A stretch of DNA of 64,000 bases, from assembly GCF_000828655.1 (NCBI RefSeq), contig NZ_AP014509.1:1860001-1924000 (forward strand). The letters run 5' to 3'. The notes under the pieces were generated by a model. It had not been told where the DNA came from. It saw only the letters and a list, made by a program, of their open reading frames with translations, and searched no databases. This document shows positions 1 through 64,000 of this stretch, piece after piece. Within the stretch, counting starts at the first letter, position 1. Every line of letters begins with the position of its first letter. The position numbers and the translations under genes were made by a program. Source of the DNA: Thermotoga caldifontis AZM44c09. Its GTDB lineage: Bacteria > Thermotogota > Thermotogae > Thermotogales > DSM-5069.

Positions 1-279
1 GTAGGTGAACACGACGAGGTCCGGTCTCGCCCTCTTCATACCTGTCGCCACGGCGAGGGCACGCCCATGTGGTGCCACCGTGCCGTCGAGCTCGAAGAAC
101 TCGTAGGCGAACACCGAACAACCCACGGGTGCCACTATGATCGTTTTCTCCCTTATACCGAGCTCATCTATCACTTCCGCGATGAGTCTGTGGACTATGC
201 CGTGATGACAGCCTGGACAATAGGAAAATTGTTTTTTACTGAGAGACTCTGGCATCTTGTAAACGGCTCTGTACTCCAT
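1..279 (-). CDS. 2-oxoacid:ferredoxin oxidoreductase, TPP-binding beta subunit (partial, C-terminus outside window)
   Basis: The first 93 residues of a thiamine pyrophosphate subunit of a 2-oxoacid:ferredoxin oxidoreductase are visible; the gene runs off the left edge. The residues CPGCHHG (about 21-27) are the N-terminal cysteine motif of this beta-subunit family. The ATG follows the alpha-subunit stop by 2 nt and has an SD (GGAGG) 9 nt upstream, so it is the last visible member of the operon that descends from 6486. By family, the subunit decarboxylates the oxoacid and passes electrons to the ferredoxin subunit. The alpha subunit resembles VorB/KorA types, so a branched-chain or 2-oxoglutarate-type substrate is likely, but the substrate is inferred only. 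Confidence 0.85.
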
Positions 280-281
280 CT

Positions 282-1334
282 TCAACGCCTCCCAACGAGC
301 TTCATCAAATGCTCGAAGATCTCTCCGGGTGTCGGGACCACACCCGCCATGCGACCGTAGAACTCGATCCGGGTCAACCTCAAAGCCGCGAGCTTCACGT
401 CTTCAAGCATTTGACCGGAACTCATTTCAACTGTGAGGATCAAAGAGACGCGTTTCGCGAGTTCTTCGAGTGGTTTATAAGGATAAGGATAGAGCGTGAT
501 GGGTCTGAAAAGACCAACTTTCAATCCCTCTTCCCGTGCCATCCTCACGACACTCTTGCAAATCCTTCCAACGGTACCGTAAGCGGCCAGCAATATCTCC
601 GCATCCTCGGTGTGAAACTCTTCCCACCTGATCTCTTCCTGTTCCATCTTCCTGTACTTCTCCTGAAGCTGCAGGTTCATCTGCTCGAGTCCGTACGGGT
701 CTATGTTGAACGACGTCACCTTCCTGGGAGGCCTGTCCTTCGCACCGGTGAGTGCCCAGCCACTGTTGTCGTAGCTGACCTGCTTCTCTTCCAGTTCGAC
801 AGGCTCCATCATCTGACCCAAAAGTCCGTCCGCAAGTATGAGCGCAGGGTTTCTGTATTTATCCGCAAGCTCGAACGCAAGCTGAGTCAGAGTCACCGCT
901 TCCTGAACGGTGGAGGGTGCAAGAACGATCAGTCTGTAATCTCCATGGCCGCCGCCTTTCGTCGCCTGAAAGTAGTCTCCCTGGGAAGGTTGAATGTCTC
1001 CAAGCCCCGGACCACCACGAACCACGTTGACGAACACCGCGGGAAGCTGTGCACACGCTATGTATGAGATTCCTTCCTGCATGAGGCTGAAACCGGGAGA
1101 AGAGGTCGATGTCATCGCGCGTTTTCCAACACTCGCAGCACCGTAGATCATGTTGACTGCAGCCACTTCGCTTTCTGCCTGCAGAAAACAACCTCCAACC
1201 TCTGGTAAACGCCTCGCCATGTACTCCGTCAATTCGTTCTGTGGAGTGATTGGATAGCCAAAGAAGTTCCTGCAACCTGCCATGATGGCGGCTTCACCTA
1301 TGGCTTCCACACCCTTCATCATTATCTTCTTCAC
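282..1334 (-). CDS. 2-oxoacid:ferredoxin oxidoreductase alpha subunit (VorB/KorA-like)
   Basis: 350 residues with the family motif YPITPQ near residue 27 and the pyrimidine-binding region after it. It has the size and layout of a separate alpha subunit (domains I and II), not a fused enzyme. The start is GTG with SD GAGGTG 7 nt upstream and overlaps the ferredoxin stop by 4 nt. It should pair with the TPP subunit (1-279) and the ferredoxin subunit (1331-1570) to oxidise a 2-oxoacid to acyl-CoA with reduced ferredoxin. A Vor or Kor type is favoured over pyruvate because a complete porGDAB set lies at 12751-15784. The neighbouring acyl-phosphate enzymes suggest the acyl-CoA product feeds Ptb/Buk. 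Confidence 0.85.
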
Positions 1335-1566
1335 TGCACCTCACCTCTTGCAGGAACCAACCTGTAGACCGTGATGCACACATCCGGGCACATCATGTAG
1401 CAGAAACCACAACCGGTGCACTTACCCTCTGGATCGTGTTGCTCTGCAGGATGGTAACCCTTGCTGTTGAAGCGTTCAGAAAAGCGAATGATTTTCTGTG
1501 GGCAGGCGTTGATGCACAATCCGCACCCTTTGCACCTCTCTGCGTCTATTTCGATGTAGGCTTTCT

Positions 1567-1570
<4 letters not shown>
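1331..1570 (-). CDS. 4Fe-4S ferredoxin subunit of 2-oxoacid oxidoreductase (VorD/KorD-like)
   Basis: A 79-residue protein with two [4Fe-4S] motifs, CKGCGLCINACP near residue 13 and CTGCGFCYMMCP near residue 50. This is the size and motif pattern of delta subunits of 2-oxoacid:ferredoxin oxidoreductases. It should carry electrons from the TPP subunit to free ferredoxin. The start is TTG (SD GGAGG, 7 nt spacing); the TTG overlaps the TGA of the upstream P-loop ATPase, and its own stop overlaps the alpha subunit start, so translation is likely coupled along this stretch. Confidence 0.87.
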
Positions 1571-4189
<2,619 letters not shown>

Positions 4190-4197
<8 letters not shown>

Positions 4198-5263
4198 TCG
4201 GACCACCCCAGATCTTCGCCTTCTCCTCGCCCCTCAGGACCCTCAACGCTCCCAGAGCCAGTGCCTCCATTTCGAATTCGCCTGGAAGCACGAAGATGGG
4301 TGCAAACTTGTAGATGTATTCCTTTATCATCTCAACGAATTCGTCACTGTGCGCCATGCCCCCCGTTAAAATGATTGCATCGAGCTTTCCTTTCAAAACG
4401 GCGCACATTCCGCCGATCTCTTTCGCTATCTGGTAAGCCATTGCTCTGACAACGAGAGAAGCGTAGCTATCATTTTTCGCCATTTCGAGCGCTTTTCTCA
4501 GATCGTTTGTACCAAGGTATGCAACCAGTCCGCCGCGCCCAACAAATTTCTTCTTCAGTTCTTCTCTACTGTATCGTCCACTGAAACACATGCGAACAAC
4601 ATCGCCCACGGGCAGTTCTCCCGTTCTTTCCGGGCTGAAAGGTCCCTCATCGTTGGCGTTATTCACATCTATGATCCTTCCTTTCCGAACGGCTGCTACG
4701 GATATTCCACCACCGAGGTGTGCCACCACAGCGTTCAGTTCTTCCAGACTTTTGCCGAGCTCTTTCGCCACCTTTCTGCACACAATCTTTATGTTGAGCG
4801 CGTGAGAAAGGCTCTTCCTTTCAATTTCAGGTATTCCAGAAAGCCTTGCTTCAGGTATCATCTCGTCGACAGAAACTGGATCTGTCGTGTAAACAGGAAT
4901 CTTACCGTTGGACATTTCATGGGCTATCACACACGCGAGGTTCGAAACGTGTTTCACCGGTGATTCGTACTTCAAATAGTTCACCATGCGTTCATCGACC
5001 AGGTAAGTTCCACTCTCCACAGGAGGGAGAATGCCCCCCCTTGCGGCAATCGCATCGAAATCTTCGATCCTGAATCCTGCTTTTTCCAGCGCCGAAAGAA
5101 TGGATCTCCTTCTCAACGGCTCTTGGTCCATCAACGTCTCGCACTTTGCGAGCTCCTCCGCACTGTGTTCGAACTTCTCCGAATAAATGCATTTTTCATC
5201 TTCATAAACGGCCACCTTTGTGGATGTTGAACCTGGATTGATGACCAAAATCCTCATCTGCAC
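4190..5263 (-). CDS. buk: Butyrate kinase (paralogue 2, branched-chain fatty acid kinase type)
   Basis: 357 residues, clearly paralogous to the 2193-3299 product: the same NPGSTSTK phosphate loop, VAHLGGGISVAA, and the C-terminal block [13 protein letters not shown]. It makes ATP from a short-chain acyl phosphate. The start is either GTG at 5263 (AAGGGG 5 nt upstream) or ATG at 5257; the GTG overlaps the end of the aminotransferase gene. The two paralogues differ along their whole length, so this is an old duplication and not a recent repeat. Confidence 0.9.
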
Positions 5264-6486
5264 TTCAACCCCTTGGCCTCAACATAGTCCATGTAAGCCA
5301 GTTTCAACCTGTGAACGCCTTCTCTTATCTGTTCGAAAGTCGGCAAGCAGAAAGACATGCGCATGGAGCTGGATGGCTCCTCGTAAGGTTTGAACGCTTC
5401 ACCGGGGATGTAGAAGACCTTTCTCTGCTCGGCGAACTTGAAAAGTTCCATGGTGTCAACATCGGGCAGGGTTGTCCAGATGAAGAGTCCTCCATCCGGA
5501 TCGGTCCAGTCGATGTCTGCCACATCGGAGAACTCCTCTCTCAGAGCTTCGATCATCGTTTCTTTCTTTTTCCTGTAAAGTTCTATCGCTGGCTTTATCT
5601 GTTCGAGTATGTCGTAGCGCTCCAGATAACGTGCCGCAAGTCGCATCGTTAAAGAGGGGCTGCACAGATCCGTACCCTGCTTCGCCAGAACCAATTTCCT
5701 GATGATCTGTTTGTCCGCCACGACGATGCCGATTCTCAAACCCGGACAGAGTATCTTGCTGAACGTGTTGAGCAGAATGACCCTATCAATGCCTCCAAAG
5801 CTCATGATGGGTGGTATATGTTCTCCTCTGAATCTAAGGACACCGTAAGGATCGTCCTCGACGATCAGAACATCGTACTTCTCGGCGAGCTCCACGAGAG
5901 CCTTTCTCTTTTCGACGGAGGTGGTTATTCCAGATGGGTTCTGGAAGTTCGAAACGATGTAGATGAACTTCACCCTGTGCAGCTGGTTCTCCTTCTGCAT
6001 CCGCTTCAGATGTGCCTCCACTTGGTTGAGATCCGGTCCGTCCTTCTCGAACTTGACGACCAGAAACCTCGCATCCCTCATCCTGAAGGCGCTGAGAGCA
6101 CCTAAATACTCTGGATCGCCAACTATCACACAATCGCCTGGATCGAGCAGAACTTTCCCCACGAGCTCCAGTGCCTGCTGTGAACCGACGGTTATCAGAA
6201 CGTTTTCGGGTGAGAATCCGTCGAGGCCGTAGACCCTCTTCAACAGGATGAGGACCTGCTTGATCAGCTCCGGATCGCCCTCGGTTGTGGCATACTGGAG
6301 GGTGTATCTGTACTCGTTCTCTATTATCTCCCTGGCGAGTTCTGCGAGCTGGTGCCTGGGGAACGTTTCCGGATCCGGCGTACCACCACCGAACGAAACC
6401 GCGCCGGGCATGTTAGCGTATTTGAGCAACTCCCTGATCATTGAAGATTTCAACTTTTGCGCGAGAGTCGAGAAACGAAAATCCAA
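5254..6486 (-). CDS. PLP-dependent aminotransferase class I/II (2-aminoadipate/aromatic/branched-chain type)
   Basis: 410 residues of fold-type I aminotransferase. The PLP lysine lies in NTFSKILCPGLRIG (SK...PGLR.G), and IVEDDPYG contains the cofactor-binding Asp-Tyr. It resembles the LysN/Kat group. The chosen start is TTG at 6486, 8 nt after a strong GGGGG SD; earlier in-frame codons lie in or before that SD. As first gene of the operon leading to Buk2-Ptb-Buk1-oxidoreductase, it may deaminate amino acids to the 2-oxoacids oxidised downstream. That substrate link is inferred from order. Confidence 0.82.
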   Translation of the reverse strand: MDFRFSTLAQKLKSSMIRELLKYANMPGAVSFGGGTPDPETFPRHQLAELAREIIENEYRYTLQYATTEGDPELIKQVLILLKRVYGLDGFSPENVLITVGSQQALELVGKVLLDPGDCVIVGDPEYLGALSAFRMRDARFLVVKFEKDGPDLNQVEAHLKRMQKENQLHRVKFIYIVSNFQNPSGITTSVEKRKALVELAEKYDVLIVEDDPYGVLRFRGEHIPPIMSFGGIDRVILLNTFSKILCPGLRIGIVVADKQIIRKLVLAKQGTDLCSPSLTMRLAARYLERYDILEQIKPAIELYRKKKETMIEALREEFSDVADIDWTDPDGGLFIWTTLPDVDTMELFKFAEQRKVFYIPGEAFKPYEEPSSSMRMSFCLPTFEQIREGVHRLKLAYMDYVEAKGLKCR

Positions 6487-6570
6487 GCGATTCACCCCCT
6501 TAATTAGTATCAAACTCGTGCCAACCTGGCTCGGTTCATCTATTAAGCTTCAGCACGGAAACGCACGCTT

Positions 6571-6601
6571 TGCAAATCATTGCACAATGCAAATATTTGC
6601 A
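6571..6601. promoter_or_regulatory. Tandem palindromic boxes between divergent aminotransferase operons (candidate operator)
   Basis: A perfect 14-bp palindrome, TGCAAATATTTGCA, lies at 6588-6601. A near-palindromic partner, TGCAAATCATTGCA, lies at 6571-6584, 17 nt from start to start. They are in the 205-bp gap between the minus-strand aminotransferase (start 6486) and the plus-strand aminotransferase (start 6692). No good -35/-10 pair was seen for either direction, so how the boxes relate to the promoters is unclear. They look like a double site for a dimeric regulator. Confidence 0.45.
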
Positions 6602-6691
6602 CGCAAACTCTTGCTCAACGAAACCTAAACGATCCGTCACAAACGATGGTAAACTAATCGTGCAAACCAATCTGAACCTGGGGGGATGCAG

Positions 6692-7843
6692 ATGTTCAAA
6701 TTGAAAAAGCATTACATAATGGCGCCAGGCCCAACACCGGTACCTGTGGACGTGTTGCTCGCCGGTGCGAAAGAGACCATACACCACAGAACGCCACAGT
6801 TCTTGGAGATCATGGAGAAGACGCTGGATGAGGCGCGGTATCTGTTCCAGACGTCGAACCGCGTCTACGTCTTCGTTTCTTCCGGTACAGGCGCGATGGA
6901 GGCTGCGGTGACAAACTTGCTCAATCCTGGTGAGAAGGCGATAGTCGTCGTCGCCGGAAAGTTTGGAGAACGCTGGAAAGAGATCTGCGAAGCTTACGGA
7001 ATCAACGTGGTCGAGATAGCACTCGAATGGGGAGAGGCCGTCACACCCGAACAGATAGAGAAAGCTATGAGAGAGCATCCAGACGCAAAGGTCATATTCA
7101 CAACACACAGTGAAACCTCAACCGGAACCGTCATAGACCTTCAGGCCATAGCGCAGTTGACGAAAGACACCGATAAGGTCCTGGTGACGGACGAGATCAG
7201 TGGTTTGCTTGCTGAACCTCTGAAGATGGACGAATGGGGTGTCGATGTGGTCGTCGCCGGATCACAGAAAGGTATAATGATGCCACCGGGTCTGGCCTTC
7301 ATCACCCTGAGTAAGAAAGCCTGGGAGCTCGTTGAGAAGAACAAATGCCCGAAGTATTACTTCGATCTGAAGTACTACGAGGAAAACTATCCAGACAATC
7401 CATGGACGCCCGCGGTCAACATGATCTACATGCTCAACCAGAGTGTAAAGATGCTGAAGGAAGAAGGCATAGAGAACGTTTGGGAGAGACACAGAATCCT
7501 CGGTGAGGCCACGCGCAACGCGGTCAAAGCGCTCGGTCTGGAACTGTTCTCGAAGCGACCCGGTAACGTGTGCACCGCCGTCAAAGTACCCGCCGGGCTG
7601 GAGGCGAAGAAGATCACGAAGATCATGAGGGACAAGTACGGTGTCACCATAGCGGGTGGCCAGGGAAAGATCTCGAACAGCATCTTCAGGATCGCACACC
7701 TCGGTTACGTATCGTTGTTCGATACGATAGCGGCCATCAGTGCTCTGGAATTCACACTGCACGAGCTTGGATATCCCGTGAAGTTCGGCGAAGGTGTGAA
7801 AGCTGCCATGGAGACGTTCCACCGGGAAGGTGTCGCCGGATGA
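6692..7843 (+). CDS. Class V aminotransferase, serine-pyruvate/alanine-glyoxylate type
   Basis: 383 residues of the class V (AGT/SGAT) fold. APGPTPVP at the N-terminus is the usual family opening, and the PLP lysine is in [14 protein letters not shown]. Such enzymes move the amino group between serine or alanine and pyruvate or glyoxylate. The start is the ATG at 6692, 6 nt after GGGGGG; the earlier ATG at 6686 touches the SD. Its stop overlaps the ATG of serA, so it probably works with 3-phosphoglycerate dehydrogenase in serine metabolism, perhaps standing in for SerC. That role is inferred. Confidence 0.87.
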
Positions 7844-8751
7844 TCAGGGTTCACGTGAACGATCCGCTGGAAAAGGAAGCGATGGAAATCCTCAAATCCA
7901 AACCGCAGCTCAAGGTTACCTGCGAGCACCTCGACAAAGAAAAGCTCCTCGAATTGATCCCAGAAATCGAGGTCCTCATTGTAAGAAGTGCCACGAAGGT
8001 CACAGCCGACCTGATCGAGAGAGCCGCCAAGCTCAGGTTGATCTGCAGAGCGGGCGTTGGACTGGACAACATAGACGTTGAAGCTGCACAGAAAAAGGGT
8101 GTCAAAGTTCTGAACACACCCGGCGCCAGCGCGGTGTCGGTGGCTGAACTCACGTTCGGCCTCATGCTTTCTGCCGCCAGGCATATAGCTAAAGGAACCA
8201 TGGATCTGAAGAATGGCCTGTGGACGAAAAAAGAACTCGAGGGAGTCGAACTGTTCGGCAAGACGCTGGGCATAATAGGACTTGGAACGATCGGAAAAGA
8301 AGTGGCAAAGAGGGCCCTTGCCTTCGGAATGAACGTCGTAGCCTACGATCCGTACGTGAAACACTTCGAAGGTGTGAAACTGACCAGCTTGGACGAACTC
8401 TACGCCGTTTCCGATTTCATCACTCTGCACGTGCCACTGACCAGCGAAACTAAACATTTGATAAACGCCGAAGCTATCGCAAAAATGAAAAACGGTGTGA
8501 TCATCGTGAATGCGTCCCGTGGAGGAGTCATAGACGAAGCGGCATTGTACGATGCTCTCGTCTCAAGAAAGGTGTACGCGGCGGCCCTGGACGTCTTCGA
8601 GATCGAACCTCCCACCGATGAACTCAGAAAGAAACTGCTACAGCTTCCTTACGTTGTGGCAACTCCACACATAGGAGCTTCGACGGTGGAAGCGCAGGCG
8701 AGAGTGGCAAAAGAACTGCTCCAGAGGCTGTTCGAAGAGCTGAAAATATGA
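7840..8751 (+). CDS. serA: D-3-phosphoglycerate dehydrogenase, short form
   Basis: 303 residues of the D-2-hydroxyacid dehydrogenase family. The NAD-binding motif [13 protein letters not shown] is at mid-protein. The catalytic Arg, Glu and His are recognisable in [17 protein letters not shown] and TPHIGAST. It oxidises 3-phosphoglycerate, the first step of serine synthesis. The C-terminal ACT regulatory domain of long SerA forms is absent, so serine feedback through ACT is not expected. The start ATG overlaps the TGA of the upstream aminotransferase, with SD GGAAGGTG 7 nt before it. A terminator follows the stop directly. Confidence 0.9.
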
Positions 8752-8779
8752 AGGGGGCACTCACTGCCCCCTTCTTTTT
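8751..8779. terminator. Bidirectional intrinsic terminator (serA / degenerate GGDEF gene)
   Basis: A stem GGGGGCA / TGCCCCC with a 5-nt loop is followed on the plus strand by TTCTTTTT. The T-tract contains the stop codon of the convergent minus-strand gene. On the minus strand the same stem is followed by a weaker T-rich run. Confidence 0.85.
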
Positions 8780-9443
8780 AAACGGCCACGATTCTTTGAC
8801 CTGTTTGAATCGCTTTCTTGATGGCTTCTTCCAACTTTCCAAGCAGATCGAACGCGTCGTCCTCGGATGAAGCCTGGCTCACGGAAACGACCAGCTCGGG
8901 AGTTCTTTCTCCAAAACTCAAGGTCCTCGATCTCCTCAGAAGCCTCCGTGCAAAAACCTTTGCACCGTCGAGGTTCGTGTAAGGCAGCACCGCAACGATA
9001 GACTCGTTGAAAATGAAGAACCTGTCAGATTCTCGGGCCTGCCTTTTGAAAATGCTGTAGATCCTCTGCAGAAACTGAACGTCAAAATTCGATAAGTGTG
9101 CCATGAGGACACTCAGGGGAAAACCATACCTCTGAGACTTGTACATCTCCTCGTTCAAGAAATCCTCCAGACCCAACTTGTACGAAACATAACACGAGAT
9201 CATTTTGAATTTCATCCGGTAATATTCCAGCGCCTGCGAAGGTAGAATGACGTCGATCACACCGGTGAGGTCAGCCGGAACCTCAGTAGAAACGAGGACG
9301 GTGCCGAGGAACGGATGCACCGTTTCACCTACGAAGATATCTGCGTCGATCTGGCGAGCGACAGTAACTCCGCCGCACGTCAAAATCGCTGAGCGTATCT
9401 TTTCTTCCGTGTCTTTGTCAGACAGTTCAACGTACACTCTCAT
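8778..9443 (-). CDS. Degenerate receiver-GGDEF-like protein of unknown function
   Basis: 221 residues. Residues 1 to about 90 have the strand-helix rhythm of a response-regulator receiver, but the acidic pocket and phosphorylatable Asp are not recognisable. The C-terminal half follows the GGDEF fold (FPLSVLMAHLSNFD, then RFFIFNESIVAVLPYTNLDGAKVFARRL), with the GGDEF loop replaced by IFNES. It should therefore not make c-di-GMP; a binding or scaffold role is possible. The start overlaps the end of pdxT by 17 nt. It is the last gene of the long array descending from 18113. The assignment rests on pattern reading, not on a search. Confidence 0.6.
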   Translation of the reverse strand: MRVYVELSDKDTEEKIRSAILTCGGVTVARQIDADIFVGETVHPFLGTVLVSTEVPADLTGVIDVILPSQALEYYRMKFKMISCYVSYKLGLEDFLNEEMYKSQRYGFPLSVLMAHLSNFDVQFLQRIYSIFKRQARESDRFFIFNESIVAVLPYTNLDGAKVFARRLLRRSRTLSFGERTPELVVSVSQASSEDDAFDLLGKLEEAIKKAIQTGQRIVAV

Positions 9444-10011
9444 GTTGATCAGCTACCATTTTCACAAAATACGCGTGTATCCTCAGATCATCCGTTAGTT
9501 CGGGATGGAAAGAGCTCGCGAGCAAATTGCCCTGTTTCACCAGGACAGGTACGTTCTCGTACCTCGCCAGGACCTCGACGTTGTCAGACACTTCAACCAC
9601 CATCGGGGCCCTTATGAAAACAGCTTTCACTCTTCCGATGTTCTCAACGTCGAGATAAGTCTCAAAGCTATCGATCTGTCTACCGTAGGCGTTGCGTCGC
9701 ACGGCGATGTCCATCAAACCGAAGCGGTACTGATCTGGGTGGTCCACGATCCGTTTCGCCATCAGTATCATACCCGCACAGGTACCGTAGATGGGCAGAC
9801 CCTGCTTTGCAAGTTCTACGATCTTTTCACCAACACCGGTCACCTTCGCGATCCTGCCGATGCTCGTCGATTCACCACCCGGTATGATCAAACCATCGAT
9901 CCTCTCAAGGTCCGAAACGCTCTTCACCGCGAACGCTTCAACCCCAAGCCTCTGCAACGACCAGATGTGTTCCCTGAAGTCTCCCTGCAACGCGAGTACA
10001 CCGATGATCAA
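9427..10011 (-). CDS. pdxT: Pyridoxal 5'-phosphate synthase glutaminase subunit
   Basis: 194 residues, a class I glutamine amidotransferase. The catalytic triad is visible: Cys78 in GTCAGM, His169 and Glu171 in SSFHPEL; GGESTS is the oxyanion-side motif. It hydrolyses glutamine and channels ammonia to PdxS for PLP synthesis. It follows pdxS by 3 nt. PLP is the cofactor of both aminotransferases in this window. Confidence 0.95.
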   Translation of the reverse strand: MIIGVLALQGDFREHIWSLQRLGVEAFAVKSVSDLERIDGLIIPGGESTSIGRIAKVTGVGEKIVELAKQGLPIYGTCAGMILMAKRIVDHPDQYRFGLMDIAVRRNAYGRQIDSFETYLDVENIGRVKAVFIRAPMVVEVSDNVEVLARYENVPVLVKQGNLLASSFHPELTDDLRIHAYFVKMVADQHESVR

Positions 10012-10014
10012 CTT

Positions 10015-10893
10015 TTACCACCCTCTCTCTTGCATGTGCACTTCGAGAGCCTCTATTTCCAGACCGGGCATGGGTTCACCTATATCTTCCGAGATCTTCA
10101 ACAGCATCTCAGGGTCGTTCCAGTAAGTCACCGCGAGGACCATGGCGCGCGCCATCTTTACTGGATCTTTGGACTTGAATATACCAGAGCCAACGAACAC
10201 GCCATCGGCGCCCAGCATCATCATCAGTGCGGCATCGGCCGGCGTGGCGATACCACCAGCGGCGAAGTTCACGACGGGCAGACGGCCGAGCCTCTTCACC
10301 TCCCGAACGAGTTCCACCGGCGCTCCTATCTCTTTGGCGTAGCTGACGAGCTCCTCATCGGCCATGGTCTGAACCCTTCTGATCTCGTCCATGACCCTTC
10401 TCATGTGTTTCACAGCCTCGACCACGTTTCCCGTGCCGGCTTCACCCTTCGTTCTGATCATCGCGGCACCTTCGGCGATCCTCCTCAAAGCTTCTCCCAG
10501 ATCCCTTGCTCCGCACACGAACGGCACTTTGAATTCGTGCTTGTTGATGTGGAACCTATCGTCCGCCGGTGTGAGCACTTCCGATTCGTCGATGAAGTCC
10601 ACTCCCAGCGCTTCGAGGATCCTCGCCTCCGCGATGTGTCCTATCCTCACCTTCGCCATGACGGGTATGCTCACGGCCTCCATGATCTCCTTTATCTTGG
10701 CTATGCTTGCCATCCTCGCAACGCCACCAGCTTTTCTTATGTCCGCTGGTACGCGTTCGAGCGCCATGACCGCCACCGCACCCGCTTCTTCCGCTATCTT
10801 AGCCTGCTCAGCGTTCGTAACGTCCATGATGACGCCACCTTTGAACATCTCGGCGAATCCCTTTTTGACGAGCCACGTACCTTTTTCTGTCAT
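10015..10893 (-). CDS. pdxS: Pyridoxal 5'-phosphate synthase lyase subunit
   Basis: 292 residues with the highly conserved PdxS sequence from GGVIMDV onward. Lys81 in VMAKVRIGH is the Schiff-base lysine for the pentose phosphate, and the second lysine region [25 protein letters not shown] is intact in form. It builds PLP from ribose 5-phosphate, glyceraldehyde 3-phosphate and ammonia from PdxT. The gene lies 3 nt after the nicotinate phosphoribosyltransferase gene, so NAD and PLP supply are in one transcript. Confidence 0.96.
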
Positions 10894-10896
10894 CTC

Positions 10897-12198
10897 TCAC
10901 ACCTCCTCCCAGTAACGTTTCGGTACCGGTTCGAGACGCGACAGGTCACGCTTGAACCTGCCAGCTTTCGCACACGGTTTCCCGTTGACTTCGACCACGT
11001 CCGCGGTTATGTCCACCTTCTGTCTCAAGAGTTTCGAACCCACCGCGTAAACATCGACGGGAACGTTGAGTAACTCGAAGAGCTCTATCTTCTTCGCATC
11101 GAACCCACCAGAAACGACGATCTTCAGATCCTTCAGGCCAACCTTGTCGAACTCCTGGCGCGCTCGCCAGACCAACTCTGGGCACACACCGAGCGAAGAT
11201 TCATCCCTCGGGACGACCGAGACGTCCCTCATGTTACCCGATGTATCGAACCTCACACCCCATATCTTTCCTTTGCCCTCACCGATTATGGGGGATGGGT
11301 CCGTCTCACCGAGTTTGAACGGTTTCTTCATGTGGTATTCGTAGAAAGCTTTCACAACCCTGAACGTTGTACCTATCACGTCGTTGTCCCAGTCCACCAG
11401 CACGATCCTTCTCACGTTCTCCGGCATGTGCTTGTCGAAAGCTATCGCGGCCGCTTCGGTACTGCCTTCGTACGCCGCTATGAGTGCGTGGGGCATGGTT
11501 CCCATCGATTCCACACCCCAGTAGTCCGCGTTCGCATCCGTCGATACGCCGAACGCACCTCCGCAGAGTGCCGCATAGCCGTCCGTAGCCTGTACCCAGT
11601 AATGATCGAACCGCGCACTGAAATACAGCACCGGTTTGCCCCGCGCAGCCTTCACAACTTCTCGTACCGCGGTGGCCGTACTCGTGGCACGCGCAATGAC
11701 TCCGAGCAGAACGGTTTCCAGATAACCGAAATACGTTGGGTCACCCTCTATCACCATGATGGGCTCCCATTCCTTCGCTTCGTCTCCATCGTAGAGGGCA
11801 CGAACTTCTATCTCATCCCACTTGTCGACCCAAAGGCTGTCGAGCTTGAGCCTCAAATCCCACTTGCGTTTCGTATAACTTATCACGGCGTCCGTGTCCA
11901 TCTCTACCGCCGCCGCTTGGATCATCCTGTCCACGTTGAGGATCTCCTTGAAGAGTTCCTTGGCCTTCTCCTCATCCTTGTAATAACCGGTGGCGAACCT
12001 CAGTATGGCCAGGGCCTCGTCCAGGCCTGCAACCACGCAGTCTCTCCTCGGGAAGAACTGATAGAGCACCCAGGGGTGTCTGTTGTCTCTCTTGAGAACC
12101 TCCACGTACCTAACGAAATATATGTCCGAGTAGTAGTTACCCCTTATTCTGTCGATGGGGACCTTGAAAACCTTAGGATCGAGCCTCTTTTTCCTCAT
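10897..12198 (-). CDS. pncB: Nicotinate phosphoribosyltransferase
   Basis: 433 residues of the nicotinate/quinolinate phosphoribosyltransferase family. An N-terminal domain comes first, then the barrel with FSARFDHYW and YEGSTEAAAI, and a C-terminal Cys/Lys-rich end. It makes nicotinate mononucleotide from nicotinate and PRPP in NAD salvage. The ATG at 12198 overlaps the TGA of the nicotinamidase gene by one base, so the two salvage steps are translationally coupled. An in-frame TTG one codon earlier is less likely as start. Confidence 0.9.
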   Translation of the reverse strand: MRKKRLDPKVFKVPIDRIRGNYYSDIYFVRYVEVLKRDNRHPWVLYQFFPRRDCVVAGLDEALAILRFATGYYKDEEKAKELFKEILNVDRMIQAAAVEMDTDAVISYTKRKWDLRLKLDSLWVDKWDEIEVRALYDGDEAKEWEPIMVIEGDPTYFGYLETVLLGVIARATSTATAVREVVKAARGKPVLYFSARFDHYWVQATDGYAALCGGAFGVSTDANADYWGVESMGTMPHALIAAYEGSTEAAAIAFDKHMPENVRRIVLVDWDNDVIGTTFRVVKAFYEYHMKKPFKLGETDPSPIIGEGKGKIWGVRFDTSGNMRDVSVVPRDESSLGVCPELVWRARQEFDKVGLKDLKIVVSGGFDAKKIELFELLNVPVDVYAVGSKLLRQKVDITADVVEVNGKPCAKAGRFKRDLSRLEPVPKRYWEEV

Positions 12199-12722
12199 CA
12201 AACCACCTCGGCGCGCAACACTTCACTCATCAACCGCAGAGCACAGGTGTGGAGGTTCTCATCGTAAGAAGCCACTCCATCTTTTCTGACGATCGTTCTT
12301 ATATTCCTGTTTCTCAGCTCTTCAACTGTGAAGAGAACACAGATGTGTGTCACAACACCACACACTTCGACTTCATCGATACCGTGTGATTTCAAGATCT
12401 CCTCAAAGTGGGTCCCATAGAACGCACTGTAGCGCGTTTTGCGCACGGCTATGTGCTTTTCGTAACCTGCTAAGGAATCCTTCAACCGTTTCACCAGCTC
12501 CGCACCATGGGTGTCTTTGACACAGTGCTTCGGCCAGATACGAAACTCCGCATCGTCTTCTTCGTGCCAATCCTGAGTGGTGATGATCGGCAGGTTCTCC
12601 TGCTTGTACTTTTCAACCAAATCCAAAACGAGTGGGAGCACCGACTCCGCCTTGGGAAAGTACAGTGCCCCACCCGGTTCTACGAAATCTTTCTGTAGGT
12701 CTATTAAGAGCAACGCTCGCAC
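12198..12722 (-). CDS. pncA: Nicotinamidase
   Basis: 174 residues of the isochorismatase-like hydrolase family. The catalytic triad is visible as Asp8 (LLIDLQKDF), Lys95 (VRKTRYSAF) and Cys128 (GVVTHICVLFT). Asp51 and His53 (TQDWHEED) fit the metal site. It converts nicotinamide to nicotinate for the next gene, pncB. The start is GTG, with the SD (GAGGAAGG) lying in the loop and 3' arm of a hairpin that separates it from porB. Confidence 0.93.
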   Translation of the reverse strand: MRALLLIDLQKDFVEPGGALYFPKAESVLPLVLDLVEKYKQENLPIITTQDWHEEDDAEFRIWPKHCVKDTHGAELVKRLKDSLAGYEKHIAVRKTRYSAFYGTHFEEILKSHGIDEVEVCGVVTHICVLFTVEELRNRNIRTIVRKDGVASYDENLHTCALRLMSEVLRAEVV

Positions 12723-12749
12723 GGTACACCACCTTCCTCAGGTGGTACC
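12723..12749 (-). promoter_or_regulatory. Hairpin containing the pncA ribosome binding site
   Basis: On the minus strand GGTAC-CACC pairs with GGTG-(2 nt bulge)-GTACC around a short loop. The pncA SD GAGGAAGG falls in the loop and first bases of the 3' arm. There is no T-tract, so it is not a terminator. It could lower pncA translation relative to porB, or mark an RNA processing site. Confidence 0.4.
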
Positions 12750-12750
12750 T

Positions 12751-13725
12751 TCATCTGATCGGCTTGTCTTTCGTCGCCTCCTCGAGTGCGAGCAGCCTCT
12801 CCCAGCGCCTGTCAACGTACTGCTGAAGTTCGTTTATTATCTCCTCAGCATCGGGCCTCTGCAACAGGAGTCTGAACCTTCCCTGAGCTTTAACGAACTC
12901 GGCGACCGGTTTGAAACTCGTCGGCTTTCTCGTGACTCTGTAAACCCCTCTCTCGACCTCGTACAGTGGCCAGTACTTGGTCTGAACCGCAAGTTTGGTT
13001 ATATCGACTGACTTACTCTCGTCCATCCTCCAGTACCTCACACAGGGGCTCAGAGCTGCTATGAAAGCAGGTCCATCGAACTGAAGCGCCTTTTCAACTT
13101 TATTTATGAAGTCCATCGGTTCACCCGTCGTCACGGTGGCCGCGTACACGTCTTCATGCCCCGCCACTATCTCCACTATGTTTTTCTTGAGTTGAAGCTT
13201 TCCAGGTAGCAGCTTCCCAACGGGTGCGGTCGTGGTATCGGCACCCGGCGGTGTGGACCCCGATCGCTGGTTTCCCGTGTTCATGTAGCCTTCATTGTCG
13301 TACAGAACGTAGAGCATTTTGTGTCCTCTCTCCAGCGCTCCAGACAATGACTGCAGGCCTATATCGTACGTGCCACCGTCCCCTCCGAACGCGATGAAGG
13401 CGTACTTCTTGTCCGATGGAATTTTTCCAGCTTTTTTCAATGCCCTGTAGGCTGTCTCAACGCCGCTGATGGTTGCCGCAACGTTTTCGAACGCGTTGTG
13501 TATGTAAGGTACGCTCCAAGAGGTGTAAGGGAATATGGTGGAAGAAACTTCCATACAGCCCGTGGCGAAACCTATCACCGGTTCGTATCCCAGAGCCTTG
13601 GCGACCATCAAGACTATCTTCACCGTCATCGGTGCGCCACAACCAGGGCACATCCTGTGACCCTGTGTTAGACCTGTTTCTCTATTCGTAAAGATCTCCG
13701 CCAGCTTCTTCATTGTCAACGGCAT
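12751..13725 (-). CDS. porB: Pyruvate:ferredoxin oxidoreductase beta subunit
   Basis: 324 residues. MCPGCGAPM near residue 26 and ATGCMEVS near residue 55 are the cysteine motifs of PorB. GGDGGTYDIG followed by DNEGYMNTGNQRSG is the TPP/Mg motif. It binds TPP, decarboxylates pyruvate and hands electrons to PorD. The ATG has GGAGGTG 5 nt upstream and lies 12 nt after porA. It is the last por gene in the order G-D-A-B, the arrangement of Thermotoga-type four-subunit enzymes. Confidence 0.95.
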   Translation of the reverse strand: MPLTMKKLAEIFTNRETGLTQGHRMCPGCGAPMTVKIVLMVAKALGYEPVIGFATGCMEVSSTIFPYTSWSVPYIHNAFENVAATISGVETAYRALKKAGKIPSDKKYAFIAFGGDGGTYDIGLQSLSGALERGHKMLYVLYDNEGYMNTGNQRSGSTPPGADTTTAPVGKLLPGKLQLKKNIVEIVAGHEDVYAATVTTGEPMDFINKVEKALQFDGPAFIAALSPCVRYWRMDESKSVDITKLAVQTKYWPLYEVERGVYRVTRKPTSFKPVAEFVKAQGRFRLLLQRPDAEEIINELQQYVDRRWERLLALEEATKDKPIR

Positions 13726-13737
13726 GCCGTCACCTCC

Positions 13738-14913
13738 TCATTCTCTCAGGCCAAGGTACTCTTCCCTGTCAGCAACCAGATCGAGTGCCATGGCCCTTTC
13801 GAACGCATACCTCACGTGTTCAGGCTTCAGATCTCTTCCACCGAGTCCGTAAACGAAGGATCCCATCAACGGTCTCACAGCCACTTCGTAGAGCGCAGAC
13901 TTGACCGCTTCATAGAGCGGTGCCTCGGCCCCGAACGAGGCTGCCCTATCGAGAACGACGACTGCCTTTCGCGCGGTCAAGTATCTCTGAATCTCGGCCT
14001 TGGGGAATGGCCTGAACATCCATATCTTCAGAAGACCAACTTTCTTGCCTTTCTCACGCAGCTCGTCAACCACATCTTTTATGGTTCCATTCGATGAACC
14101 GAGAGCGACCATAACGTACTCCGCATCTTCCATCCTGTACGGTTCGACGTAGTTGTACTTGCGCCCACTGATCTTGTAGAACTCCTCGGCTATCAGTGGG
14201 AACACCCTGTACGCGTTCTTCATAGCCTCTATCTGCTGTCTCTTGTGCTCGAAGTAGTAATCGTACAGGTCCAGTGGGCCGTAGGTTACAGGATGATCCG
14301 TGTCGAGCAACGGGTAGATCGGTTTCAGTTCCCCGACGAACTTCTTCACCACTTCATCCGGTAAAACCTCGACGGGTTCGACACCGTGCGAGAGGATGAA
14401 GCCGTCCTGGTTGACCATGACGGGTAGTCTCACATCTTCGTGCTCGGCGAGACGAACAGCGAGGATGGTGAAATCGTACACTTCCTGAACGTCTTCACAG
14501 AACAGCTGAATCCATCCTGAATCTCTCGCCATCATCGCATCACTGTGATCACAATGTATGTTGATCGGCGCGCTCAGGGCTCTGTTCACCACGCCCATGA
14601 CGATGGGTAGTCTCAGAGAGGAAGCTATGTAGACTATCTCGAGCATCAACGCGAGTCCCTGGGCGCTCGTTGCGGTCATCGCTCTGGCACCCGCTGCAGC
14701 AGCACCCACGACCGCGCTCATCGCGGAATGCTCACTCTCGACAGGTATCATTTCCGTACGAACCTCACCGTCTGCAACGTATTTCGCGAAGTATTCAACG
14801 ATCGGTGTTTGCGGTGTGATGGGATAGGCCGCGACAACGTCCGGCTCTATCTGTTTCATCGCGTACGCGGCCGCTTCCGCACCGGTTATGGCCAAGATCT
14901 TTTTGCCTGTCAT
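13738..14913 (-). CDS. porA: Pyruvate:ferredoxin oxidoreductase alpha subunit
   Basis: 391 residues with AYPITPQTPI near residue 29 and PVESEHSAM, the two motifs of domain I of PorA. The C-terminal half holds the transketolase C-like domain (VALGSSNGTIKDV). It forms the TPP pocket with PorB. It follows porD by 3 nt. It is only distantly similar to the alpha subunit at 282-1334, which supports different substrates for the two oxidoreductases. Confidence 0.95.
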   Translation of the reverse strand: MTGKKILAITGAEAAAYAMKQIEPDVVAAYPITPQTPIVEYFAKYVADGEVRTEMIPVESEHSAMSAVVGAAAAGARAMTATSAQGLALMLEIVYIASSLRLPIVMGVVNRALSAPINIHCDHSDAMMARDSGWIQLFCEDVQEVYDFTILAVRLAEHEDVRLPVMVNQDGFILSHGVEPVEVLPDEVVKKFVGELKPIYPLLDTDHPVTYGPLDLYDYYFEHKRQQIEAMKNAYRVFPLIAEEFYKISGRKYNYVEPYRMEDAEYVMVALGSSNGTIKDVVDELREKGKKVGLLKIWMFRPFPKAEIQRYLTARKAVVVLDRAASFGAEAPLYEAVKSALYEVAVRPLMGSFVYGLGGRDLKPEHVRYAFERAMALDLVADREEYLGLRE

Positions 14914-14916
14914 CGC

Positions 14917-15219
14917 TCAGTCCTCCTCCCTGATGAACTCTGTCTCGGGGCGCATCTCTATCGCAGATTTGGGACAGACGTTCGCGCAGACTCCGCAACC
15001 CTTGCAGTAAAAGTAGTCGATACCCTTCATGACTCCGTTTTCCTGAACGATCGCCTGATCGGGGCAGTAGAACCAGCAGAACATGCAGTCGATGCATTTC
15101 GACCTATCGTACACAGGCCTTCTGACTCGCCAGTCACCCGTTCTGTACTTGCGTGCCGTTCCCGGCTCTATGATCAAACCAGCAATCGGTAGCTCGTGCC
15201 ACTTCTTCAGTTCAGCCAC
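14917..15219 (-). CDS. porD: Pyruvate:ferredoxin oxidoreductase delta (ferredoxin) subunit
   Basis: 100 residues with two [4Fe-4S] motifs, CIDCMFCWFYCP and CKGCGVCANVCP, in the second half, as in archaeal and Thermotoga PorD. It carries electrons from the TPP centre to ferredoxin. The start overlaps the end of porG by 8 nt. Confidence 0.94.
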   Translation of the reverse strand: MAELKKWHELPIAGLIIEPGTARKYRTGDWRVRRPVYDRSKCIDCMFCWFYCPDQAIVQENGVMKGIDYFYCKGCGVCANVCPKSAIEMRPETEFIREED

Positions 15220-15784
15220 TGCATTGCACCTCCTCGTAACCGCGCTTGAGCGCCTTGATGTTCGCCTGGATCATTTCTTCTGGGAGCTTCCGCTCGAACA
15301 TCTCCCTTATCTTCTTTTCGACGACCTGAAGGTCGATCAACCCTGTAACGCGCGCGAGTGTCCCCAGCATCACCGTGTTCGGAACGCCTCTCTTGATTTC
15401 CTCGAGGGCTATATCCGTAGCGTTGATAACGCACACCCTGCCGTTGAAGTTCGTTTTCTTCCTCACAAAATCGATGGAGTGCTTCGTGTTCACTATGAGA
15501 ACGCCGTCCTCTTTCAAACCTGCAACTATACCCGGAGAGAGCAAGGTGTCGTCGATAACTACCACCACGTCAGGATTCTCCACCGAGTGATGAACTCTGA
15601 TCCTACCTTCACTGATCCTGTTGAAGGCCCTCATGGGCGCCCCGGACCTTTCGGCCCCGTACTCCGGAAAAGCCTGCGCGTACTTTCCTCCTTCCAGAAC
15701 CGCCTCTGCCACGAGCTGGGCCGCGCTCTTCGCTCCCTGACCAGCCCTGGAGTGCCATCTGATCTCGAAATATTTCGCGGGCAC
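15212..15784 (-). CDS. porG: Pyruvate:ferredoxin oxidoreductase gamma subunit
   Basis: 190 residues with the gamma-domain opening EIRWHSRAGQGAKSAAQL. Longer in-frame extensions exist, but the GTG at 15784 has a near-perfect SD (GGAGG, 6 nt spacing) and yields the normal PorG length. The SD lies in the last codons of the GH57 gene, whose stop is 2 nt before the GTG, so translation is likely coupled. PorG helps bind CoA in four-subunit enzymes. Confidence 0.93.
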   Translation of the reverse strand: MPAKYFEIRWHSRAGQGAKSAAQLVAEAVLEGGKYAQAFPEYGAERSGAPMRAFNRISEGRIRVHHSVENPDVVVVIDDTLLSPGIVAGLKEDGVLIVNTKHSIDFVRKKTNFNGRVCVINATDIALEEIKRGVPNTVMLGTLARVTGLIDLQVVEKKIREMFERKLPEEMIQANIKALKRGYEEVQCSG

Positions 15785-15785
15785 T

Positions 15786-17390
15786 TTATCCCTCCTTCCC
15801 GATGTGTGAACCAGCGTAAAGCCGATAATCGATCGACGCAAAAACGTTGTCTTCTTGTTCCAACCTTGCGAGCTGTTGTCCATCTATATTATCCTTCACC
15901 AGCTGTTGCTCAAGGTCTAAAAAGCGTTTCACATGCGTTTTTATTCTGTTAACGGCGTATTCAACGCTCGTACCTGTTGTGATTATGAACGGCCAGTCGC
16001 TGGCCTCCGCTAAGAGCAATTCCCTGAGCATCTGGTTGAGAACTCTCACTTTCAGCGGATCTCTCTCCTCGAAGTACGTTTCGGCAAGACGCTTCATTCT
16101 GTCTCTGATCTCAACCAGGTGTGGCTGTATCCAGTCGTTCTTGCCGTTCAACCAGGTGTCAAAATAACCACCGTTGCCCCAGGAAGAATCCGCGGGGGTG
16201 AGCACCTGGTAACTGTCGAACCTCTCGATTATTTCAGAAGGCGTGGCGAACTTGAGCTGCTTTTGCTTCGAAGCCTCAACGAAGAAATTTTCGAGGAACT
16301 CTGGCCCTTCAAACCACCAGTGTCCGAACAACTCCGTATCGAAAGGAGCCACTATCACTGGAGGCTGGTTGAACGTTTCGATCAGCGTGTTCACCTGCGC
16401 CAGCTTCTTGTTCAGAAAATCGATCGCGTGCTCTCTCGCCGCAGTCATGGCATCTTCACGGCTGTACAAACATTTCTTGTCGAGCGGCGTTTCCTTCGAT
16501 GTGATCCTGTGGTACTTTATACCCACGTTCACCCTCACACCACTCTTGTCGATGTAAGGCCTTACGTATTCGTAATCGCCGTCGAACCCAAGGTCTCTGT
16601 AGAACTCTCTGTATCTGCCATCACCGGGATATCCCGTGGTGGCACTCCACACCTGTTCGCTCGAATCCGGATCTCTCGCGAAAGCAAAAACACCGGAAGG
16701 TGTCATGATGGGTCTGTACACATCGAAATATGGCCGCTCGTCGGCATACCAGAACGCGTGGGAATCGACGAAGAAGAATCCCAAGCCGTACTTTTTCAAA
16801 ACTTCGTCCAGGCCAGAATAATAGCCGCACTCGGCGAGCCACACGCCCTTTGGTTTGAAGCCGAAGTGCTGTGCGAATGTTTCCACACCGACCGCGATCT
16901 GAGCTTCCACCGCAAACGGTTGATGACGCATCAACGGTAGGAAACCGTGCGTGGCGTTGCAGGTTATCAACTCTATGTTTCCAGATTCGGCGTGTTTCTT
17001 GAACCCCTTCGCCAGGTTACCTCCCACCGATTCGAGGTAACTCAAACAGCTCAGAAACCTTTCCCTGTAGAAATTCGCAAGTTCTTTCTCCTGATGGGTT
17101 TTCACCCTCTCCTGTTCCTTTTCGCACAGTTCGACAAGTTTCTGAGTATAATTCTTTAACTTCTCGTTGAGAACAGTGTTTCTGAACATTTCCAACAGTG
17201 TGGGACTGAGTGAAACGGTGATTTTGAAGGGAACCTTTCTTTCTTGGAGGCGGTCGAACATCATCAAAAGTGGAATGTAAGATTCAAGGACTGCTTCAAC
17301 GTACCATCTTTCTTCCAAATAAAGATCGTGGTTCGGATGGTTCACGTAAGGAAGGTGAGAGTGAAGCACGAGCACGAAGTATCCGTTCAT
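15786..17390 (-). CDS. Glycoside hydrolase family 57, 1,4-alpha-glucan branching enzyme type
   Basis: 534 residues. The start (YFVLVLHSHLPYVNHP) and overall length match GH57 branching enzymes of hyperthermophiles. Glu187 in VWLAECGYY and Asp351 in APFDTELFGHWWFEGPEF correspond to the nucleophile and acid/base known in that group. No signal peptide is seen, so it acts in the cytoplasm, probably introducing alpha-1,6 branches into glycogen. It overlaps the upstream DUF4912 gene by 4 nt. Alpha-amylase or 4-alpha-glucanotransferase activity is a less likely alternative. Confidence 0.88.
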   Translation of the reverse strand: MNGYFVLVLHSHLPYVNHPNHDLYLEERWYVEAVLESYIPLLMMFDRLQERKVPFKITVSLSPTLLEMFRNTVLNEKLKNYTQKLVELCEKEQERVKTHQEKELANFYRERFLSCLSYLESVGGNLAKGFKKHAESGNIELITCNATHGFLPLMRHQPFAVEAQIAVGVETFAQHFGFKPKGVWLAECGYYSGLDEVLKKYGLGFFFVDSHAFWYADERPYFDVYRPIMTPSGVFAFARDPDSSEQVWSATTGYPGDGRYREFYRDLGFDGDYEYVRPYIDKSGVRVNVGIKYHRITSKETPLDKKCLYSREDAMTAAREHAIDFLNKKLAQVNTLIETFNQPPVIVAPFDTELFGHWWFEGPEFLENFFVEASKQKQLKFATPSEIIERFDSYQVLTPADSSWGNGGYFDTWLNGKNDWIQPHLVEIRDRMKRLAETYFEERDPLKVRVLNQMLRELLLAEASDWPFIITTGTSVEYAVNRIKTHVKRFLDLEQQLVKDNIDGQQLARLEQEDNVFASIDYRLYAGSHIGKEG

Positions 17391-18052
17391 AACTTACCAC
17401 TTCCCGCAGCGGATGAGATGTGTATCCTTTCGACGGGTTTCAACGGCGGTTCACCAACCTTCACGGTGCGTTTGCCCTTGACGCACCATCTTTGACGTAC
17501 GGAAGTCGATGGCGTGTCCGAAGGTGTATGCACAACGTTGGATCTCAAAACAGGGAAGAATTTTCCTTCAACTTTGAAACCAAGCTCGGCGAGATAGTCC
17601 GCGTTCGATGACGGTACGTGGAAGTAGTAATTTCTCGTCGTTGCAAGGTGCACTCCAGCCTCAAAAATGCGGTGAGCGTTGGTTCCATCGAACTCTATGT
17701 AGGTCACGTCGTAGAGCCTCAGAACCACTTCCTTCTGCGAAGAAAGCTTGGAATAAGTTTCGCTCGAAAGGTCCCAGTACACAAAAACCAGATGCGGATT
17801 GACTGGAAACAGAACGAGTCTGTCGGAACCGTACGACTGTGGCAATTCCACGTGCCGGTCGGTTTGAGCTTGAACAGGTTTTTGATCAACCTTCTCTTCT
17901 CTCAGCGACTTTGCGTAATCTTCAAGCAATTTGAAAACTTCGCTCTTTTTCATCCGCTTTTTCACCTTCAGACCGAGTCTTTTTGCGAGGGATTTGACCT
18001 GCTGAATGGTGGGGTTCTGGGAGAGGAAGGCTTCGAGTTCTTCCCGGGTCAC
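17387..18052 (-). CDS. DUF4912 domain protein
   Basis: 221 residues. Residues 1 to about 55 look like a small helical SAP/Rho-N-type domain (TREELEAFL...IQQVKSLAKRLGLKVKKRMKKSEVFKLLEDY). The middle has the DUF4912 signature (NPHLVFVYWDLS, then LRLYDVTYIEFDGTNAHRIFEAGV and YYFHVPSSNADYLAELGF). The function is not established. Its overlap with the GH57 gene suggests a link to glycogen. The start is GTG at 18052 after a G-rich SD. A promoter lies at 18086-18113. Confidence 0.78.
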   Translation of the reverse strand: MTREELEAFLSQNPTIQQVKSLAKRLGLKVKKRMKKSEVFKLLEDYAKSLREEKVDQKPVQAQTDRHVELPQSYGSDRLVLFPVNPHLVFVYWDLSSETYSKLSSQKEVVLRLYDVTYIEFDGTNAHRIFEAGVHLATTRNYYFHVPSSNADYLAELGFKVEGKFFPVLRSNVVHTPSDTPSTSVRQRWCVKGKRTVKVGEPPLKPVERIHISSAAGSGKL

Positions 18053-18085
18053 GTCACCGCCCCCTTTTTCAAATTTTCACACACT

Positions 18086-18113
18086 ATTCTATCATGTTCT
18101 CATCATGTTGTAA
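18086..18113 (-). promoter_or_regulatory. Promoter of the DUF4912-GH57-por-pnc-pdx array
   Basis: On the minus strand TTACAA (18113-18108), a 16-nt spacer and TAGAAT (18091-18086) lie 34 nt before the GTG of the DUF4912 gene. No other clear promoter or terminator was seen down to 8778. Confidence 0.6.
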
Positions 18114-18125
18114 AACAGAAAGAAA

Positions 18126-18151
18126 AAGAAAAAACCCCGCCTTGGCGGAGT
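18126..18151 (-). terminator. Intrinsic terminator of hrcA-grpE-dnaJ
   Basis: Minus strand stem CCGCC / GGCGG followed by a run of six T, C, then five T, about 50 nt after the dnaJ stop and just before the next promoter. Confidence 0.75.
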
Positions 18152-18199
18152 AAAGAACGTCACATTTGTCGAATTCGCTCAAAATTTATCTGATATCAC

Positions 18200-19324
18200 C
18201 TACAAGACATCTATACCTTTTTCCCTCGCAATTTCTCTCAACAACTGTGCTTCCCTCGAAGAGAGTTGCTCCGGTATCCTCACGTTGACGGTCACATAAA
18301 GATCCCCACGCCTGCCCGTCCTCACGGACGGAGCACCCTCTCCCTTGAGCCTGAACACCGTACCGGGCTGCGTACCTGGCGGTATCCTCAGCATCGTTGT
18401 ACCACCGTCGGGCAGATCTATACGAACCGTGGTTCCAAGGATCGCCTGCAAGTAATCTATGCTGATCTCCGTGTATATGTCGTCGTCCTGGCGCCTGAAC
18501 CTCCTGTCTGGCCTCACGTGGACGATCACGTAAAGATCGCCGTAAGGTCCCCCATCGTAGCCGGCGTTACCGCCACCATCGATCCTGAGTCTGGTTCCGT
18601 CCGTAACGCCTGCCGGTATGTTGATCACAGTTCTGACTCTTCGTTTCAGTCTGCCAGTTCCGCCACACACGTGGCACCTTTCCTTCACGACACGTCCGGT
18701 CCCACCGCAGGTGGGACACGTTCTGGAGCTCACGAAGACGCCAAAGACGCTCCTCCTTTCCTCCCTGAGCACCCCCGTGCCGTGACACCTTGGACACGTC
18801 TGATAACCACTTCCGGGCTCTGTTCCTTCACCATGGCAGTGGTCACAAACTTCGTACCTGTCGTACTCGATCGGCATCTGCTTGCCAGTGAGAGACTCAG
18901 AAAAATCTATCTCGACCGTCACACTGATATCTTCACCCGATCTCCGTCTCCTCGTCCTCTGAGTCTCCTGGGTGGCACCCCGATCGCCGAAGAAGATGTC
19001 GAAGATGTCACGCCCAAAAAAGCTCTCAAAGTCCCTGAATATGTCTTCAAAAGAAGTGGTCGAAGTTTGCTGTGTAAATTCGTGTTCTCCCACATAACCG
19101 AATCTGTCGTACATGGCCCGTTTCTGAGGATCACTCAGAACCTCGTAAGCTTCCTGGATCTCCTTGAATTTCTCCTCGGCTTCTTTCTTGTTCTCAGGGT
19201 GGAGATCGGGATGCCATTGTTTTATCAACTTTTTGTAAGCTTTTTTTATCTCCTCCTCGGAGGCGTCCCTCGGAACGCCGAGGATCGCGTAGTAATCTTT
19301 ATACTGTCTTGGCACCTTCTTCAC
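18200..19324 (-). CDS. dnaJ: Chaperone DnaJ (type I J-protein)
   Basis: 374 residues in the full DnaJ layout. The J domain has the HPD motif ([10 protein letters not shown]), then a short G/F-like linker rich in Phe and Asp. The zinc domain has four CxxCxGxG-type repeats ([32 protein letters not shown]). Two C-terminal beta domains follow. It presents substrates to DnaK and stimulates its ATPase. The GTG start lies inside the end of grpE (26-nt overlap). dnaK is not in the window. Confidence 0.96.
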
Positions 19325-19856
19325 CCCTTGGCTTCACCGCAACCTTCACCTTCACGGGTTTGAGGACTTTGGAATGGTACTTGTAACCATTTTCAACAAC
19401 CTCGACTATATCGTACTCTTCTTTCTCGTTTGTCTCCACCCTCTCAACGGCTTCGTGTTCGAACGGGTCGAACTTCTGACCGACCTCTATTTTGAAAAAG
19501 CCTTCATCGTTCAAAACCTTCCAGAGTTTCTTGTAAACGAGTTTCATTCCCTTGTAGAAATCTTCGTACGGTGCGCCGGAATCAACAGCCGTGAACGCTC
19601 GCTCGAAATCGTCGAGTATCGGTATCAACTTGGTGAGCAGATATTCGTTCGCGTTCTTGAGGATCATTTCCCTGTCTCTGAGGGTGTCCCTCTTGAAGTT
19701 CTCGAACTCGGCTTTCAGTTGCTTGAGGTGTCTCATGAGTTCTTCTTTTTCCTTCGTCAGCTTCTCGATCAAATTTTCCTCTACTTTCTTTTCATCGTTT
19801 TTCTCAACCGTCTCTTTGTTTTCAACCGCTTCTTTGAGCCTTTCGTTTTCGTTCAT
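19299..19856 (-). CDS. grpE: Nucleotide exchange factor GrpE
   Basis: 185 residues. A charged N-terminal tail and long coiled-coil helix (about 1-85) precede the beta domain with [17 protein letters not shown] and the C-terminal block [17 protein letters not shown], all typical of GrpE. It releases ADP from DnaK. Its ATG overlaps the hrcA stop (ATGA) and has GGAGGTG 5 nt upstream. Confidence 0.95.
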
Positions 19857-20875
19857 CTTTCCACCTCCCTCGTTGCCACCGTGAAGTACTCGGTCAACCT
19901 GCTTGTGACGTAGGTCAGAACGTTCATTATCTCCTCGTACTTGACGATCTTGGATGTCACGATCAGCACTTTACCCATTGGTTCGTTCTCCCTGCGATAG
20001 GTATCCACAAAGATGGAGAATCTCTCCATGCCCTGAAAACCGTGTTCACTACCTATGAAGACGGTAGGGACCTCCTGAACCCTGTTCATGAAGGATTTGA
20101 TGAGTGCGTCGTCTGAGAGGAACCTCGAAAGCGCCCTGATCTCGTCTATGTTGAACGTTTCGCTGCTCACAAGCACGTCCAGGCCGTACTTTATCATGCT
20201 GTTCCTCAGATCCTCTTTTAGAGAAGTGACGAGTTGTTCAGAAAGGTCTATCAGGAACTCATCCCAATCACCTTCGAACACCTCGCCGGAAAGGTTATCG
20301 ATGCTCCTCCCCCTCAGCAGCTGATTGAGAAGGTTTTCGAGCTTTGCATGATCCACATCGCCGAGACTCCTGAAGGGCATGAATTTCATCAAACCGAGCT
20401 CTGTAACGATGGAGATCAAATAGTGATACGAGGTGATGGGTGTCACGATGGCCCTCAGAACTTTCAAGCGCCCGGTGTCGGGTTTCTCCAGCACGACTGC
20501 CCCTCTGGTCATTCTCGCCAGCGCGATCGCCGCTCCTTCGAGGATCTTCTCCATATCACCGTAAGTCATGGAATATCGCACTTCGACTTGCTGAGATCTC
20601 TGTGCGTAATCTTTCGTGAGCTTCAACGTTTCGTCCACGTAAAACCTCAGACCCTTGTCGGTCGGGATCCTGCCCGCAGAGGTGTGCGGTTGATAGAGAT
20701 AGCCCAGATATTCCAGTTTCCTCAAATCGTTTCTGACGGTCGCGGCACTGCACGATAGACTGGACACGTTCAGGACGTGTTCAGAACTGATCGGCCTTTT
20801 CGTCAGTATGTATTCCCTCACGACACAGTAGAGGATCTTTCTCTGTCTTTCGTTGACCCTGTTGTTCCTCCTCAT
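19853..20875 (-). CDS. hrcA: Heat-inducible transcription repressor HrcA
   Basis: 340 residues. A winged-helix N-terminus comes first (RQRKILYCVVREYILTKRPI, SSATVRNDLRKLEYLGY-like, then HTSAGRIPTDKG), followed by the long HrcA domain. It represses heat-shock operons by binding CIRCE. A CIRCE element sits directly before its start, so it controls its own operon. The ATG has no clear separate SD because CIRCE takes that place; an AGGAGG lies inside codons 2-3 and cannot serve this start. Confidence 0.95.
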   Translation of the reverse strand: MRRNNRVNERQRKILYCVVREYILTKRPISSEHVLNVSSLSCSAATVRNDLRKLEYLGYLYQPHTSAGRIPTDKGLRFYVDETLKLTKDYAQRSQQVEVRYSMTYGDMEKILEGAAIALARMTRGAVVLEKPDTGRLKVLRAIVTPITSYHYLISIVTELGLMKFMPFRSLGDVDHAKLENLLNQLLRGRSIDNLSGEVFEGDWDEFLIDLSEQLVTSLKEDLRNSMIKYGLDVLVSSETFNIDEIRALSRFLSDDALIKSFMNRVQEVPTVFIGSEHGFQGMERFSIFVDTYRRENEPMGKVLIVTSKIVKYEEIMNVLTYVTSRLTEYFTVATREVER

Positions 20876-20876
20876 A

Positions 20877-20903
20877 TTATCACTCTCACCACTCGAGTGC
20901 TAA
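20877..20903 (-). promoter_or_regulatory. CIRCE operator
   Basis: Minus strand reads TTAGCACTC - 9 nt - GAGTGATAA, one mismatch from the consensus TTAGCACTC-N9-GAGTGCTAA. It starts 4 nt after the -10 box and ends one base before the hrcA ATG. Confidence 0.95.
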
Positions 20904-20907
20904 TTTC

Positions 20908-20936
20908 AGCATAGCACATTCCTCCGTCCTTGTCAA
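20908..20936 (-). promoter_or_regulatory. Promoter of hrcA-grpE-dnaJ
   Basis: TTGACA (20936-20931), a 17-nt spacer and TATGCT (20913-20908) on the minus strand. The predicted start of transcription lies at the first bases of CIRCE, so repressor binding would block initiation. Confidence 0.9.
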
Positions 20937-20958
20937 GTGAACCTGATCATACTACAAT
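20930..20958 (+). promoter_or_regulatory. Promoter of murE-murF-mraY operon
   Basis: TTGTCA (20930-20935), a 17-nt spacer and TACAAT (20953-20958). Its -35 box shares bases 20931-20935 with the -35 box of the divergent hrcA promoter. The leader before the murE ATG would be about 14 nt. Confidence 0.82.
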
Positions 20959-20978
20959 ATCAAAGTAGAGGTGATACG

Positions 20979-22460
20979 ATGCGCGTTGAAGAAGTCATCG
21001 AGGCATTGAGACCCATACTCATCGAAGCCAGGCTCAACGGCAACTTCGGTGAGAACATTGTGGACGTGGTCAACAACTCCAGCCGGGTCAAACCGGGCTG
21101 TCTGTTCGTGTGTCACAGGGGTAAAAGGTTCGATTCGCACGAGATAGCGCAGGAAATTTACAACAAAGGCGCCCGCGTTTTGATCTCGGACCGACCTTTG
21201 AGTGAAAACATCCCGCACGTGATCGTCAGCGACACCAGACTCGCCGAAGCGATCCTGGCGGATGTCTTCTACGCGAGGCCTTACGAAAAACTTCTCGTTG
21301 CGGGTGTCACGGGTACCAACGGAAAAACCACGAGCGTCCATCTCTTCCATCACGTGCTTCAGAGCCTTTCAAGCACCGGAAGCCTCCTCGGAACGGTGTA
21401 TTACGAGATCCTGGGAGAACCGAGGTTCCACCACGATAACACAACCCCAAACGCTTTGGAAATACTCAGGGCGATGAAGAAAACTGTCGATCTGGGCGGT
21501 TCACATTTCGTGATGGAGGTCTCATCGCACGCGCTCGCTCTGAAACGGGTCGAAACGGTGAGGTTCGACATAGCTGCTTTGACGAACATAACGAGGGACC
21601 ATCTGGATTTTCACCAGACGTTCGAGGAGTACACGCAGACGAAGCTGCACATCTTTGATCTGCTGAAAGAGAGTGGAATCGCGCTGATCAGCGACGAGTA
21701 CGCACACCTTTTGAACAGAAAGGTGCGAAAAATCGTCTATGGGATCGCCAGACAGAGCCAGTATCGAATTGAAAACATAGAGATCAGCAGGCACGGGACG
21801 AAGTTCGAAGTGGACTGTCCCGCTGGTAGGTACAGATTGTGGTTCAGAACACCTGGTTATCACAACGCTTACAACGCCACGTTGGTGTTCGCAGGTCTGG
21901 TGGAACTGGGTTACGATCCGAACGACGTTGCTGGTTCCATAGGCACGTTTCCGGGTGTCGACGGCCGGTTTCAGTTCATCCCGGAAGCCAGTCTTCTTGG
22001 CATAGACGTGGTCGTTGACTTCGCCCACAGCCCGGACGCCCTCGAAAAAACCCTGATCACGGCGAAGCACCTCAGCAGTGGTAGGATCATCACCGTCTTC
22101 GGTGCCGGTGGTCAGTCGGACAGAGGAAAAAGGCCCATGATGGCGCAGGTGGTGTGCCGATATTCGGACGTGTCGATCATAACCACCGACGATCCCCGGG
22201 GAGAGGATCCTCTGGAAATACTCGCCGAAGTGGAGCGTGGCGTCCCACCAGGAGCGGCTTACCTCGTGATTCCAGACAGGCGTGAGGCCATCGAAACTGC
22301 CATCACACTGGCGAACCGGGGCGATATGGTCATAGTCGCAGGAAGAGGACACGAAGAGTACCAGATCTTCTCAGATGAGAGGAGAATTCCTTTCAAAGAC
22401 GCGGATGTGATCAGGGAGATAATCCTTCAAGAATACCAGAGGGAAAGACGGCATGTTTGA
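20979..22460 (+). CDS. murE: UDP-N-acetylmuramoyl-tripeptide synthetase (MurE, lysine-type motif)
   Basis: 493 residues of the Mur ligase family. The ATP loop is GVTGTNGKTT, and the central and C-terminal ligase domains are present. The substrate motif reads DDPRGEDP where diaminopimelate-adding enzymes have DNPR. Thermotoga MurE is known to add lysine, and this motif fits that type. It acts in the cytoplasm on UDP-MurNAc-Ala-Glu. The ATG at 20979 has SD GAGGTGAT; an upstream in-frame ATG would put the promoter inside the gene. It overlaps murF by 8 nt. Confidence 0.93.
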   Translation: MRVEEVIEALRPILIEARLNGNFGENIVDVVNNSSRVKPGCLFVCHRGKRFDSHEIAQEIYNKGARVLISDRPLSENIPHVIVSDTRLAEAILADVFYARPYEKLLVAGVTGTNGKTTSVHLFHHVLQSLSSTGSLLGTVYYEILGEPRFHHDNTTPNALEILRAMKKTVDLGGSHFVMEVSSHALALKRVETVRFDIAALTNITRDHLDFHQTFEEYTQTKLHIFDLLKESGIALISDEYAHLLNRKVRKIVYGIARQSQYRIENIEISRHGTKFEVDCPAGRYRLWFRTPGYHNAYNATLVFAGLVELGYDPNDVAGSIGTFPGVDGRFQFIPEASLLGIDVVVDFAHSPDALEKTLITAKHLSSGRIITVFGAGGQSDRGKRPMMAQVVCRYSDVSIITTDDPRGEDPLEILAEVERGVPPGAAYLVIPDRREAIETAITLANRGDMVIVAGRGHEEYQIFSDERRIPFKDADVIREIILQEYQRERRHV

Positions 22461-23718
22461 GAACGCGAAGTTCGTCATAGATTCCAGAGAAGCCTTCGAA
22501 GGCTGTATTTTTGTAGCTCTCAAAGGCGAAAGAACGGATGGACACTATTACGTGCGCGAAGCCCTCGAAAAAGGCGCAGCCCTCGCGGTGGTCGAACGGC
22601 CCGTGGACGTTCAGAAAGAGAAGCTGTACTTCGTCGAGGATACGAGACTTTTCCTTCAGGAACTGGCCAAACAAAAGATTGTCAAACACGAACCTAAAAT
22701 CGTCGGTATAACTGGTTCTAACGGAAAAACCACCGCCAAGGAAATGATCCACCACTGTCTGGGGGAAGAGATCGCCTTCAGAAATTCTGGAAATCTCAAC
22801 ACGGAGATCGGATTGCCTTTATCGATACTGAACGATTATCGTGGTCAGCCTTACATGATCCTGGAAATGGCAATGAACAAACCTGGTGATATAGCCACGC
22901 TGTGTCGCATCGCACAGCCTCACGTTTCGGTTCTCCTCAACGTCGGCACCGCGCACAGGGGCGTTGCAGGTGGAGACGAACAGATCCTGAAGGGCAAACT
23001 CGAGATAGTAGAGAATATGAGAGAAAACGGTATCGCCATCCTGCACAACGATCCAAGGATCCTTGAGAGGGTCAGGAGCAGAGATTTCGTCACCTTCGGT
23101 TTCCAGTCGGGGGATTACCGTCTCACCTCCTACGTTTACGAAGGACTCTCCACGAGGGCGTGGTACGAAACTCCGAAAGGTGTCCACCAGTTACGTTTTT
23201 CGACGATCTTTAACGTGGGACAGTTGGTGAACGTTGCGGCAGTCCTGGCCGTCTTCGATGTTCTGGATCTTCGGGTGGATCTCACGAAGCTGGAGAGTTT
23301 CGTTCCCGTGGGCGGGAGGTTCAGGGTCCTGCTGATAGATGAAGTGTACGTGGTTGACGACACTTACAACGCAAGTTTGGAATCTTTCAAGGTGGCAGTC
23401 GAGACGCTGAAAAAGCTCGGCGAGAGGACCTACGCGGTGGTCGGATCGATAAAGGAACAGGGTGTCTACTCTCAGGAAACGCACAGACAACTCGGAAAGA
23501 TCCTCGAACAGCTCGACGGAGTCTTCGTCTACAATGTCGATCACGAAATCGATTCGATGGAATGCTCCAAGATACTGTTGAAGAGTGACGAACCTGAGGT
23601 GATAGTGACGAAATTGAAGAACTTATTGAGAAGGAAAGATGCCGTGCTGTTCAAAGCTTCACGCGCGGTGGGTATGGAAAAGGTAGTCAATCTCTTTCTG
23701 GGAGGAAAAGCTGAATGA
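22453..23718 (+). CDS. murF: UDP-N-acetylmuramoyl-tripeptide--D-alanyl-D-alanine ligase
   Basis: 421 residues. GITGSNGKTTAKEM is the MurF ATP loop (Lys in AKEM is typical of MurF), NLNTEIGLPL and EMAMNKPGDI are further MurF blocks, and VVDDTYNASLESF lies in the C-terminal domain. It adds D-Ala-D-Ala to make the lipid I precursor. It overlaps murE by 8 nt and mraY by 4 nt. Confidence 0.95.
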   Translation: MFENAKFVIDSREAFEGCIFVALKGERTDGHYYVREALEKGAALAVVERPVDVQKEKLYFVEDTRLFLQELAKQKIVKHEPKIVGITGSNGKTTAKEMIHHCLGEEIAFRNSGNLNTEIGLPLSILNDYRGQPYMILEMAMNKPGDIATLCRIAQPHVSVLLNVGTAHRGVAGGDEQILKGKLEIVENMRENGIAILHNDPRILERVRSRDFVTFGFQSGDYRLTSYVYEGLSTRAWYETPKGVHQLRFSTIFNVGQLVNVAAVLAVFDVLDLRVDLTKLESFVPVGGRFRVLLIDEVYVVDDTYNASLESFKVAVETLKKLGERTYAVVGSIKEQGVYSQETHRQLGKILEQLDGVFVYNVDHEIDSMECSKILLKSDEPEVIVTKLKNLLRRKDAVLFKASRAVGMEKVVNLFLGGKAE

Positions 23719-24620
23719 AGTACTTCGTTTTGACCTTCCTTCCTTGTCTGCTCCTGTATCCATTCCTCATAAAGCTGTTCAAAAAGTACCACATCGGTCA
23801 GTTCATTCGGGAAGAAGGCCCAGACCTCCATGGGTACAAAACGGGCACACCCACGATGGGCGGAATCTTATTTGCTGTTTTTGGGGCCCTATCGTGCTTC
23901 GTATCTGGATACACGATAGACGCTTTGACGATCGTCCTGTTCGCTTTCATCGGTTTCTTAGATGATCTTTTGAGCGTTCTCAGAAAAAAATCTCTCGGTT
24001 TGAGAGCGTGGCAGAAACTTTCTTTACAGTTACTGTTCGCATCGATCCTCGTGTTCTTGATCAAACCCGACACCGAGTTGCAGATTCCATTCACACATGG
24101 GAGACTGGACCTCGGAAACCTCTACTGGGTTTTTGCGGTGCTCTTGATAGCAGGATTGAGCAACGCGTCGAACCTGACTGATGGCCTGGACGGACTCGCA
24201 GCCAGCGTGTTTCTGACGAGTGCGATACCGTACTGGTTTTTGCTCGGAAAGAGTGCTGATTCGCTCATCTTGCTTTCACTGTGTCTGATGGCCTTTCTGT
24301 TCTACAACATCAAACCCGCGAAGATCTTCATGGGTGATACGGGTTCGCTCGTGCTCGGCGCGCTGATAGGGACCGTCGCGGTGAGAACGTCCACCGAGCT
24401 TCTGGCCCTGCTCTTCACGAGTGTGTTCATCGCCGAGACGCTGAGTGTCATGATTCAGGTGAGCAGTTACAAGCTGTTCAAGAGAAGGGTTTTCAAAATG
24501 TCTCCGATACATCACCATTTCGAGTTGCTCGGCTGGAAAGAAGAAAGGATCGTTCAAATGTTTTCACTGACCAATCTCATCGTCTCCATGCTCGCGGTCC
24601 TTGGGGAAAGGATTTCATGA
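23715..24620 (+). CDS. mraY: Phospho-N-acetylmuramoyl-pentapeptide-transferase
   Basis: 301 residues, a multi-span membrane protein with all MraY marks: PTMGGILF, FIGFLDDLLSV (Asp-Asp), NLTDGLDGLA, FMGDTGSL and SPIHHHFEL. It makes lipid I on the inner face of the membrane. It is slightly shorter than the usual length of about 320-360 but has every core motif. The start overlaps murF (ATGA) and the end overlaps the next gene (ATGA). Confidence 0.95.
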   Translation: MKYFVLTFLPCLLLYPFLIKLFKKYHIGQFIREEGPDLHGYKTGTPTMGGILFAVFGALSCFVSGYTIDALTIVLFAFIGFLDDLLSVLRKKSLGLRAWQKLSLQLLFASILVFLIKPDTELQIPFTHGRLDLGNLYWVFAVLLIAGLSNASNLTDGLDGLAASVFLTSAIPYWFLLGKSADSLILLSLCLMAFLFYNIKPAKIFMGDTGSLVLGALIGTVAVRTSTELLALLFTSVFIAETLSVMIQVSSYKLFKRRVFKMSPIHHHFELLGWKEERIVQMFSLTNLIVSMLAVLGERIS

Positions 24621-25618
24621 GGAAGATTTCCCTGTCCTTTCTCTTGCTCGTCTGTTCGCTCTTCGCTCACCAGGTCACATCGATCGGAATTGGTTATGGG
24701 TACACCAAGATGACACTCAACGAAGGGATCGTGTGCCTGGTCAGACCGAAGCCCGCATCGGTCTTAGTTTTCACCGACACGGGACAGTTCCTTTCAGAGA
24801 TATCTTCAGGGCTTTCTTATCCGGCGTGGGCCATCCACCACGCTGGTTACGTTTTCGTGAGCGACTATCACAGATCGAGCGTTGTGGTGTACACGATCTT
24901 CGGAAAGTTCGTCAGGCGTATCCAGGTGGAAAACTATCCTACGGTGTTGAAGATCTTCGGCGGGAAGCTTTACGTACTGTGCTCGAAGGAACCTGCCGTT
25001 TACACGATCGATCCTCAAAGATTCGACATCGAGCAGAAGTTCACCTTCGATTCTCCAACGCTTTATTTTGAGCCAACCCAAGAAGGAGTGATTTACCTCC
25101 ATTACTACGCAAACGACAAGACGATCGAAATACTGGGTTCGCAGAGGAAGATCGTGACGATCAAAGATTTCAGAACCCCGGTCAAGCTTCTCCAGAAAGG
25201 CGGGCGAGCCTACCTTCTGGGTTACATGGATGGCAAGCTCGCCTGCCTGGATTCTTCCTGGAGAATCGTCTGGCAGCAGAACCTGGACGATCTCGCGAGG
25301 GACGTGCTCTTCACGAACGACGTTCTGGTGGTCAGTAGCCTGGTTCAACCCAGACTGTCTGTCGTTGACCTTTCCGGAAACGTTGTGAAGTATTTACCTT
25401 TACCACATCCTGTCCACCGGCTGGAACAGATCAAAGGATTCATCGCCGCACTGAACCATGTGCCCGGTGAAGTTTACCTGATCGATCCGAAGACAGGAGA
25501 GTTCGACACCATCGAAGTTGGTGATTATGCCGTTGAGATGTGCAGAACGGTTGATGAGAGGTTGATCGTCCTCTGCTCCGATTCTGGCCAGCTGTTTTTT
25601 ATCACGCCTTCGCTTTGA
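24617..25618 (+). CDS. Secreted beta-propeller-like protein of unknown function
   Basis: 333 residues. The first 18 or so (RKISLSFLLLVCSLFAHQV) form a signal peptide. The rest is a chain of short beta-strand repeats with Val/Tyr/Asp patterns (VFVSDYHRSSVVVYTIFGKFVRRI, YVLCSKEPAVYTIDPQRF, VLVVSSLVQPRLSVVDLSGNVV, AALNHVPGEVYLIDPKTG), as in YncE or NHL propellers. It is translationally coupled to mraY, so an envelope role near peptidoglycan synthesis is possible. No enzyme motif is seen. Its last 17 nt overlap the end of acpP, which runs the other way. Confidence 0.65.
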   Translation: MRKISLSFLLLVCSLFAHQVTSIGIGYGYTKMTLNEGIVCLVRPKPASVLVFTDTGQFLSEISSGLSYPAWAIHHAGYVFVSDYHRSSVVVYTIFGKFVRRIQVENYPTVLKIFGGKLYVLCSKEPAVYTIDPQRFDIEQKFTFDSPTLYFEPTQEGVIYLHYYANDKTIEILGSQRKIVTIKDFRTPVKLLQKGGRAYLLGYMDGKLACLDSSWRIVWQQNLDDLARDVLFTNDVLVVSSLVQPRLSVVDLSGNVVKYLPLPHPVHRLEQIKGFIAALNHVPGEVYLIDPKTGEFDTIEVGDYAVEMCRTVDERLIVLCSDSGQLFFITPSL

Positions 25619-25844
25619 CGATGTAATCGACGACTTCCTTCACCGTCGAAATCTTTTGGAGCTGATCGTCCGCGATCTTCACTCCGAACTCTTCCTCGAA
25701 CGCCATCACAAGGTCAACCAGATCGAGTGAATCTGCACCGAGGTCTTTCACGATGTTGCTCTCTTCCTTGATCTGGTCCTTCTTGATTCCGAGTTTGTCC
25801 GAGAGTATCGTGGCAACCTTTTCGAAAACCTGAGCACGATTCAT
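25602..25844 (-). CDS. acpP: Acyl carrier protein
   Basis: 80 residues, acidic. The 4'-phosphopantetheine site is Ser39 in LGADSLDLVDLV. It carries acyl chains in fatty acid synthesis. The ATG at 25844 (MNRAQVFEKV) has a GGAGGTTG-type SD; longer in-frame starts would place the promoter inside the gene. It stands alone, with its own promoter at 25879-25907. Confidence 0.95.
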   Translation of the reverse strand: MNRAQVFEKVATILSDKLGIKKDQIKEESNIVKDLGADSLDLVDLVMAFEEEFGVKIADDQLQKISTVKEVVDYIVKAKA

Positions 25845-25878
25845 CTTTTCAACCTCCCGCTGTGATCGATCTGCTGAA

Positions 25879-25907
25879 ATTATAGATTGCAAGAGGGTTT
25901 GCGTCAA
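25879..25907 (-). promoter_or_regulatory. Promoter of acpP
   Basis: TTGACG (25907-25902), a 17-nt spacer and a perfect TATAAT (25884-25879), 34 nt before the acpP ATG. Confidence 0.85.
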
Positions 25908-26020
25908 ATGAAGTGTTTTCTTCCTTTGTGTTTTTCAAATCAAACACATCTCCTCGCTGAATGCTTAACTTTTTGGGAAATTCAAGCACGCAAGAGGTTG
26001 AAAAGCTGGCAGGTTCAGCT

Positions 26021-26809
26021 TCACAAAAGTGCGCTTTCAATCATCTGACGCAGTTTCAAGGCATCTCTGACGGCGTTGCCACGATAACAGTTGTTGAAGA
26101 AGACGAAGGTGTCCATCGCGTGATTCGAGAGGCGCAGTATGTCTGCAGCAAAAACCTTGAGCTCTTCATCGCTGTACTTGTAGTTGTAGCGTTCTCCCTC
26201 CGGTGCGTTGAACCAGTCTCTGTTTCTGCCGTGCAATCTGAAGTAACACACGTTGCTCGTCAGCCTTGGCACGTAAGGAAACAGTTCGCGCAGGTTCGGT
26301 TCATCAACGATGACGAACGTGAAACCGCAGGATTTGAGAAGTTCGTAAGCTGTTTCGTTGTCCCAGGAAGCGTGCCTGAACTCCACGGCGACGGGCAGGT
26401 CTATCTTCTTTCGGAGCATCTGCAGGTACTGCCTGTTAGCAGGAGTATCTCTGAAGGAGTATGGAAACTGTGCGAGCAGGATTTTGAGCCTTCCTTCTTC
26501 CACCATGGGCGCCAGGGCCTCGATGGTTTTCTTCACATCTTCCTCCGGGAAAAGGTTGGATTTCCAGGCTTCGTGTGTCACCGATGCGGGAAGTTTTACA
26601 CTGAAAACGAAATCGCTCGGCGTTCTTCTGAGCATCGAAACGATCGTCCTGTAGCCTGGCAGGGCGTAATAGGTGAAGTTGAGTTCGACGGCCTTGAACT
26701 TCCAGACAGCGGCGTAGTACTTCAACATGTCCGATTTGCTTATGCCTTCAGGATACACTTCTCCTATCCAGTCATTGAAAGAATAACCACTCGTGCCGAT
26801 GTAGATCAA
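26021..26809 (-). CDS. DUF72 family protein (YecE-like)
   Basis: 262 residues of the DUF72 TIM-barrel-like family: YIGTSGYSFNDW at the start, ELNFTYYALP, FSVKLPASVTHE, VAVEFRHASW and YFRLHGRN are its known blocks. Its biochemical role is not established. The start is TTG at 26809 with GAGGGG 7 nt upstream. Right after the stop a short hairpin (AGCTG / CAGCT) followed by TTTC may be a weak terminator. It is divergent from nfo with only 45 bp between start codons. Confidence 0.85.
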   Translation of the reverse strand: MIYIGTSGYSFNDWIGEVYPEGISKSDMLKYYAAVWKFKAVELNFTYYALPGYRTIVSMLRRTPSDFVFSVKLPASVTHEAWKSNLFPEEDVKKTIEALAPMVEEGRLKILLAQFPYSFRDTPANRQYLQMLRKKIDLPVAVEFRHASWDNETAYELLKSCGFTFVIVDEPNLRELFPYVPRLTSNVCYFRLHGRNRDWFNAPEGERYNYKYSDEELKVFAADILRLSNHAMDTFVFFNNCYRGNAVRDALKLRQMIESALL

Positions 26810-26854
26810 CGCGGATCCCCTCAACTATGCTATCATTTGTTACAGGTGATGGAA

Positions 26855-27703
26855 ATGGTGAGGATCGGTGCGCACATGCCCATAAGTAAGGGGTTCGAGA
26901 GTGTTCCAGAACTCACAGTGCAGATAGGTGGAAACTGCTTCCAGATCTTCCCGCACAGTCCAAGGACCTGGACCGCGAAGATGCCCTCCAGGAAGACGTG
27001 CGAACTGTTCCGTGCGATGATGGAAAAACACCAGATAGATTTCGAAAGTGCCTTCTGTCACACGGGTTATCTCATAAACTTAGCGAGCCCGATCGACGAA
27101 AATTGGAACAGATCCGTTCAGCTTCTGATACTCGAAGGCAAGATCTGTGAGGCGCTGGGAATAAGGTATCTCAACGCCCATCCGGGCAGTCACACCGGCG
27201 CCGGCGAAGAACTCGGTTTCGAGAGAATAACCGCAGCGGTCAACGAGTTTTTGAAGAACACGAAGGACGTGATGCTGCTTCTGGAGAACGTATCACCCAA
27301 GGGTGGAAACATCGGCTACAACTTCGACCAGATCAAACGTATCATCGATTCGTCGATCGATCCCTCGAGGATCGGCATCACCTACGACACCTGCCACGGT
27401 TTCGATGCGGGTTACGACATCACCACGGAGGATGCGGTACGAAAGTTACTCCATGAGATAGATTCCAAAATAGGGCTCGAAAAGCTCAAGATGATACACC
27501 TCAACGATTCCAAAGCCCCGCTCGGCAAACCCACAGACAGGCATGAAAACATTGGAAAAGGTTTCATCGGCGAAAAGGGGTTCAGGGTGTTTCTCAGCTT
27601 TGAGGAGATCCAGCGTGTACCGTGGATACTGGAAACCCCCGGCGATGAAGCAGAGCACGCACAGGACATCGCGAAAGTTAAAGAGATCCTCGGGTTGATG
27701 TGA
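26855..27703 (+). CDS. nfo: Endonuclease IV (AP endonuclease)
   Basis: 282 residues of the Nfo family: IGAHMPISKGF at the start, NAHPGSHTGAG, LLENVSPKGG, TYDTCHGFDAGYD, HLNDSKAPLG, DRHENIGKGFIG and PWILETPG carry the zinc-binding His, Asp and Glu residues. It cuts DNA at abasic sites. The ATG at 26855 (MVRIGAHM) has AGGTGAT before it and matches family starts. The open frame continues far upstream, but that extension lies opposite DUF72 and is not coding. Confidence 0.95.
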   Translation: MVRIGAHMPISKGFESVPELTVQIGGNCFQIFPHSPRTWTAKMPSRKTCELFRAMMEKHQIDFESAFCHTGYLINLASPIDENWNRSVQLLILEGKICEALGIRYLNAHPGSHTGAGEELGFERITAAVNEFLKNTKDVMLLLENVSPKGGNIGYNFDQIKRIIDSSIDPSRIGITYDTCHGFDAGYDITTEDAVRKLLHEIDSKIGLEKLKMIHLNDSKAPLGKPTDRHENIGKGFIGEKGFRVFLSFEEIQRVPWILETPGDEAEHAQDIAKVKEILGLM

Positions 27704-29347
27704 ATGATCGACGCCTTCGTCCTGAGGAAAGTTGTTCGGGATCTTTCCATCCTCCAAGGTGAGGCGCTGAGGCAGATCCACCAGTGCGGAAAGTTCTGTC
27801 TTCAGCTGATTTTTCAACGCGCCACCGTTAGAGTTTCCGTTGAACCTGGCCTGGCACACGTCTGTTTGGCAGACAAAGAAGATCTTTCGGGCCAAAATCC
27901 TTCGAACTTCGTCACGTTCGCCCGATCGCGACTGCGCAATGCGAGGTTGAAAGATGTCCATCAGGTGGATCTCGATAGGATCTTGTGTTTCGTCTTCGAT
28001 AAGATCGACGAAACCGGTGAAAGGCACGAGTACAGGCTCTACGTTGAACTCTTCGGTAGTCGATCCAACGTCGTTCTGGTTGAAGGTGAGAGAGTCCTGG
28101 ACGACTTCAGATCGTTCCTCGAAAAGGATAGCCCGTACAATCTTGCCCCCAGCAAGCTGAACCCCATCGATGGTTTCGAAATCACGTTCGACAGCAACAA
28201 GATGCTCTCTAAGTACATCGTCGATGAAATCGCTGGATTCTCCAGATTGACCGCCCAGGAGGTTCTGTTCCGCGCAAAAATCACGGACAAACCCGTTAGT
28301 ATGTTGACTGAAGGAGAGAAAGTCGCACTCAAGCTGGCTCTGTTTTCCATCATCGACGATTTCGAAAAACCAACCTGCTACGTTTATGAACTGCAGGGGA
28401 AACGCTTCGTTTCCGCGTATCCTTTGAAGGTGCTCAGCTCTTTTTTAGAGAGATACGATTCTGCTTCCCGCGCGGTGGATGAAGCCTATTTTTGGAATTT
28501 GAGAAAAGTGAAGATGGAAAAGCTTCGCCAGCAACTCTCCTCCGTTGTCGAAGAGAAGCTCAAGAAACAGGAGAAACTCCTGCAAGCGCTTTTCGATGAA
28601 GCGAAGGAGTGTGAAAAGGCGGAGGAATACAAACGCTACGGGGAACTGTTGAAGTACGCAAACGATGCAGATGTCAGCGGATCTGCCGTGAAATGTTTCG
28701 ACTGGCAGAGTGGCAAAACTGTCACTGTACCGCTCGCACCTGGTAAAGACGTCAAGCGAAGCGCACAGTTTTACTTCGAGCAGTACAAGAAACTCAAGGA
28801 AAAATCACAGATACTGAAAACGAGGATAGAGCAACTTCAGAGGCAGAACGAGTACCTCGAAGAGATACTCTACAACCTCGAGTCATCAGAAACGCTGGAA
28901 GATCTCGAAGAGATAGAGGAAGAACTTGCGGAAAGTGGACTCGTTCACAGAAAATCCTCCTCTCACAAGAAGACCGAAGAACCAGGTTTCAGAAAGTTCG
29001 TTTACAACGGTTTCACGATACTGGTCGGAAAGAACAACAAACAGAACGAGGCGCTCGTGAGGAAAGCCAGCGATTCTGACATCTGGCTACACGTTCAACA
29101 ATCGCCTGGTGCCCACGTGATCGTACGCACAGAAGGAAGAGCCGTCCCGAGAGACGTTTTACTCTACGCAGCCTCAATAGCAGCGTATTATTCCAAAGCG
29201 CGTTACTCCTCTAATGTTCCGGTGGATTACACGCTCGTCAAGAACGTCCACAAACCGAAAGGCTCTCCACCCGGGATGGTCCTCTACACGAACTACGAAA
29301 CGCTGTTCGTGAACCCCCTCGATCCCGAGTCCGAACAAAAAGTTTAA
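27704..29347 (+). CDS. NFACT-family protein (RqcH/FbpA-like)
   Basis: 547 residues in the NFACT layout: NFACT-N (FVLRKVVRDL... to about 200), a long charged coiled coil (about 255-390), and the C-terminal NFACT-R domain with LVGKNNKQNEALVRKASDSDIWLHVQQSPGAHVIV. Bacterial RqcH binds stalled 50S-tRNA complexes and adds alanine tails in ribosome quality control. The name fibronectin-binding protein is historical. The ATG overlaps nothing but follows the nfo stop directly. Whether the alanine-tailing residues are all kept was not checked. Confidence 0.88.
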   Translation: MIDAFVLRKVVRDLSILQGEALRQIHQCGKFCLQLIFQRATVRVSVEPGLAHVCLADKEDLSGQNPSNFVTFARSRLRNARLKDVHQVDLDRILCFVFDKIDETGERHEYRLYVELFGSRSNVVLVEGERVLDDFRSFLEKDSPYNLAPSKLNPIDGFEITFDSNKMLSKYIVDEIAGFSRLTAQEVLFRAKITDKPVSMLTEGEKVALKLALFSIIDDFEKPTCYVYELQGKRFVSAYPLKVLSSFLERYDSASRAVDEAYFWNLRKVKMEKLRQQLSSVVEEKLKKQEKLLQALFDEAKECEKAEEYKRYGELLKYANDADVSGSAVKCFDWQSGKTVTVPLAPGKDVKRSAQFYFEQYKKLKEKSQILKTRIEQLQRQNEYLEEILYNLESSETLEDLEEIEEELAESGLVHRKSSSHKKTEEPGFRKFVYNGFTILVGKNNKQNEALVRKASDSDIWLHVQQSPGAHVIVRTEGRAVPRDVLLYAASIAAYYSKARYSSNVPVDYTLVKNVHKPKGSPPGMVLYTNYETLFVNPLDPESEQKV

Positions 29348-29355
29348 GCTGACTC

Positions 29356-29386
29356 TTGACAAAATTGATACCTGTGCTAATATAAT
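29356..29386 (+). promoter_or_regulatory. Promoter of the ABC-2 exporter operon
   Basis: TTGACA (29356-29361) is followed after 16 nt by TAATAT with an extended -10 TG (TGC-TAATAT, 29378-29383), or after 19 nt by TATAAT (29381-29386). The gene starts at 29414. Confidence 0.8.
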
Positions 29387-29413
29387 TTCAGAACTAAAAG
29401 AGGGGGTTCAAAA

Positions 29414-30181
29414 ATGTGGAGAGCATTCCTCGCAAATCTTGAAAAAAGTTTCATCGAGTTCAAACGCTACTACTTCAACTCGATCTCCAGCATCGCCACG
29501 TTCTTGATATTCTTCTACCTTTTGTTCTTCGGCGTGAAAACGATAGGAGGTCCGACGGTAGATTCGTCGTCCACACTGGACGGCATCATAGTGGGCTACT
29601 TCATGTGGGTCATGTTCATCTTTTCGTTCCAGGGTGTCGCGTGGGGGATCATCGAAGAAGCACAACGCGGCACTCTCGAACAGATCTTCACTTCTCCTAT
29701 CGCCTTCGAGTATCAGATGTTTTTCAGGATGATCAGCGACTTTCTTTTCAACGTGCTGTTCGCGATCCCCTTGATGTACTTCGCCGCCTTCACGACGGGC
29801 CGAAGGATCGGCTTCGACCTCCCCACACTGCTCTATTTGATGGTAGCGGGAACCATGTCTGCGCTCGGTATCGGCATGATTCTCGGCGGTATAGCGCTCA
29901 TCTTCAAGAGGATCTCCTCGTTCATTCAAATAGTGACGATTGGTTCTCTCTCTTTCACCATGTTCGAAGCGAGTTCGCTCTGGCACAGAATGCTTCCCAT
30001 GTCCCAGGCGAGTTACATGATGAGGGCTTTAGCGATCGACGGCACGAAACTTCATCAGTTTTCATTGTCGGATCATTTGATCCTCTGGCTGGTTGCGCTG
30101 GTTTATCTATCGATAGGTTTTTTGGTTTTCCGACTGTTCGAGAGGCGCGCAACGATCATGGGCAGTCTGTCCCAGTATTGA
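29414..30181 (+). CDS. ABC-2 type transporter permease
   Basis: 255 residues with six predicted membrane spans (about 22-42, 60-80, 108-130, 138-160, 170-185, 225-245) and the ABC-2 block GIIEEAQRGTLEQIFTSPI between spans 2 and 3. It forms the membrane part of an exporter with the next gene. The substrate cannot be told; small exporters of this kind move drugs, lipids or peptides. It has its own promoter upstream. Confidence 0.85.
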   Translation: MWRAFLANLEKSFIEFKRYYFNSISSIATFLIFFYLLFFGVKTIGGPTVDSSSTLDGIIVGYFMWVMFIFSFQGVAWGIIEEAQRGTLEQIFTSPIAFEYQMFFRMISDFLFNVLFAIPLMYFAAFTTGRRIGFDLPTLLYLMVAGTMSALGIGMILGGIALIFKRISSFIQIVTIGSLSFTMFEASSLWHRMLPMSQASYMMRALAIDGTKLHQFSLSDHLILWLVALVYLSIGFLVFRLFERRATIMGSLSQY

Positions 30182-30191
30182 GGTGATCGGC

Positions 30192-31130
30192 ATGATCGAA
30201 GTCATCGATCTGGTCAAGACCTACCCAAAGAGAGGCTCCCAGGAGAAGATAAAGGCTGTGGACCGTGTCAGTTTCGAGGTGGAGTCAGCGGAAATCTTCG
30301 CACTGCTTGGCCCAAACGGGGCGGGGAAGACCACGACCATCAAGAGTATTTGTGGCTTGATCGTTCCAGACTCGGGAGAGATAAAAATAAAGGGGTTCAG
30401 CGTTCTCAAAGAAAGATCCAGAGCTTTAGCGCAGATGAGTGCGGTTCTGGAAGGCAACAGAAACCTTTACTGGCGCATGACTGCCCTCGAGAACATGAAA
30501 TATTTTTCCGGCATACGCGGTAAGAAACTGACGAGATCTCGAGCCATGGAGATCCTTGAAACGCTCGGTCTCGAAGAAAAAGCGAATCAACTCGTCCACT
30601 CACTCTCGCGTGGAATGCAGCAGAAAGCGGCCATCGCGGTGTGCCTCGCTTGCGACACGGACATCCTCTTGCTGGACGAACCAACCTTGGGATTGGACGT
30701 GCATTCCGCGGTGGAGTTCAGATCCATACTGAAATCGTTGAAACAGCAAGGTAAAACGATCCTGCTCTCCAGCCACGACATGAACTTGGTCGAAGCGGTG
30801 GCGGACCGTGTGGCCATAATGAACAAAGGAAGGATCGTCGTGTGTGAAGAGAAAAGAAAACTCATGGACGTGTTCTCCGCACGTGCTTACAGAATAAAGC
30901 TGATCTGCGATGAACGAGCCAGGAGCAGGCTCAAACAGCTCGGATTCGACGGCTTGGTCGAGGATGGCAACCTCATCGAGCTTCAGGTGAACCTTGATTC
31001 TTCGCAGAGACTTTACGAACTGATGGACGCTTTCAAATCTAACAACATCGAGGTAGAAAGCATCGAGAAAGAGATGGTGAACTTCGAAAAGATCTTCATC
31101 AGTTACACATCAGAAACTAATGTTCGGTGA
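30192..31130 (+). CDS. ABC transporter ATP-binding protein (ABC-2 exporter)
   Basis: 312 residues. Walker A is GPNGAGKTTT, the signature reads HSLSRGMQQK, Walker B is DILLLDEPTLGLD, and the switch His is in LLSSHDMN. The C-terminal extension of about 90 residues is typical of exporters in the drug/lantibiotic class. The ATG at 30192 has SD GAGGTGAT; a GTG nine bases upstream lies in that SD. It pairs with the preceding permease. Confidence 0.9.
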   Translation: MIEVIDLVKTYPKRGSQEKIKAVDRVSFEVESAEIFALLGPNGAGKTTTIKSICGLIVPDSGEIKIKGFSVLKERSRALAQMSAVLEGNRNLYWRMTALENMKYFSGIRGKKLTRSRAMEILETLGLEEKANQLVHSLSRGMQQKAAIAVCLACDTDILLLDEPTLGLDVHSAVEFRSILKSLKQQGKTILLSSHDMNLVEAVADRVAIMNKGRIVVCEEKRKLMDVFSARAYRIKLICDERARSRLKQLGFDGLVEDGNLIELQVNLDSSQRLYELMDAFKSNNIEVESIEKEMVNFEKIFISYTSETNVR

Positions 31131-31225
31131 GCTTTCTTACAGTTTCATAGCTGACACTCCAAATGAACGGCACACCCTTACTCAACTCCGCCAACCTTCA
31201 TCGTTTCCATCAAAACAGACTTTCC

Positions 31226-31237
31226 CTATGGTATAAT
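31226..31237 (+). promoter_or_regulatory. Extended -10 promoter of frr-uppS-cdsA-alaS
   Basis: TATAAT (31232-31237) preceded by TGG (extended -10), 37 nt before the frr ATG. No good -35 box was seen. Confidence 0.6.
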
Positions 31238-31273
31238 CCTGCAAGGAATGACAGACTGCGAGGAGGGGAACGT

Positions 31274-31828
31274 ATGCGCCATCCCATTGTGAAGAGCGCC
31301 GAGGAACGTATGAACAAATCGATTGAAAAGATTTCTGAGGAGCTGAAAAAGATAAGAACCGGTCGTGCGAATCCTGCCATCCTCGAAGAGATCAAAATCG
31401 ACTATTACGGTGCCCCTACCCCGATAAACCAGCTCGCAACGGTGAAGGTTGAAGAAAGATCGTTGATCATACAGCCCTGGGACAAGTCCATCCTCTCTTC
31501 CATTGAAAAAGCCATCTTCGCTTCTGACATAGGCTTGACACCCATGAACGACGGAAACGTCATAAGACTCGTGTTTCCAACACCTACCACGGAGCAGAGA
31601 CAAAAGTGGGTCAAGAAGGCAAAAGAAGTCGCTGAGCAAGGAAAGATAGCCATCAGAAACATCAGGAGGGACGTTTTGAAAGAACTAAAGCAGATGGAAG
31701 AAGACGGAAAGATCTCCGAGGACGACGCTAAGAGGCTCGAGAAAGAGATACAGGATCTGACTGACAAGAAGATAGAGGAGATAGACAAACTGTTCGAGAA
31801 GAAAGAGAAGGAGATCATGGAAGTGTGA
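31274..31828 (+). CDS. frr: Ribosome recycling factor
   Basis: 184 residues, the full length of [24 protein letters not shown] and the C-terminal helix with [13 protein letters not shown] are the usual marks. It splits post-termination ribosomes with EF-G. The ATG at 31274 has AGGAGGGG upstream; a longer frame would include the -10 box. Its TGA overlaps the GTG start of uppS. Confidence 0.96.
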
Positions 31829-32502
31829 AACCTGTACACGTGGCCATCATAATGGATGGAAACGGGAGATGGGCCCAGAAGAGGGGTCTGCCCAGGGTCG
31901 AAGGTCATCGCAGGGGTGCTTTGAAAGCCGAGAGGGTCGTTGAATGGGCCGCAGAACTCGGTATAAAATACGTCACTTTCTACGCCTTCTCGACCGAGAA
32001 CTGGAAACGGCCGAAGGAGGAAGTTGAGTACCTTTTCTCCTTGCTCGTGACGCTGCTCAGAAAGAAGCTCAAAAAGATGCTCGAGCAGGGTGTCAGGCTG
32101 AGATTCGCCGGTGCCATCGACGAACTCCCAGACCCTGTTGCGAAGTTCTGCCATGAATGCGAAGAAAAGACGAAGCAGAACGACAGAATCCACGCCATCC
32201 TGGCGCTGAATTACGGTGGCCGTCGCGAGATCGTCGATGCGATCAATAAAGCCATTCAAAACGGTGTGACACGCGTAGATGAGGATCGTTTCAGAAACTG
32301 GCTTTATCTCCCGGATGTACCTGATCCGGACCTCGTGATAAGAACGTCCGGCGAGATGAGGATCAGCAACTTCCTGCTGTGGCAGATCGCTTACAGCGAA
32401 CTGTACTTCACCAAGGTTCTGTGGCCCGATTTCACCAAACAGGAGTTTTTGAAAGCCATAGAAGACTACGAGAAACGTCAGAGGAGGTTCGGAGGTCTGT
32501 GA
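31825..32502 (+). CDS. uppS: Undecaprenyl pyrophosphate synthase (cis-prenyltransferase)
   Basis: 225 residues. [10 protein letters not shown] with catalytic Asp11, [24 protein letters not shown] and [19 protein letters not shown] are the conserved regions. It makes the C55 lipid carrier used by MraY. The start is GTG, overlapping the frr stop, and its own stop overlaps the GTG start of cdsA. Confidence 0.95.
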
Positions 32503-33317
32503 CCACAGAGACCAAAACACGGCTCGTAACGGCTTCGATCGTGGCACCTTTCGTGGTTGCGTGTTTCATCAGCTACAAGAGTCTGATAGGTCTGGTCGCG
32601 GCGGTAGTTCTGCTCGCCTCTTACGAGCTTCTCAACATGGCGGTTCAGGGGCAGAACGAAAGAGGCTTCGTGAAGTACGCGGTCGCAATATGCGTGGGCT
32701 TCGTAGTTGCCTACGGTGTCATGGAAGCGAGAAACGGTCTGTTACTTCTGAGTCTGGCTTTCATTTTGACGAACGTCATCGCAGTTCTGACGCAGAAGAA
32801 CGTCGAAAATGTTTGGCCTGTCGTCGTTGCGACGGGCCTCGCCTTGGTCTACGTGGCGGGCTGTCTGTCGTTTTTCTTCCCGATGTACCTCGAATTCGGT
32901 GCGGCAAACGCGTTGCTCAATTTGACCGCAGTGTGGCTGTACGACACGGGTGCGTACTTCGTTGGCATGAGATGGGGGAAAACCAAGATCTCGAAAAAGT
33001 TCAGCCCAAACAAGAGCTTGGAGGGTGTGATCGGCGGTTTTCTCAGCAGTCTGGCTTTTTCTTTCGTATACAAGCTCGTCTTCGATTTCATCTTCAAAGC
33101 CGAAGTGATGCCTTTCGGCTCGCTTGTGATCTTGTCTGCGATCATAGCGATTCTCGACACGTTTGGAGATCTTTTCGAGTCCGCGTTGAAGCGCTACTTC
33201 AAAGTCAAAGATTCTGGCACCGTGTTACCAGGGCACGGCGGGATGCTGGACAGAATAGACGGGTTGCTTTTCGTCACACCAGTAACTTATTATCTATTAT
33301 CAATCGGGGTTCTGTGA
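32499..33317 (+). CDS. cdsA: Phosphatidate cytidylyltransferase
   Basis: 272 residues with about eight membrane spans and the CDP-diglyceride synthase signature KVKDSGTVLPGHGGMLDRIDG near the C-terminus. It makes CDP-diacylglycerol for phospholipid synthesis. The GTG start at 32499 overlaps the uppS TGA, with GGAGG upstream. An earlier in-frame ATG inside uppS would add 40 non-membrane residues and is unlikely. Confidence 0.94.
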   Translation: MTTETKTRLVTASIVAPFVVACFISYKSLIGLVAAVVLLASYELLNMAVQGQNERGFVKYAVAICVGFVVAYGVMEARNGLLLLSLAFILTNVIAVLTQKNVENVWPVVVATGLALVYVAGCLSFFFPMYLEFGAANALLNLTAVWLYDTGAYFVGMRWGKTKISKKFSPNKSLEGVIGGFLSSLAFSFVYKLVFDFIFKAEVMPFGSLVILSAIIAILDTFGDLFESALKRYFKVKDSGTVLPGHGGMLDRIDGLLFVTPVTYYLLSIGVL

Positions 33318-33328
33318 GGTGAAAGGGC

Positions 33329-35935
33329 TTGAACAGCGATGAAATAAGATCGAGCTTCCTGAGTTTTTTTGAATCGAAAGGCCACAAAGTTTTGCCCAGC
33401 GCGTCGCTCATACCGGACGATCCTCAGCTTCTCTTCACCGTTGCGGGAATGGTCCCGTTCAAACCCATATTCTGGGGTAAAGTGGAACCAGTCTACAGAC
33501 GTGTCGCCACGTGCCAGAAGTGCCTCAGGACAAACGATATTGAGAATGTCGGTCGAACGCCGAGGCACCACACGTTCTTCGAGATGCTTGGAAACTTTTC
33601 CTTCGGCGACTATTTCAAGAAAGAAGCCATACTGTGGGCATGGGAGTACGTGACTCAGGTGCTCAAACTCAAAGAAGAAAGGTTGTGGGTAACGATCTAC
33701 AAAGACGACGATGAAGCCTTCAGAATCTGGCACGATGTCGTTGGAGTACCGGAAAAGAAGATCGTACGCATGGGCAGAGACACCAACTTCTGGGGGCCTG
33801 CAGGACCCACGGGACCGTGTGGTCCGTGCTCGGAGATCCATTACGATCTGGGCATCGTGGAAGACTGCCCCGAAGGTGAAGAATGCACGCCCGCGAACAG
33901 CGATAAGAGGTTTCTGGAGATATGGAACTTAGTGTTCACCGAGTACTACCAGGACGAGAAAGGCGAACTGCACCCGCTACCGAGGAAGAACATCGATACG
34001 GGTGCGGGACTCGAGCGGATCGCTGCGGTCGTTCAGGGCGTGTCGAGCAACTTCGAAACCGATCTGTTCAGACCCATCATTCGGAGAGAAGAGGAACTGT
34101 TCGGTGTGAAGTACGGAGAGAGCGAGGAGAAAAATGTTTCTCTGCGCGTCATAGCTGACCACGCCAGAGCGGTAACTTTTTTGATTGCAGACGGTGTCTT
34201 TCCATCGAACGAAGAAAGAGGATACGTTCTCAGGAGAATCCTGCGCAGGGCGGTGAGACATGGAGTTCTGCTCGGTGCCAGCAAACCTTTCCTGTACGAA
34301 GTCTGTGACGCCGTGATCGATAAGATGGGAAAGATCTATCCGGAGATCGAAAGGAAAAGGCATCTCATCAGGGACGTAACGAGGGCAGAAGAAGAAAGGT
34401 TCTTCAAAACGATCTCTCAGGGACTGGAGATGCTCGGTGAGATCGTAAGGAATGCGGAAGGGATCATCGACGGAGAAAGTCTCTTCAAGCTGTACGACAC
34501 CTACGGTTTCCCACCGGACATAGTGATCGACGTGGCGAAAGAGAAGGGATTGAAAGTGGATCTTGAAGGATTCGAAAGACTCATGGAACAGCAGAGAGAG
34601 CGATCGAGAATCGGCAGGTCTGACGTCGAGTACGCAAAGACTGTGAAGGATTACGAAGAACTGGCGAAGGTTCAAAAGGTCTCTTTCGTCGGTTACAACA
34701 CGCTCACGCACGAATCCAAGGTCTTGATGCTCCGAAAAGAAGAGAAAGTGGAATCGGCTTCTTCGGGTGAAAAAGTCGAAATCGTGGTGGAAGAAACGCC
34801 CTTCTACGCCGAAAGAGGTGGACAGGTAAGCGATACTGGTTGGATCGAATGGACAGATGGAAAGGCTTCCGTCGAGCACGTGTTCATACCAACTGAGGGC
34901 ATCATCGTGCACGTTGCAAATATAGAGAAAGGAATACTGAGAGTTGGAGACAGGGTGAAGTTGATGGTCGACGAAGAACGCAGAAGATCGACCGCGCGCA
35001 ACCACACGGCGACACACCTGCTGCATGCGGCACTCAGAAAAGTTCTCGGCGAGCACGTGAGACAGTTCGGTTCCCTCGTCGCGCCGGACAGACTCAGATT
35101 CGACTTCACCCACTACGAAGCACTGAACGAAGAGCAGATCAGGAAGATAGAAGAAATGGTGAACAGGGTGATCTTCGAAGCGATCCCCGTGATCATGGAA
35201 GAAAAGAGCTACAAAGAAGCGATCGAGGAGGGTGCCATAGCACTGTTCGACGAGAAGTACGGTGACGTGGTCAGAGTCGTCAAGGTACCGAATTTCAGCG
35301 AGGAGCTGTGCGGTGGAACGCACGTTTCCAACACCGGGAACATAGGTATGTTCAAGATCGTTTCGGAAACGGCAGTATCTGCAGGTGTTCGCAGAATAGA
35401 AGCTGTGACCGGTTTCAACGCTCTCGAACACATCAGGAAGGTTGAAGACACACTGAGTCGGGCAGCGACGTTGCTCGGGACGTCTCTTTACGAAGTTCCT
35501 GAAAGGTTGAAGAACCTGCTCGAAAAGAACTCACAGATGGAAAAGGAAATCGAACAACTGAAGATGAAAATGCTCTCGATACAGGTTAAGCAAATCCCCT
35601 TCGAGCATTTGAAAGGCTTCAACTTCAAAGCCATCACACTGGAAAACGTCGATCCTTCAACGCTCAGAAATCTCTCGGATGTTGCGATCGCATCTCAGGA
35701 AAGATCTATCGTAGTGGTTTTCTCCGTTCAGCAAGAGAAAGTGAACCTCATCGTCAGGGTGACGAAAGACATCGCGAACAAGATAAACGCCAGCGAGCTG
35801 GCACGGATCGCGGCGAACTTGCTCGGTGGCGGTGGCGGTGGAAGGGCGGATTTCGCTCAGGCGGGAGGAAAAGATCCGGCAAAGATAAACGAAGTGGTGG
35901 AGCAGCTGAAACGATTCATCCTTCAAAGAGCGTGA
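33329..35935 (+). CDS. alaS: Alanyl-tRNA synthetase
   Basis: 868 residues, full length. The catalytic domain has RTNDIENVGRTPRHHTFFEMLGNFSFGDYFK. The editing domain has HTATHLLHAAL and CGGTHVSNTGNIG (the Zn/His-Cys motif). The C-terminal domain ends in the Gly-rich stretch GGGGGGRADFAQAGGKDP. It charges tRNA-Ala; a tRNA-Ala gene lies in the rRNA operon at 57950. The start is TTG with SD GAGGTG 7 nt upstream, 11 nt after cdsA. Confidence 0.96.
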   Translation: MNSDEIRSSFLSFFESKGHKVLPSASLIPDDPQLLFTVAGMVPFKPIFWGKVEPVYRRVATCQKCLRTNDIENVGRTPRHHTFFEMLGNFSFGDYFKKEAILWAWEYVTQVLKLKEERLWVTIYKDDDEAFRIWHDVVGVPEKKIVRMGRDTNFWGPAGPTGPCGPCSEIHYDLGIVEDCPEGEECTPANSDKRFLEIWNLVFTEYYQDEKGELHPLPRKNIDTGAGLERIAAVVQGVSSNFETDLFRPIIRREEELFGVKYGESEEKNVSLRVIADHARAVTFLIADGVFPSNEERGYVLRRILRRAVRHGVLLGASKPFLYEVCDAVIDKMGKIYPEIERKRHLIRDVTRAEEERFFKTISQGLEMLGEIVRNAEGIIDGESLFKLYDTYGFPPDIVIDVAKEKGLKVDLEGFERLMEQQRERSRIGRSDVEYAKTVKDYEELAKVQKVSFVGYNTLTHESKVLMLRKEEKVESASSGEKVEIVVEETPFYAERGGQVSDTGWIEWTDGKASVEHVFIPTEGIIVHVANIEKGILRVGDRVKLMVDEERRRSTARNHTATHLLHAALRKVLGEHVRQFGSLVAPDRLRFDFTHYEALNEEQIRKIEEMVNRVIFEAIPVIMEEKSYKEAIEEGAIALFDEKYGDVVRVVKVPNFSEELCGGTHVSNTGNIGMFKIVSETAVSAGVRRIEAVTGFNALEHIRKVEDTLSRAATLLGTSLYEVPERLKNLLEKNSQMEKEIEQLKMKMLSIQVKQIPFEHLKGFNFKAITLENVDPSTLRNLSDVAIASQERSIVVVFSVQQEKVNLIVRVTKDIANKINASELARIAANLLGGGGGGRADFAQAGGKDPAKINEVVEQLKRFILQRA

Positions 35936-35968
35936 AAAAAGAGGGGCTGGACGGCCCCTCTTCTTTTT
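35936..35968. terminator. Bidirectional terminator between alaS and the ABC permease gene
   Basis: GAGGGGC (35941-35947) pairs with GCCCCTC (35954-35960), followed on the plus strand by TTCTTTTT. A run of A before the stem gives a T-tract on the minus strand as well. The minus-strand permease stop begins at the end of this element. Confidence 0.85.
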
Positions 35969-37023
35969 CACATGAGGATCTTTTTGGTTCTCCAGCCATG
36001 CATGGCCAGAGCGAACGCGATGACCGCGTAGGCGAGGAACTCTCTGAAGAACTCTCCCACCTGTGGCTGGCCGAAAAGTCTGTTTCCCGCGCTGGGTGCC
36101 ACGACGAACAGAGTGTGGAACAGCACCACGCCCAGTATCGCGTTCCATATGGTCGCTTTTCTCGTGGTGGCACCTCCAACGAGCAGGGCGGCTATGGAGA
36201 ACAAACCGATCTGCTCGTGGCTGTTGTAAGTGTTGATCGTGCCTATGTCCTGAAGGTAGATCACCTGACCGATCCCGGCGAGCACTGTCGACATGATAAC
36301 CGCTATGATGCGCACCTTGTTGACGTTTATGCCAGCAACTTCAGCGATGTGCATGTCCTGACCCACAGCCCTTATGTCCTGACCGAGTTTCGTTTTGAAC
36401 AGGAAAGTTATGAACAGGCACAGGACAGCCACTATCAACAGCGGCAGAACGAAGACGTTCACCATCCCTATTCGGATCGTCCAGACCCTGTTCAGAGCCG
36501 AGGCAACGGTCCCGTACAGATCGACCGTGTTCCTCAAACCGACACCTTCAGGCAACAAGAACTGCTTCGTTCTGAATGGTATCAGCGATCCTATGAAGAA
36601 CAGGAAAATGAGCTGGTAGATACCGTTGGCGAAGAAACCGAGGATCATGGAAGTTATCATTTCCCTTCCCTTGGCGCGGTTCAGTGTCAGACCTGCGAGC
36701 CATCCTAAAACTATCGAAATCGCGCTCGCCATCAGGCACGCTATCAAAATTCCGAGCAGGCCCTTTATCTTCCAGTCCACAACGAAGAAGAGCGCCGCCT
36801 GAGCCGCCATCGCCCCGAGAACGATCCCGAAGTTCAGCCCCAAACCGCCGATGATGGGAATTATCAGAGACAGCACGAGGAACGTGTTCCTGCTCAGCCT
36901 TCTCACTATCTCGCTGATGAGGAAGATCGGGGGAATCTTCGCTATCAAGACGGCCGAAACACACAGTATCGAGAAGGCGATCGGCACAGCGTAAGAGATC
37001 AGGAATTTTTTCAACTTCTCCAT
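35968..37023 (-). CDS. ABC importer permease (BPL_transp_2/RbsC-like), second subunit
   Basis: 351 residues with about ten membrane spans and the block KTKLGQDIRAVGQDMHIAEVAGI, followed by LVGGATTRKAT, seen in permeases of nucleoside/simple-sugar type importers (YufQ-like). It pairs with the preceding permease to form the channel of a DUF3798-type importer. The ATG has GGAGGCG 7 nt upstream. Confidence 0.85.
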   Translation of the reverse strand: MEKLKKFLISYAVPIAFSILCVSAVLIAKIPPIFLISEIVRRLSRNTFLVLSLIIPIIGGLGLNFGIVLGAMAAQAALFFVVDWKIKGLLGILIACLMASAISIVLGWLAGLTLNRAKGREMITSMILGFFANGIYQLIFLFFIGSLIPFRTKQFLLPEGVGLRNTVDLYGTVASALNRVWTIRIGMVNVFVLPLLIVAVLCLFITFLFKTKLGQDIRAVGQDMHIAEVAGINVNKVRIIAVIMSTVLAGIGQVIYLQDIGTINTYNSHEQIGLFSIAALLVGGATTRKATIWNAILGVVLFHTLFVVAPSAGNRLFGQPQVGEFFREFLAYAVIAFALAMHGWRTKKILM

Positions 37024-37027
37024 CCCG

Positions 37028-38065
37028 TCACGCCTCCCTTGGGGCTCGCGTGAGTGCGTACAGTATCATTCCGTTGCTGACGATGAGCCTCATGACTTCG
37101 GTGATGTCACCACGGGTAACCTGACTGAGGACGGGCAGAGCTATCGTCAAAAGGGTCTGGAAGACTGCCGTACCGACGACGACGTTACGAATATTCGCCC
37201 TCCTTATGGAGGCACCACCGATGAGTATCGAAGCGACCGCGGGGAACGTCATGAACAAAGGTGCTTGATACAGCTGGAGAAAACCGTAACTCTGCGCGTA
37301 AACGATGATACCGACACCGGCGAGAACGTTCGACATCACCACCGCCACGAGTCTGGCTCTGCTCGGATTCACACCCGAGCTGATCGCGTAACGTTCGTTC
37401 TGACCCACCAGGTCTATGGCGAGGCCCATCCTGGTTTTGAAAAAGAGATGAACCAGAAAGCAGGCGCCCGCGAAAAATAGAAGCAAACCTGTCGGAAACT
37501 CAAACCCACCGATCTTGAACTTCAAAAAGTTGTTCAGCACGTGCCCGAAGTATTTATCCAGCGTCAAGGTGTATCGCAGTCCTTTACCACCTATCGCCCA
37601 AATCATGTCGGGGTTTTTGAAAGGAAGCATCAGCCACATGATGGACATGAACGCGACGATGGAATAACCCATGTACGTTCCGACCATCATTTCCTGCCCT
37701 CTAACCCTTTCGAGCAACCAGCCGTAACCCAATCCGATCCCGATGCAGATCAGGACGGCGAACAAGATCGCCACCCAGAAGCCGACAAACCCTGTCAAGC
37801 CCAGCTGCATGCTTATCAAAGCTCCGAGAAGCCCACCGATGATACCCACGGGTAAGCCGAAGTTTGGACCCGTGCCAACCCTGATCGTTGGTACCATTGC
37901 GAGCACGAGGACACCGTTCATACCGATGCGTCTTATCGAGTCGCTCAGGAGAGATGGTATCGAAACGTTTGTGAACGCCGCGAGTACGAACAGGGCTATG
38001 AGGAACAGGAAGATGATCAGCGTCGGCACATCGATCCTCTTGAGCCATCCAAAGACTTTATCCAT
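37028..38065 (-). CDS. ABC importer permease (BPL_transp_2/RbsC-like), first subunit
   Basis: 345 residues, multi-span, with KTRMGLAIDLVGQNERYAISSGVN and LIGGASIRRAN, matching the second permease in plan. The ATG at 38065 (MDKVFGWLKR) has AGGAGGTG about 7 nt upstream; a longer frame would overlap the ATPase gene by 59 nt and is unlikely. It overlaps the ATPase stop by 8 nt. Confidence 0.85.
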   Translation of the reverse strand: MDKVFGWLKRIDVPTLIIFLFLIALFVLAAFTNVSIPSLLSDSIRRIGMNGVLVLAMVPTIRVGTGPNFGLPVGIIGGLLGALISMQLGLTGFVGFWVAILFAVLICIGIGLGYGWLLERVRGQEMMVGTYMGYSIVAFMSIMWLMLPFKNPDMIWAIGGKGLRYTLTLDKYFGHVLNNFLKFKIGGFEFPTGLLLFFAGACFLVHLFFKTRMGLAIDLVGQNERYAISSGVNPSRARLVAVVMSNVLAGVGIIVYAQSYGFLQLYQAPLFMTFPAVASILIGGASIRRANIRNVVVGTAVFQTLLTIALPVLSQVTRGDITEVMRLIVSNGMILYALTRAPREA

Positions 38066-39650
38066 GCTGCAACACCTCCTGGAGCTCTCCAGCCATCGCG
38101 AGACCGAACTCCGCATCGCTCGCCTTTGGAGAAAGGATCGCAGAAAGCTTTCCTTCCGCCACTATGGCGATCCTGTCGCAGATGGCCCTCAGTTCGGCAA
38201 GTTCGCTGGATGTCATCACGATCGTTATACCGTGTTCCCTGTTCAACTTCACCAGATAATCGAGCACGAGCTTTTTCGCCCCGACGTCGATACCTCTGGT
38301 CGGTTCAGACACGAAAAAGATCTTTGGATTCAGCGTGAACGCCCTCGCGAGACAAACCTTTTGCTGGTTGCCACCGCTCAACCTTCTGACTATCTGAGCG
38401 GGAGATTTGCAACGTATGTCGAGCTTCTTAATCATCTCCAGTGCGTGTTTTCTGATCTGCTTGCGATCGTAAACGGTCAGGAAGAGAAATCTTTTGGTGA
38501 ACTTTCCGAACACCTGTATGGCCGTGGCCACGATGTTCATCTCCACCGATTCGTCAAGCAACAGTCCGACACCCCTTCTGTCCTCCGAAAGATAGACAAC
38601 ACCCTGGTTCAAGGCATAAGATGGATCGTTCAGTTTGAACGGTTTACCCTCGAGGTAGACTTCCCCTTCGGCAGGGTACATACCCGCGATGCCGTTCGCC
38701 ACACCGAGCTTTCCGTGTCCCGCAAGACCACCTATACCGAGTATTTCCCCACGTCTTATGTCTATGCTGAAATCTTTCACCTCTTCTCCAGGCATACGAA
38801 CTTTCAAATTCCTTATGGACATGATGATGTCGTCATCTGAAGGCTCTTTACTGCGAGGGGGAAGGGTCACATCTTCCAGCTTTCTACCAACCATTTTTTC
38901 GGCGATCTCGGAGAGTGTGAAGGATGAGGCGGGTTTACTGTCCACAACCACTCCGTCTCTGAGTATGGTGATCCTGTCCGAGACCTTCAGCACCTCGCTC
39001 AGTCTGTGCGAGATGAAGAGAATAGCAACGCCCTTCGACGCTAAGTATCGAATCACATCGAGGAGTTTCTCCGCTTCGGCTTCGGACAGGACCGCCGTCG
39101 GTTCGTCGAGAACGAGTATCTTCAGGTTCTTCTTGTCTATCTCCCTCGCGATCTCTATGAACTGTTTGTGCGCGACAGGTAAACCTGCAACCACCGCGAG
39201 CTCGTCGATAGACATACCTATGGTGCTTATCGCTTCCTTCGCTTCTTTCCTCATCGCTGGAAAGTCCAGAGTTTCCATGGGCTTACCGAACACCCTGCTC
39301 AGCAAGTTGCTCTTGGTTATCTCCCTGTTGAGCTTTATGTTTTCCATAACGGTGAAGCCTGGTATGAGCATGAACTCCTGATGGACCATGCCTATGCCGT
39401 GTTCCATGGCTTTCCTCGGACTGTCGATCTGCACTCGCTCACCGTTGATGAATATCTCTCCCTCGAAACCTCCAGTGGAATGAATGACCGGCATTCCGAA
39501 GAGGATGTTCATCAACGTGCTCTTCCCGGCGCCGTTTTCACCGACTAGGCCGTGTACTTCTCCGGGAGCGACGCTTATGCTCACGTTCTTGAGCACCTGA
39601 TTACCGTAGAAGGATTTGTTTATGTTGCGCATTTCGAGAGCGTACTGCAT
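38058..39650 (-). CDS. ABC importer ATPase, double-domain RbsA/YufO type
   Basis: 530 residues with two ATPase halves. The first has Walker A GENGAGKST, Walker B ILVLDEPTAVLS and a switch His (ISHRL). The second has a degenerate P-loop (GLAGHGKLG), signature RLSGGNQQK and FVSEPTRGID, as is normal in this class. It powers the two permeases. The ATG has GGAGG 7 nt upstream. The binding protein gene lies before it, separated by an intrinsic terminator. Confidence 0.93.
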   Translation of the reverse strand: MQYALEMRNINKSFYGNQVLKNVSISVAPGEVHGLVGENGAGKSTLMNILFGMPVIHSTGGFEGEIFINGERVQIDSPRKAMEHGIGMVHQEFMLIPGFTVMENIKLNREITKSNLLSRVFGKPMETLDFPAMRKEAKEAISTIGMSIDELAVVAGLPVAHKQFIEIAREIDKKNLKILVLDEPTAVLSEAEAEKLLDVIRYLASKGVAILFISHRLSEVLKVSDRITILRDGVVVDSKPASSFTLSEIAEKMVGRKLEDVTLPPRSKEPSDDDIIMSIRNLKVRMPGEEVKDFSIDIRRGEILGIGGLAGHGKLGVANGIAGMYPAEGEVYLEGKPFKLNDPSYALNQGVVYLSEDRRGVGLLLDESVEMNIVATAIQVFGKFTKRFLFLTVYDRKQIRKHALEMIKKLDIRCKSPAQIVRRLSGGNQQKVCLARAFTLNPKIFFVSEPTRGIDVGAKKLVLDYLVKLNREHGITIVMTSSELAELRAICDRIAIVAEGKLSAILSPKASDAEFGLAMAGELQEVLQHG

Positions 39651-39666
39651 GGACCATCCTCCCTGT

Positions 39667-39697
39667 AAAAAAGATGTCGGCGCGAGGCCGACATCTT
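39667..39697 (-). terminator. Partial terminator between binding protein and ABC ATPase genes
   Basis: Minus strand stem AAGATGTCGGC / GCCGACATCTT (11 bp, 5-nt loop) followed by four to six T. It lies within one operon, so it probably lets more binding protein than membrane parts be made. Confidence 0.8.
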
Positions 39698-39719
39698 ATA
39701 GGTTACAATCCCATAAAGT

Positions 39720-40835
39720 TCAGAACTTGGTGACTCCGAAAATGACAGAGTCCATGGTGATCATGTAGTAGTTACCAGCGTTCGGATACTTCTTGATGGT
39801 CTTGATGCCGTATCCGGAAATCTTCTGGGAAATCACCCTGTCGAGCACAGCTTTGATCGCGTTCGTATCGTCAGCCTTTATCTTCTTCTGAACTAGCTCG
39901 ATGGCTATCTCGACACCAGCTTCGGTGAACACCATGTTCACAGGAACCGGCCAGGTTGCGAACCTTCCAGCTCCACCTTTCTCCACGATCTTGTCGTTGA
40001 TAGCCTTGAGTATGTAGTTGTAATCTCCTTTCTTGTCTGCAGGTATTTCGATTCCCAGAGCTCCAGGATAACCGTGCGTCGGTGATGGACAGCACTGTTC
40101 AGGATAGATTCCACCGTGCTGCAGGATGGCCTTGATCAAAGGTTCCTGCATTCCGCAGTTCGTCGAGAAGAACGCGGTGTCAGGACCGTACTTGGCAACC
40201 TGTCTCGGAACGTCCTCGAGGATGAACTGCTGTGCGCCAGTCAAACCCTGCTCACCGAGTGGGTCGGGTGCGGAAACGAAGATGAATTCCATGCCGAGTT
40301 CTTTACAACGCTGCTCCATGATGTTCCTTCTTTCTGCCAGCAGTTTGTAGCTCATGTGCCGTGGGAAGGAGTAGTGTATCAGTCTCTTTGCTCCCATTTT
40401 GTATGCGAGATCCACGATGGTGATTCCACGGCCGGGGGTATCTGTTTCGAGCACCACGTCAGCAGCCGAGCCGACGATCTCGGGATCTTCGTGTGGTACA
40501 CCGACAACGAAGATCATGTCTGGCCTGAACTCTTTCACCCTCCTGATCGCCGCGACTGTTCCAGGCACACCCTGGCAGATCACGATGGCCTTAACTTTTG
40601 GATCGTAAGCGAGTTCGACGATTCTCGCGATCGTGGTTTCCTGTTCCTGCATGAACTTGTCTGGATACGTTACGTGGATGACCTCGCTTCCGTATTTTCT
40701 GACGACGTTCTCTGCTCCACGGTACTCGTCCTCACCCTGTGAAACAGTGCCAGTCACGAGACCGATCTTGAAACCGAGCGCTGCAAAGCTCAAAAGTGCC
40801 ATCATCAGGACTGCAACCACGAGAAACTTTCTCAT
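39720..40835 (-). CDS. DUF3798 periplasmic substrate-binding protein
   Basis: 371 residues. A signal peptide (RKFLVVAVLMMALLSFAALG) precedes a type 1 periplasmic-binding fold (KIGLVTGTVSQGEDEYRGAE, then VVGVPHEDPEIVGSAADVVLETDTPGRG). This is the DUF3798 family, found beside such ABC importers; the ligand is not known to me. The ATG at 40835 follows GAGGGGG; a GTG in the SD region is less likely. A Cys pair (EQCC) near residue 255 is unusual for an exported protein of a thermophile and might form a disulfide or metal site. Confidence 0.85.
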   Translation of the reverse strand: MRKFLVVAVLMMALLSFAALGFKIGLVTGTVSQGEDEYRGAENVVRKYGSEVIHVTYPDKFMQEQETTIARIVELAYDPKVKAIVICQGVPGTVAAIRRVKEFRPDMIFVVGVPHEDPEIVGSAADVVLETDTPGRGITIVDLAYKMGAKRLIHYSFPRHMSYKLLAERRNIMEQRCKELGMEFIFVSAPDPLGEQGLTGAQQFILEDVPRQVAKYGPDTAFFSTNCGMQEPLIKAILQHGGIYPEQCCPSPTHGYPGALGIEIPADKKGDYNYILKAINDKIVEKGGAGRFATWPVPVNMVFTEAGVEIAIELVQKKIKADDTNAIKAVLDRVISQKISGYGIKTIKKYPNAGNYYMITMDSVIFGVTKF

Positions 40836-40885
40836 ATCCAGGAACACCCCCTCGAAGAGTTTTGACCTATGATCATTCTATCATA

Positions 40886-41221
40886 TCATCTCACTCGCAG
40901 TGAAATAATCAGTTCCTTCTTCTCCCCGTCGTAGTTCAGTTCAACGGCCTCCAACAACATGGCGACGATCGCCAGATCTTCTTCCGAACCGTACTCACCG
41001 ACCAGTGGAAGATAGTAATAACCCACTTCCTGTGGCTCAACATTCAGATAATTTCTGAGCAGGCCCAGTTCGTCAGCGTTCAGAAAGACCTTCGCATCGA
41101 TTCTGACCTCGTACTTTTCCCTTTTCACGATAGAGACGTTCACGCTCTCTGCGGACTTATCGAGCAGATACTTGATGATCTGCGCACATATCCTTGTAAC
41201 GATCTCTCTATCCTTTCTCAT
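40886..41221 (-). CDS. Conserved-looking protein of unknown function next to DUF1576
   Basis: 111 residues, no signal peptide or membrane span, alternating charged helices and strands (KREKYEVRIDAKVFLNADELGLL, AVELNYDGEKKELIISLRVR). I do not recognise the family. The ATG overlaps the DUF1576 stop by one codon position (GTGATG) and has AGGA 6 nt upstream, so the two are translationally coupled. The coupling and the 50-nt gap to the DUF3798 gene suggest it serves the same transport unit. Confidence 0.6.
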   Translation of the reverse strand: MRKDREIVTRICAQIIKYLLDKSAESVNVSIVKREKYEVRIDAKVFLNADELGLLRNYLNVEPQEVGYYYLPLVGEYGSEEDLAIVAMLLEAVELNYDGEKKELIISLRVR

Positions 41222-42525
41222 CACAGGTCCTCCCTCTTATGGATCGCTTTGATGATTGGAATCAACACGATGGCAACCAGACCGCCGGCGAAGCCGTTGT
41301 TGTAGAGATTGAAACCCGCGTGCAAGAAGCCCACGTTGTTCACCATCGCACTGTGAAGGAAGCCCGCCACGATACCCCAGACGATTCCGAATTCTCCAGC
41401 AATCGGCGAAACGGTCGTACCGAACAGAGCGGCCAGAACGTTGTTTGGGCTTCCCAGCTCGTAACAGTTCGAAACGCTCGCTATCGTCACACCAGCGATA
41501 ACGGGCAACACATTTCTCAGATGCTTCCCGAACGCTGCAAAACCAGCCACGGTCATTATTCCACCCATCGTGGGCCCGTTGAGCTGACTCTTTGTCGCCA
41601 GAACGTACACGATCGAGATCACTCCAAGAAGCCCCATGTTGATGAGCGTCACCGGTACGCCTTCGAGAATGACGAAATCCGTGAGCAACCTTCCTGAGTG
41701 CCTGAACAGCTTTTTATAACCCCGCCAGCTCTTTCCATTCAGCAGCCAGCCGGAGAACGTCACGAACGAGAACAGAATCAACAGAAAGATCGAAAAGATG
41801 AAATTGTTTCCCTCGCTCCAAACCTTTTGAACGGGAATTTGAACACCGTAGGCCCTCAGAAACGCGGCCGCCACGGTACCAACCAAACCGCAGGTGAAAC
41901 CCACGTTGTATAGGTTGTAACCTTTGTGCAGCGTGAGAAAATAACTTGCGAGAGAAGGGAGGAAAAAGCCAACGAAGATTCCAACGAGGTAGGAAACCAC
42001 GAATCTCATCAAATTACTCAGCGGGACCGTGAACGCTATAAAAGAAACCAGCGGAGAAATCGCTGTACCAAAGTAAGCAACGTAGATGTACCTCTGAATG
42101 GATTCTTTTCGATAGAGAGAGTAAAGGACCACGCCTATGACTATCGGCCACACGTTGAATATGTTCTTTCCAAAGAGCGCAAAACCACCCACGGTTAAAA
42201 CTGAAGCGTAAGAAAGCCCCGTTATGGGCATTCTCAAAAGCTTCAAAAAATAAGAGAACAGGAGCATGAGAAGGCCCGAATTGAAAAACGCCGGAGCTAT
42301 ACCTCCCACCTCTACGTAATCTGTGAGTAAATAATCGGGAGTAACGATGATCCTGAGTAAACCCTTGAGAAATTCCACAGGATGCCAGAGCGCGCCCGCA
42401 AACAGTGCGAACACCACGAAGGACCAGCCGAAGAAGTAGAGTGATAAAAGCTTGAACGATTCTTGGTCCGATTGAAACAGCCTTTGGAGAAATGTAGGAA
42501 TCGACAGTGGACATTTTCGTTTCAC
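41221..42525 (-). CDS. DUF1576 membrane protein
   Basis: 434 residues with about twelve membrane spans. It has two similar halves: each carries a GGFALFGKN or AGFAAFGKH block and an NLYN.GF.(C/G)G motif (GYNLYNVGFTCGLVG and GFNLYNNGFAGGLVA). This points to an inverted or tandem repeat transporter fold. The family is DUF1576, whose function is not established. I choose the GTG at 42525 with GGAGGTG 5 nt upstream. It heads the minus-strand cluster that ends in the DUF3798 importer. Confidence 0.8.
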   Translation of the reverse strand: MKRKCPLSIPTFLQRLFQSDQESFKLLSLYFFGWSFVVFALFAGALWHPVEFLKGLLRIIVTPDYLLTDYVEVGGIAPAFFNSGLLMLLFSYFLKLLRMPITGLSYASVLTVGGFALFGKNIFNVWPIVIGVVLYSLYRKESIQRYIYVAYFGTAISPLVSFIAFTVPLSNLMRFVVSYLVGIFVGFFLPSLASYFLTLHKGYNLYNVGFTCGLVGTVAAAFLRAYGVQIPVQKVWSEGNNFIFSIFLLILFSFVTFSGWLLNGKSWRGYKKLFRHSGRLLTDFVILEGVPVTLINMGLLGVISIVYVLATKSQLNGPTMGGIMTVAGFAAFGKHLRNVLPVIAGVTIASVSNCYELGSPNNVLAALFGTTVSPIAGEFGIVWGIVAGFLHSAMVNNVGFLHAGFNLYNNGFAGGLVAIVLIPIIKAIHKREDL

Positions 42526-42559
42526 CCTTTCACCTCCCAATCCCTTCACTCGAATATAG

Positions 42560-42588
42560 CGTATAATGTGTTCGAAAGGCAAGTACAA
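42560..42588 (-). promoter_or_regulatory. Possible promoter of DUF1576 cluster
   Basis: TTGTAC (42588-42583), a 17-nt spacer and TATACG (42565-42560) on the minus strand, 35 nt before the GTG start. An alternative pairing is TTGCCT-18-TATATT. The rest of this gap to 42697 shows no clear promoter for the ATPase operon. Confidence 0.45.
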
Positions 42589-42696
42589 CTTACCGTTTCG
42601 CTCGGATGTTTCTGTAACCTTTTCTTAAAGGCTAACTCAAAAACAGAACGGTTAAAATTTATCTGTGTAGAAACTGCCGCCAGGTGGAGGAATGTT

Positions 42697-43023
42697 ATGG
42701 CACAGGAAAAGGTGAAGGACGTACTAAGACTCATCAAAGACAAGGAAGAAGAAGTGCAGAACGAAATTGCTCGCGCCGAGGCCAGTATGAAGAAGAACCT
42801 TCAAGAGCGCCTGGAGGAACTGCGCCTCCAGATCGAGCGAGAAAAGAAGGCCTTTGAAGACTGGCTGCAGCAGAGGAGAAAGGAAAGTACAGTGCAGATA
42901 CAACAGAAGAGACAGCAGCTCCATGAAGAGAATCAAAAGCTGTTGGAGTCTCACCGGAAGAAGTTGCTGGCCAATCTCGACAAGGCTGTGCAGTTCGCTC
43001 TGAAAATGCTCACGGAAGAGTGA
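42697..43023 (+). CDS. V/A-type ATPase peripheral stalk subunit H/G (coiled coil)
   Basis: 108 residues, almost all coiled coil, rich in Lys, Glu and Gln. This is the form of AhaH/NtpF-type peripheral stalk subunits, which pair with subunit E. It stands first in the operon, the same place as NtpF in Enterococcus. The ATG has GGAGG 6 nt upstream. Sequence identity is not diagnostic for coiled coils, so the call rests on position and shape. Confidence 0.8.
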   Translation: MAQEKVKDVLRLIKDKEEEVQNEIARAEASMKKNLQERLEELRLQIEREKKAFEDWLQQRRKESTVQIQQKRQQLHEENQKLLESHRKKLLANLDKAVQFALKMLTEE

Positions 43024-43033
43024 GTGAAAGAGC

Positions 43034-44983
43034 ATGGCGATACTGAGGGTTGAGCGCTTCTGGCTCATCGTTCCGAAGGAGGAAGAATCCAAGCTTCTCG
43101 AAGTTTTCAAAGCTTTCCCCCGGATACACTGGGAAAAGACGTCGAAGATCGAATCACAATCATCCAGGTACAGTTCCCAGCTGAGCAAGATAGAGGAAAC
43201 GTTCAAAATCGCACTCGAACTCTTCCCCAACAAGAAGAACCTGCTGGAAAGCTTCTTCGCCGGCAGGGAAGAGATCGATGAAAAACAATTCCAGCAACTG
43301 CTCGAAGAAATCAGCTGGAAAAAGCTCTACAGGACCGCCAAATGGGCCGAAAAAGCCCTGGAGAATCTCAAAAGGCGAAAGGAACGGTTAGAACAACTCA
43401 CCCTCGACATAAAGTTCTGGGATAAGCTCGATTGTGCTCTTGATTTTCCGAGAAGTTTTGAGCGGTACGAGCTCTTCTCAGGAATCATCTCAAAGAGGAA
43501 CTTCGATCAGTTCCTGCAGCAAGCCGGCCAACTGCTGGAAGAAAGCTGGATCTGGTCGGTCCAGGAAAAGAAGGACGTCAAATGTGTTCTGCTGGTGAGA
43601 AAAGAAAATGCTGATAAAATCGAGAAAACACTTCAGAAACTCGAATTCACGCCCAAGAAGATACCCTACCTCAAGTCCACTCCGCTTGAGTCTATCCAGC
43701 GACTCAACAGAATCCTCGAAAACGTTGAGAAGGCAAAAGAACGTATCCTGAAGAGGGCTTCCATACTCAACGAAAAACTCAGGAACCTACAGGCCTGGCA
43801 CGATTACTTCCTTTCCAAATCACTCGAGGAAAGGACGGCAGACTTCCGCTACGATACTGTGTATTTCACAGCCTACACAGGTTGGATCCCAACCATAGAC
43901 AAACAGGAGTTCGTGAGCCTGCTCGAAAGGACCGTTTCTCAGTACGGTTTTGAAAGTCGTGAGCCGCTGGAAGACGAAGATCCGCCAGTCATACTCCACA
44001 ATCCTCCTTTCATAAAGCGTTTCGAGTTCTTGACGAAACTGTACGGTATGCCCAAGTACAACGGTGTGGATCCAACACCTTACGTGGCCCCGTTCTATCT
44101 GATATTCTTCGGCATATGCCTGGGAGACGTGGGTTACGGTCTGCTCCAGCTGGCCCTCGTGAGCTGGATCAAGAAGGCCTTCAAACCCGAACGCGGTGCG
44201 AAAGAACTGCTCGATCTTTTGCAGGTTCTGAGTATTCCTTCCATCCTGGTTGGAATCCTCACCTGGAGCTTCTTCGGCAGCCAGCCGTTCCTCGGTCCAG
44301 ACGGCAAGTTCTTGGGTATCTTTCCACTGGTCAATCCCACGGGAGAACTCATGAAGGCGCTGGCAATCGCGCTGTTCATAGGAGTCATTTCGCAGATGTA
44401 CGCGCTCGTGCTCAGGATGGTCAGTGGGTTCAGGACGAAAGACTACAAAACGGCCATCTACGACGGCCTGTTGTGGCTTTTGTTCTTCGCTTCCCTGCTC
44501 GGCTACTTTGGCCTGCAGTTACTCACGGGAAAGCAATACAGAATTTTCCTCTACGTTCTGCTGGCGTCTGCTCTCGGTCTGATCCTCACTCAGGGTCGGG
44601 ACAAAAAGAACATCCTGTCCCGCATCGTGGTCGGCGTCATAAGCCTCTACGGCATCGTTGGAGCCTACGGGATCTCGTCCTTCGTCGGTGATGTGCTGTC
44701 CTACTCGAGGTTGTTCGCGTTGAACCTGGTTGGTAGTGTGTTCGGTTCCGTCATAACGCAGCTGGCACAGATGGTGAAAGGTCTTCCTGTGCTCGGCTGG
44801 ATCCTGTTCGCCCTCATATGGGTCGGAGGACAACTTCTGAACTACGTTCTCAGCGCGCTGTCGGCGTTCGTTCACTCGACGAGGTTGCAGTTCCTCGAGA
44901 TGTTCGGTAAGTTCTACAGTGCTGGAGGCAAGGCGTTCACGCCTTACGCCTACGAAGGTAAATACTTCAAGGTCAGGAAATAG
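43034..44983 (+). CDS. ntpI: V/A-type ATPase subunit I (a-subunit homologue)
   Basis: 649 residues. The N-terminal 350 are soluble with coiled coils. The C-terminal half has about seven or eight membrane spans, starting at VAPFYLIFFGICLGDVGYGLLQ, with SYSRLFALNLVGSVFGSV near the end. Its channel arginine should lie in the last region (DVLSYSRLFAL). It forms the ion path against the K ring. Confidence 0.92.
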   Translation: MAILRVERFWLIVPKEEESKLLEVFKAFPRIHWEKTSKIESQSSRYSSQLSKIEETFKIALELFPNKKNLLESFFAGREEIDEKQFQQLLEEISWKKLYRTAKWAEKALENLKRRKERLEQLTLDIKFWDKLDCALDFPRSFERYELFSGIISKRNFDQFLQQAGQLLEESWIWSVQEKKDVKCVLLVRKENADKIEKTLQKLEFTPKKIPYLKSTPLESIQRLNRILENVEKAKERILKRASILNEKLRNLQAWHDYFLSKSLEERTADFRYDTVYFTAYTGWIPTIDKQEFVSLLERTVSQYGFESREPLEDEDPPVILHNPPFIKRFEFLTKLYGMPKYNGVDPTPYVAPFYLIFFGICLGDVGYGLLQLALVSWIKKAFKPERGAKELLDLLQVLSIPSILVGILTWSFFGSQPFLGPDGKFLGIFPLVNPTGELMKALAIALFIGVISQMYALVLRMVSGFRTKDYKTAIYDGLLWLLFFASLLGYFGLQLLTGKQYRIFLYVLLASALGLILTQGRDKKNILSRIVVGVISLYGIVGAYGISSFVGDVLSYSRLFALNLVGSVFGSVITQLAQMVKGLPVLGWILFALIWVGGQLLNYVLSALSAFVHSTRLQFLEMFGKFYSAGGKAFTPYAYEGKYFKVRK

Positions 44984-45000
44984 AAGAGGAGGTAGATAAG

Positions 45001-45474
45001 ATGCTCGGACTGTCCATCGCTCTGATTGGTGCTGCACTCGGTGCCGCGTTCGGTGCGATCGGCTCTGCCAAGGGTGTCGGGATGGCCGGAGAAGCGGCCG
45101 CGGGAGTGCTGGCAGAAAAACCGGAACTTTTCGGAACGGTGCTCATACTGCAGGCTCTCCCTGGCACTCAGGGTTTCTACGGTTTCATAGGTGCGTTTTT
45201 GATCCTGCTGCGCCTGGGTATACTCGGCGGGAACTTTCCAGAACTGACGATCGCCCAGGGTTTGACAGTTTTCGCGGTGAGTATCCCGCTGATCTTCGGT
45301 CTGTTCGTCAGTGCCATCTGGCAGGGTAAGGCGAGTGTGGCAGCACTCCAGATGATCGCTCAAAGGCCGCAGACGACCGGACAGGCCATCATAATACCCG
45401 CTCTGGTCGAAACGTACGCGATCCTGTCTTTGATAACCTCCATAATCTTGTTGTTCTTTGGAGTGAAACTGTGA
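45001..45474 (+). CDS. ntpK: V/A-type ATPase rotor proteolipid subunit K, sodium-site type
   Basis: 157 residues, two joined hairpins (four membrane spans). The ion carboxylate is Glu137 in the fourth span (PALVETYAIL). Leu53, Thr56, Gln57, Tyr60 (LPGTQGFY) and Gln108 (WQGK) sit where Enterococcus hirae NtpK uses Leu61, Thr64, Gln65, Tyr68 and Gln110 to hold sodium. Only the second hairpin has a carboxylate, as in V-type rings. SD GGAGG stands before the ATG. Confidence 0.94.
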   Translation: MLGLSIALIGAALGAAFGAIGSAKGVGMAGEAAAGVLAEKPELFGTVLILQALPGTQGFYGFIGAFLILLRLGILGGNFPELTIAQGLTVFAVSIPLIFGLFVSAIWQGKASVAALQMIAQRPQTTGQAIIIPALVETYAILSLITSIILLFFGVKL

Positions 45475-46040
45475 TGTCTCTCCAGAGAATACTCGAGAGA
45501 CTCGAACGTGAGAAGGCAGAAAGAGTAAAGCAAATACAGGAAGAATACGAGAAGAAGTTCCAGGAGCTTGCGAAAATTGAAAAAGATAGATTCAACGCCT
45601 GGAAAGAGGAGCAGACGAAAATACTGGAACAGACCATCGCCGCCGAGGAGTACGCAGTTCTTTCGAAAGAAAGGTTGTGGTTCAAGAACGAACTCACGAA
45701 GATAGAGAACGAAGCCGTGGAAGAGGTGAAGCAGAAACTGATCGAGGCCGTTTCCAAACTTCCAGCCGATGTGTACACGAGCATATGGGAGAAGCTCGTG
45801 GAAAGAGAGGGCCTATCCGGTGCAAAGATCGTCCTTGCCAAGAACGAGTTGAAGCTGGACCTCGAGCGACTCAGCCACAAGTACAAGCTCTCGATAGCCG
45901 ACGAGAAGATAGATGCCAAGGGTGGTTTTGTGGCGGAAAAAGGTCAGTTCGTGATAGACCTGACGCTGGACACACTCATCAACGAGCTCGTCGAGAACAA
46001 TCTTTCAGAGATCGCAAAAATCCTGCGCGGTGAGGCGTGA
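45474..46040 (+). CDS. ntpE: V/A-type ATPase peripheral stalk subunit E
   Basis: 188 residues. A long N-terminal coiled coil (about 1-100) precedes a C-terminal globular domain with strands (KYKLSIADEKIDAKGGFVAEKGQFVIDLTLDTLINELVENN-like), as in subunit E. It links the A3B3 head to subunit I. The ATG overlaps the K stop by one base and the end overlaps subunit C in the same way. Confidence 0.88.
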   Translation: MSLQRILERLEREKAERVKQIQEEYEKKFQELAKIEKDRFNAWKEEQTKILEQTIAAEEYAVLSKERLWFKNELTKIENEAVEEVKQKLIEAVSKLPADVYTSIWEKLVEREGLSGAKIVLAKNELKLDLERLSHKYKLSIADEKIDAKGGFVAEKGQFVIDLTLDTLINELVENNLSEIAKILRGEA

Positions 46041-46906
46041 TGTACGAAAAATACCTGTTCTCTTCGACAAACCTGAAGGCAAAGTCGACCAAGTTCATCG
46101 ACAAGAACCAATGGCAATGGTTGGCGGACGCGAGCTATGAAGACTGCGTTGACTGGTTGAAGACCAGCTGGTACAAACCAATCGTGGACCAGCAAGCCGA
46201 GACGGCCTTCTACGAGGTGCTGCTGGACGAGCTCAGATTCCTGTCAAAAAACCTTGAGGAAATCTATCTGAAACTGCTCCTGTGGGACAGCTGGTTCCAT
46301 TCTCTGCGTTACAAGAAAGAAGGCGTGAAAGATCCACTCGTAGAATTCGCGGAGGAAATGCGATGGGAGTTTGAAAAAGAGCTTCTCAAAACGCTCGAGC
46401 AAATTTGGTCTTCGAAAAGTGCTTCGACGGAACTCAAGATGGATACTTTGAACCTGAAAGTTTCCTTCGATTTCGAAAGGTCTGTAGAGAGCGAAAACAT
46501 CAGATCGTTCTGGAGATTGAGAAACCAGCTTCTGCTTTTGAAGATGCTTTTCAGATGCAAAACTCTCGATCTATCGTGCGCGGAACTCGGCGGGTTTGAG
46601 TGGTTCAAAACTAAAGATCTGCTCGAGAGAGACATCGAAGATTGGACCAATCTGGTTCCAGCGCAGTTGAGAGATCCTTTGCAAAGAATGATAGAGAAAA
46701 AGGACGTCGATGTCGTTATCAAAGCTGAACTCTTCCGCTTCATCCAGAGATCTTTCAAAACCATCGTGAGCGGTCCTGAAATACTGGTTTACTATTTCTA
46801 CCACAAGCTCTGGGAAATGGAAGATCTTCTGAGCCTGCTCGAGTGCAAGAAGAACAACATACCCAAACAAATCTGGCAGGAAAGGATGCTGAAACTGAAT
46901 GTCTGA
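46040..46906 (+). CDS. ntpC: V/A-type ATPase subunit C (d-type, central stalk socket)
   Basis: 288 residues, mostly helical, with conserved Tyr/Trp/Leu helices and the size of subunit C/d. It joins the central stalk (D, F) to the K ring. Sequence marks are weak, but operon position between E and F is the standard one. The ATG overlaps the TGA of subunit E. Confidence 0.85.
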   Translation: MYEKYLFSSTNLKAKSTKFIDKNQWQWLADASYEDCVDWLKTSWYKPIVDQQAETAFYEVLLDELRFLSKNLEEIYLKLLLWDSWFHSLRYKKEGVKDPLVEFAEEMRWEFEKELLKTLEQIWSSKSASTELKMDTLNLKVSFDFERSVESENIRSFWRLRNQLLLLKMLFRCKTLDLSCAELGGFEWFKTKDLLERDIEDWTNLVPAQLRDPLQRMIEKKDVDVVIKAELFRFIQRSFKTIVSGPEILVYYFYHKLWEMEDLLSLLECKKNNIPKQIWQERMLKLNV

Positions 46907-47219
46907 AGGAAGAATCGCCATCATAGGTCCAGAAAAACTGGTGGGCATCTTCTCAATGTTCGGCGTGGAAACACACCCCGTTTCCGATGCGAAGGAAGCT
47001 TACGATGTGTTCGTCAAAGTTCAGAACCAGTATTCTTTGATCGTCGTGCTCGAAAGTGTCGCAGACAAAATCCTGCAGGACGTGAAGGAGAATCCACCAC
47101 TCGTGTTACCGGACACCTTCAGTCACGAGAAAAAGAGCGAGAAAGCCTTGAGAAAGCTCTTCGAAAAGATCCTTGGAGTGGATCTCTTAGCCGAAGGAGA
47201 GGGATACTATGGAAGGTAG
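46899..47219 (+). CDS. ntpG: V/A-type ATPase subunit F (NtpG-type)
   Basis: 106 residues with a small alpha/beta start ([25 protein letters not shown]) and a C-terminal helix, as in subunit F. It binds the D subunit of the central shaft and can regulate ATP hydrolysis. It overlaps subunits C and A. Confidence 0.9.
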
Positions 47220-48978
47220 GATCATCCGGGTCGCCGGTCCTCTCGTGGTTGCCAGAGGTCTTCAGAACGTCAAGATGTACGAAATGGTCAGGGTTGGAGA
47301 GCTGAAACTGTTCGGCGAAATCATAGGTCTGGACAGGGACATCGCGTACATACAGGTTTACGAAGAAACGCAGGGTGTTGGACCCGGTGAACCGGTGTTC
47401 CCGCTCGGCGAACCGCTCAGCGTCGAGCTCGGACCGGGCATCGTTGGGCAGATATACGATGGAATTCAAAGGCCTTTGAACAAGCTCGCTGAACAAGCTG
47501 GAGACTTTCTCAGCAGGGGCCTCTCACTCCCAGCTCTGGATAGAACGATCAAGTGGGACTTCGAAGCCTGGGCCAAGCCGGGCGACGAGGTTGTCGGGGG
47601 AGACGTGCTCGGAGTCGTTCAGGAGACTTCCGCGCTTCAACACAAGATCCTGGTTCCACCGAATCTGCGGGGAAAGATCCTTGAGATAAAGAGTGGTTCA
47701 TACACGGTCGAAGAACCGATAGGCATCCTGCTCGATCCGGAGGGGAAGAAGGTCGAGCTGAAACTCATGCACAAATGGCCCGTCAGGTACCAGAGGCCTG
47801 TCAGAGAGAAGATCCCGCCAAGGATTCCACTCGTGACCGGTCAAAGGGTTCTGGACACCTTCTTCCCGGTCGTCAAAGGTGGTACCGCGTGCGTTCCCGG
47901 CCCGTTTGGAAGTGGAAAGACGATCATACAGCACCAGCTCGCCAAGTGGGCCGACGCCGACGTGATCGTCTACGTGGGATGCGGAGAACGTGGGAACGAG
48001 ATGACGGAAGTTCTCATAGAGTTCCCGGAGCTGACCGATCCGAGGACCGGTAAACCTCTGATGGAAAGAACCATACTCATCGCGAACACTTCGAACATGC
48101 CTGTGGCTGCGAGAGAAGCATCCGTGTTCACGGGCATAACGATAGCAGAGTATTTCAGGGACATGGGTTACCACGTGGCGCTCATGGCCGATTCGACGTC
48201 CAGATGGGCGGAGGCCATGAGAGAAATCTCTGGTCGACTCGCGGAGATGCCGGGCGAAGAAGGTTATCCAGCCTATCTGGCGTCGAGGATCGCGAGCTTC
48301 TACGAACGTGCGGGCTACGTGAAGTGCATCGGCAGTGACGAGAGAATCGGTTCCGTGAGTATCATAGGTGCTGTGTCGCCTCCAGGTGGAGATTTGTCCG
48401 ATCCGGTGGTTCAGGCGACGCTCAGGGTCGTGAAGGTGTTCTGGGGCCTGGACGCCAGTCTGGCGTTCAGCAGACACTTCCCCGCGGTCAACTGGCTCAT
48501 AAGCTATTCGCTGTATCTCGACGTCGTCAAGGATCACTGGTCGGCTTATGTAGCCGAAGATTGGTACGAACTGAGACAGCAAGCTATGAGCATCCTGCAG
48601 AGAGAGGCCGAGTTACAGGACATCGTCAGGCTCGTCGGTATGGAAGCACTCTCACCGCAGGACAGGCTGGTGCTCGAAACGGCTCGCTCGATCAGGGAAG
48701 ATTTTCTGCACCAGAACGCGCTGCACGAAGTCGACACTTACACCTCTCCGAGAAAGCAGTACCTCATGCTCAAGAACATAATGAACTTCTACAGGATAGC
48801 ATCAAAACTGCTGGACGAAGGTGTACCGTTGCAGAGCATTCTCAAACTGCCCGAGCGTGAAAAGATCGCAAGGATGAAGTTCGTCAGCGAGAGCAGAATC
48901 TCGGAGATAGAAAACCTCATCAAAGAAGTTGAAGAAAAGCTTCTGTCTCTGAAGAAGGGGGCTGAAGAAGTTGCCTAA
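47209..48978 (+). CDS. ntpA: V/A-type ATPase catalytic subunit A
   Basis: 589 residues, full length. Walker A reads GPFGSGKT, followed by the arginine-rich [13 protein letters not shown] and [21 protein letters not shown]. The non-homologous region typical of A subunits lies before the P-loop. It hydrolyses or makes ATP in the A3B3 head. The ATG lies 11 nt inside the end of the F gene. Confidence 0.97.
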
Positions 48979-50344
48979 GGAATACACGACCGTTTCAAGG
49001 ATCAGTGGCCCTCTCATGCTCGTTGAAGGTGTTGAAGGTGCGAAGTACGGTGAAGTGGTTGAGGTGAAACTCGCTAACGGCGAGATAAGGCAGGGACAGG
49101 TACTCGAAGCGCACGAGAACGCGGCGCTCGTTCAGATGTTCACGAGCACGCAGGACCTCTCGTTGAAAGGTATGCGCGTGAAGTTCCTCGGAAGGGTGCT
49201 CGAAGCGAACCTGTCTCCTGCGATACTGGGTAGGACCTTCGATGGCCTCGGAAGACCAAGGGACGGTGGACCACAGGTCGTACCAGAAAAGAGACTTGAC
49301 ATAAACGGAAGCCCGATAAATCCCTACGCACGCGCGTATCCATCCGAGTTCATCCAGACTGGAATCTCTGCCATAGACGGTATGAACACGCTGGTGAGGG
49401 GCCAGAAGCTGCCGATCTTCTCCGGCGCCGGCCTGCCCCACGCGGCACTCGCGGCACAGATCGCGAGACAGGCAAGACTGCTCAAGGAAGAGGAAAAGTT
49501 CGCCGTCGTTTTCGGCGCGATGGGTATCACCTTCGAAGAAGCGAACTTCTTCATAGAGGATTTCAAGAGAACCGGTGCCATAGAGAGAACCGTTTTGTTC
49601 ATCAACCTCGCGAACGATCCGGTCATCGAAAGGATCGCCACACCGAGGTTCGCACTCACTGCGGCCGAGTATCTGGCGTTCGAACTGGACATGCACGTGC
49701 TCGTCATACTCACGGACATGACCAACTACGCTGAGGCGCTCAGAGAGGTATCCGCTGCAAGGAAAGAGGTGCCCGGCAGGCGTGGTTATCCTGGTTATCT
49801 CTACACCGACCTGGCGACGCTCTACGAGAGGGCGGGAAGGATCAAAGGCAGGAAAGGTTCCATAACCCTCATACCCATACTGACCATGCCCGAGGACGAC
49901 AGAACGCACCCCATCCCGGACCTGACAGGCTACATAACGGAAGGTCAGATCTTCCTCAGCCGCGATCTGCACAGGAGGGGTATATATCCTCCCATCGACG
50001 TGTTGCAGTCCCTCTCGAGGCTCATGCGCGGTGGAATAGGAGAAGGTAGAACCAGGAAGGACCACGGAGATCTTTCGAACCAGCTCTACGCGGCTTACTC
50101 GAGGGGTCTGGAAGCGAAGGAACTCGCCGTCGTTCTCGGTGAAGCGGCACTGACGGAAGAGGACATTCTGTTCCTGAAGTTCTCCCAGCGATTCGAAGAG
50201 GAGTTCATCAAACAGGGAGAGTACGAGAACAGGAGCATATTCGAAACACTCGAGATAGGTTGGAGACTCCTGAGGATGTTGCCGAGATCGAGCCTGAAAC
50301 GCATCAGACCGGAGTTCATCGAAGAGTTCCTCGGAAAGGAGTAA
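48971..50344 (+). CDS. ntpB: V/A-type ATPase regulatory subunit B
   Basis: 457 residues, paralogous to A. The P-loop is lost ([16 protein letters not shown]), as expected for the non-catalytic subunit. [44 protein letters not shown] is the typical B block. The TTG start lies inside the end of subunit A, 9 nt after GGGGG. Confidence 0.97.
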
Positions 50345-50348
50345 TAGG

Positions 50349-50951
50349 ATGCCTCTGAGGGTCAATCCAAACAGGATGGAACTCCTCAGACTGAGGAAGC
50401 GGCTCGTTCTTGCGCGCCGAGGTCACAAACTGCTCGAGGACAAGCTCGAAGGCTTGATACAGAGATTCCTGCAGGAATCGAAGGATTACAGAGCGTTCAG
50501 AGACGAAGTGGAAGCTCAGTTTCTGAGCTTCCTCGCCCTGGGAACTTATGCGAGAACGAGGATCAGGGAAGATTCCTGGCATCTGATTTCAGAAACTTCG
50601 AACGGCAGAACCACTCTCAGAGAACGCGTTGAGAAGAGGATGAACATTCCCGTCAACGTGCTGTCCGTGGAAGAAATTTCCTTACCAGTTTACAGCCTCG
50701 TCGAAACACCGACGGTGCTGGACGAGCTGGTGAAAAGGTGGAGAGAACTGCTCGAGAAAATCGTGGAACTTGCCAACAAAGAACGCTACCTGATCGCTTT
50801 GGCGATGGAGATCGAAAGAACCAAAAGGAGGGTCAACGCGCTCGAGTACAAACTCATACCGCAGCTCGAAGAGACGATCAAATTCATCAGCTCGAAACTC
50901 GAAGAACTCGAGAGGAGCAACTTCTTCAGATTGCTGAGATTGAAGGAATGA
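50349..50951 (+). CDS. ntpD: V/A-type ATPase central shaft subunit D
   Basis: 200 residues, mostly two long helices (VNPNRMELLRLRKRLVLARRGHKLLEDKLEGL at the start, then TKRRVNALEYKLIPQLEETIKFI), the classic D subunit. It is the rotating shaft. It lies 4 nt after subunit B and is the last gene of the operon; a terminator follows. Confidence 0.96.
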   Translation: MPLRVNPNRMELLRLRKRLVLARRGHKLLEDKLEGLIQRFLQESKDYRAFRDEVEAQFLSFLALGTYARTRIREDSWHLISETSNGRTTLRERVEKRMNIPVNVLSVEEISLPVYSLVETPTVLDELVKRWRELLEKIVELANKERYLIALAMEIERTKRRVNALEYKLIPQLEETIKFISSKLEELERSNFFRLLRLKE

Positions 50952-50975
50952 TCGCTCTGAATTGAACCGGATCGA

Positions 50976-50999
50976 GATGGCCCCCGGGCCATCTTTTTT
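50976..50999. terminator. Terminator of the V/A-ATPase operon
   Basis: GATGGCCC / GGGCCATC with a 2-nt loop, followed by six T. The stop codon of the convergent radical SAM gene uses bases 50998-51000, inside the T-tract. Confidence 0.9.
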
Positions 51000-51708
51000 A
51001 TTGTTGAACGCTGAAACCCCTCTTCTTCAGATTTTCGACGACGAACGGATAGGCGTTCAGATACTCCACCTCGATCCTGCACCTGACAGGCAGCATTTTC
51101 TTTAGCCTCTCGATGCCCTCTTCTTTGAAGATTTCGTACATGACCGCCACCCAGTACCTCACTTTGCCATCCAGACGGCGCAGAGCCTCGAGCTGGTATT
51201 CGAAAAACCTTCCATCCGCTCCGGTGACCTTTTCGAAACTCTCCTCATCCCAGCCCTTCACGTTCACACGGACGAGCACGTTCAGATCTTTGAGACGGTC
51301 CACCAAACCAGGTTCATAACCGAGCATGATACCGTTGGTTTCAAGAATGAACGTGCCTCCAACCAGATCGATCAGCTTTGCAACGTGCACGGTGGATTCT
51401 TCTCCAAGTATAGGTTCTGCACCACTGATACGAAAAAGCTTGCACTTGTTTCGTTTTGCGATAGACAAAAGCTTTTCCGCAGCTTGCTCTGGATCGTAGA
51501 ATTCAGTCGCCTCAGGATGTTCATTCCTTCTATAATTCCAGCAATACGCACACAGCAAGTTGCATCCCACAGCATCCGCAGTGACGATGCCATTGTAGTG
51601 GAGAGAGTAACGAAAACGATAATAACTCCTCGCGCCGTTCTTCATGACGATCCTTTCCACCATCTTCGATCTCTCGACAGGATCGAAACCCACGAGACGT
51701 CGCCCCAA
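50998..51708 (-). CDS. Radical SAM protein (activase-like, function unknown)
   Basis: 236 residues. The [4Fe-4S]-SAM motif is Cys49, Cys53, Cys56 (GCNLLCAYCWN), followed by FRISGAEPILGEES and FILETNGIML, as in pyruvate formate-lyase activase-like and QueE-like members. The C-terminus has no extra cluster cysteines. The substrate is unknown. The start is uncertain: TTG at 51708 or a later GTG/ATG. It is convergent with the ATPase operon and stands alone. Confidence 0.82.
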   Translation of the reverse strand: MGRRLVGFDPVERSKMVERIVMKNGARSYYRFRYSLHYNGIVTADAVGCNLLCAYCWNYRRNEHPEATEFYDPEQAAEKLLSIAKRNKCKLFRISGAEPILGEESTVHVAKLIDLVGGTFILETNGIMLGYEPGLVDRLKDLNVLVRVNVKGWDEESFEKVTGADGRFFEYQLEALRRLDGKVRYWVAVMYEIFKEEGIERLKKMLPVRCRIEVEYLNAYPFVVENLKKRGFSVQQ

Positions 51709-51804
51709 GAAATTGTATCCTGTGGTTCACGTCCCTTTCTCTTGGGCCTTGATATAGTTTAACGGTACCGGCATCACTCCTCTAAGATGCGGGAGGTGTG
51801 TTCT

Positions 51805-53538
51805 GTGAAGCTGTCGCTCAAGGCTTTGGGAATCTTTTTTGTTGTAGCCATCGCTGCTGTTTCGATGGTTCCACTCGTTCTGGTTGCTTCAAAGGCGAAT
51901 TCCAGAGTTGTAAATGACGTCGCCCAACAGATGTATCTGAACACGCTCGATGGTGCGCTGAACGTTCTGAAAGAGTACGTGAAAACGGAGTACGGGACTT
52001 TGAGGCTCGTGAACAACACGCTGGTGGACAAGGATGGAAAACCCATCAGAGACAGGTTCGAGGTTGTGGACAAGATCAGTCAGCAGATGAACATCGCGGC
52101 AACGATCTTTCAGAGAGAAGGAGACGATTTTCTCGGAGTCTCGACTTCGATCCGCAAGGACGATGGCAGCAGAGCCGTTGGAACGTTCCTTGGAAAAGAC
52201 AGTGCCGCGTACAAGCCTTTGATGCAAAAACAGCGCTACGTGGGTGCAGCAAAGATACTCGGCAAAGACTACGCCACAGCGTACGAACCTGTACTTGACG
52301 AGTATGGGAACATCATCGGAGTGCTGTTCGTGGGTGTGCCGAAGGCGAAGATCGACGAGATCATCTCGAAGGACAACCAGGCCTTCTTGCGCAACATTTC
52401 GGTAACCGCTGGAACAGCGCTCGTTGTGGCCATCGTGTTTGGATACATGTTCGTCAACGTGGTGCTCATAAAGGCGATGAACAGATTTTCCGAAATCATG
52501 AACAGGATCAAGGACGGTGATCTTGCAGTCCAGATTGAATACAAATTCAACAGCAAAGAATTCTCACAGCTCGCAGAAACCGTGGAGCGAATGAAGCGTG
52601 GACTTGCTGGTTTAGTGATGAACATCAGCAAGGTATCGAACACGGTCTCCGAAAAGAGCCAGGATCTCGCTTCGGTCTCAGAGGAACTGAGCGCCTCATC
52701 AGAAGAGCTTGCATCGCAGATGGAAGAAGTCAACAGATCTGCCCAGAACGCGTCCGCTTCGATAGAAGAAGTCACAAGCGGCATAGAAGAAGTTGCAGCC
52801 AGTGCACAGAACGTATCCAAAGCTGCCCAGATGCTTTCTGAAAGATCCAGCCAGGTGAACGCTGCTGCGAAGGAAGGAGAGAAGGCCATAAAGAACATAG
52901 TGGAGATGATAAAACAAGCGAAAGACAAAGTGGAACAGACGGCTTTAGTAGTGAGCGAGCTGAGCCAGCAGGCCAAGAACATAGGTCAGATACTTCAGAC
53001 GATCAACTCCATAGCAGAGCAGACGAACCTTTTGGCGCTGAACGCGGCGATAGAGGCAGCGAGGGCGGGAGAAGCAGGCAGAGGTTTTGCGGTGGTTGCG
53101 GACGAGATAAGGAAGCTTGCAGAAGAGAGCAAGAGAGCGACGGACCGGATAGGACAGATACTGGGTCAGATAAGTCAGGGTGCGATGAAGGCGGATGGGG
53201 CGACGAAGGAAGTTGTGGGAGTGGTTGAAGGGATAAGCAAAGATGCAGAAGGGGTGGAGGGTCAGTTCAGGAAGATAGCGGAGCAGATAGACGGTATGGT
53301 GAGTCAGATAGAGAGTCTGGCTGCGAGTGCAGAGGAGCAGAGTGCGGCGGCTGAAGAGATGAGCAGTGCGATGGACGCAGCGACGAAGTCGATCAGCATG
53401 ATAGCTCATCAGATAGAAGAGATGGCGAAGGCGGTGAAAGAGCAGGCGAACGCGAGTCAGAGTGTGAGCAGTCTGTCTGAAGAGATGTCTTCGATCGCGG
53501 AAAGTTTGGTAGAGCAGGTGAGAAAGTTCAAAATCTGA
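51805..53538 (+). CDS. Methyl-accepting chemotaxis protein with extracellular Cache-like sensor
   Basis: 577 residues. The first membrane span is at about 5-28. The external sensor (about 30-195) has a Cache-like block ([32 protein letters not shown]). The second span is about 203-225, then HAMP, then the cytoplasmic hairpin with [35 protein letters not shown] at the tip. It signals to CheA/CheW. The GTG at 51805 has GGGAGGTG 6 nt upstream. Codon use changes inside the gene: isoleucine is mainly ATC before about 52750 and mainly ATA after it. Confidence 0.93.
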
Positions 53539-53544
53539 GTGGCG

Positions 53545-53586
53545 TTGAAAAAAAACGAAAGGGGCGCAGATGCGCCCCTTCTTTTC
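53545..53586. terminator. Strong bidirectional terminator after the chemotaxis gene
   Basis: AAGGGGCGCA (53559-53568) pairs with TGCGCCCCTT (53571-53580). The plus strand continues CTTTTC; the minus strand continues TTTCG and eight T (53556-53545 region). It can end both the receptor transcript and a minus-strand RNA from 53922. Confidence 0.9.
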
Positions 53587-53830
53587 ATTTTGACGGATCG
53601 TCTGAGAAGCGAGTTGGAGCTGACAAAAACAGGAACGGTTGACGACTCTCTTTTTGGATTAAAGTTTTCGTTTTTACCGAGCTGTCTCGCTGGAGAATCG
53701 AACCAGTCACGATCAGGAAGATTCCTCAACCGTAAGAATCTCATAAGCGAAGGTTTGTTTCATCACAGATTGTAGCTCACATCGCACAGCTGTCCTGTTT
53801 CGAGCGATCTTCGCGCGATCTCGTTTCGAA
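53587..53830. other. Gene-free stretch with small inverted repeats
   Basis: No coding signal was seen on either strand. Small minus-strand hairpins occur, for example AGATTC / GAATCT near 53730 and CTGG / CCAG around a GGTTCGATTC loop near 53700. They may be part of a longer minus-strand RNA that starts at 53922 and ends at the terminator near 53550. Confidence 0.4.
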
Positions 53831-53922
53831 GGGAGCGCTCAGGAAGACTCTTCCAACCGAACGGTGTAGGATGAGCCCAGATACGAATCCTCCGGTTCGA
53901 ACATCCCTTTCGGAGCGCTCCC
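53831..53922 (-). ncRNA. Candidate structured small RNA of unknown class
   Basis: On the minus strand the segment begins GGGAGCGCTC and ends GAGCGCTCCC, forming a perfect 10-bp closing stem. Inside, CGAACCGG pairs with CCGTTCG (one bulge), AGGAT with ATCCT (14-nt loop), and GGAAG with CTTCC (triloop). A perfect TATAAT (53932-53927) ends 4 nt before the first G, so transcription would begin at the stem. It shows none of the conserved motifs of SRP RNA, 6S, tmRNA or RNase P RNA that I can recall. Confidence 0.5.
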
Positions 53923-53926
53923 ATTC

Positions 53927-53954
53927 ATTATATACGGAACCCTCACATTAAGAA
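53927..53954 (-). promoter_or_regulatory. Putative promoter of the candidate small RNA
   Basis: TATAAT at 53932-53927 with a weak -35 (TTCTTA) 16 nt upstream on the minus strand. It lies between the rRNA operon terminator and the structured element. Confidence 0.5.
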
Positions 53955-54011
53955 TCTGAAACAAACACATGGCGACACAACGTCTTCCATGAGATCAACT
54001 GCGAAAGCCTG

Positions 54012-54048
54012 TTCAAAACAAAAGGGGGAAGCTTTTCGCTTCCCCCTT
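54012..54048 (-). terminator. Terminator of the rRNA operon
   Basis: Minus strand stem AAGGGGGAAGC / GCTTCCCCCTT (11 bp, 5-nt loop) followed by TTTTGTTTTG, just after the 5S rRNA. Confidence 0.9.
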
Positions 54049-54052
54049 GAAT

Positions 54053-54172
54053 CCCCGGGCACTACCTACTCTCGCGTGGGGCTGCCCCCACACTACCATC
54101 GGCCCAGAGCGGCTTAACGGCCGGGTTCGGAATGGGACCGGGTGTTTCCCGCTCTGGTATCGGCACCCGAGG
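54053..54172 (-). rRNA. rrf: 5S ribosomal RNA
   Basis: About 120 nt. The 5' CCTCGGGTGC and 3' GTGCCCGGGG ends pair over 10 bp. The middle carries CCCATTCCGAACCCGG and GCCGATGGTAGTGTGG, typical of 5S. Ends are set by the terminal stem and may be off by a few bases. Confidence 0.95.
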
Positions 54173-54191
54173 AAATCTCGAAGAGTCCCTC

Positions 54192-54208
54192 AAAACTGCA
54201 TAGGAAGC
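54192..54208 (-). repeat. 23S processing stalk, 3' arm
   Basis: A 17-bp arm, perfectly complementary to 57918-57934, flanks the 23S gene. It should form the precursor stalk cut by RNase III. Confidence 0.85.
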
Positions 54209-54842
54209 TACGAGGTCAAGGCCTCGGCCGATTAGTACCGGTTGGCTCAACGCCTTACGGCGCTTACACCACCGGCCTATCAAGGTCCTCATCTCGGACC
54301 GGCCTTACTCCCTTAACGGGATGGGAGGTCTAATCTTGGGGCGCGCTTCCCGCTTAGATGCCTTCAGCGGTTATCGCTCACGGGCATAGCTACCCGGCGA
54401 ATGCCCTTGGCAGGACAGCCGGTACACCAGAGGCCCGCTCACCCCGGTCCTCTCGTACAAGGGGCGACCCCCCTCAAACCTCCTGCGCCTGCGGCCGATA
54501 GGGACCGACCTGTCTTGCGACGGTCTGAACCCAGCTCACGTACCCCTTTAATAGGCGGACAGCCTAACCCTTGGGACCTGCTTCAGCCCCAGGATGGGAT
54601 GAGCCGACATCGAGGTGCCGAACCTCGCCGTCGATGTGAACTCTCGGGCGAGACTAGCCTGTTATCCCCGGGGTAACTTTTGTCCGTTGTCGACGACCCT
54701 TCCACCCGGAGTCGTCGGGTCACTAGGGCCGGGTTTTCCCTCTGCTCGGCCCGTCGGCCTCACAGTCAGGCCGGCTTATGCCCTTACACTCAACGGTGGA
54801 TTTCCAACCCACCTGAGCCGACCTTCGCGCGCCTCCGTTACT

Positions 54843-54888
<46 letters not shown>

Positions 54889-55128
54889 CCCAACCTGCTC
54901 TTCACAGGTTCAGGTTAGAATTCCGACACACCGAGGGTGGTATCCCACCGGTGGCTCCCCCGACCCTGGCGAGCCGGGTTCACAGCCTCCCACCTATCCT
55001 GTACACGGTGTGCCAGAATCCAATACCAGGCTGCAGTGAAGCTCCACGGGGTCTTTCCGTCTAGCCGCAGGTTGAGGGCATCTTCACCCTCACTGAAATT
55101 TCACCGGGCCCCTCGCCGAGACAGCGCC

Positions 55129-55173
<45 letters not shown>

Positions 55174-55182
55174 TATTTCGCT

Positions 55183-55924
<742 letters not shown>

Positions 55925-55948
55925 GGTCGGAGCTACGCCTTTCGGCCT

Positions 55949-55990
<42 letters not shown>

Positions 55991-57350
55991 CCTATACATC
56001 CTCTTTACGAGTTTGCAGAGGCTTGTGTTTTTGGTAAACAGTCGCCAGGGCCTGGTCTCTGCGACCGCTTCGGGCTCCCCCAGTTTCCGGGTTGCCCCTT
56101 CCCCTGGGTTCACCCTACCACGGCACCCCTTCTCCCGAAGTTACGGGGTCAACTTGCCGAGTTCCTTGGCGAGGGTTATCCCGCTCCCCTGAGCCTTCTC
56201 AGCCCGCCCACCTGTGTCGGTTTGCGGAACGGTCACCTGCAATCTCAAACGGTGCACGAGGTTTTTCTCGGCAGTGTGGGGTCAGCGCCGTTGGACCCTC
56301 ACGGGTCCTCCCCATCACGGCTCAGGCTCCGGGTGCGGATTTACCTACACCCATCAACGCCCTAACCGCTTGGAAGGGAATGCCACTTACCCTCGGCGCC
56401 TACCCTCCTGCGTCACCCCTTGCACCTCGATTGCAGGTGGCGCTGGAATATTAACCAGCTTCCCTTCGGCTACCCCTTTCGGGTTTACCTTAGGGTACCG
56501 GCTAACCCTGGGCGGACGACCCTTCCCCAGGTACCCTTGGGCTTACGGGGGGAGAGATTCTCACTCTCCTCTCGCATACTCATGCCCGCATTCTCACTTC
56601 CGCCTCGTCCAGCAGCCCTCGCGGGTCTGCCTTCACCCTACAGCGGAAAGCTCCCCTACCGCCTGCACCTCATCGGTGCAGACCCGCGGCTTCGGGGGGT
56701 GGCTTGAGCCCCGTTACATCTTCGGCGCAGCGCACCTCGACTGGTGAGCTGTTACGCACTCTTTAAAGGATGGCTGCTTCTAAGCCAACCTCCCAGTTGT
56801 CTTAGGTGCGCCACATCCTTTACCACTTAGCCACCTCTCCGGGCCCTTAGCCGGCGGTCTGGGCTGTTCCCCTCTCGACCATGGAGCTTATCCCCCACAG
56901 TCTTTCTCCCGGGCTTTATGTGCAGGGATTCGGAGTTTGACAGGGTTCGGAGGTTACCCCCCTAGCCCTATCAGTGCTCTACCCCCTGCACAGACCACCC
57001 GAGGCCGCACCTCAATGCGTTTCGGGGAGAACCAGCTATCACCGGGTTCGATTAGCTTTTCACTCCTACCCCCAGGTCATCCGAGGACTTTTCACTGTCC
57101 ACCGGTTCGGACCTCCAGTGGGGTTTAGCCCACCTTCATCCTGCCCAGGGGTAGCTCACCCGGCTTCGGGTCTGCCGCCAGTGACTAACGCCCTGTTCGG
57201 ACTCGCTTTCGCTACGGCTCCGCCTCGCTCGGCTTAGCCTCGCCACTGACGGCAACTCGCGGGCTCATTAAGCAAAAGGCACGCCGTCACCCTTTCGGGC
57301 TCCGACTTAGTGTAGGCATGCGGTTTCAGGTTCTATTTCACTCCCCTTCC

Positions 57351-57381
<31 letters not shown>

Positions 57382-57917
57382 AGTGCACTATCGGACGGCG
57401 GGTAGTATTTAGCCTTGGAGGGTGGTCCCCCCTGATTCCCGCAGGATTCCACGGGTCCCGCGGTACTCGGGGTCGCAACCCAGGAAGTCCTCTACTTTTC
57501 GCCTACGGGGCTGTCACCCTCTCTGGCGTGCCATCCCAGGCACTTCGGCTAAGTAGAGGATTTGTAACTTCCCGGCGGGTCCGTGGCCCCGCCCGGTTGC
57601 GCCCCACAACCCCAGCGCAACAACGCCCACGGGCTTGAGCATTGCGCTGGTTTAGGCTCCTCCCCTTTCGCTCGCCGCTACTCAGGGAATCTCGTTTTGA
57701 TTTCTTTTCCTCGGGGTACTGAGATGTTTCACTTCCCCCGGTATCGCACCGCCTTTCGGCGGCGACTGGTCTTACGACCAGCCAGGTTTCCCCATTCGGG
57801 CATCCCCGGATCAACGCCTGTTTGCGGCTCCCCGGGGCTTATCGCAGCTTACCACGCCCTTCGTCGCCTCCCGCCGCCAAGGCATCCACCGCATGCCCTT
57901 AGTACCTTGACCTCTTC

Positions 57918-57934
57918 GCTTCCTATGCAGTTTT
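57918..57934 (-). repeat. 23S processing stalk, 5' arm
   Basis: A 17-bp perfect complement of 54192-54208, lying between tRNA-Ala and the 23S 5' end. Confidence 0.85.
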
Positions 57935-57949
57935 CAAAGACCCTTCCCT

Positions 57950-58025
57950 TGGTGGAGACGAGGGGATTCGAACCCCTGACTTCCTGCTTGCAAAGCAGGC
58001 GCTCTCCCAGCTGAGCTACGTCCCC
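57950..58025 (-). tRNA. tRNA-Ala (anticodon TGC)
   Basis: A cloverleaf can be drawn: GGGGACG acceptor, GCTCAGCTGGGAGAGC D-arm, anticodon arm CTGCT-TTGCAAG-CAG with TGC, T-arm AGGGGTTCGAATCCCCT. CCA is encoded. It lies in the 16S-23S spacer, the usual place. Confidence 0.97.
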
Positions 58026-58029
58026 GCCA

Positions 58030-58106
58030 TGGTGGGCTCGGGAGGACTCGAACCTCCGACCTCACGCTTATCAGGCGTGCGCTCTGACCACCTGAGCTAC
58101 GAGCCC
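58030..58106 (-). tRNA. tRNA-Ile (anticodon GAT)
   Basis: Acceptor GGGCTCG, D-arm GCTCAGGTGGTCAGAGC, anticodon arm with CTGATAA (GAT), T-arm GGAGGTTCGAGTCCTCC and encoded CCA. It is paired with tRNA-Ala in the rRNA spacer. Confidence 0.97.
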
Positions 58107-58119
58107 TCTCGAGTCACTC

Positions 58120-58140
58120 AAAAATGGATAGCAGTCCCGC
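58120..58140 (-). repeat. 16S processing stalk, 3' arm
   Basis: A 21-bp perfect complement of 59744-59764, flanking the 16S gene. It should form the precursor stalk. Confidence 0.88.
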
Positions 58141-58150
58141 TTCACTCCCT

Positions 58151-59699
<1,549 letters not shown>

Positions 59700-59743
59700 A
59701 AATCTAAGCAGAAGGTTTTAGATCCTCGACTCTTTATGGTTGG

Positions 59744-59764
59744 CGGGACTGCTATCCATTTTTC
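59744..59764 (-). repeat. 16S processing stalk, 5' arm
   Basis: A 21-bp perfect partner of 58120-58140 in the rRNA leader. Confidence 0.88.
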
Positions 59765-59867
59765 AATGACCCGACGACAAACAAACTTGAGCCTATTCTT
59801 AGACTCTCTTTTGGTTTATTCAGTTCTCATCGAAGACCTTCACTCGTTCTTGCGACTGCCGATACAC

Positions 59868-59896
59868 ATATTACCATCGGCACCATACCATGTCAA
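59868..59896 (-). promoter_or_regulatory. rRNA operon promoter
   Basis: TTGACA (59896-59891), a 17-nt spacer and TAATAT (59873-59868) on the minus strand. The leader to 16S is about 160 nt. It begins 26 nt after the livF stop, with no terminator between. Confidence 0.88.
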
Positions 59897-59921
59897 GTTA
59901 CGGAAAGGTAAATTGTATTGT

Positions 59922-60626
59922 TCAACCACCAAGATACGCCCTGCGCACCTGTTCGTTGTTCAAAAGATCCCTTCCTCTACCTTCCAGAGCTATACTGCCA
60001 GTTTCGAGCACGTACGCATAATCTGCAATGCTCAACGCGGCGTAAGCATTCTGCTCGACCAACAGTATCGTTTTACCTTCGTCGTGGATTCTCTTGATGA
60101 TTTCAAACAACTCATCTACCAGGATGGGAGCCAGCCCTAGGGAAGGTTCGTCAAGCATGAGAAGGTCTGGTCTACTCATTAACGCCCTCCCTATGGCGAG
60201 CATTTGTTGCTCACCACCAGAAAGGGTTCCACCCTTTTGATTTAGTCTTTCCTGCAATCTTGGAAACAATGAAAATACCCATTCCAAATCATGCTTTATT
60301 CCTTCTTTATCCTTTCGCAAAAATGCTCCAGCCAACAGATTTTCATACACCGTGAGGTTCGGAAAAATTTTCCTTCCCTCAGGAACCATGGCAACTTTAT
60401 TCGCGATTATCTCATGGGTGGGTTTGTTTGTAATGTCCATGCCGTTCAGTAGAATCTGTCCTGATTTCACCTTAACAAGGCCACATATGGCCTTCAACGT
60501 TGTGGTTTTTCCTGCACCGTTGGAACCAATGAGAGTGACGATCGTGCCTTTCTCTACCCTGAACGAGATACCTTTTAGAGCTCTTATGGCTCCATAACTG
60601 ACTTGAACACCCCTAACCTCGAGCAT
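59922..60626 (-). CDS. livF: Branched-chain amino acid ABC importer ATPase LivF
   Basis: 234 residues. Walker A GSNGAGKTTT, signature TLSGGEQQM, Walker B LLMLDEPSLGLAP and LLVEQN at the switch region are the LivF type. It powers uptake of leucine, isoleucine, valine or related compounds with LivG. The ATG at 60626 follows GGGGAG by 8 nt; a GTG three codons earlier is also in frame. It overlaps livG by 14 nt. Confidence 0.92.
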   Translation of the reverse strand: MLEVRGVQVSYGAIRALKGISFRVEKGTIVTLIGSNGAGKTTTLKAICGLVKVKSGQILLNGMDITNKPTHEIIANKVAMVPEGRKIFPNLTVYENLLAGAFLRKDKEGIKHDLEWVFSLFPRLQERLNQKGGTLSGGEQQMLAIGRALMSRPDLLMLDEPSLGLAPILVDELFEIIKRIHDEGKTILLVEQNAYAALSIADYAYVLETGSIALEGRGRDLLNNEQVRRAYLGG

Positions 60627-61389
60627 AGGCACCACTCCCCAGGTAGGCTCTAATCACGTCGGGGTTGTTTCGTACCTCTTCGGGCGTCCCAACAGCAATG
60701 ACTGAGCCATGATCAAGAACAATTATTCTCTCGCAAATCCCCATCACAACCTTCATGTCGTGCTCTATCAAAAGAATCGTGAGATCGAACTCTTTTCTTA
60801 TACGCTTTATGAACTGCATCAGTTCGGATGTTTCCTCCGGATTCATGCCTGCCGCGGGTTCGTCAAGTAAGAGCAACCTTGGCTTTGTCGCCAGAGCTCT
60901 TGCGATTTCGAGTTTCCTTTGATGCCCGTAAGGTAATGCGCTCGCTTTTTCATCTTTTAAATCCAGTAATCCCACTGCTTCGAGTAATCTGAGAGATTCA
61001 TGAGTCATCTGCCTTTCTTGAGCACTGTATTCTGACAACCCGAGAACTGCCGAAAACACGTTCGATCTCAACCTTAAATGGCAAGCAACGCGCACATTAT
61101 CCAAAACGCTCATTCTGTAGAAAAGCTTTATGTTCTGAAAAGTGCGTGCTATGCCTAGTGCGGTTATTTCATGAGGTTTCTTCCCGGTGATATCCTGTCC
61201 CTGGAAGTATATCCTGCCAGAGTCTGGACGAAGAAATCCCGTGACGAGATTGAATATGGTGGTCTTACCGGCGCCGTTCGGACCTATCAGCCCTACAAGC
61301 TCACCTTCGAAAAGCTCCATCGAAACGTCGTTCACAGCTATCAGGCCACCGAAACGTTTTGTCACTTTCTCAAGCTTGAGCATGTTCAT
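60613..61389 (-). CDS. livG: Branched-chain amino acid ABC importer ATPase LivG
   Basis: 258 residues. Walker A GPNGAGKTTI, the LivG-type long loop GIARTFQNIKLFYRMSVLDNV, Walker B LLLLDEPAAGMNPEE and switch LIEHDMKVVM. It pairs with LivF. Its ATG overlaps the livM stop by 4 nt. Confidence 0.94.
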   Translation of the reverse strand: MNMLKLEKVTKRFGGLIAVNDVSMELFEGELVGLIGPNGAGKTTIFNLVTGFLRPDSGRIYFQGQDITGKKPHEITALGIARTFQNIKLFYRMSVLDNVRVACHLRLRSNVFSAVLGLSEYSAQERQMTHESLRLLEAVGLLDLKDEKASALPYGHQRKLEIARALATKPRLLLLDEPAAGMNPEETSELMQFIKRIRKEFDLTILLIEHDMKVVMGICERIIVLDHGSVIAVGTPEEVRNNPDVIRAYLGSGAYARG

Positions 61390-62447
61390 TTCTGATCCTC
61401 TCCCTTTGAGGAGGAAGAAAAGCGTTTGAGGAATCTTCCAACCGCCTCCCAGCTGAACTCCCTGTCACCCAAAATACCGTGTCTGAAGAACAAAACTGCG
61501 ATCATCAATACTACTGAGAATATGAGCATCCTCATACCCGGGATTCCCTGAATTCTCAATCCAAATATCTTCATCGGAGATTCAACGATCCTCAGCCACT
61601 CCATGAGAACAGTTATGAGCACGGCTGTTATCACCGTTCCTGTGATGTTCCCCAGGCCACCGAGCAGAACTATCAGCACGATCTGGAAGGTGAGCATTAT
61701 GTTGAACGCGTTCGGATCGATCGTCATGACTAAGCTGCCAAGCAAACCGCCAGCGATTCCCGCGAAGAATGCGCCAACAGTAAAAGCGAGCGTTTTGTGG
61801 AAGAACAGGTTGATCCCCATCGCCTCTGCCGCTTCCTCGTCGTCACGGATCGCCTTGAGTGCTCGGCCATAGCTTGACTCTACGAGCCTTTTAATAAAAA
61901 ACACCGTGAAGATCGCCCACCCCCAACTCCACCACAGATTGGTATAAGTCGGTAAACCTTTCAACCCCAATGGACCGTTCGTCACACTTTGAAGGTTGTT
62001 GAAGAGCACGCGTATTATCTCTGAAAAACCGTAGGTCACTATGGCCAGATAGTCTCCCTTCACGCGCAAGCACGGTGCACCGACGAGAAAGCCCATCAAG
62101 CCAGCCAGAACTCCCCCTATGAGTAGCGCCGGGAAGAATGGTATCTGAATCTGGTTGAGTGGCCATATGAGAGGCTTCATGAAGAAATTCACCGCCTTCA
62201 ATTCTGGCGACATGTACAGCAAAGCTGACGTGTATGCTCCTATCGCCATGAACCCCGCGTGCCCAAGCGAGAACTGTCCCGTGAACCCGTTTATCAGGTT
62301 CAAACTCACTCCGAGTATCACGTAGATCGCCGCAACGTTCATGATTCTCAGCACGTACGCGTCGAAATGTGTTTGCGCATAATGTATAAAGAGGAAGAAG
62401 ACCAGTAAAGAAGCGATGGTAAGTAAATACGAGTATTTCTTCTTCAT
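61386..62447 (-). CDS. livM: Branched-chain amino acid ABC importer permease LivM
   Basis: 353 residues with about nine or ten membrane spans and the LivM blocks NLINGFTGQFSLGHAGFMAIGAY, RVKGDYLAIVTYGFSEIIRV and RALKAIRDDEEAAEAMGIN. The ATG has GGAGG 9 nt upstream. Confidence 0.94.
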   Translation of the reverse strand: MKKKYSYLLTIASLLVFFLFIHYAQTHFDAYVLRIMNVAAIYVILGVSLNLINGFTGQFSLGHAGFMAIGAYTSALLYMSPELKAVNFFMKPLIWPLNQIQIPFFPALLIGGVLAGLMGFLVGAPCLRVKGDYLAIVTYGFSEIIRVLFNNLQSVTNGPLGLKGLPTYTNLWWSWGWAIFTVFFIKRLVESSYGRALKAIRDDEEAAEAMGINLFFHKTLAFTVGAFFAGIAGGLLGSLVMTIDPNAFNIMLTFQIVLIVLLGGLGNITGTVITAVLITVLMEWLRIVESPMKIFGLRIQGIPGMRMLIFSVVLMIAVLFFRHGILGDREFSWEAVGRFLKRFSSSSKGEDQK

Positions 62448-62462
62448 GGCGGTCTTCCTCCC

Positions 62463-63341
62463 TCAGGCTTCCCCGAATAAGCCCGTAGGTTTAAAGAGCA
62501 ACATCAACACTAAGATGACGAATATGAACGCGTCTCTGTATCCTGCAACATCTGGTAGAAAAGCTACAAGTAACACGGATATCATTCCTATCAAAAATCC
62601 TCCAACGAGTGCTCCTTTTATACTACCTACTCCTCCTATAATTGCAGCCGTGAACGCCCTCCAGCCAGGAAAAACGCCCATGAAGGGCCAAATCTGTGGA
62701 TACCTAAGAGCCCAGAAAATAGCGCTGATCGCAGCCAGACTTGAACCAAGTGCGAAGGTGAAAGTTATTGTTCTGTCAACATGTATGCCCATCAGTTTTG
62801 CTGTGTCGAAATCGTACGCAAGCGCTCTCATCGCCAAACCCATCTTGGTCCTGTAAACCAAGAAATTCAAAAAAAACAGAACCCCAACACAAACCAGTAT
62901 CGTGACCACCGTCACCATCTGCATGCGTACCCCGCCCACAATGAGTGTTTTATTCAAAACCTCAGGTCGGTAGAAAGCTTTCTGTCTCCCTCCAAAGAAA
63001 ACAACCGCGAAATTTTCTAAGAAAAATGACATACCGATCGCAGAGCACAGCGACGAGATTCTCGGTGCGTTTCTCAAAGGTTTGTAAGCGACTTTTTCTA
63101 CCAGAATTCCTAACAGGGCCGTCAGAAAAATACCGATCAAGAATGCAAGCCACCAGGGGAAAGAGAACAGAACAATACCGTAGTAAACGAAGAAAGTTGC
63201 CATCATAAAGATGTCGCCATGGGCGAAGTTCACGAGTTTTACGACACCGTAGACTAAGGTGTAGCCAATCGCGACCAATCCGAATACAAAGCCCAGGGCT
63301 ATTCCATTCGCTAAGTGCTGCAGAAACATGGTCCAGTCCAT
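62463..63341 (-). CDS. livH: Branched-chain amino acid ABC importer permease LivH
   Basis: 292 residues, about eight membrane spans, with GLVAIGYTLVYGVVKLVNFAHGDIFM at the start and TKMGLAMRALAYDFDTAKLMGI in the coupling loop. The ATG has GGAGGTG 7 nt upstream. Confidence 0.95.
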   Translation of the reverse strand: MDWTMFLQHLANGIALGFVFGLVAIGYTLVYGVVKLVNFAHGDIFMMATFFVYYGIVLFSFPWWLAFLIGIFLTALLGILVEKVAYKPLRNAPRISSLCSAIGMSFFLENFAVVFFGGRQKAFYRPEVLNKTLIVGGVRMQMVTVVTILVCVGVLFFLNFLVYRTKMGLAMRALAYDFDTAKLMGIHVDRTITFTFALGSSLAAISAIFWALRYPQIWPFMGVFPGWRAFTAAIIGGVGSIKGALVGGFLIGMISVLLVAFLPDVAGYRDAFIFVILVLMLLFKPTGLFGEA

Positions 63342-63365
63342 TTTCTGGCACCTCCGGATATGAAA

Positions 63366-63390
63366 ACGCGCAGGCGTGTAGCCTGCGCGT
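63366..63390 (-). promoter_or_regulatory. Hairpin between livJ and livH
   Basis: Minus strand ACGCGCAGG / CCTGCGCGT (9 bp, 7-nt loop) followed by only TTTC. It is too weak for full termination and probably sets a lower level of permease than of binding protein, or guards the livJ mRNA 3' end. Confidence 0.6.
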
Positions 63391-63395
63391 CAATA

Positions 63396-64000
63396 TCACT
63401 CGGAAGGTCTGACCGTCGTGACGTACACAAACTTGCCGTCTTTCACAACCCTTATCACAGCATCTTTGATGGCATCACCGTTCTGGTCCAAGGTTATGTA
63501 ACCCGTCGCGCCTTCGAAATTCTTCGTCGCTGCAAGCGCGTCTCTTATAGCCTTAGGATCTGCCGATCCAGCCCTTCTGATGGCATCTACTACGAGCATG
63601 TACGCATCGTAACCGAGGGCAGCAAATGCGCTCGGATCTTTGCCGTACTTTTCTCTGAAGGCTTTTATGAATTCAGCTGCTCTGGGTGTAACGATTGCCT
63701 CGGTATCGAAATGCGTGCTGAAGTAGCATCCTTCAACTGCTTTTCCGCCAACTTCGAGAAATTCAGGTGCTTCCCACGTATCACCACCAAGGAAGATCTG
63801 GTTCATTCCGAGTTCCCGCGCCTGCTTGATTATCAGTGCCGCTTCCCCATAAGCTGCTGCCGGTACAAAGATGACATCTGGGTTCTTGCTCGCAGCGAAC
63901 GTGAGCTGGGCTGTGAAGTCTTGATCTCCGGTTTGGTACGAAATCACTCCGAGAATAGATTTCTTGTTGTTCGTGAGCTTTTTGAAGGCTTCCTGGAAGT
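63396..64000 (-). CDS. livJ: Branched-chain amino acid ABC importer binding protein (partial, N-terminus outside window)
   Basis: The C-terminal 200 or so residues of a type 1 periplasmic-binding protein are seen: VIFVPAAAYGEAALIIKQARELGMNQIFLGGDTWEAPEF, YFSTHFD, KYGKDPSAFAALGYDAYMLVVDAIRRAG and ATGYITLDQNGDAIKDAVIRVVKDGKFVYV. The frame is open to the right edge. It delivers the ligand to LivH/LivM. The ligand may be a branched-chain amino acid or another small acid. Confidence 0.9.
   Translation of the reverse strand, partial: FQEAFKKLTNNKKSILGVISYQTGDQDFTAQLTFAASKNPDVIFVPAAAYGEAALIIKQARELGMNQIFLGGDTWEAPEFLEVGGKAVEGCYFSTHFDTEAIVTPRAAEFIKAFREKYGKDPSAFAALGYDAYMLVVDAIRRAGSADPKAIRDALAATKNFEGATGYITLDQNGDAIKDAVIRVVKDGKFVYVTTVRPSE

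Follow-up and report, generated by a model that had tools for sequence, protein, structure and literature searches.

The CiaR-dependent csRNAs of streptococci are specified by several similar sRNA genes per genome that share one regulator and one promoter type (PMC4507080, PMC3091779), and the LhrC1-5 sibling sRNAs are multi-copy RNAs with repeated conserved motifs whose expression and targets have been shown (PMC4132741; reviewed in PMC4211561). For Thermotoga maritima, 12 putative ncRNAs have been described, to none of which a defined secondary structure could be assigned (Latif et al. 2013, PMC3636130); its intergenic regions were reported to leave little room for regulation (PMC3636130). 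Here we consider a locus on the minus strand of a 64-kb stretch of the genome of Thermotoga caldifontis AZM44c09 (the window), from the same bacterial order as those T. maritima ncRNAs. The locus is very probably a member of a multi-copy family of small structured RNA genes in two sister genera of the Pseudothermotoga group. This putative family is uncatalogued so far, and a single genome contains up to about twenty copies.

Sibling sRNAs such as the csRNAs and LhrC appear to provide the best analogy, and the likeness is one of gene organisation. Several homologous copies are found per genome, ten in the window's own genome and up to 21 in G008, a genome of the sister genus. Like the csRNAs, they would form a set of similar small RNA genes with one promoter type common to the copies, and like LhrC1-5 they are homologues with repeated conserved motifs. 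The differences are equally plain. The csRNAs have no known sequence relation to the present family, which has 10-21 copies, a longer predicted transcript and an internal closing stem; LhrC has a different conserved core; and the family described here is a predicted one. It resembles 6S RNA (RF00013), which also has a long-range closing stem close to its 5' end, but 6S RNA is present in one or two copies and differs in size and core, and RF00013 gave no match on the window locus even at E-values up to 10.

The original prediction placed a structured RNA in a gene-free gap downstream of the rRNA operon, and we found no convincing gene in the spacer between the mcp stop at 53538 and the 5S rRNA at 54054. 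It also described a minus-strand TATAAT followed after 4 nt by a GGG opening a perfect 10-bp stem, and a strong minus-strand terminator with eight T near 53550. Direct reading agrees: minus strand 53937-53912 is 5'-CCGTATATAATGAATGGGAGCGCTCC, with TATAAT at 53932-53927, then GAAT, then GGG at 53922-53920; the two arms (53922-53913 and 53840-53831) are perfectly complementary over 10 bp; and the terminator with its T8 run lies at 53581-53548. The features of the locus, as they emerge from comparison with its relatives, are these:

53952..53962, minus strand: upstream promoter element GTTTCA (53957-53962; family form GTTWCM), 19-20 nt before CGTAT
53927..53936, minus strand: promoter core CGTATATAAT (family form CGTATMTA), which includes TATAAT at 53927-53932; CGTAT is nearly invariant in all copies
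53912..53921, minus strand: palindrome GGAGCGCTCC at the presumed transcription start; palindromic in most copies, with differing sequence
53913..53922, minus strand: 5' arm of closing stem P1, GGGAGCGCTC; backed by covariation and by an arm-swap test
53888..53902, minus strand: P2 region (GUUCGAACC...), limits approximate; homologous to the ACCGUCCAGACGGU hairpin elsewhere
53857..53887, minus strand: conserved core, window form UUCGUAUCUGGGCUCAUCCUACACCGUUCGG (family form UNCAUUGGNNUNGGUCUAANNCGUUGG)
53831..53840, minus strand: 3' arm of closing stem P1, GAGCGCTCCC
53582..53830, minus strand: 3' tail, lying between the structured domain and the terminator; within a 444-nt, 83% identical orthologous alignment
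53548..53581, minus strand: intrinsic terminator GAAGGGGCGCATCTGCGCCCCTTT-CG-T8, probably also that of the convergent mcp gene

The terminator is probably common to the RNA and to mcp because a paralogous mcp elsewhere has the same 3' end and terminator where the RNA is absent (L002 and L013; 96.6% identity over 87 nt in L002). As to length, the prediction had offered either about 92 or about 375 nt. The long form is the likelier: the window transcript would be some 365-375 nt, and the 92-nt structure is likely to be its 5' domain rather than the whole RNA. The 92-nt fold has a predicted energy of -40.4 kcal/mol (z = -3.06), with two of 200 shuffled sequences folding equally well, and a 386-nt stretch folds better than 99 of 100 shuffles. 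Perfect 10-bp inverted repeats with a similar loop size occur at 15 positions in the window, overlaps counted, so the stem by itself is weak evidence and only comparison could decide. Each arm of the window copy is nearly palindromic alone, P2 is weaker there than in relatives, and in the core (CUGG...CCUAC) this copy is among the more divergent ones. The neighbouring 23S rRNA gene contains a group I intron (window 55192-55894, minus strand; RF00028, 71.9 bits) with a 165-aa ORF (55188-55685) that, by eye, resembles a LAGLIDADG homing endonuclease.

In a DNA search of 61 genomes, a second species proved to have an orthologue behind its rRNA operon, with 83% identity across 444 nt (0.62-0.95 per 40 nt in the 3' tail); one paralogue was present in both that species and the window genome. 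The position beside the rRNA operon holds in this second species, but the family is dispersed and not tied to it. Four aligned sequences have in common the blocks CCGTATMTAATNAATGGGAGCGCTCC, GTTCGAAC and TTCGTAWYTGG. The window's palindrome occurs nine times in its own genome, seven of them after the same promoter block. A gapped pattern matched the genus's five genomes at 7, 8, 10, 1 and 5 places, and 56 other genomes yielded a single chance-like match; the reversed control pattern had zero matches in the window's genus.

We searched 103 Thermotogota genomes with a covariance model (R1) built from 20 copies, the window copy included. It gave 10, 10, 14, 1 and 15 matches in the window's genus (G000-G004), 2, 2 and 4 in the sister genus (G008-G010) and none in the remaining genomes; these counts include a few mRNA-leader copies, such as the DUF1659 leader at G000:1484305. 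The window copy, being in the training set, scored 70 bits (E 1.9e-13), and others reached E-values down to 3e-24. A sequence-only model (R2), representing mainly copies of the sister-genus type, matched 7, 9, 15 and 12 times in four genomes of the window's genus and 21, 8, 9 and 5 times in G008, G009, G010 and G007 of the sister genus, with no match outside the two genera among the Thermotogota genomes searched. Taken together, the models are positive in nine of the 103 genomes, all in the two sister genera; eight of these genomes have 5-21 copies and the ninth has one. In the other 94 they find no copy. In the window's own genome the ten R1 matches become about 13 RNA-like copies when the two lists are merged by eye. 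Many copies occupy the same intergenic place, judged by neighbouring genes, in two to four species, and two cases extend across the genera (L114/L119 and L105/L116/L131). Between orthologues, identity is highest at the presumed start (0.93), lower in the promoter (0.87) and lowest farther upstream (0.72). Divergent short members (TGGAAGGGCGCGCCGACCAGCATGCTGGTGG) were also seen in L029 and L030, from position 1501 onwards, antisense to the 3' end of a GGDEF-domain-like gene.

No recognisable RNA class had been seen in the locus, and Rfam 15 likewise gave no match above its curated thresholds, either at the window locus or at the element in 35 further loci; relaxed thresholds on the window locus returned only terminator-like and chance matches. 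A world-wide scan with a pattern of the sister-genus core hit eight places, four of which, in the Thermotogota MAG G010, had already been found; the other four are in other phyla and chance-like, with neither promoter nor palindrome.

The copies have a recognisable anatomy. In the window's genus the promoter block is GTTWCM-N19/20-CGTATMTA, with a G run 5-9 nt after it; in an alignment of 63 copies GTTWCM stands at -25, and its strongest part is GTT, conserved at positions -25 to -23 relative to CGTAT chiefly in copies of the window's genus. The near-invariant core reads UUGGNNUNGGUCUAA, and P2 is the hairpin ACCGUCCAGACGGU with variants such as CCAUCUCGAUGG. AAGGAU is frequent in copies of the window's genus, and its GGA can pair with UCC beside the closing stem. 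In most of these copies the second arm is GCGCTCCC and a terminator, often AGCCCCAGANATGGGGCTTTTT, lies 195-400 nt from the start. Arm spacing in the family is about 70-110 nt, up to 178, and most sister-genus copies are without a clear second arm or an evident terminator. The first arm is palindromic even though its sequence differs from copy to copy (GGAGATCTCC, GGGAACGTTCCC, GAGCGCGCTC, AGGCGCCT, CAAGCTTG), including at orthologous places (L036/L050 versus L104/L115; L097/L098 versus L112). The symmetry mostly covers 8-12 nt in arm 1 and 2-8 nt in arm 2 (8 nt in the window's own arm 2), and it persists in copies that have no second arm, for which the closing stem gives no explanation. At the RNA level this palindrome could fold into a short 5' hairpin whose tetraloop is self-complementary; at the DNA level it would act as an operator.

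Conservation within Thermotogae, which had been proposed as a check, is found in the orthologue, in the same-genome paralogues and in covariation of the closing stem. In 56 aligned copies 96.0% of P1 cells are paired, with two-sided changes in all eight modelled pairs, and 78.9% of P2 cells, with two-sided changes in five of five pairs. For the two helices combined, 90.1% of cells are paired and there are 53 two-sided changes against 16.7 in shuffles; in five whole-structure measures none of 500 shuffles of the 56 copies reached the observed value, and sliding the partner lowers pairing to 33-58%. The alignment used here (A3) was fitted to the stem and so favours it, the statistics ignore the kinship of the copies, and among 14 close relatives there is too little variation in the stem for an independent covariation signal, which makes an alignment-free test important. 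In such a test, with one representative per locus and kinship again ignored, the copies' own arms paired better than swapped arms (0 of 5000 swaps did as well), a result that stands without the most divergent member. Compensation of the whole stem is seen in L099 (GGAGAGCGC/GCGCTCTCC) and in L123 (GGAAGAGGA/TCCTCTTCC), and G-U changes keep RNA pairing while breaking DNA symmetry. Comparison of sequences supports the predicted closing stem and the hairpin P2 directly enclosed by it; support for a 4-bp helix P3 in the core is weak. The original prediction had nested three helices within the closing stem; the three inner helices of the single-sequence fold do not reappear in that form in relatives. 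On the evidence of these comparisons, the reading of the locus as a new structured RNA is supported.

The proposal that the RNA has its own promoter is borne out at the level of sequence, since copies in the window's genus have a promoter-like block in common. This block, together with the palindrome, also stands before an operon encoding DUF1659 and DUF2922 proteins (Pfam E-values of 9.7e-9 and 1e-16), whose leader has the palindrome but not the second arm. At the presumed start of this leader the palindrome is TGGGAGCGCTCCCA, the sequence of LacI-family operators of the CebR/CelR type. Leaders in which the promoter block is combined with a palindrome or hairpin at the 5' end precede DUF1659-DUF2922 at L035, L038, L043, L049, L165-L169, L172, L174 and L175, and in several leaders of this type CUCC(C/U) could pair with the Shine-Dalgarno sequence GGGAG/AGGAG. 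At L109/L111 the same block precedes what may be a holin-like small gene, below the Pfam cut-off. The DUF2922 protein is found throughout the phylum, whereas the leader with promoter and palindrome was observed solely in the window's family, the inspected T. maritima-like genomes showing none; DUF2922 was therefore dropped as a guide to the promoter. In T. maritima, promoters usually have the form TGnTATAAT (PMC3636130). The family's block differs from this form, so an alternative sigma factor or an activator is likely to lie behind it. A census of sigma factors singled out no candidate, each genome having several, and a literature search on DUF1659, DUF2922 or sRNAs of these genera found nothing relevant.

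The observations on the palindrome raise the question of whether the repeats act as DNA. If the palindrome at the start site were an operator resembling those of the LacI family (cf. TGGGAGCGCTCCCA), looped to a second one 70-110 bp farther downstream, the RNA structure would be a by-product of the two palindromes. The first arm, a 10-bp palindrome in the position of a roadblock operator, suits this idea, as do the two-sided changes that keep its symmetry even in copies that have no second arm and the occurrence of the palindrome alone before the DUF1659-DUF2922 operon. The second arm, however, is complementary to the first yet not palindromic in most copies, and so is not a second operator; arm spacing ranges from about 70 to 178 bp, the G-U changes respect RNA pairing and not DNA symmetry, and an invariant core and terminators follow. 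Several different palindromes in one genome would be odd for one repressor, and in this variation, as in the non-palindromic second arm, the family differs from operators of the CebR/CelR type. Twin operators were discarded as the main reading on account of the second arm and the variable spacing, and we regard them as improbable. The idea that the hairpin arose by chance in an intergenic spacer could appeal to the 15 comparable inverted repeats in the window, but it is refuted by the homologues: the family-wide recurrence at the E-values given above, with none in the genus for the reversed pattern, reduces its probability almost to nothing.

It is quite improbable, too, that the copies are small mobile or amplifying DNA elements (MITE-like) with a promoter, spreading rather than being selected as RNA genes. 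The sister genus provides the best case for such elements. About twenty copies in G008 (L197-L215) have mosaic flanks, many being near-identical over more than 100 bp (about -36 to +75), which suggests recent amplification or recombination between copies; ectopic recombination is our inference. In most copies of G007-G010 (e.g. L197-L215, L219-L228), GTTAGNCTNAACNAAGTTC precedes CGTATA by exactly 110 bp, a fixed spacing although the intervening sequence varies, and it resembles the inverse of the GGTCTAATCTTTTGG end. These inverted-repeat-like ends belong to the sister genus only, and the left motif was not seen in the window's genus, where copies occupy orthologous places in two to four species and, in two cases, across genera. 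The closing stem shows covariation, and no target-site duplication could be found; for the only G008 copy tested, G010 has an orthologue next to the same upstream gene, not an empty site. Very improbable, finally, is a set of small-peptide mRNAs, for example of a multi-copy type I toxin, with the closing stem between 5' and 3' parts limiting translation. Frames from the AATGGGAGCG ATG run for 19 to 140 codons without a stop in many copies, and one frame of the core gives Y-I-G-[VIL]-G-L in many copies (partly by eye). Against this, the G run varies from 2 to 4 in length and shifts the first frame, starts, lengths and stops differ among copies and orthologues, and one frame stops within the core or at its end in most copies. 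No reading frame, with a common start, length or stop, is common to the copies, and the peptide idea was rejected on that ground.

We return to the family as RNA genes, and think it likely that the copies are co-regulated sibling small RNA genes. The RNA would begin just after the promoter block, at the G run and with the palindrome, and the palindrome might fold first into a small 5'-terminal hairpin, exchanging to the closing stem once the second arm has been made. That stem would join the 5' end to a site some 70-110 nt (up to 178) downstream, enclosing hairpin and core, and in most copies of the window's genus the RNA would continue through the tail to an intrinsic terminator. How such RNAs might act can be put forward only tentatively. 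As with sibling sRNAs, a dedicated regulator, either an alternative sigma factor or an activator, may turn on all copies together. The invariant core points to one partner for all copies, either a single RNA or an RNA-binding protein, for which it would be the contact site; pairing of the core with rRNA was not clearly better than that of shuffled cores. The variable remainder and the tails suggest copy-specific targets or dosage. It is rather unlikely that the family amounts to a new functional class of RNA, with 10-21 dispersed genes, a dedicated non-housekeeping promoter, an invariant core for one partner and a self-complementary 5' end that dimerises or switches between hairpin and closing stem, amplified in one lineage.

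Current annotation misses the family at about ten or more loci per genome. Relatives of T. maritima from two other genera seem to possess an entire set of RNA genes under common regulation, and the regulator, the RNA family and two conserved but functionally uncharacterised proteins, DUF1659 and DUF2922, would be jointly testable in thermophiles.
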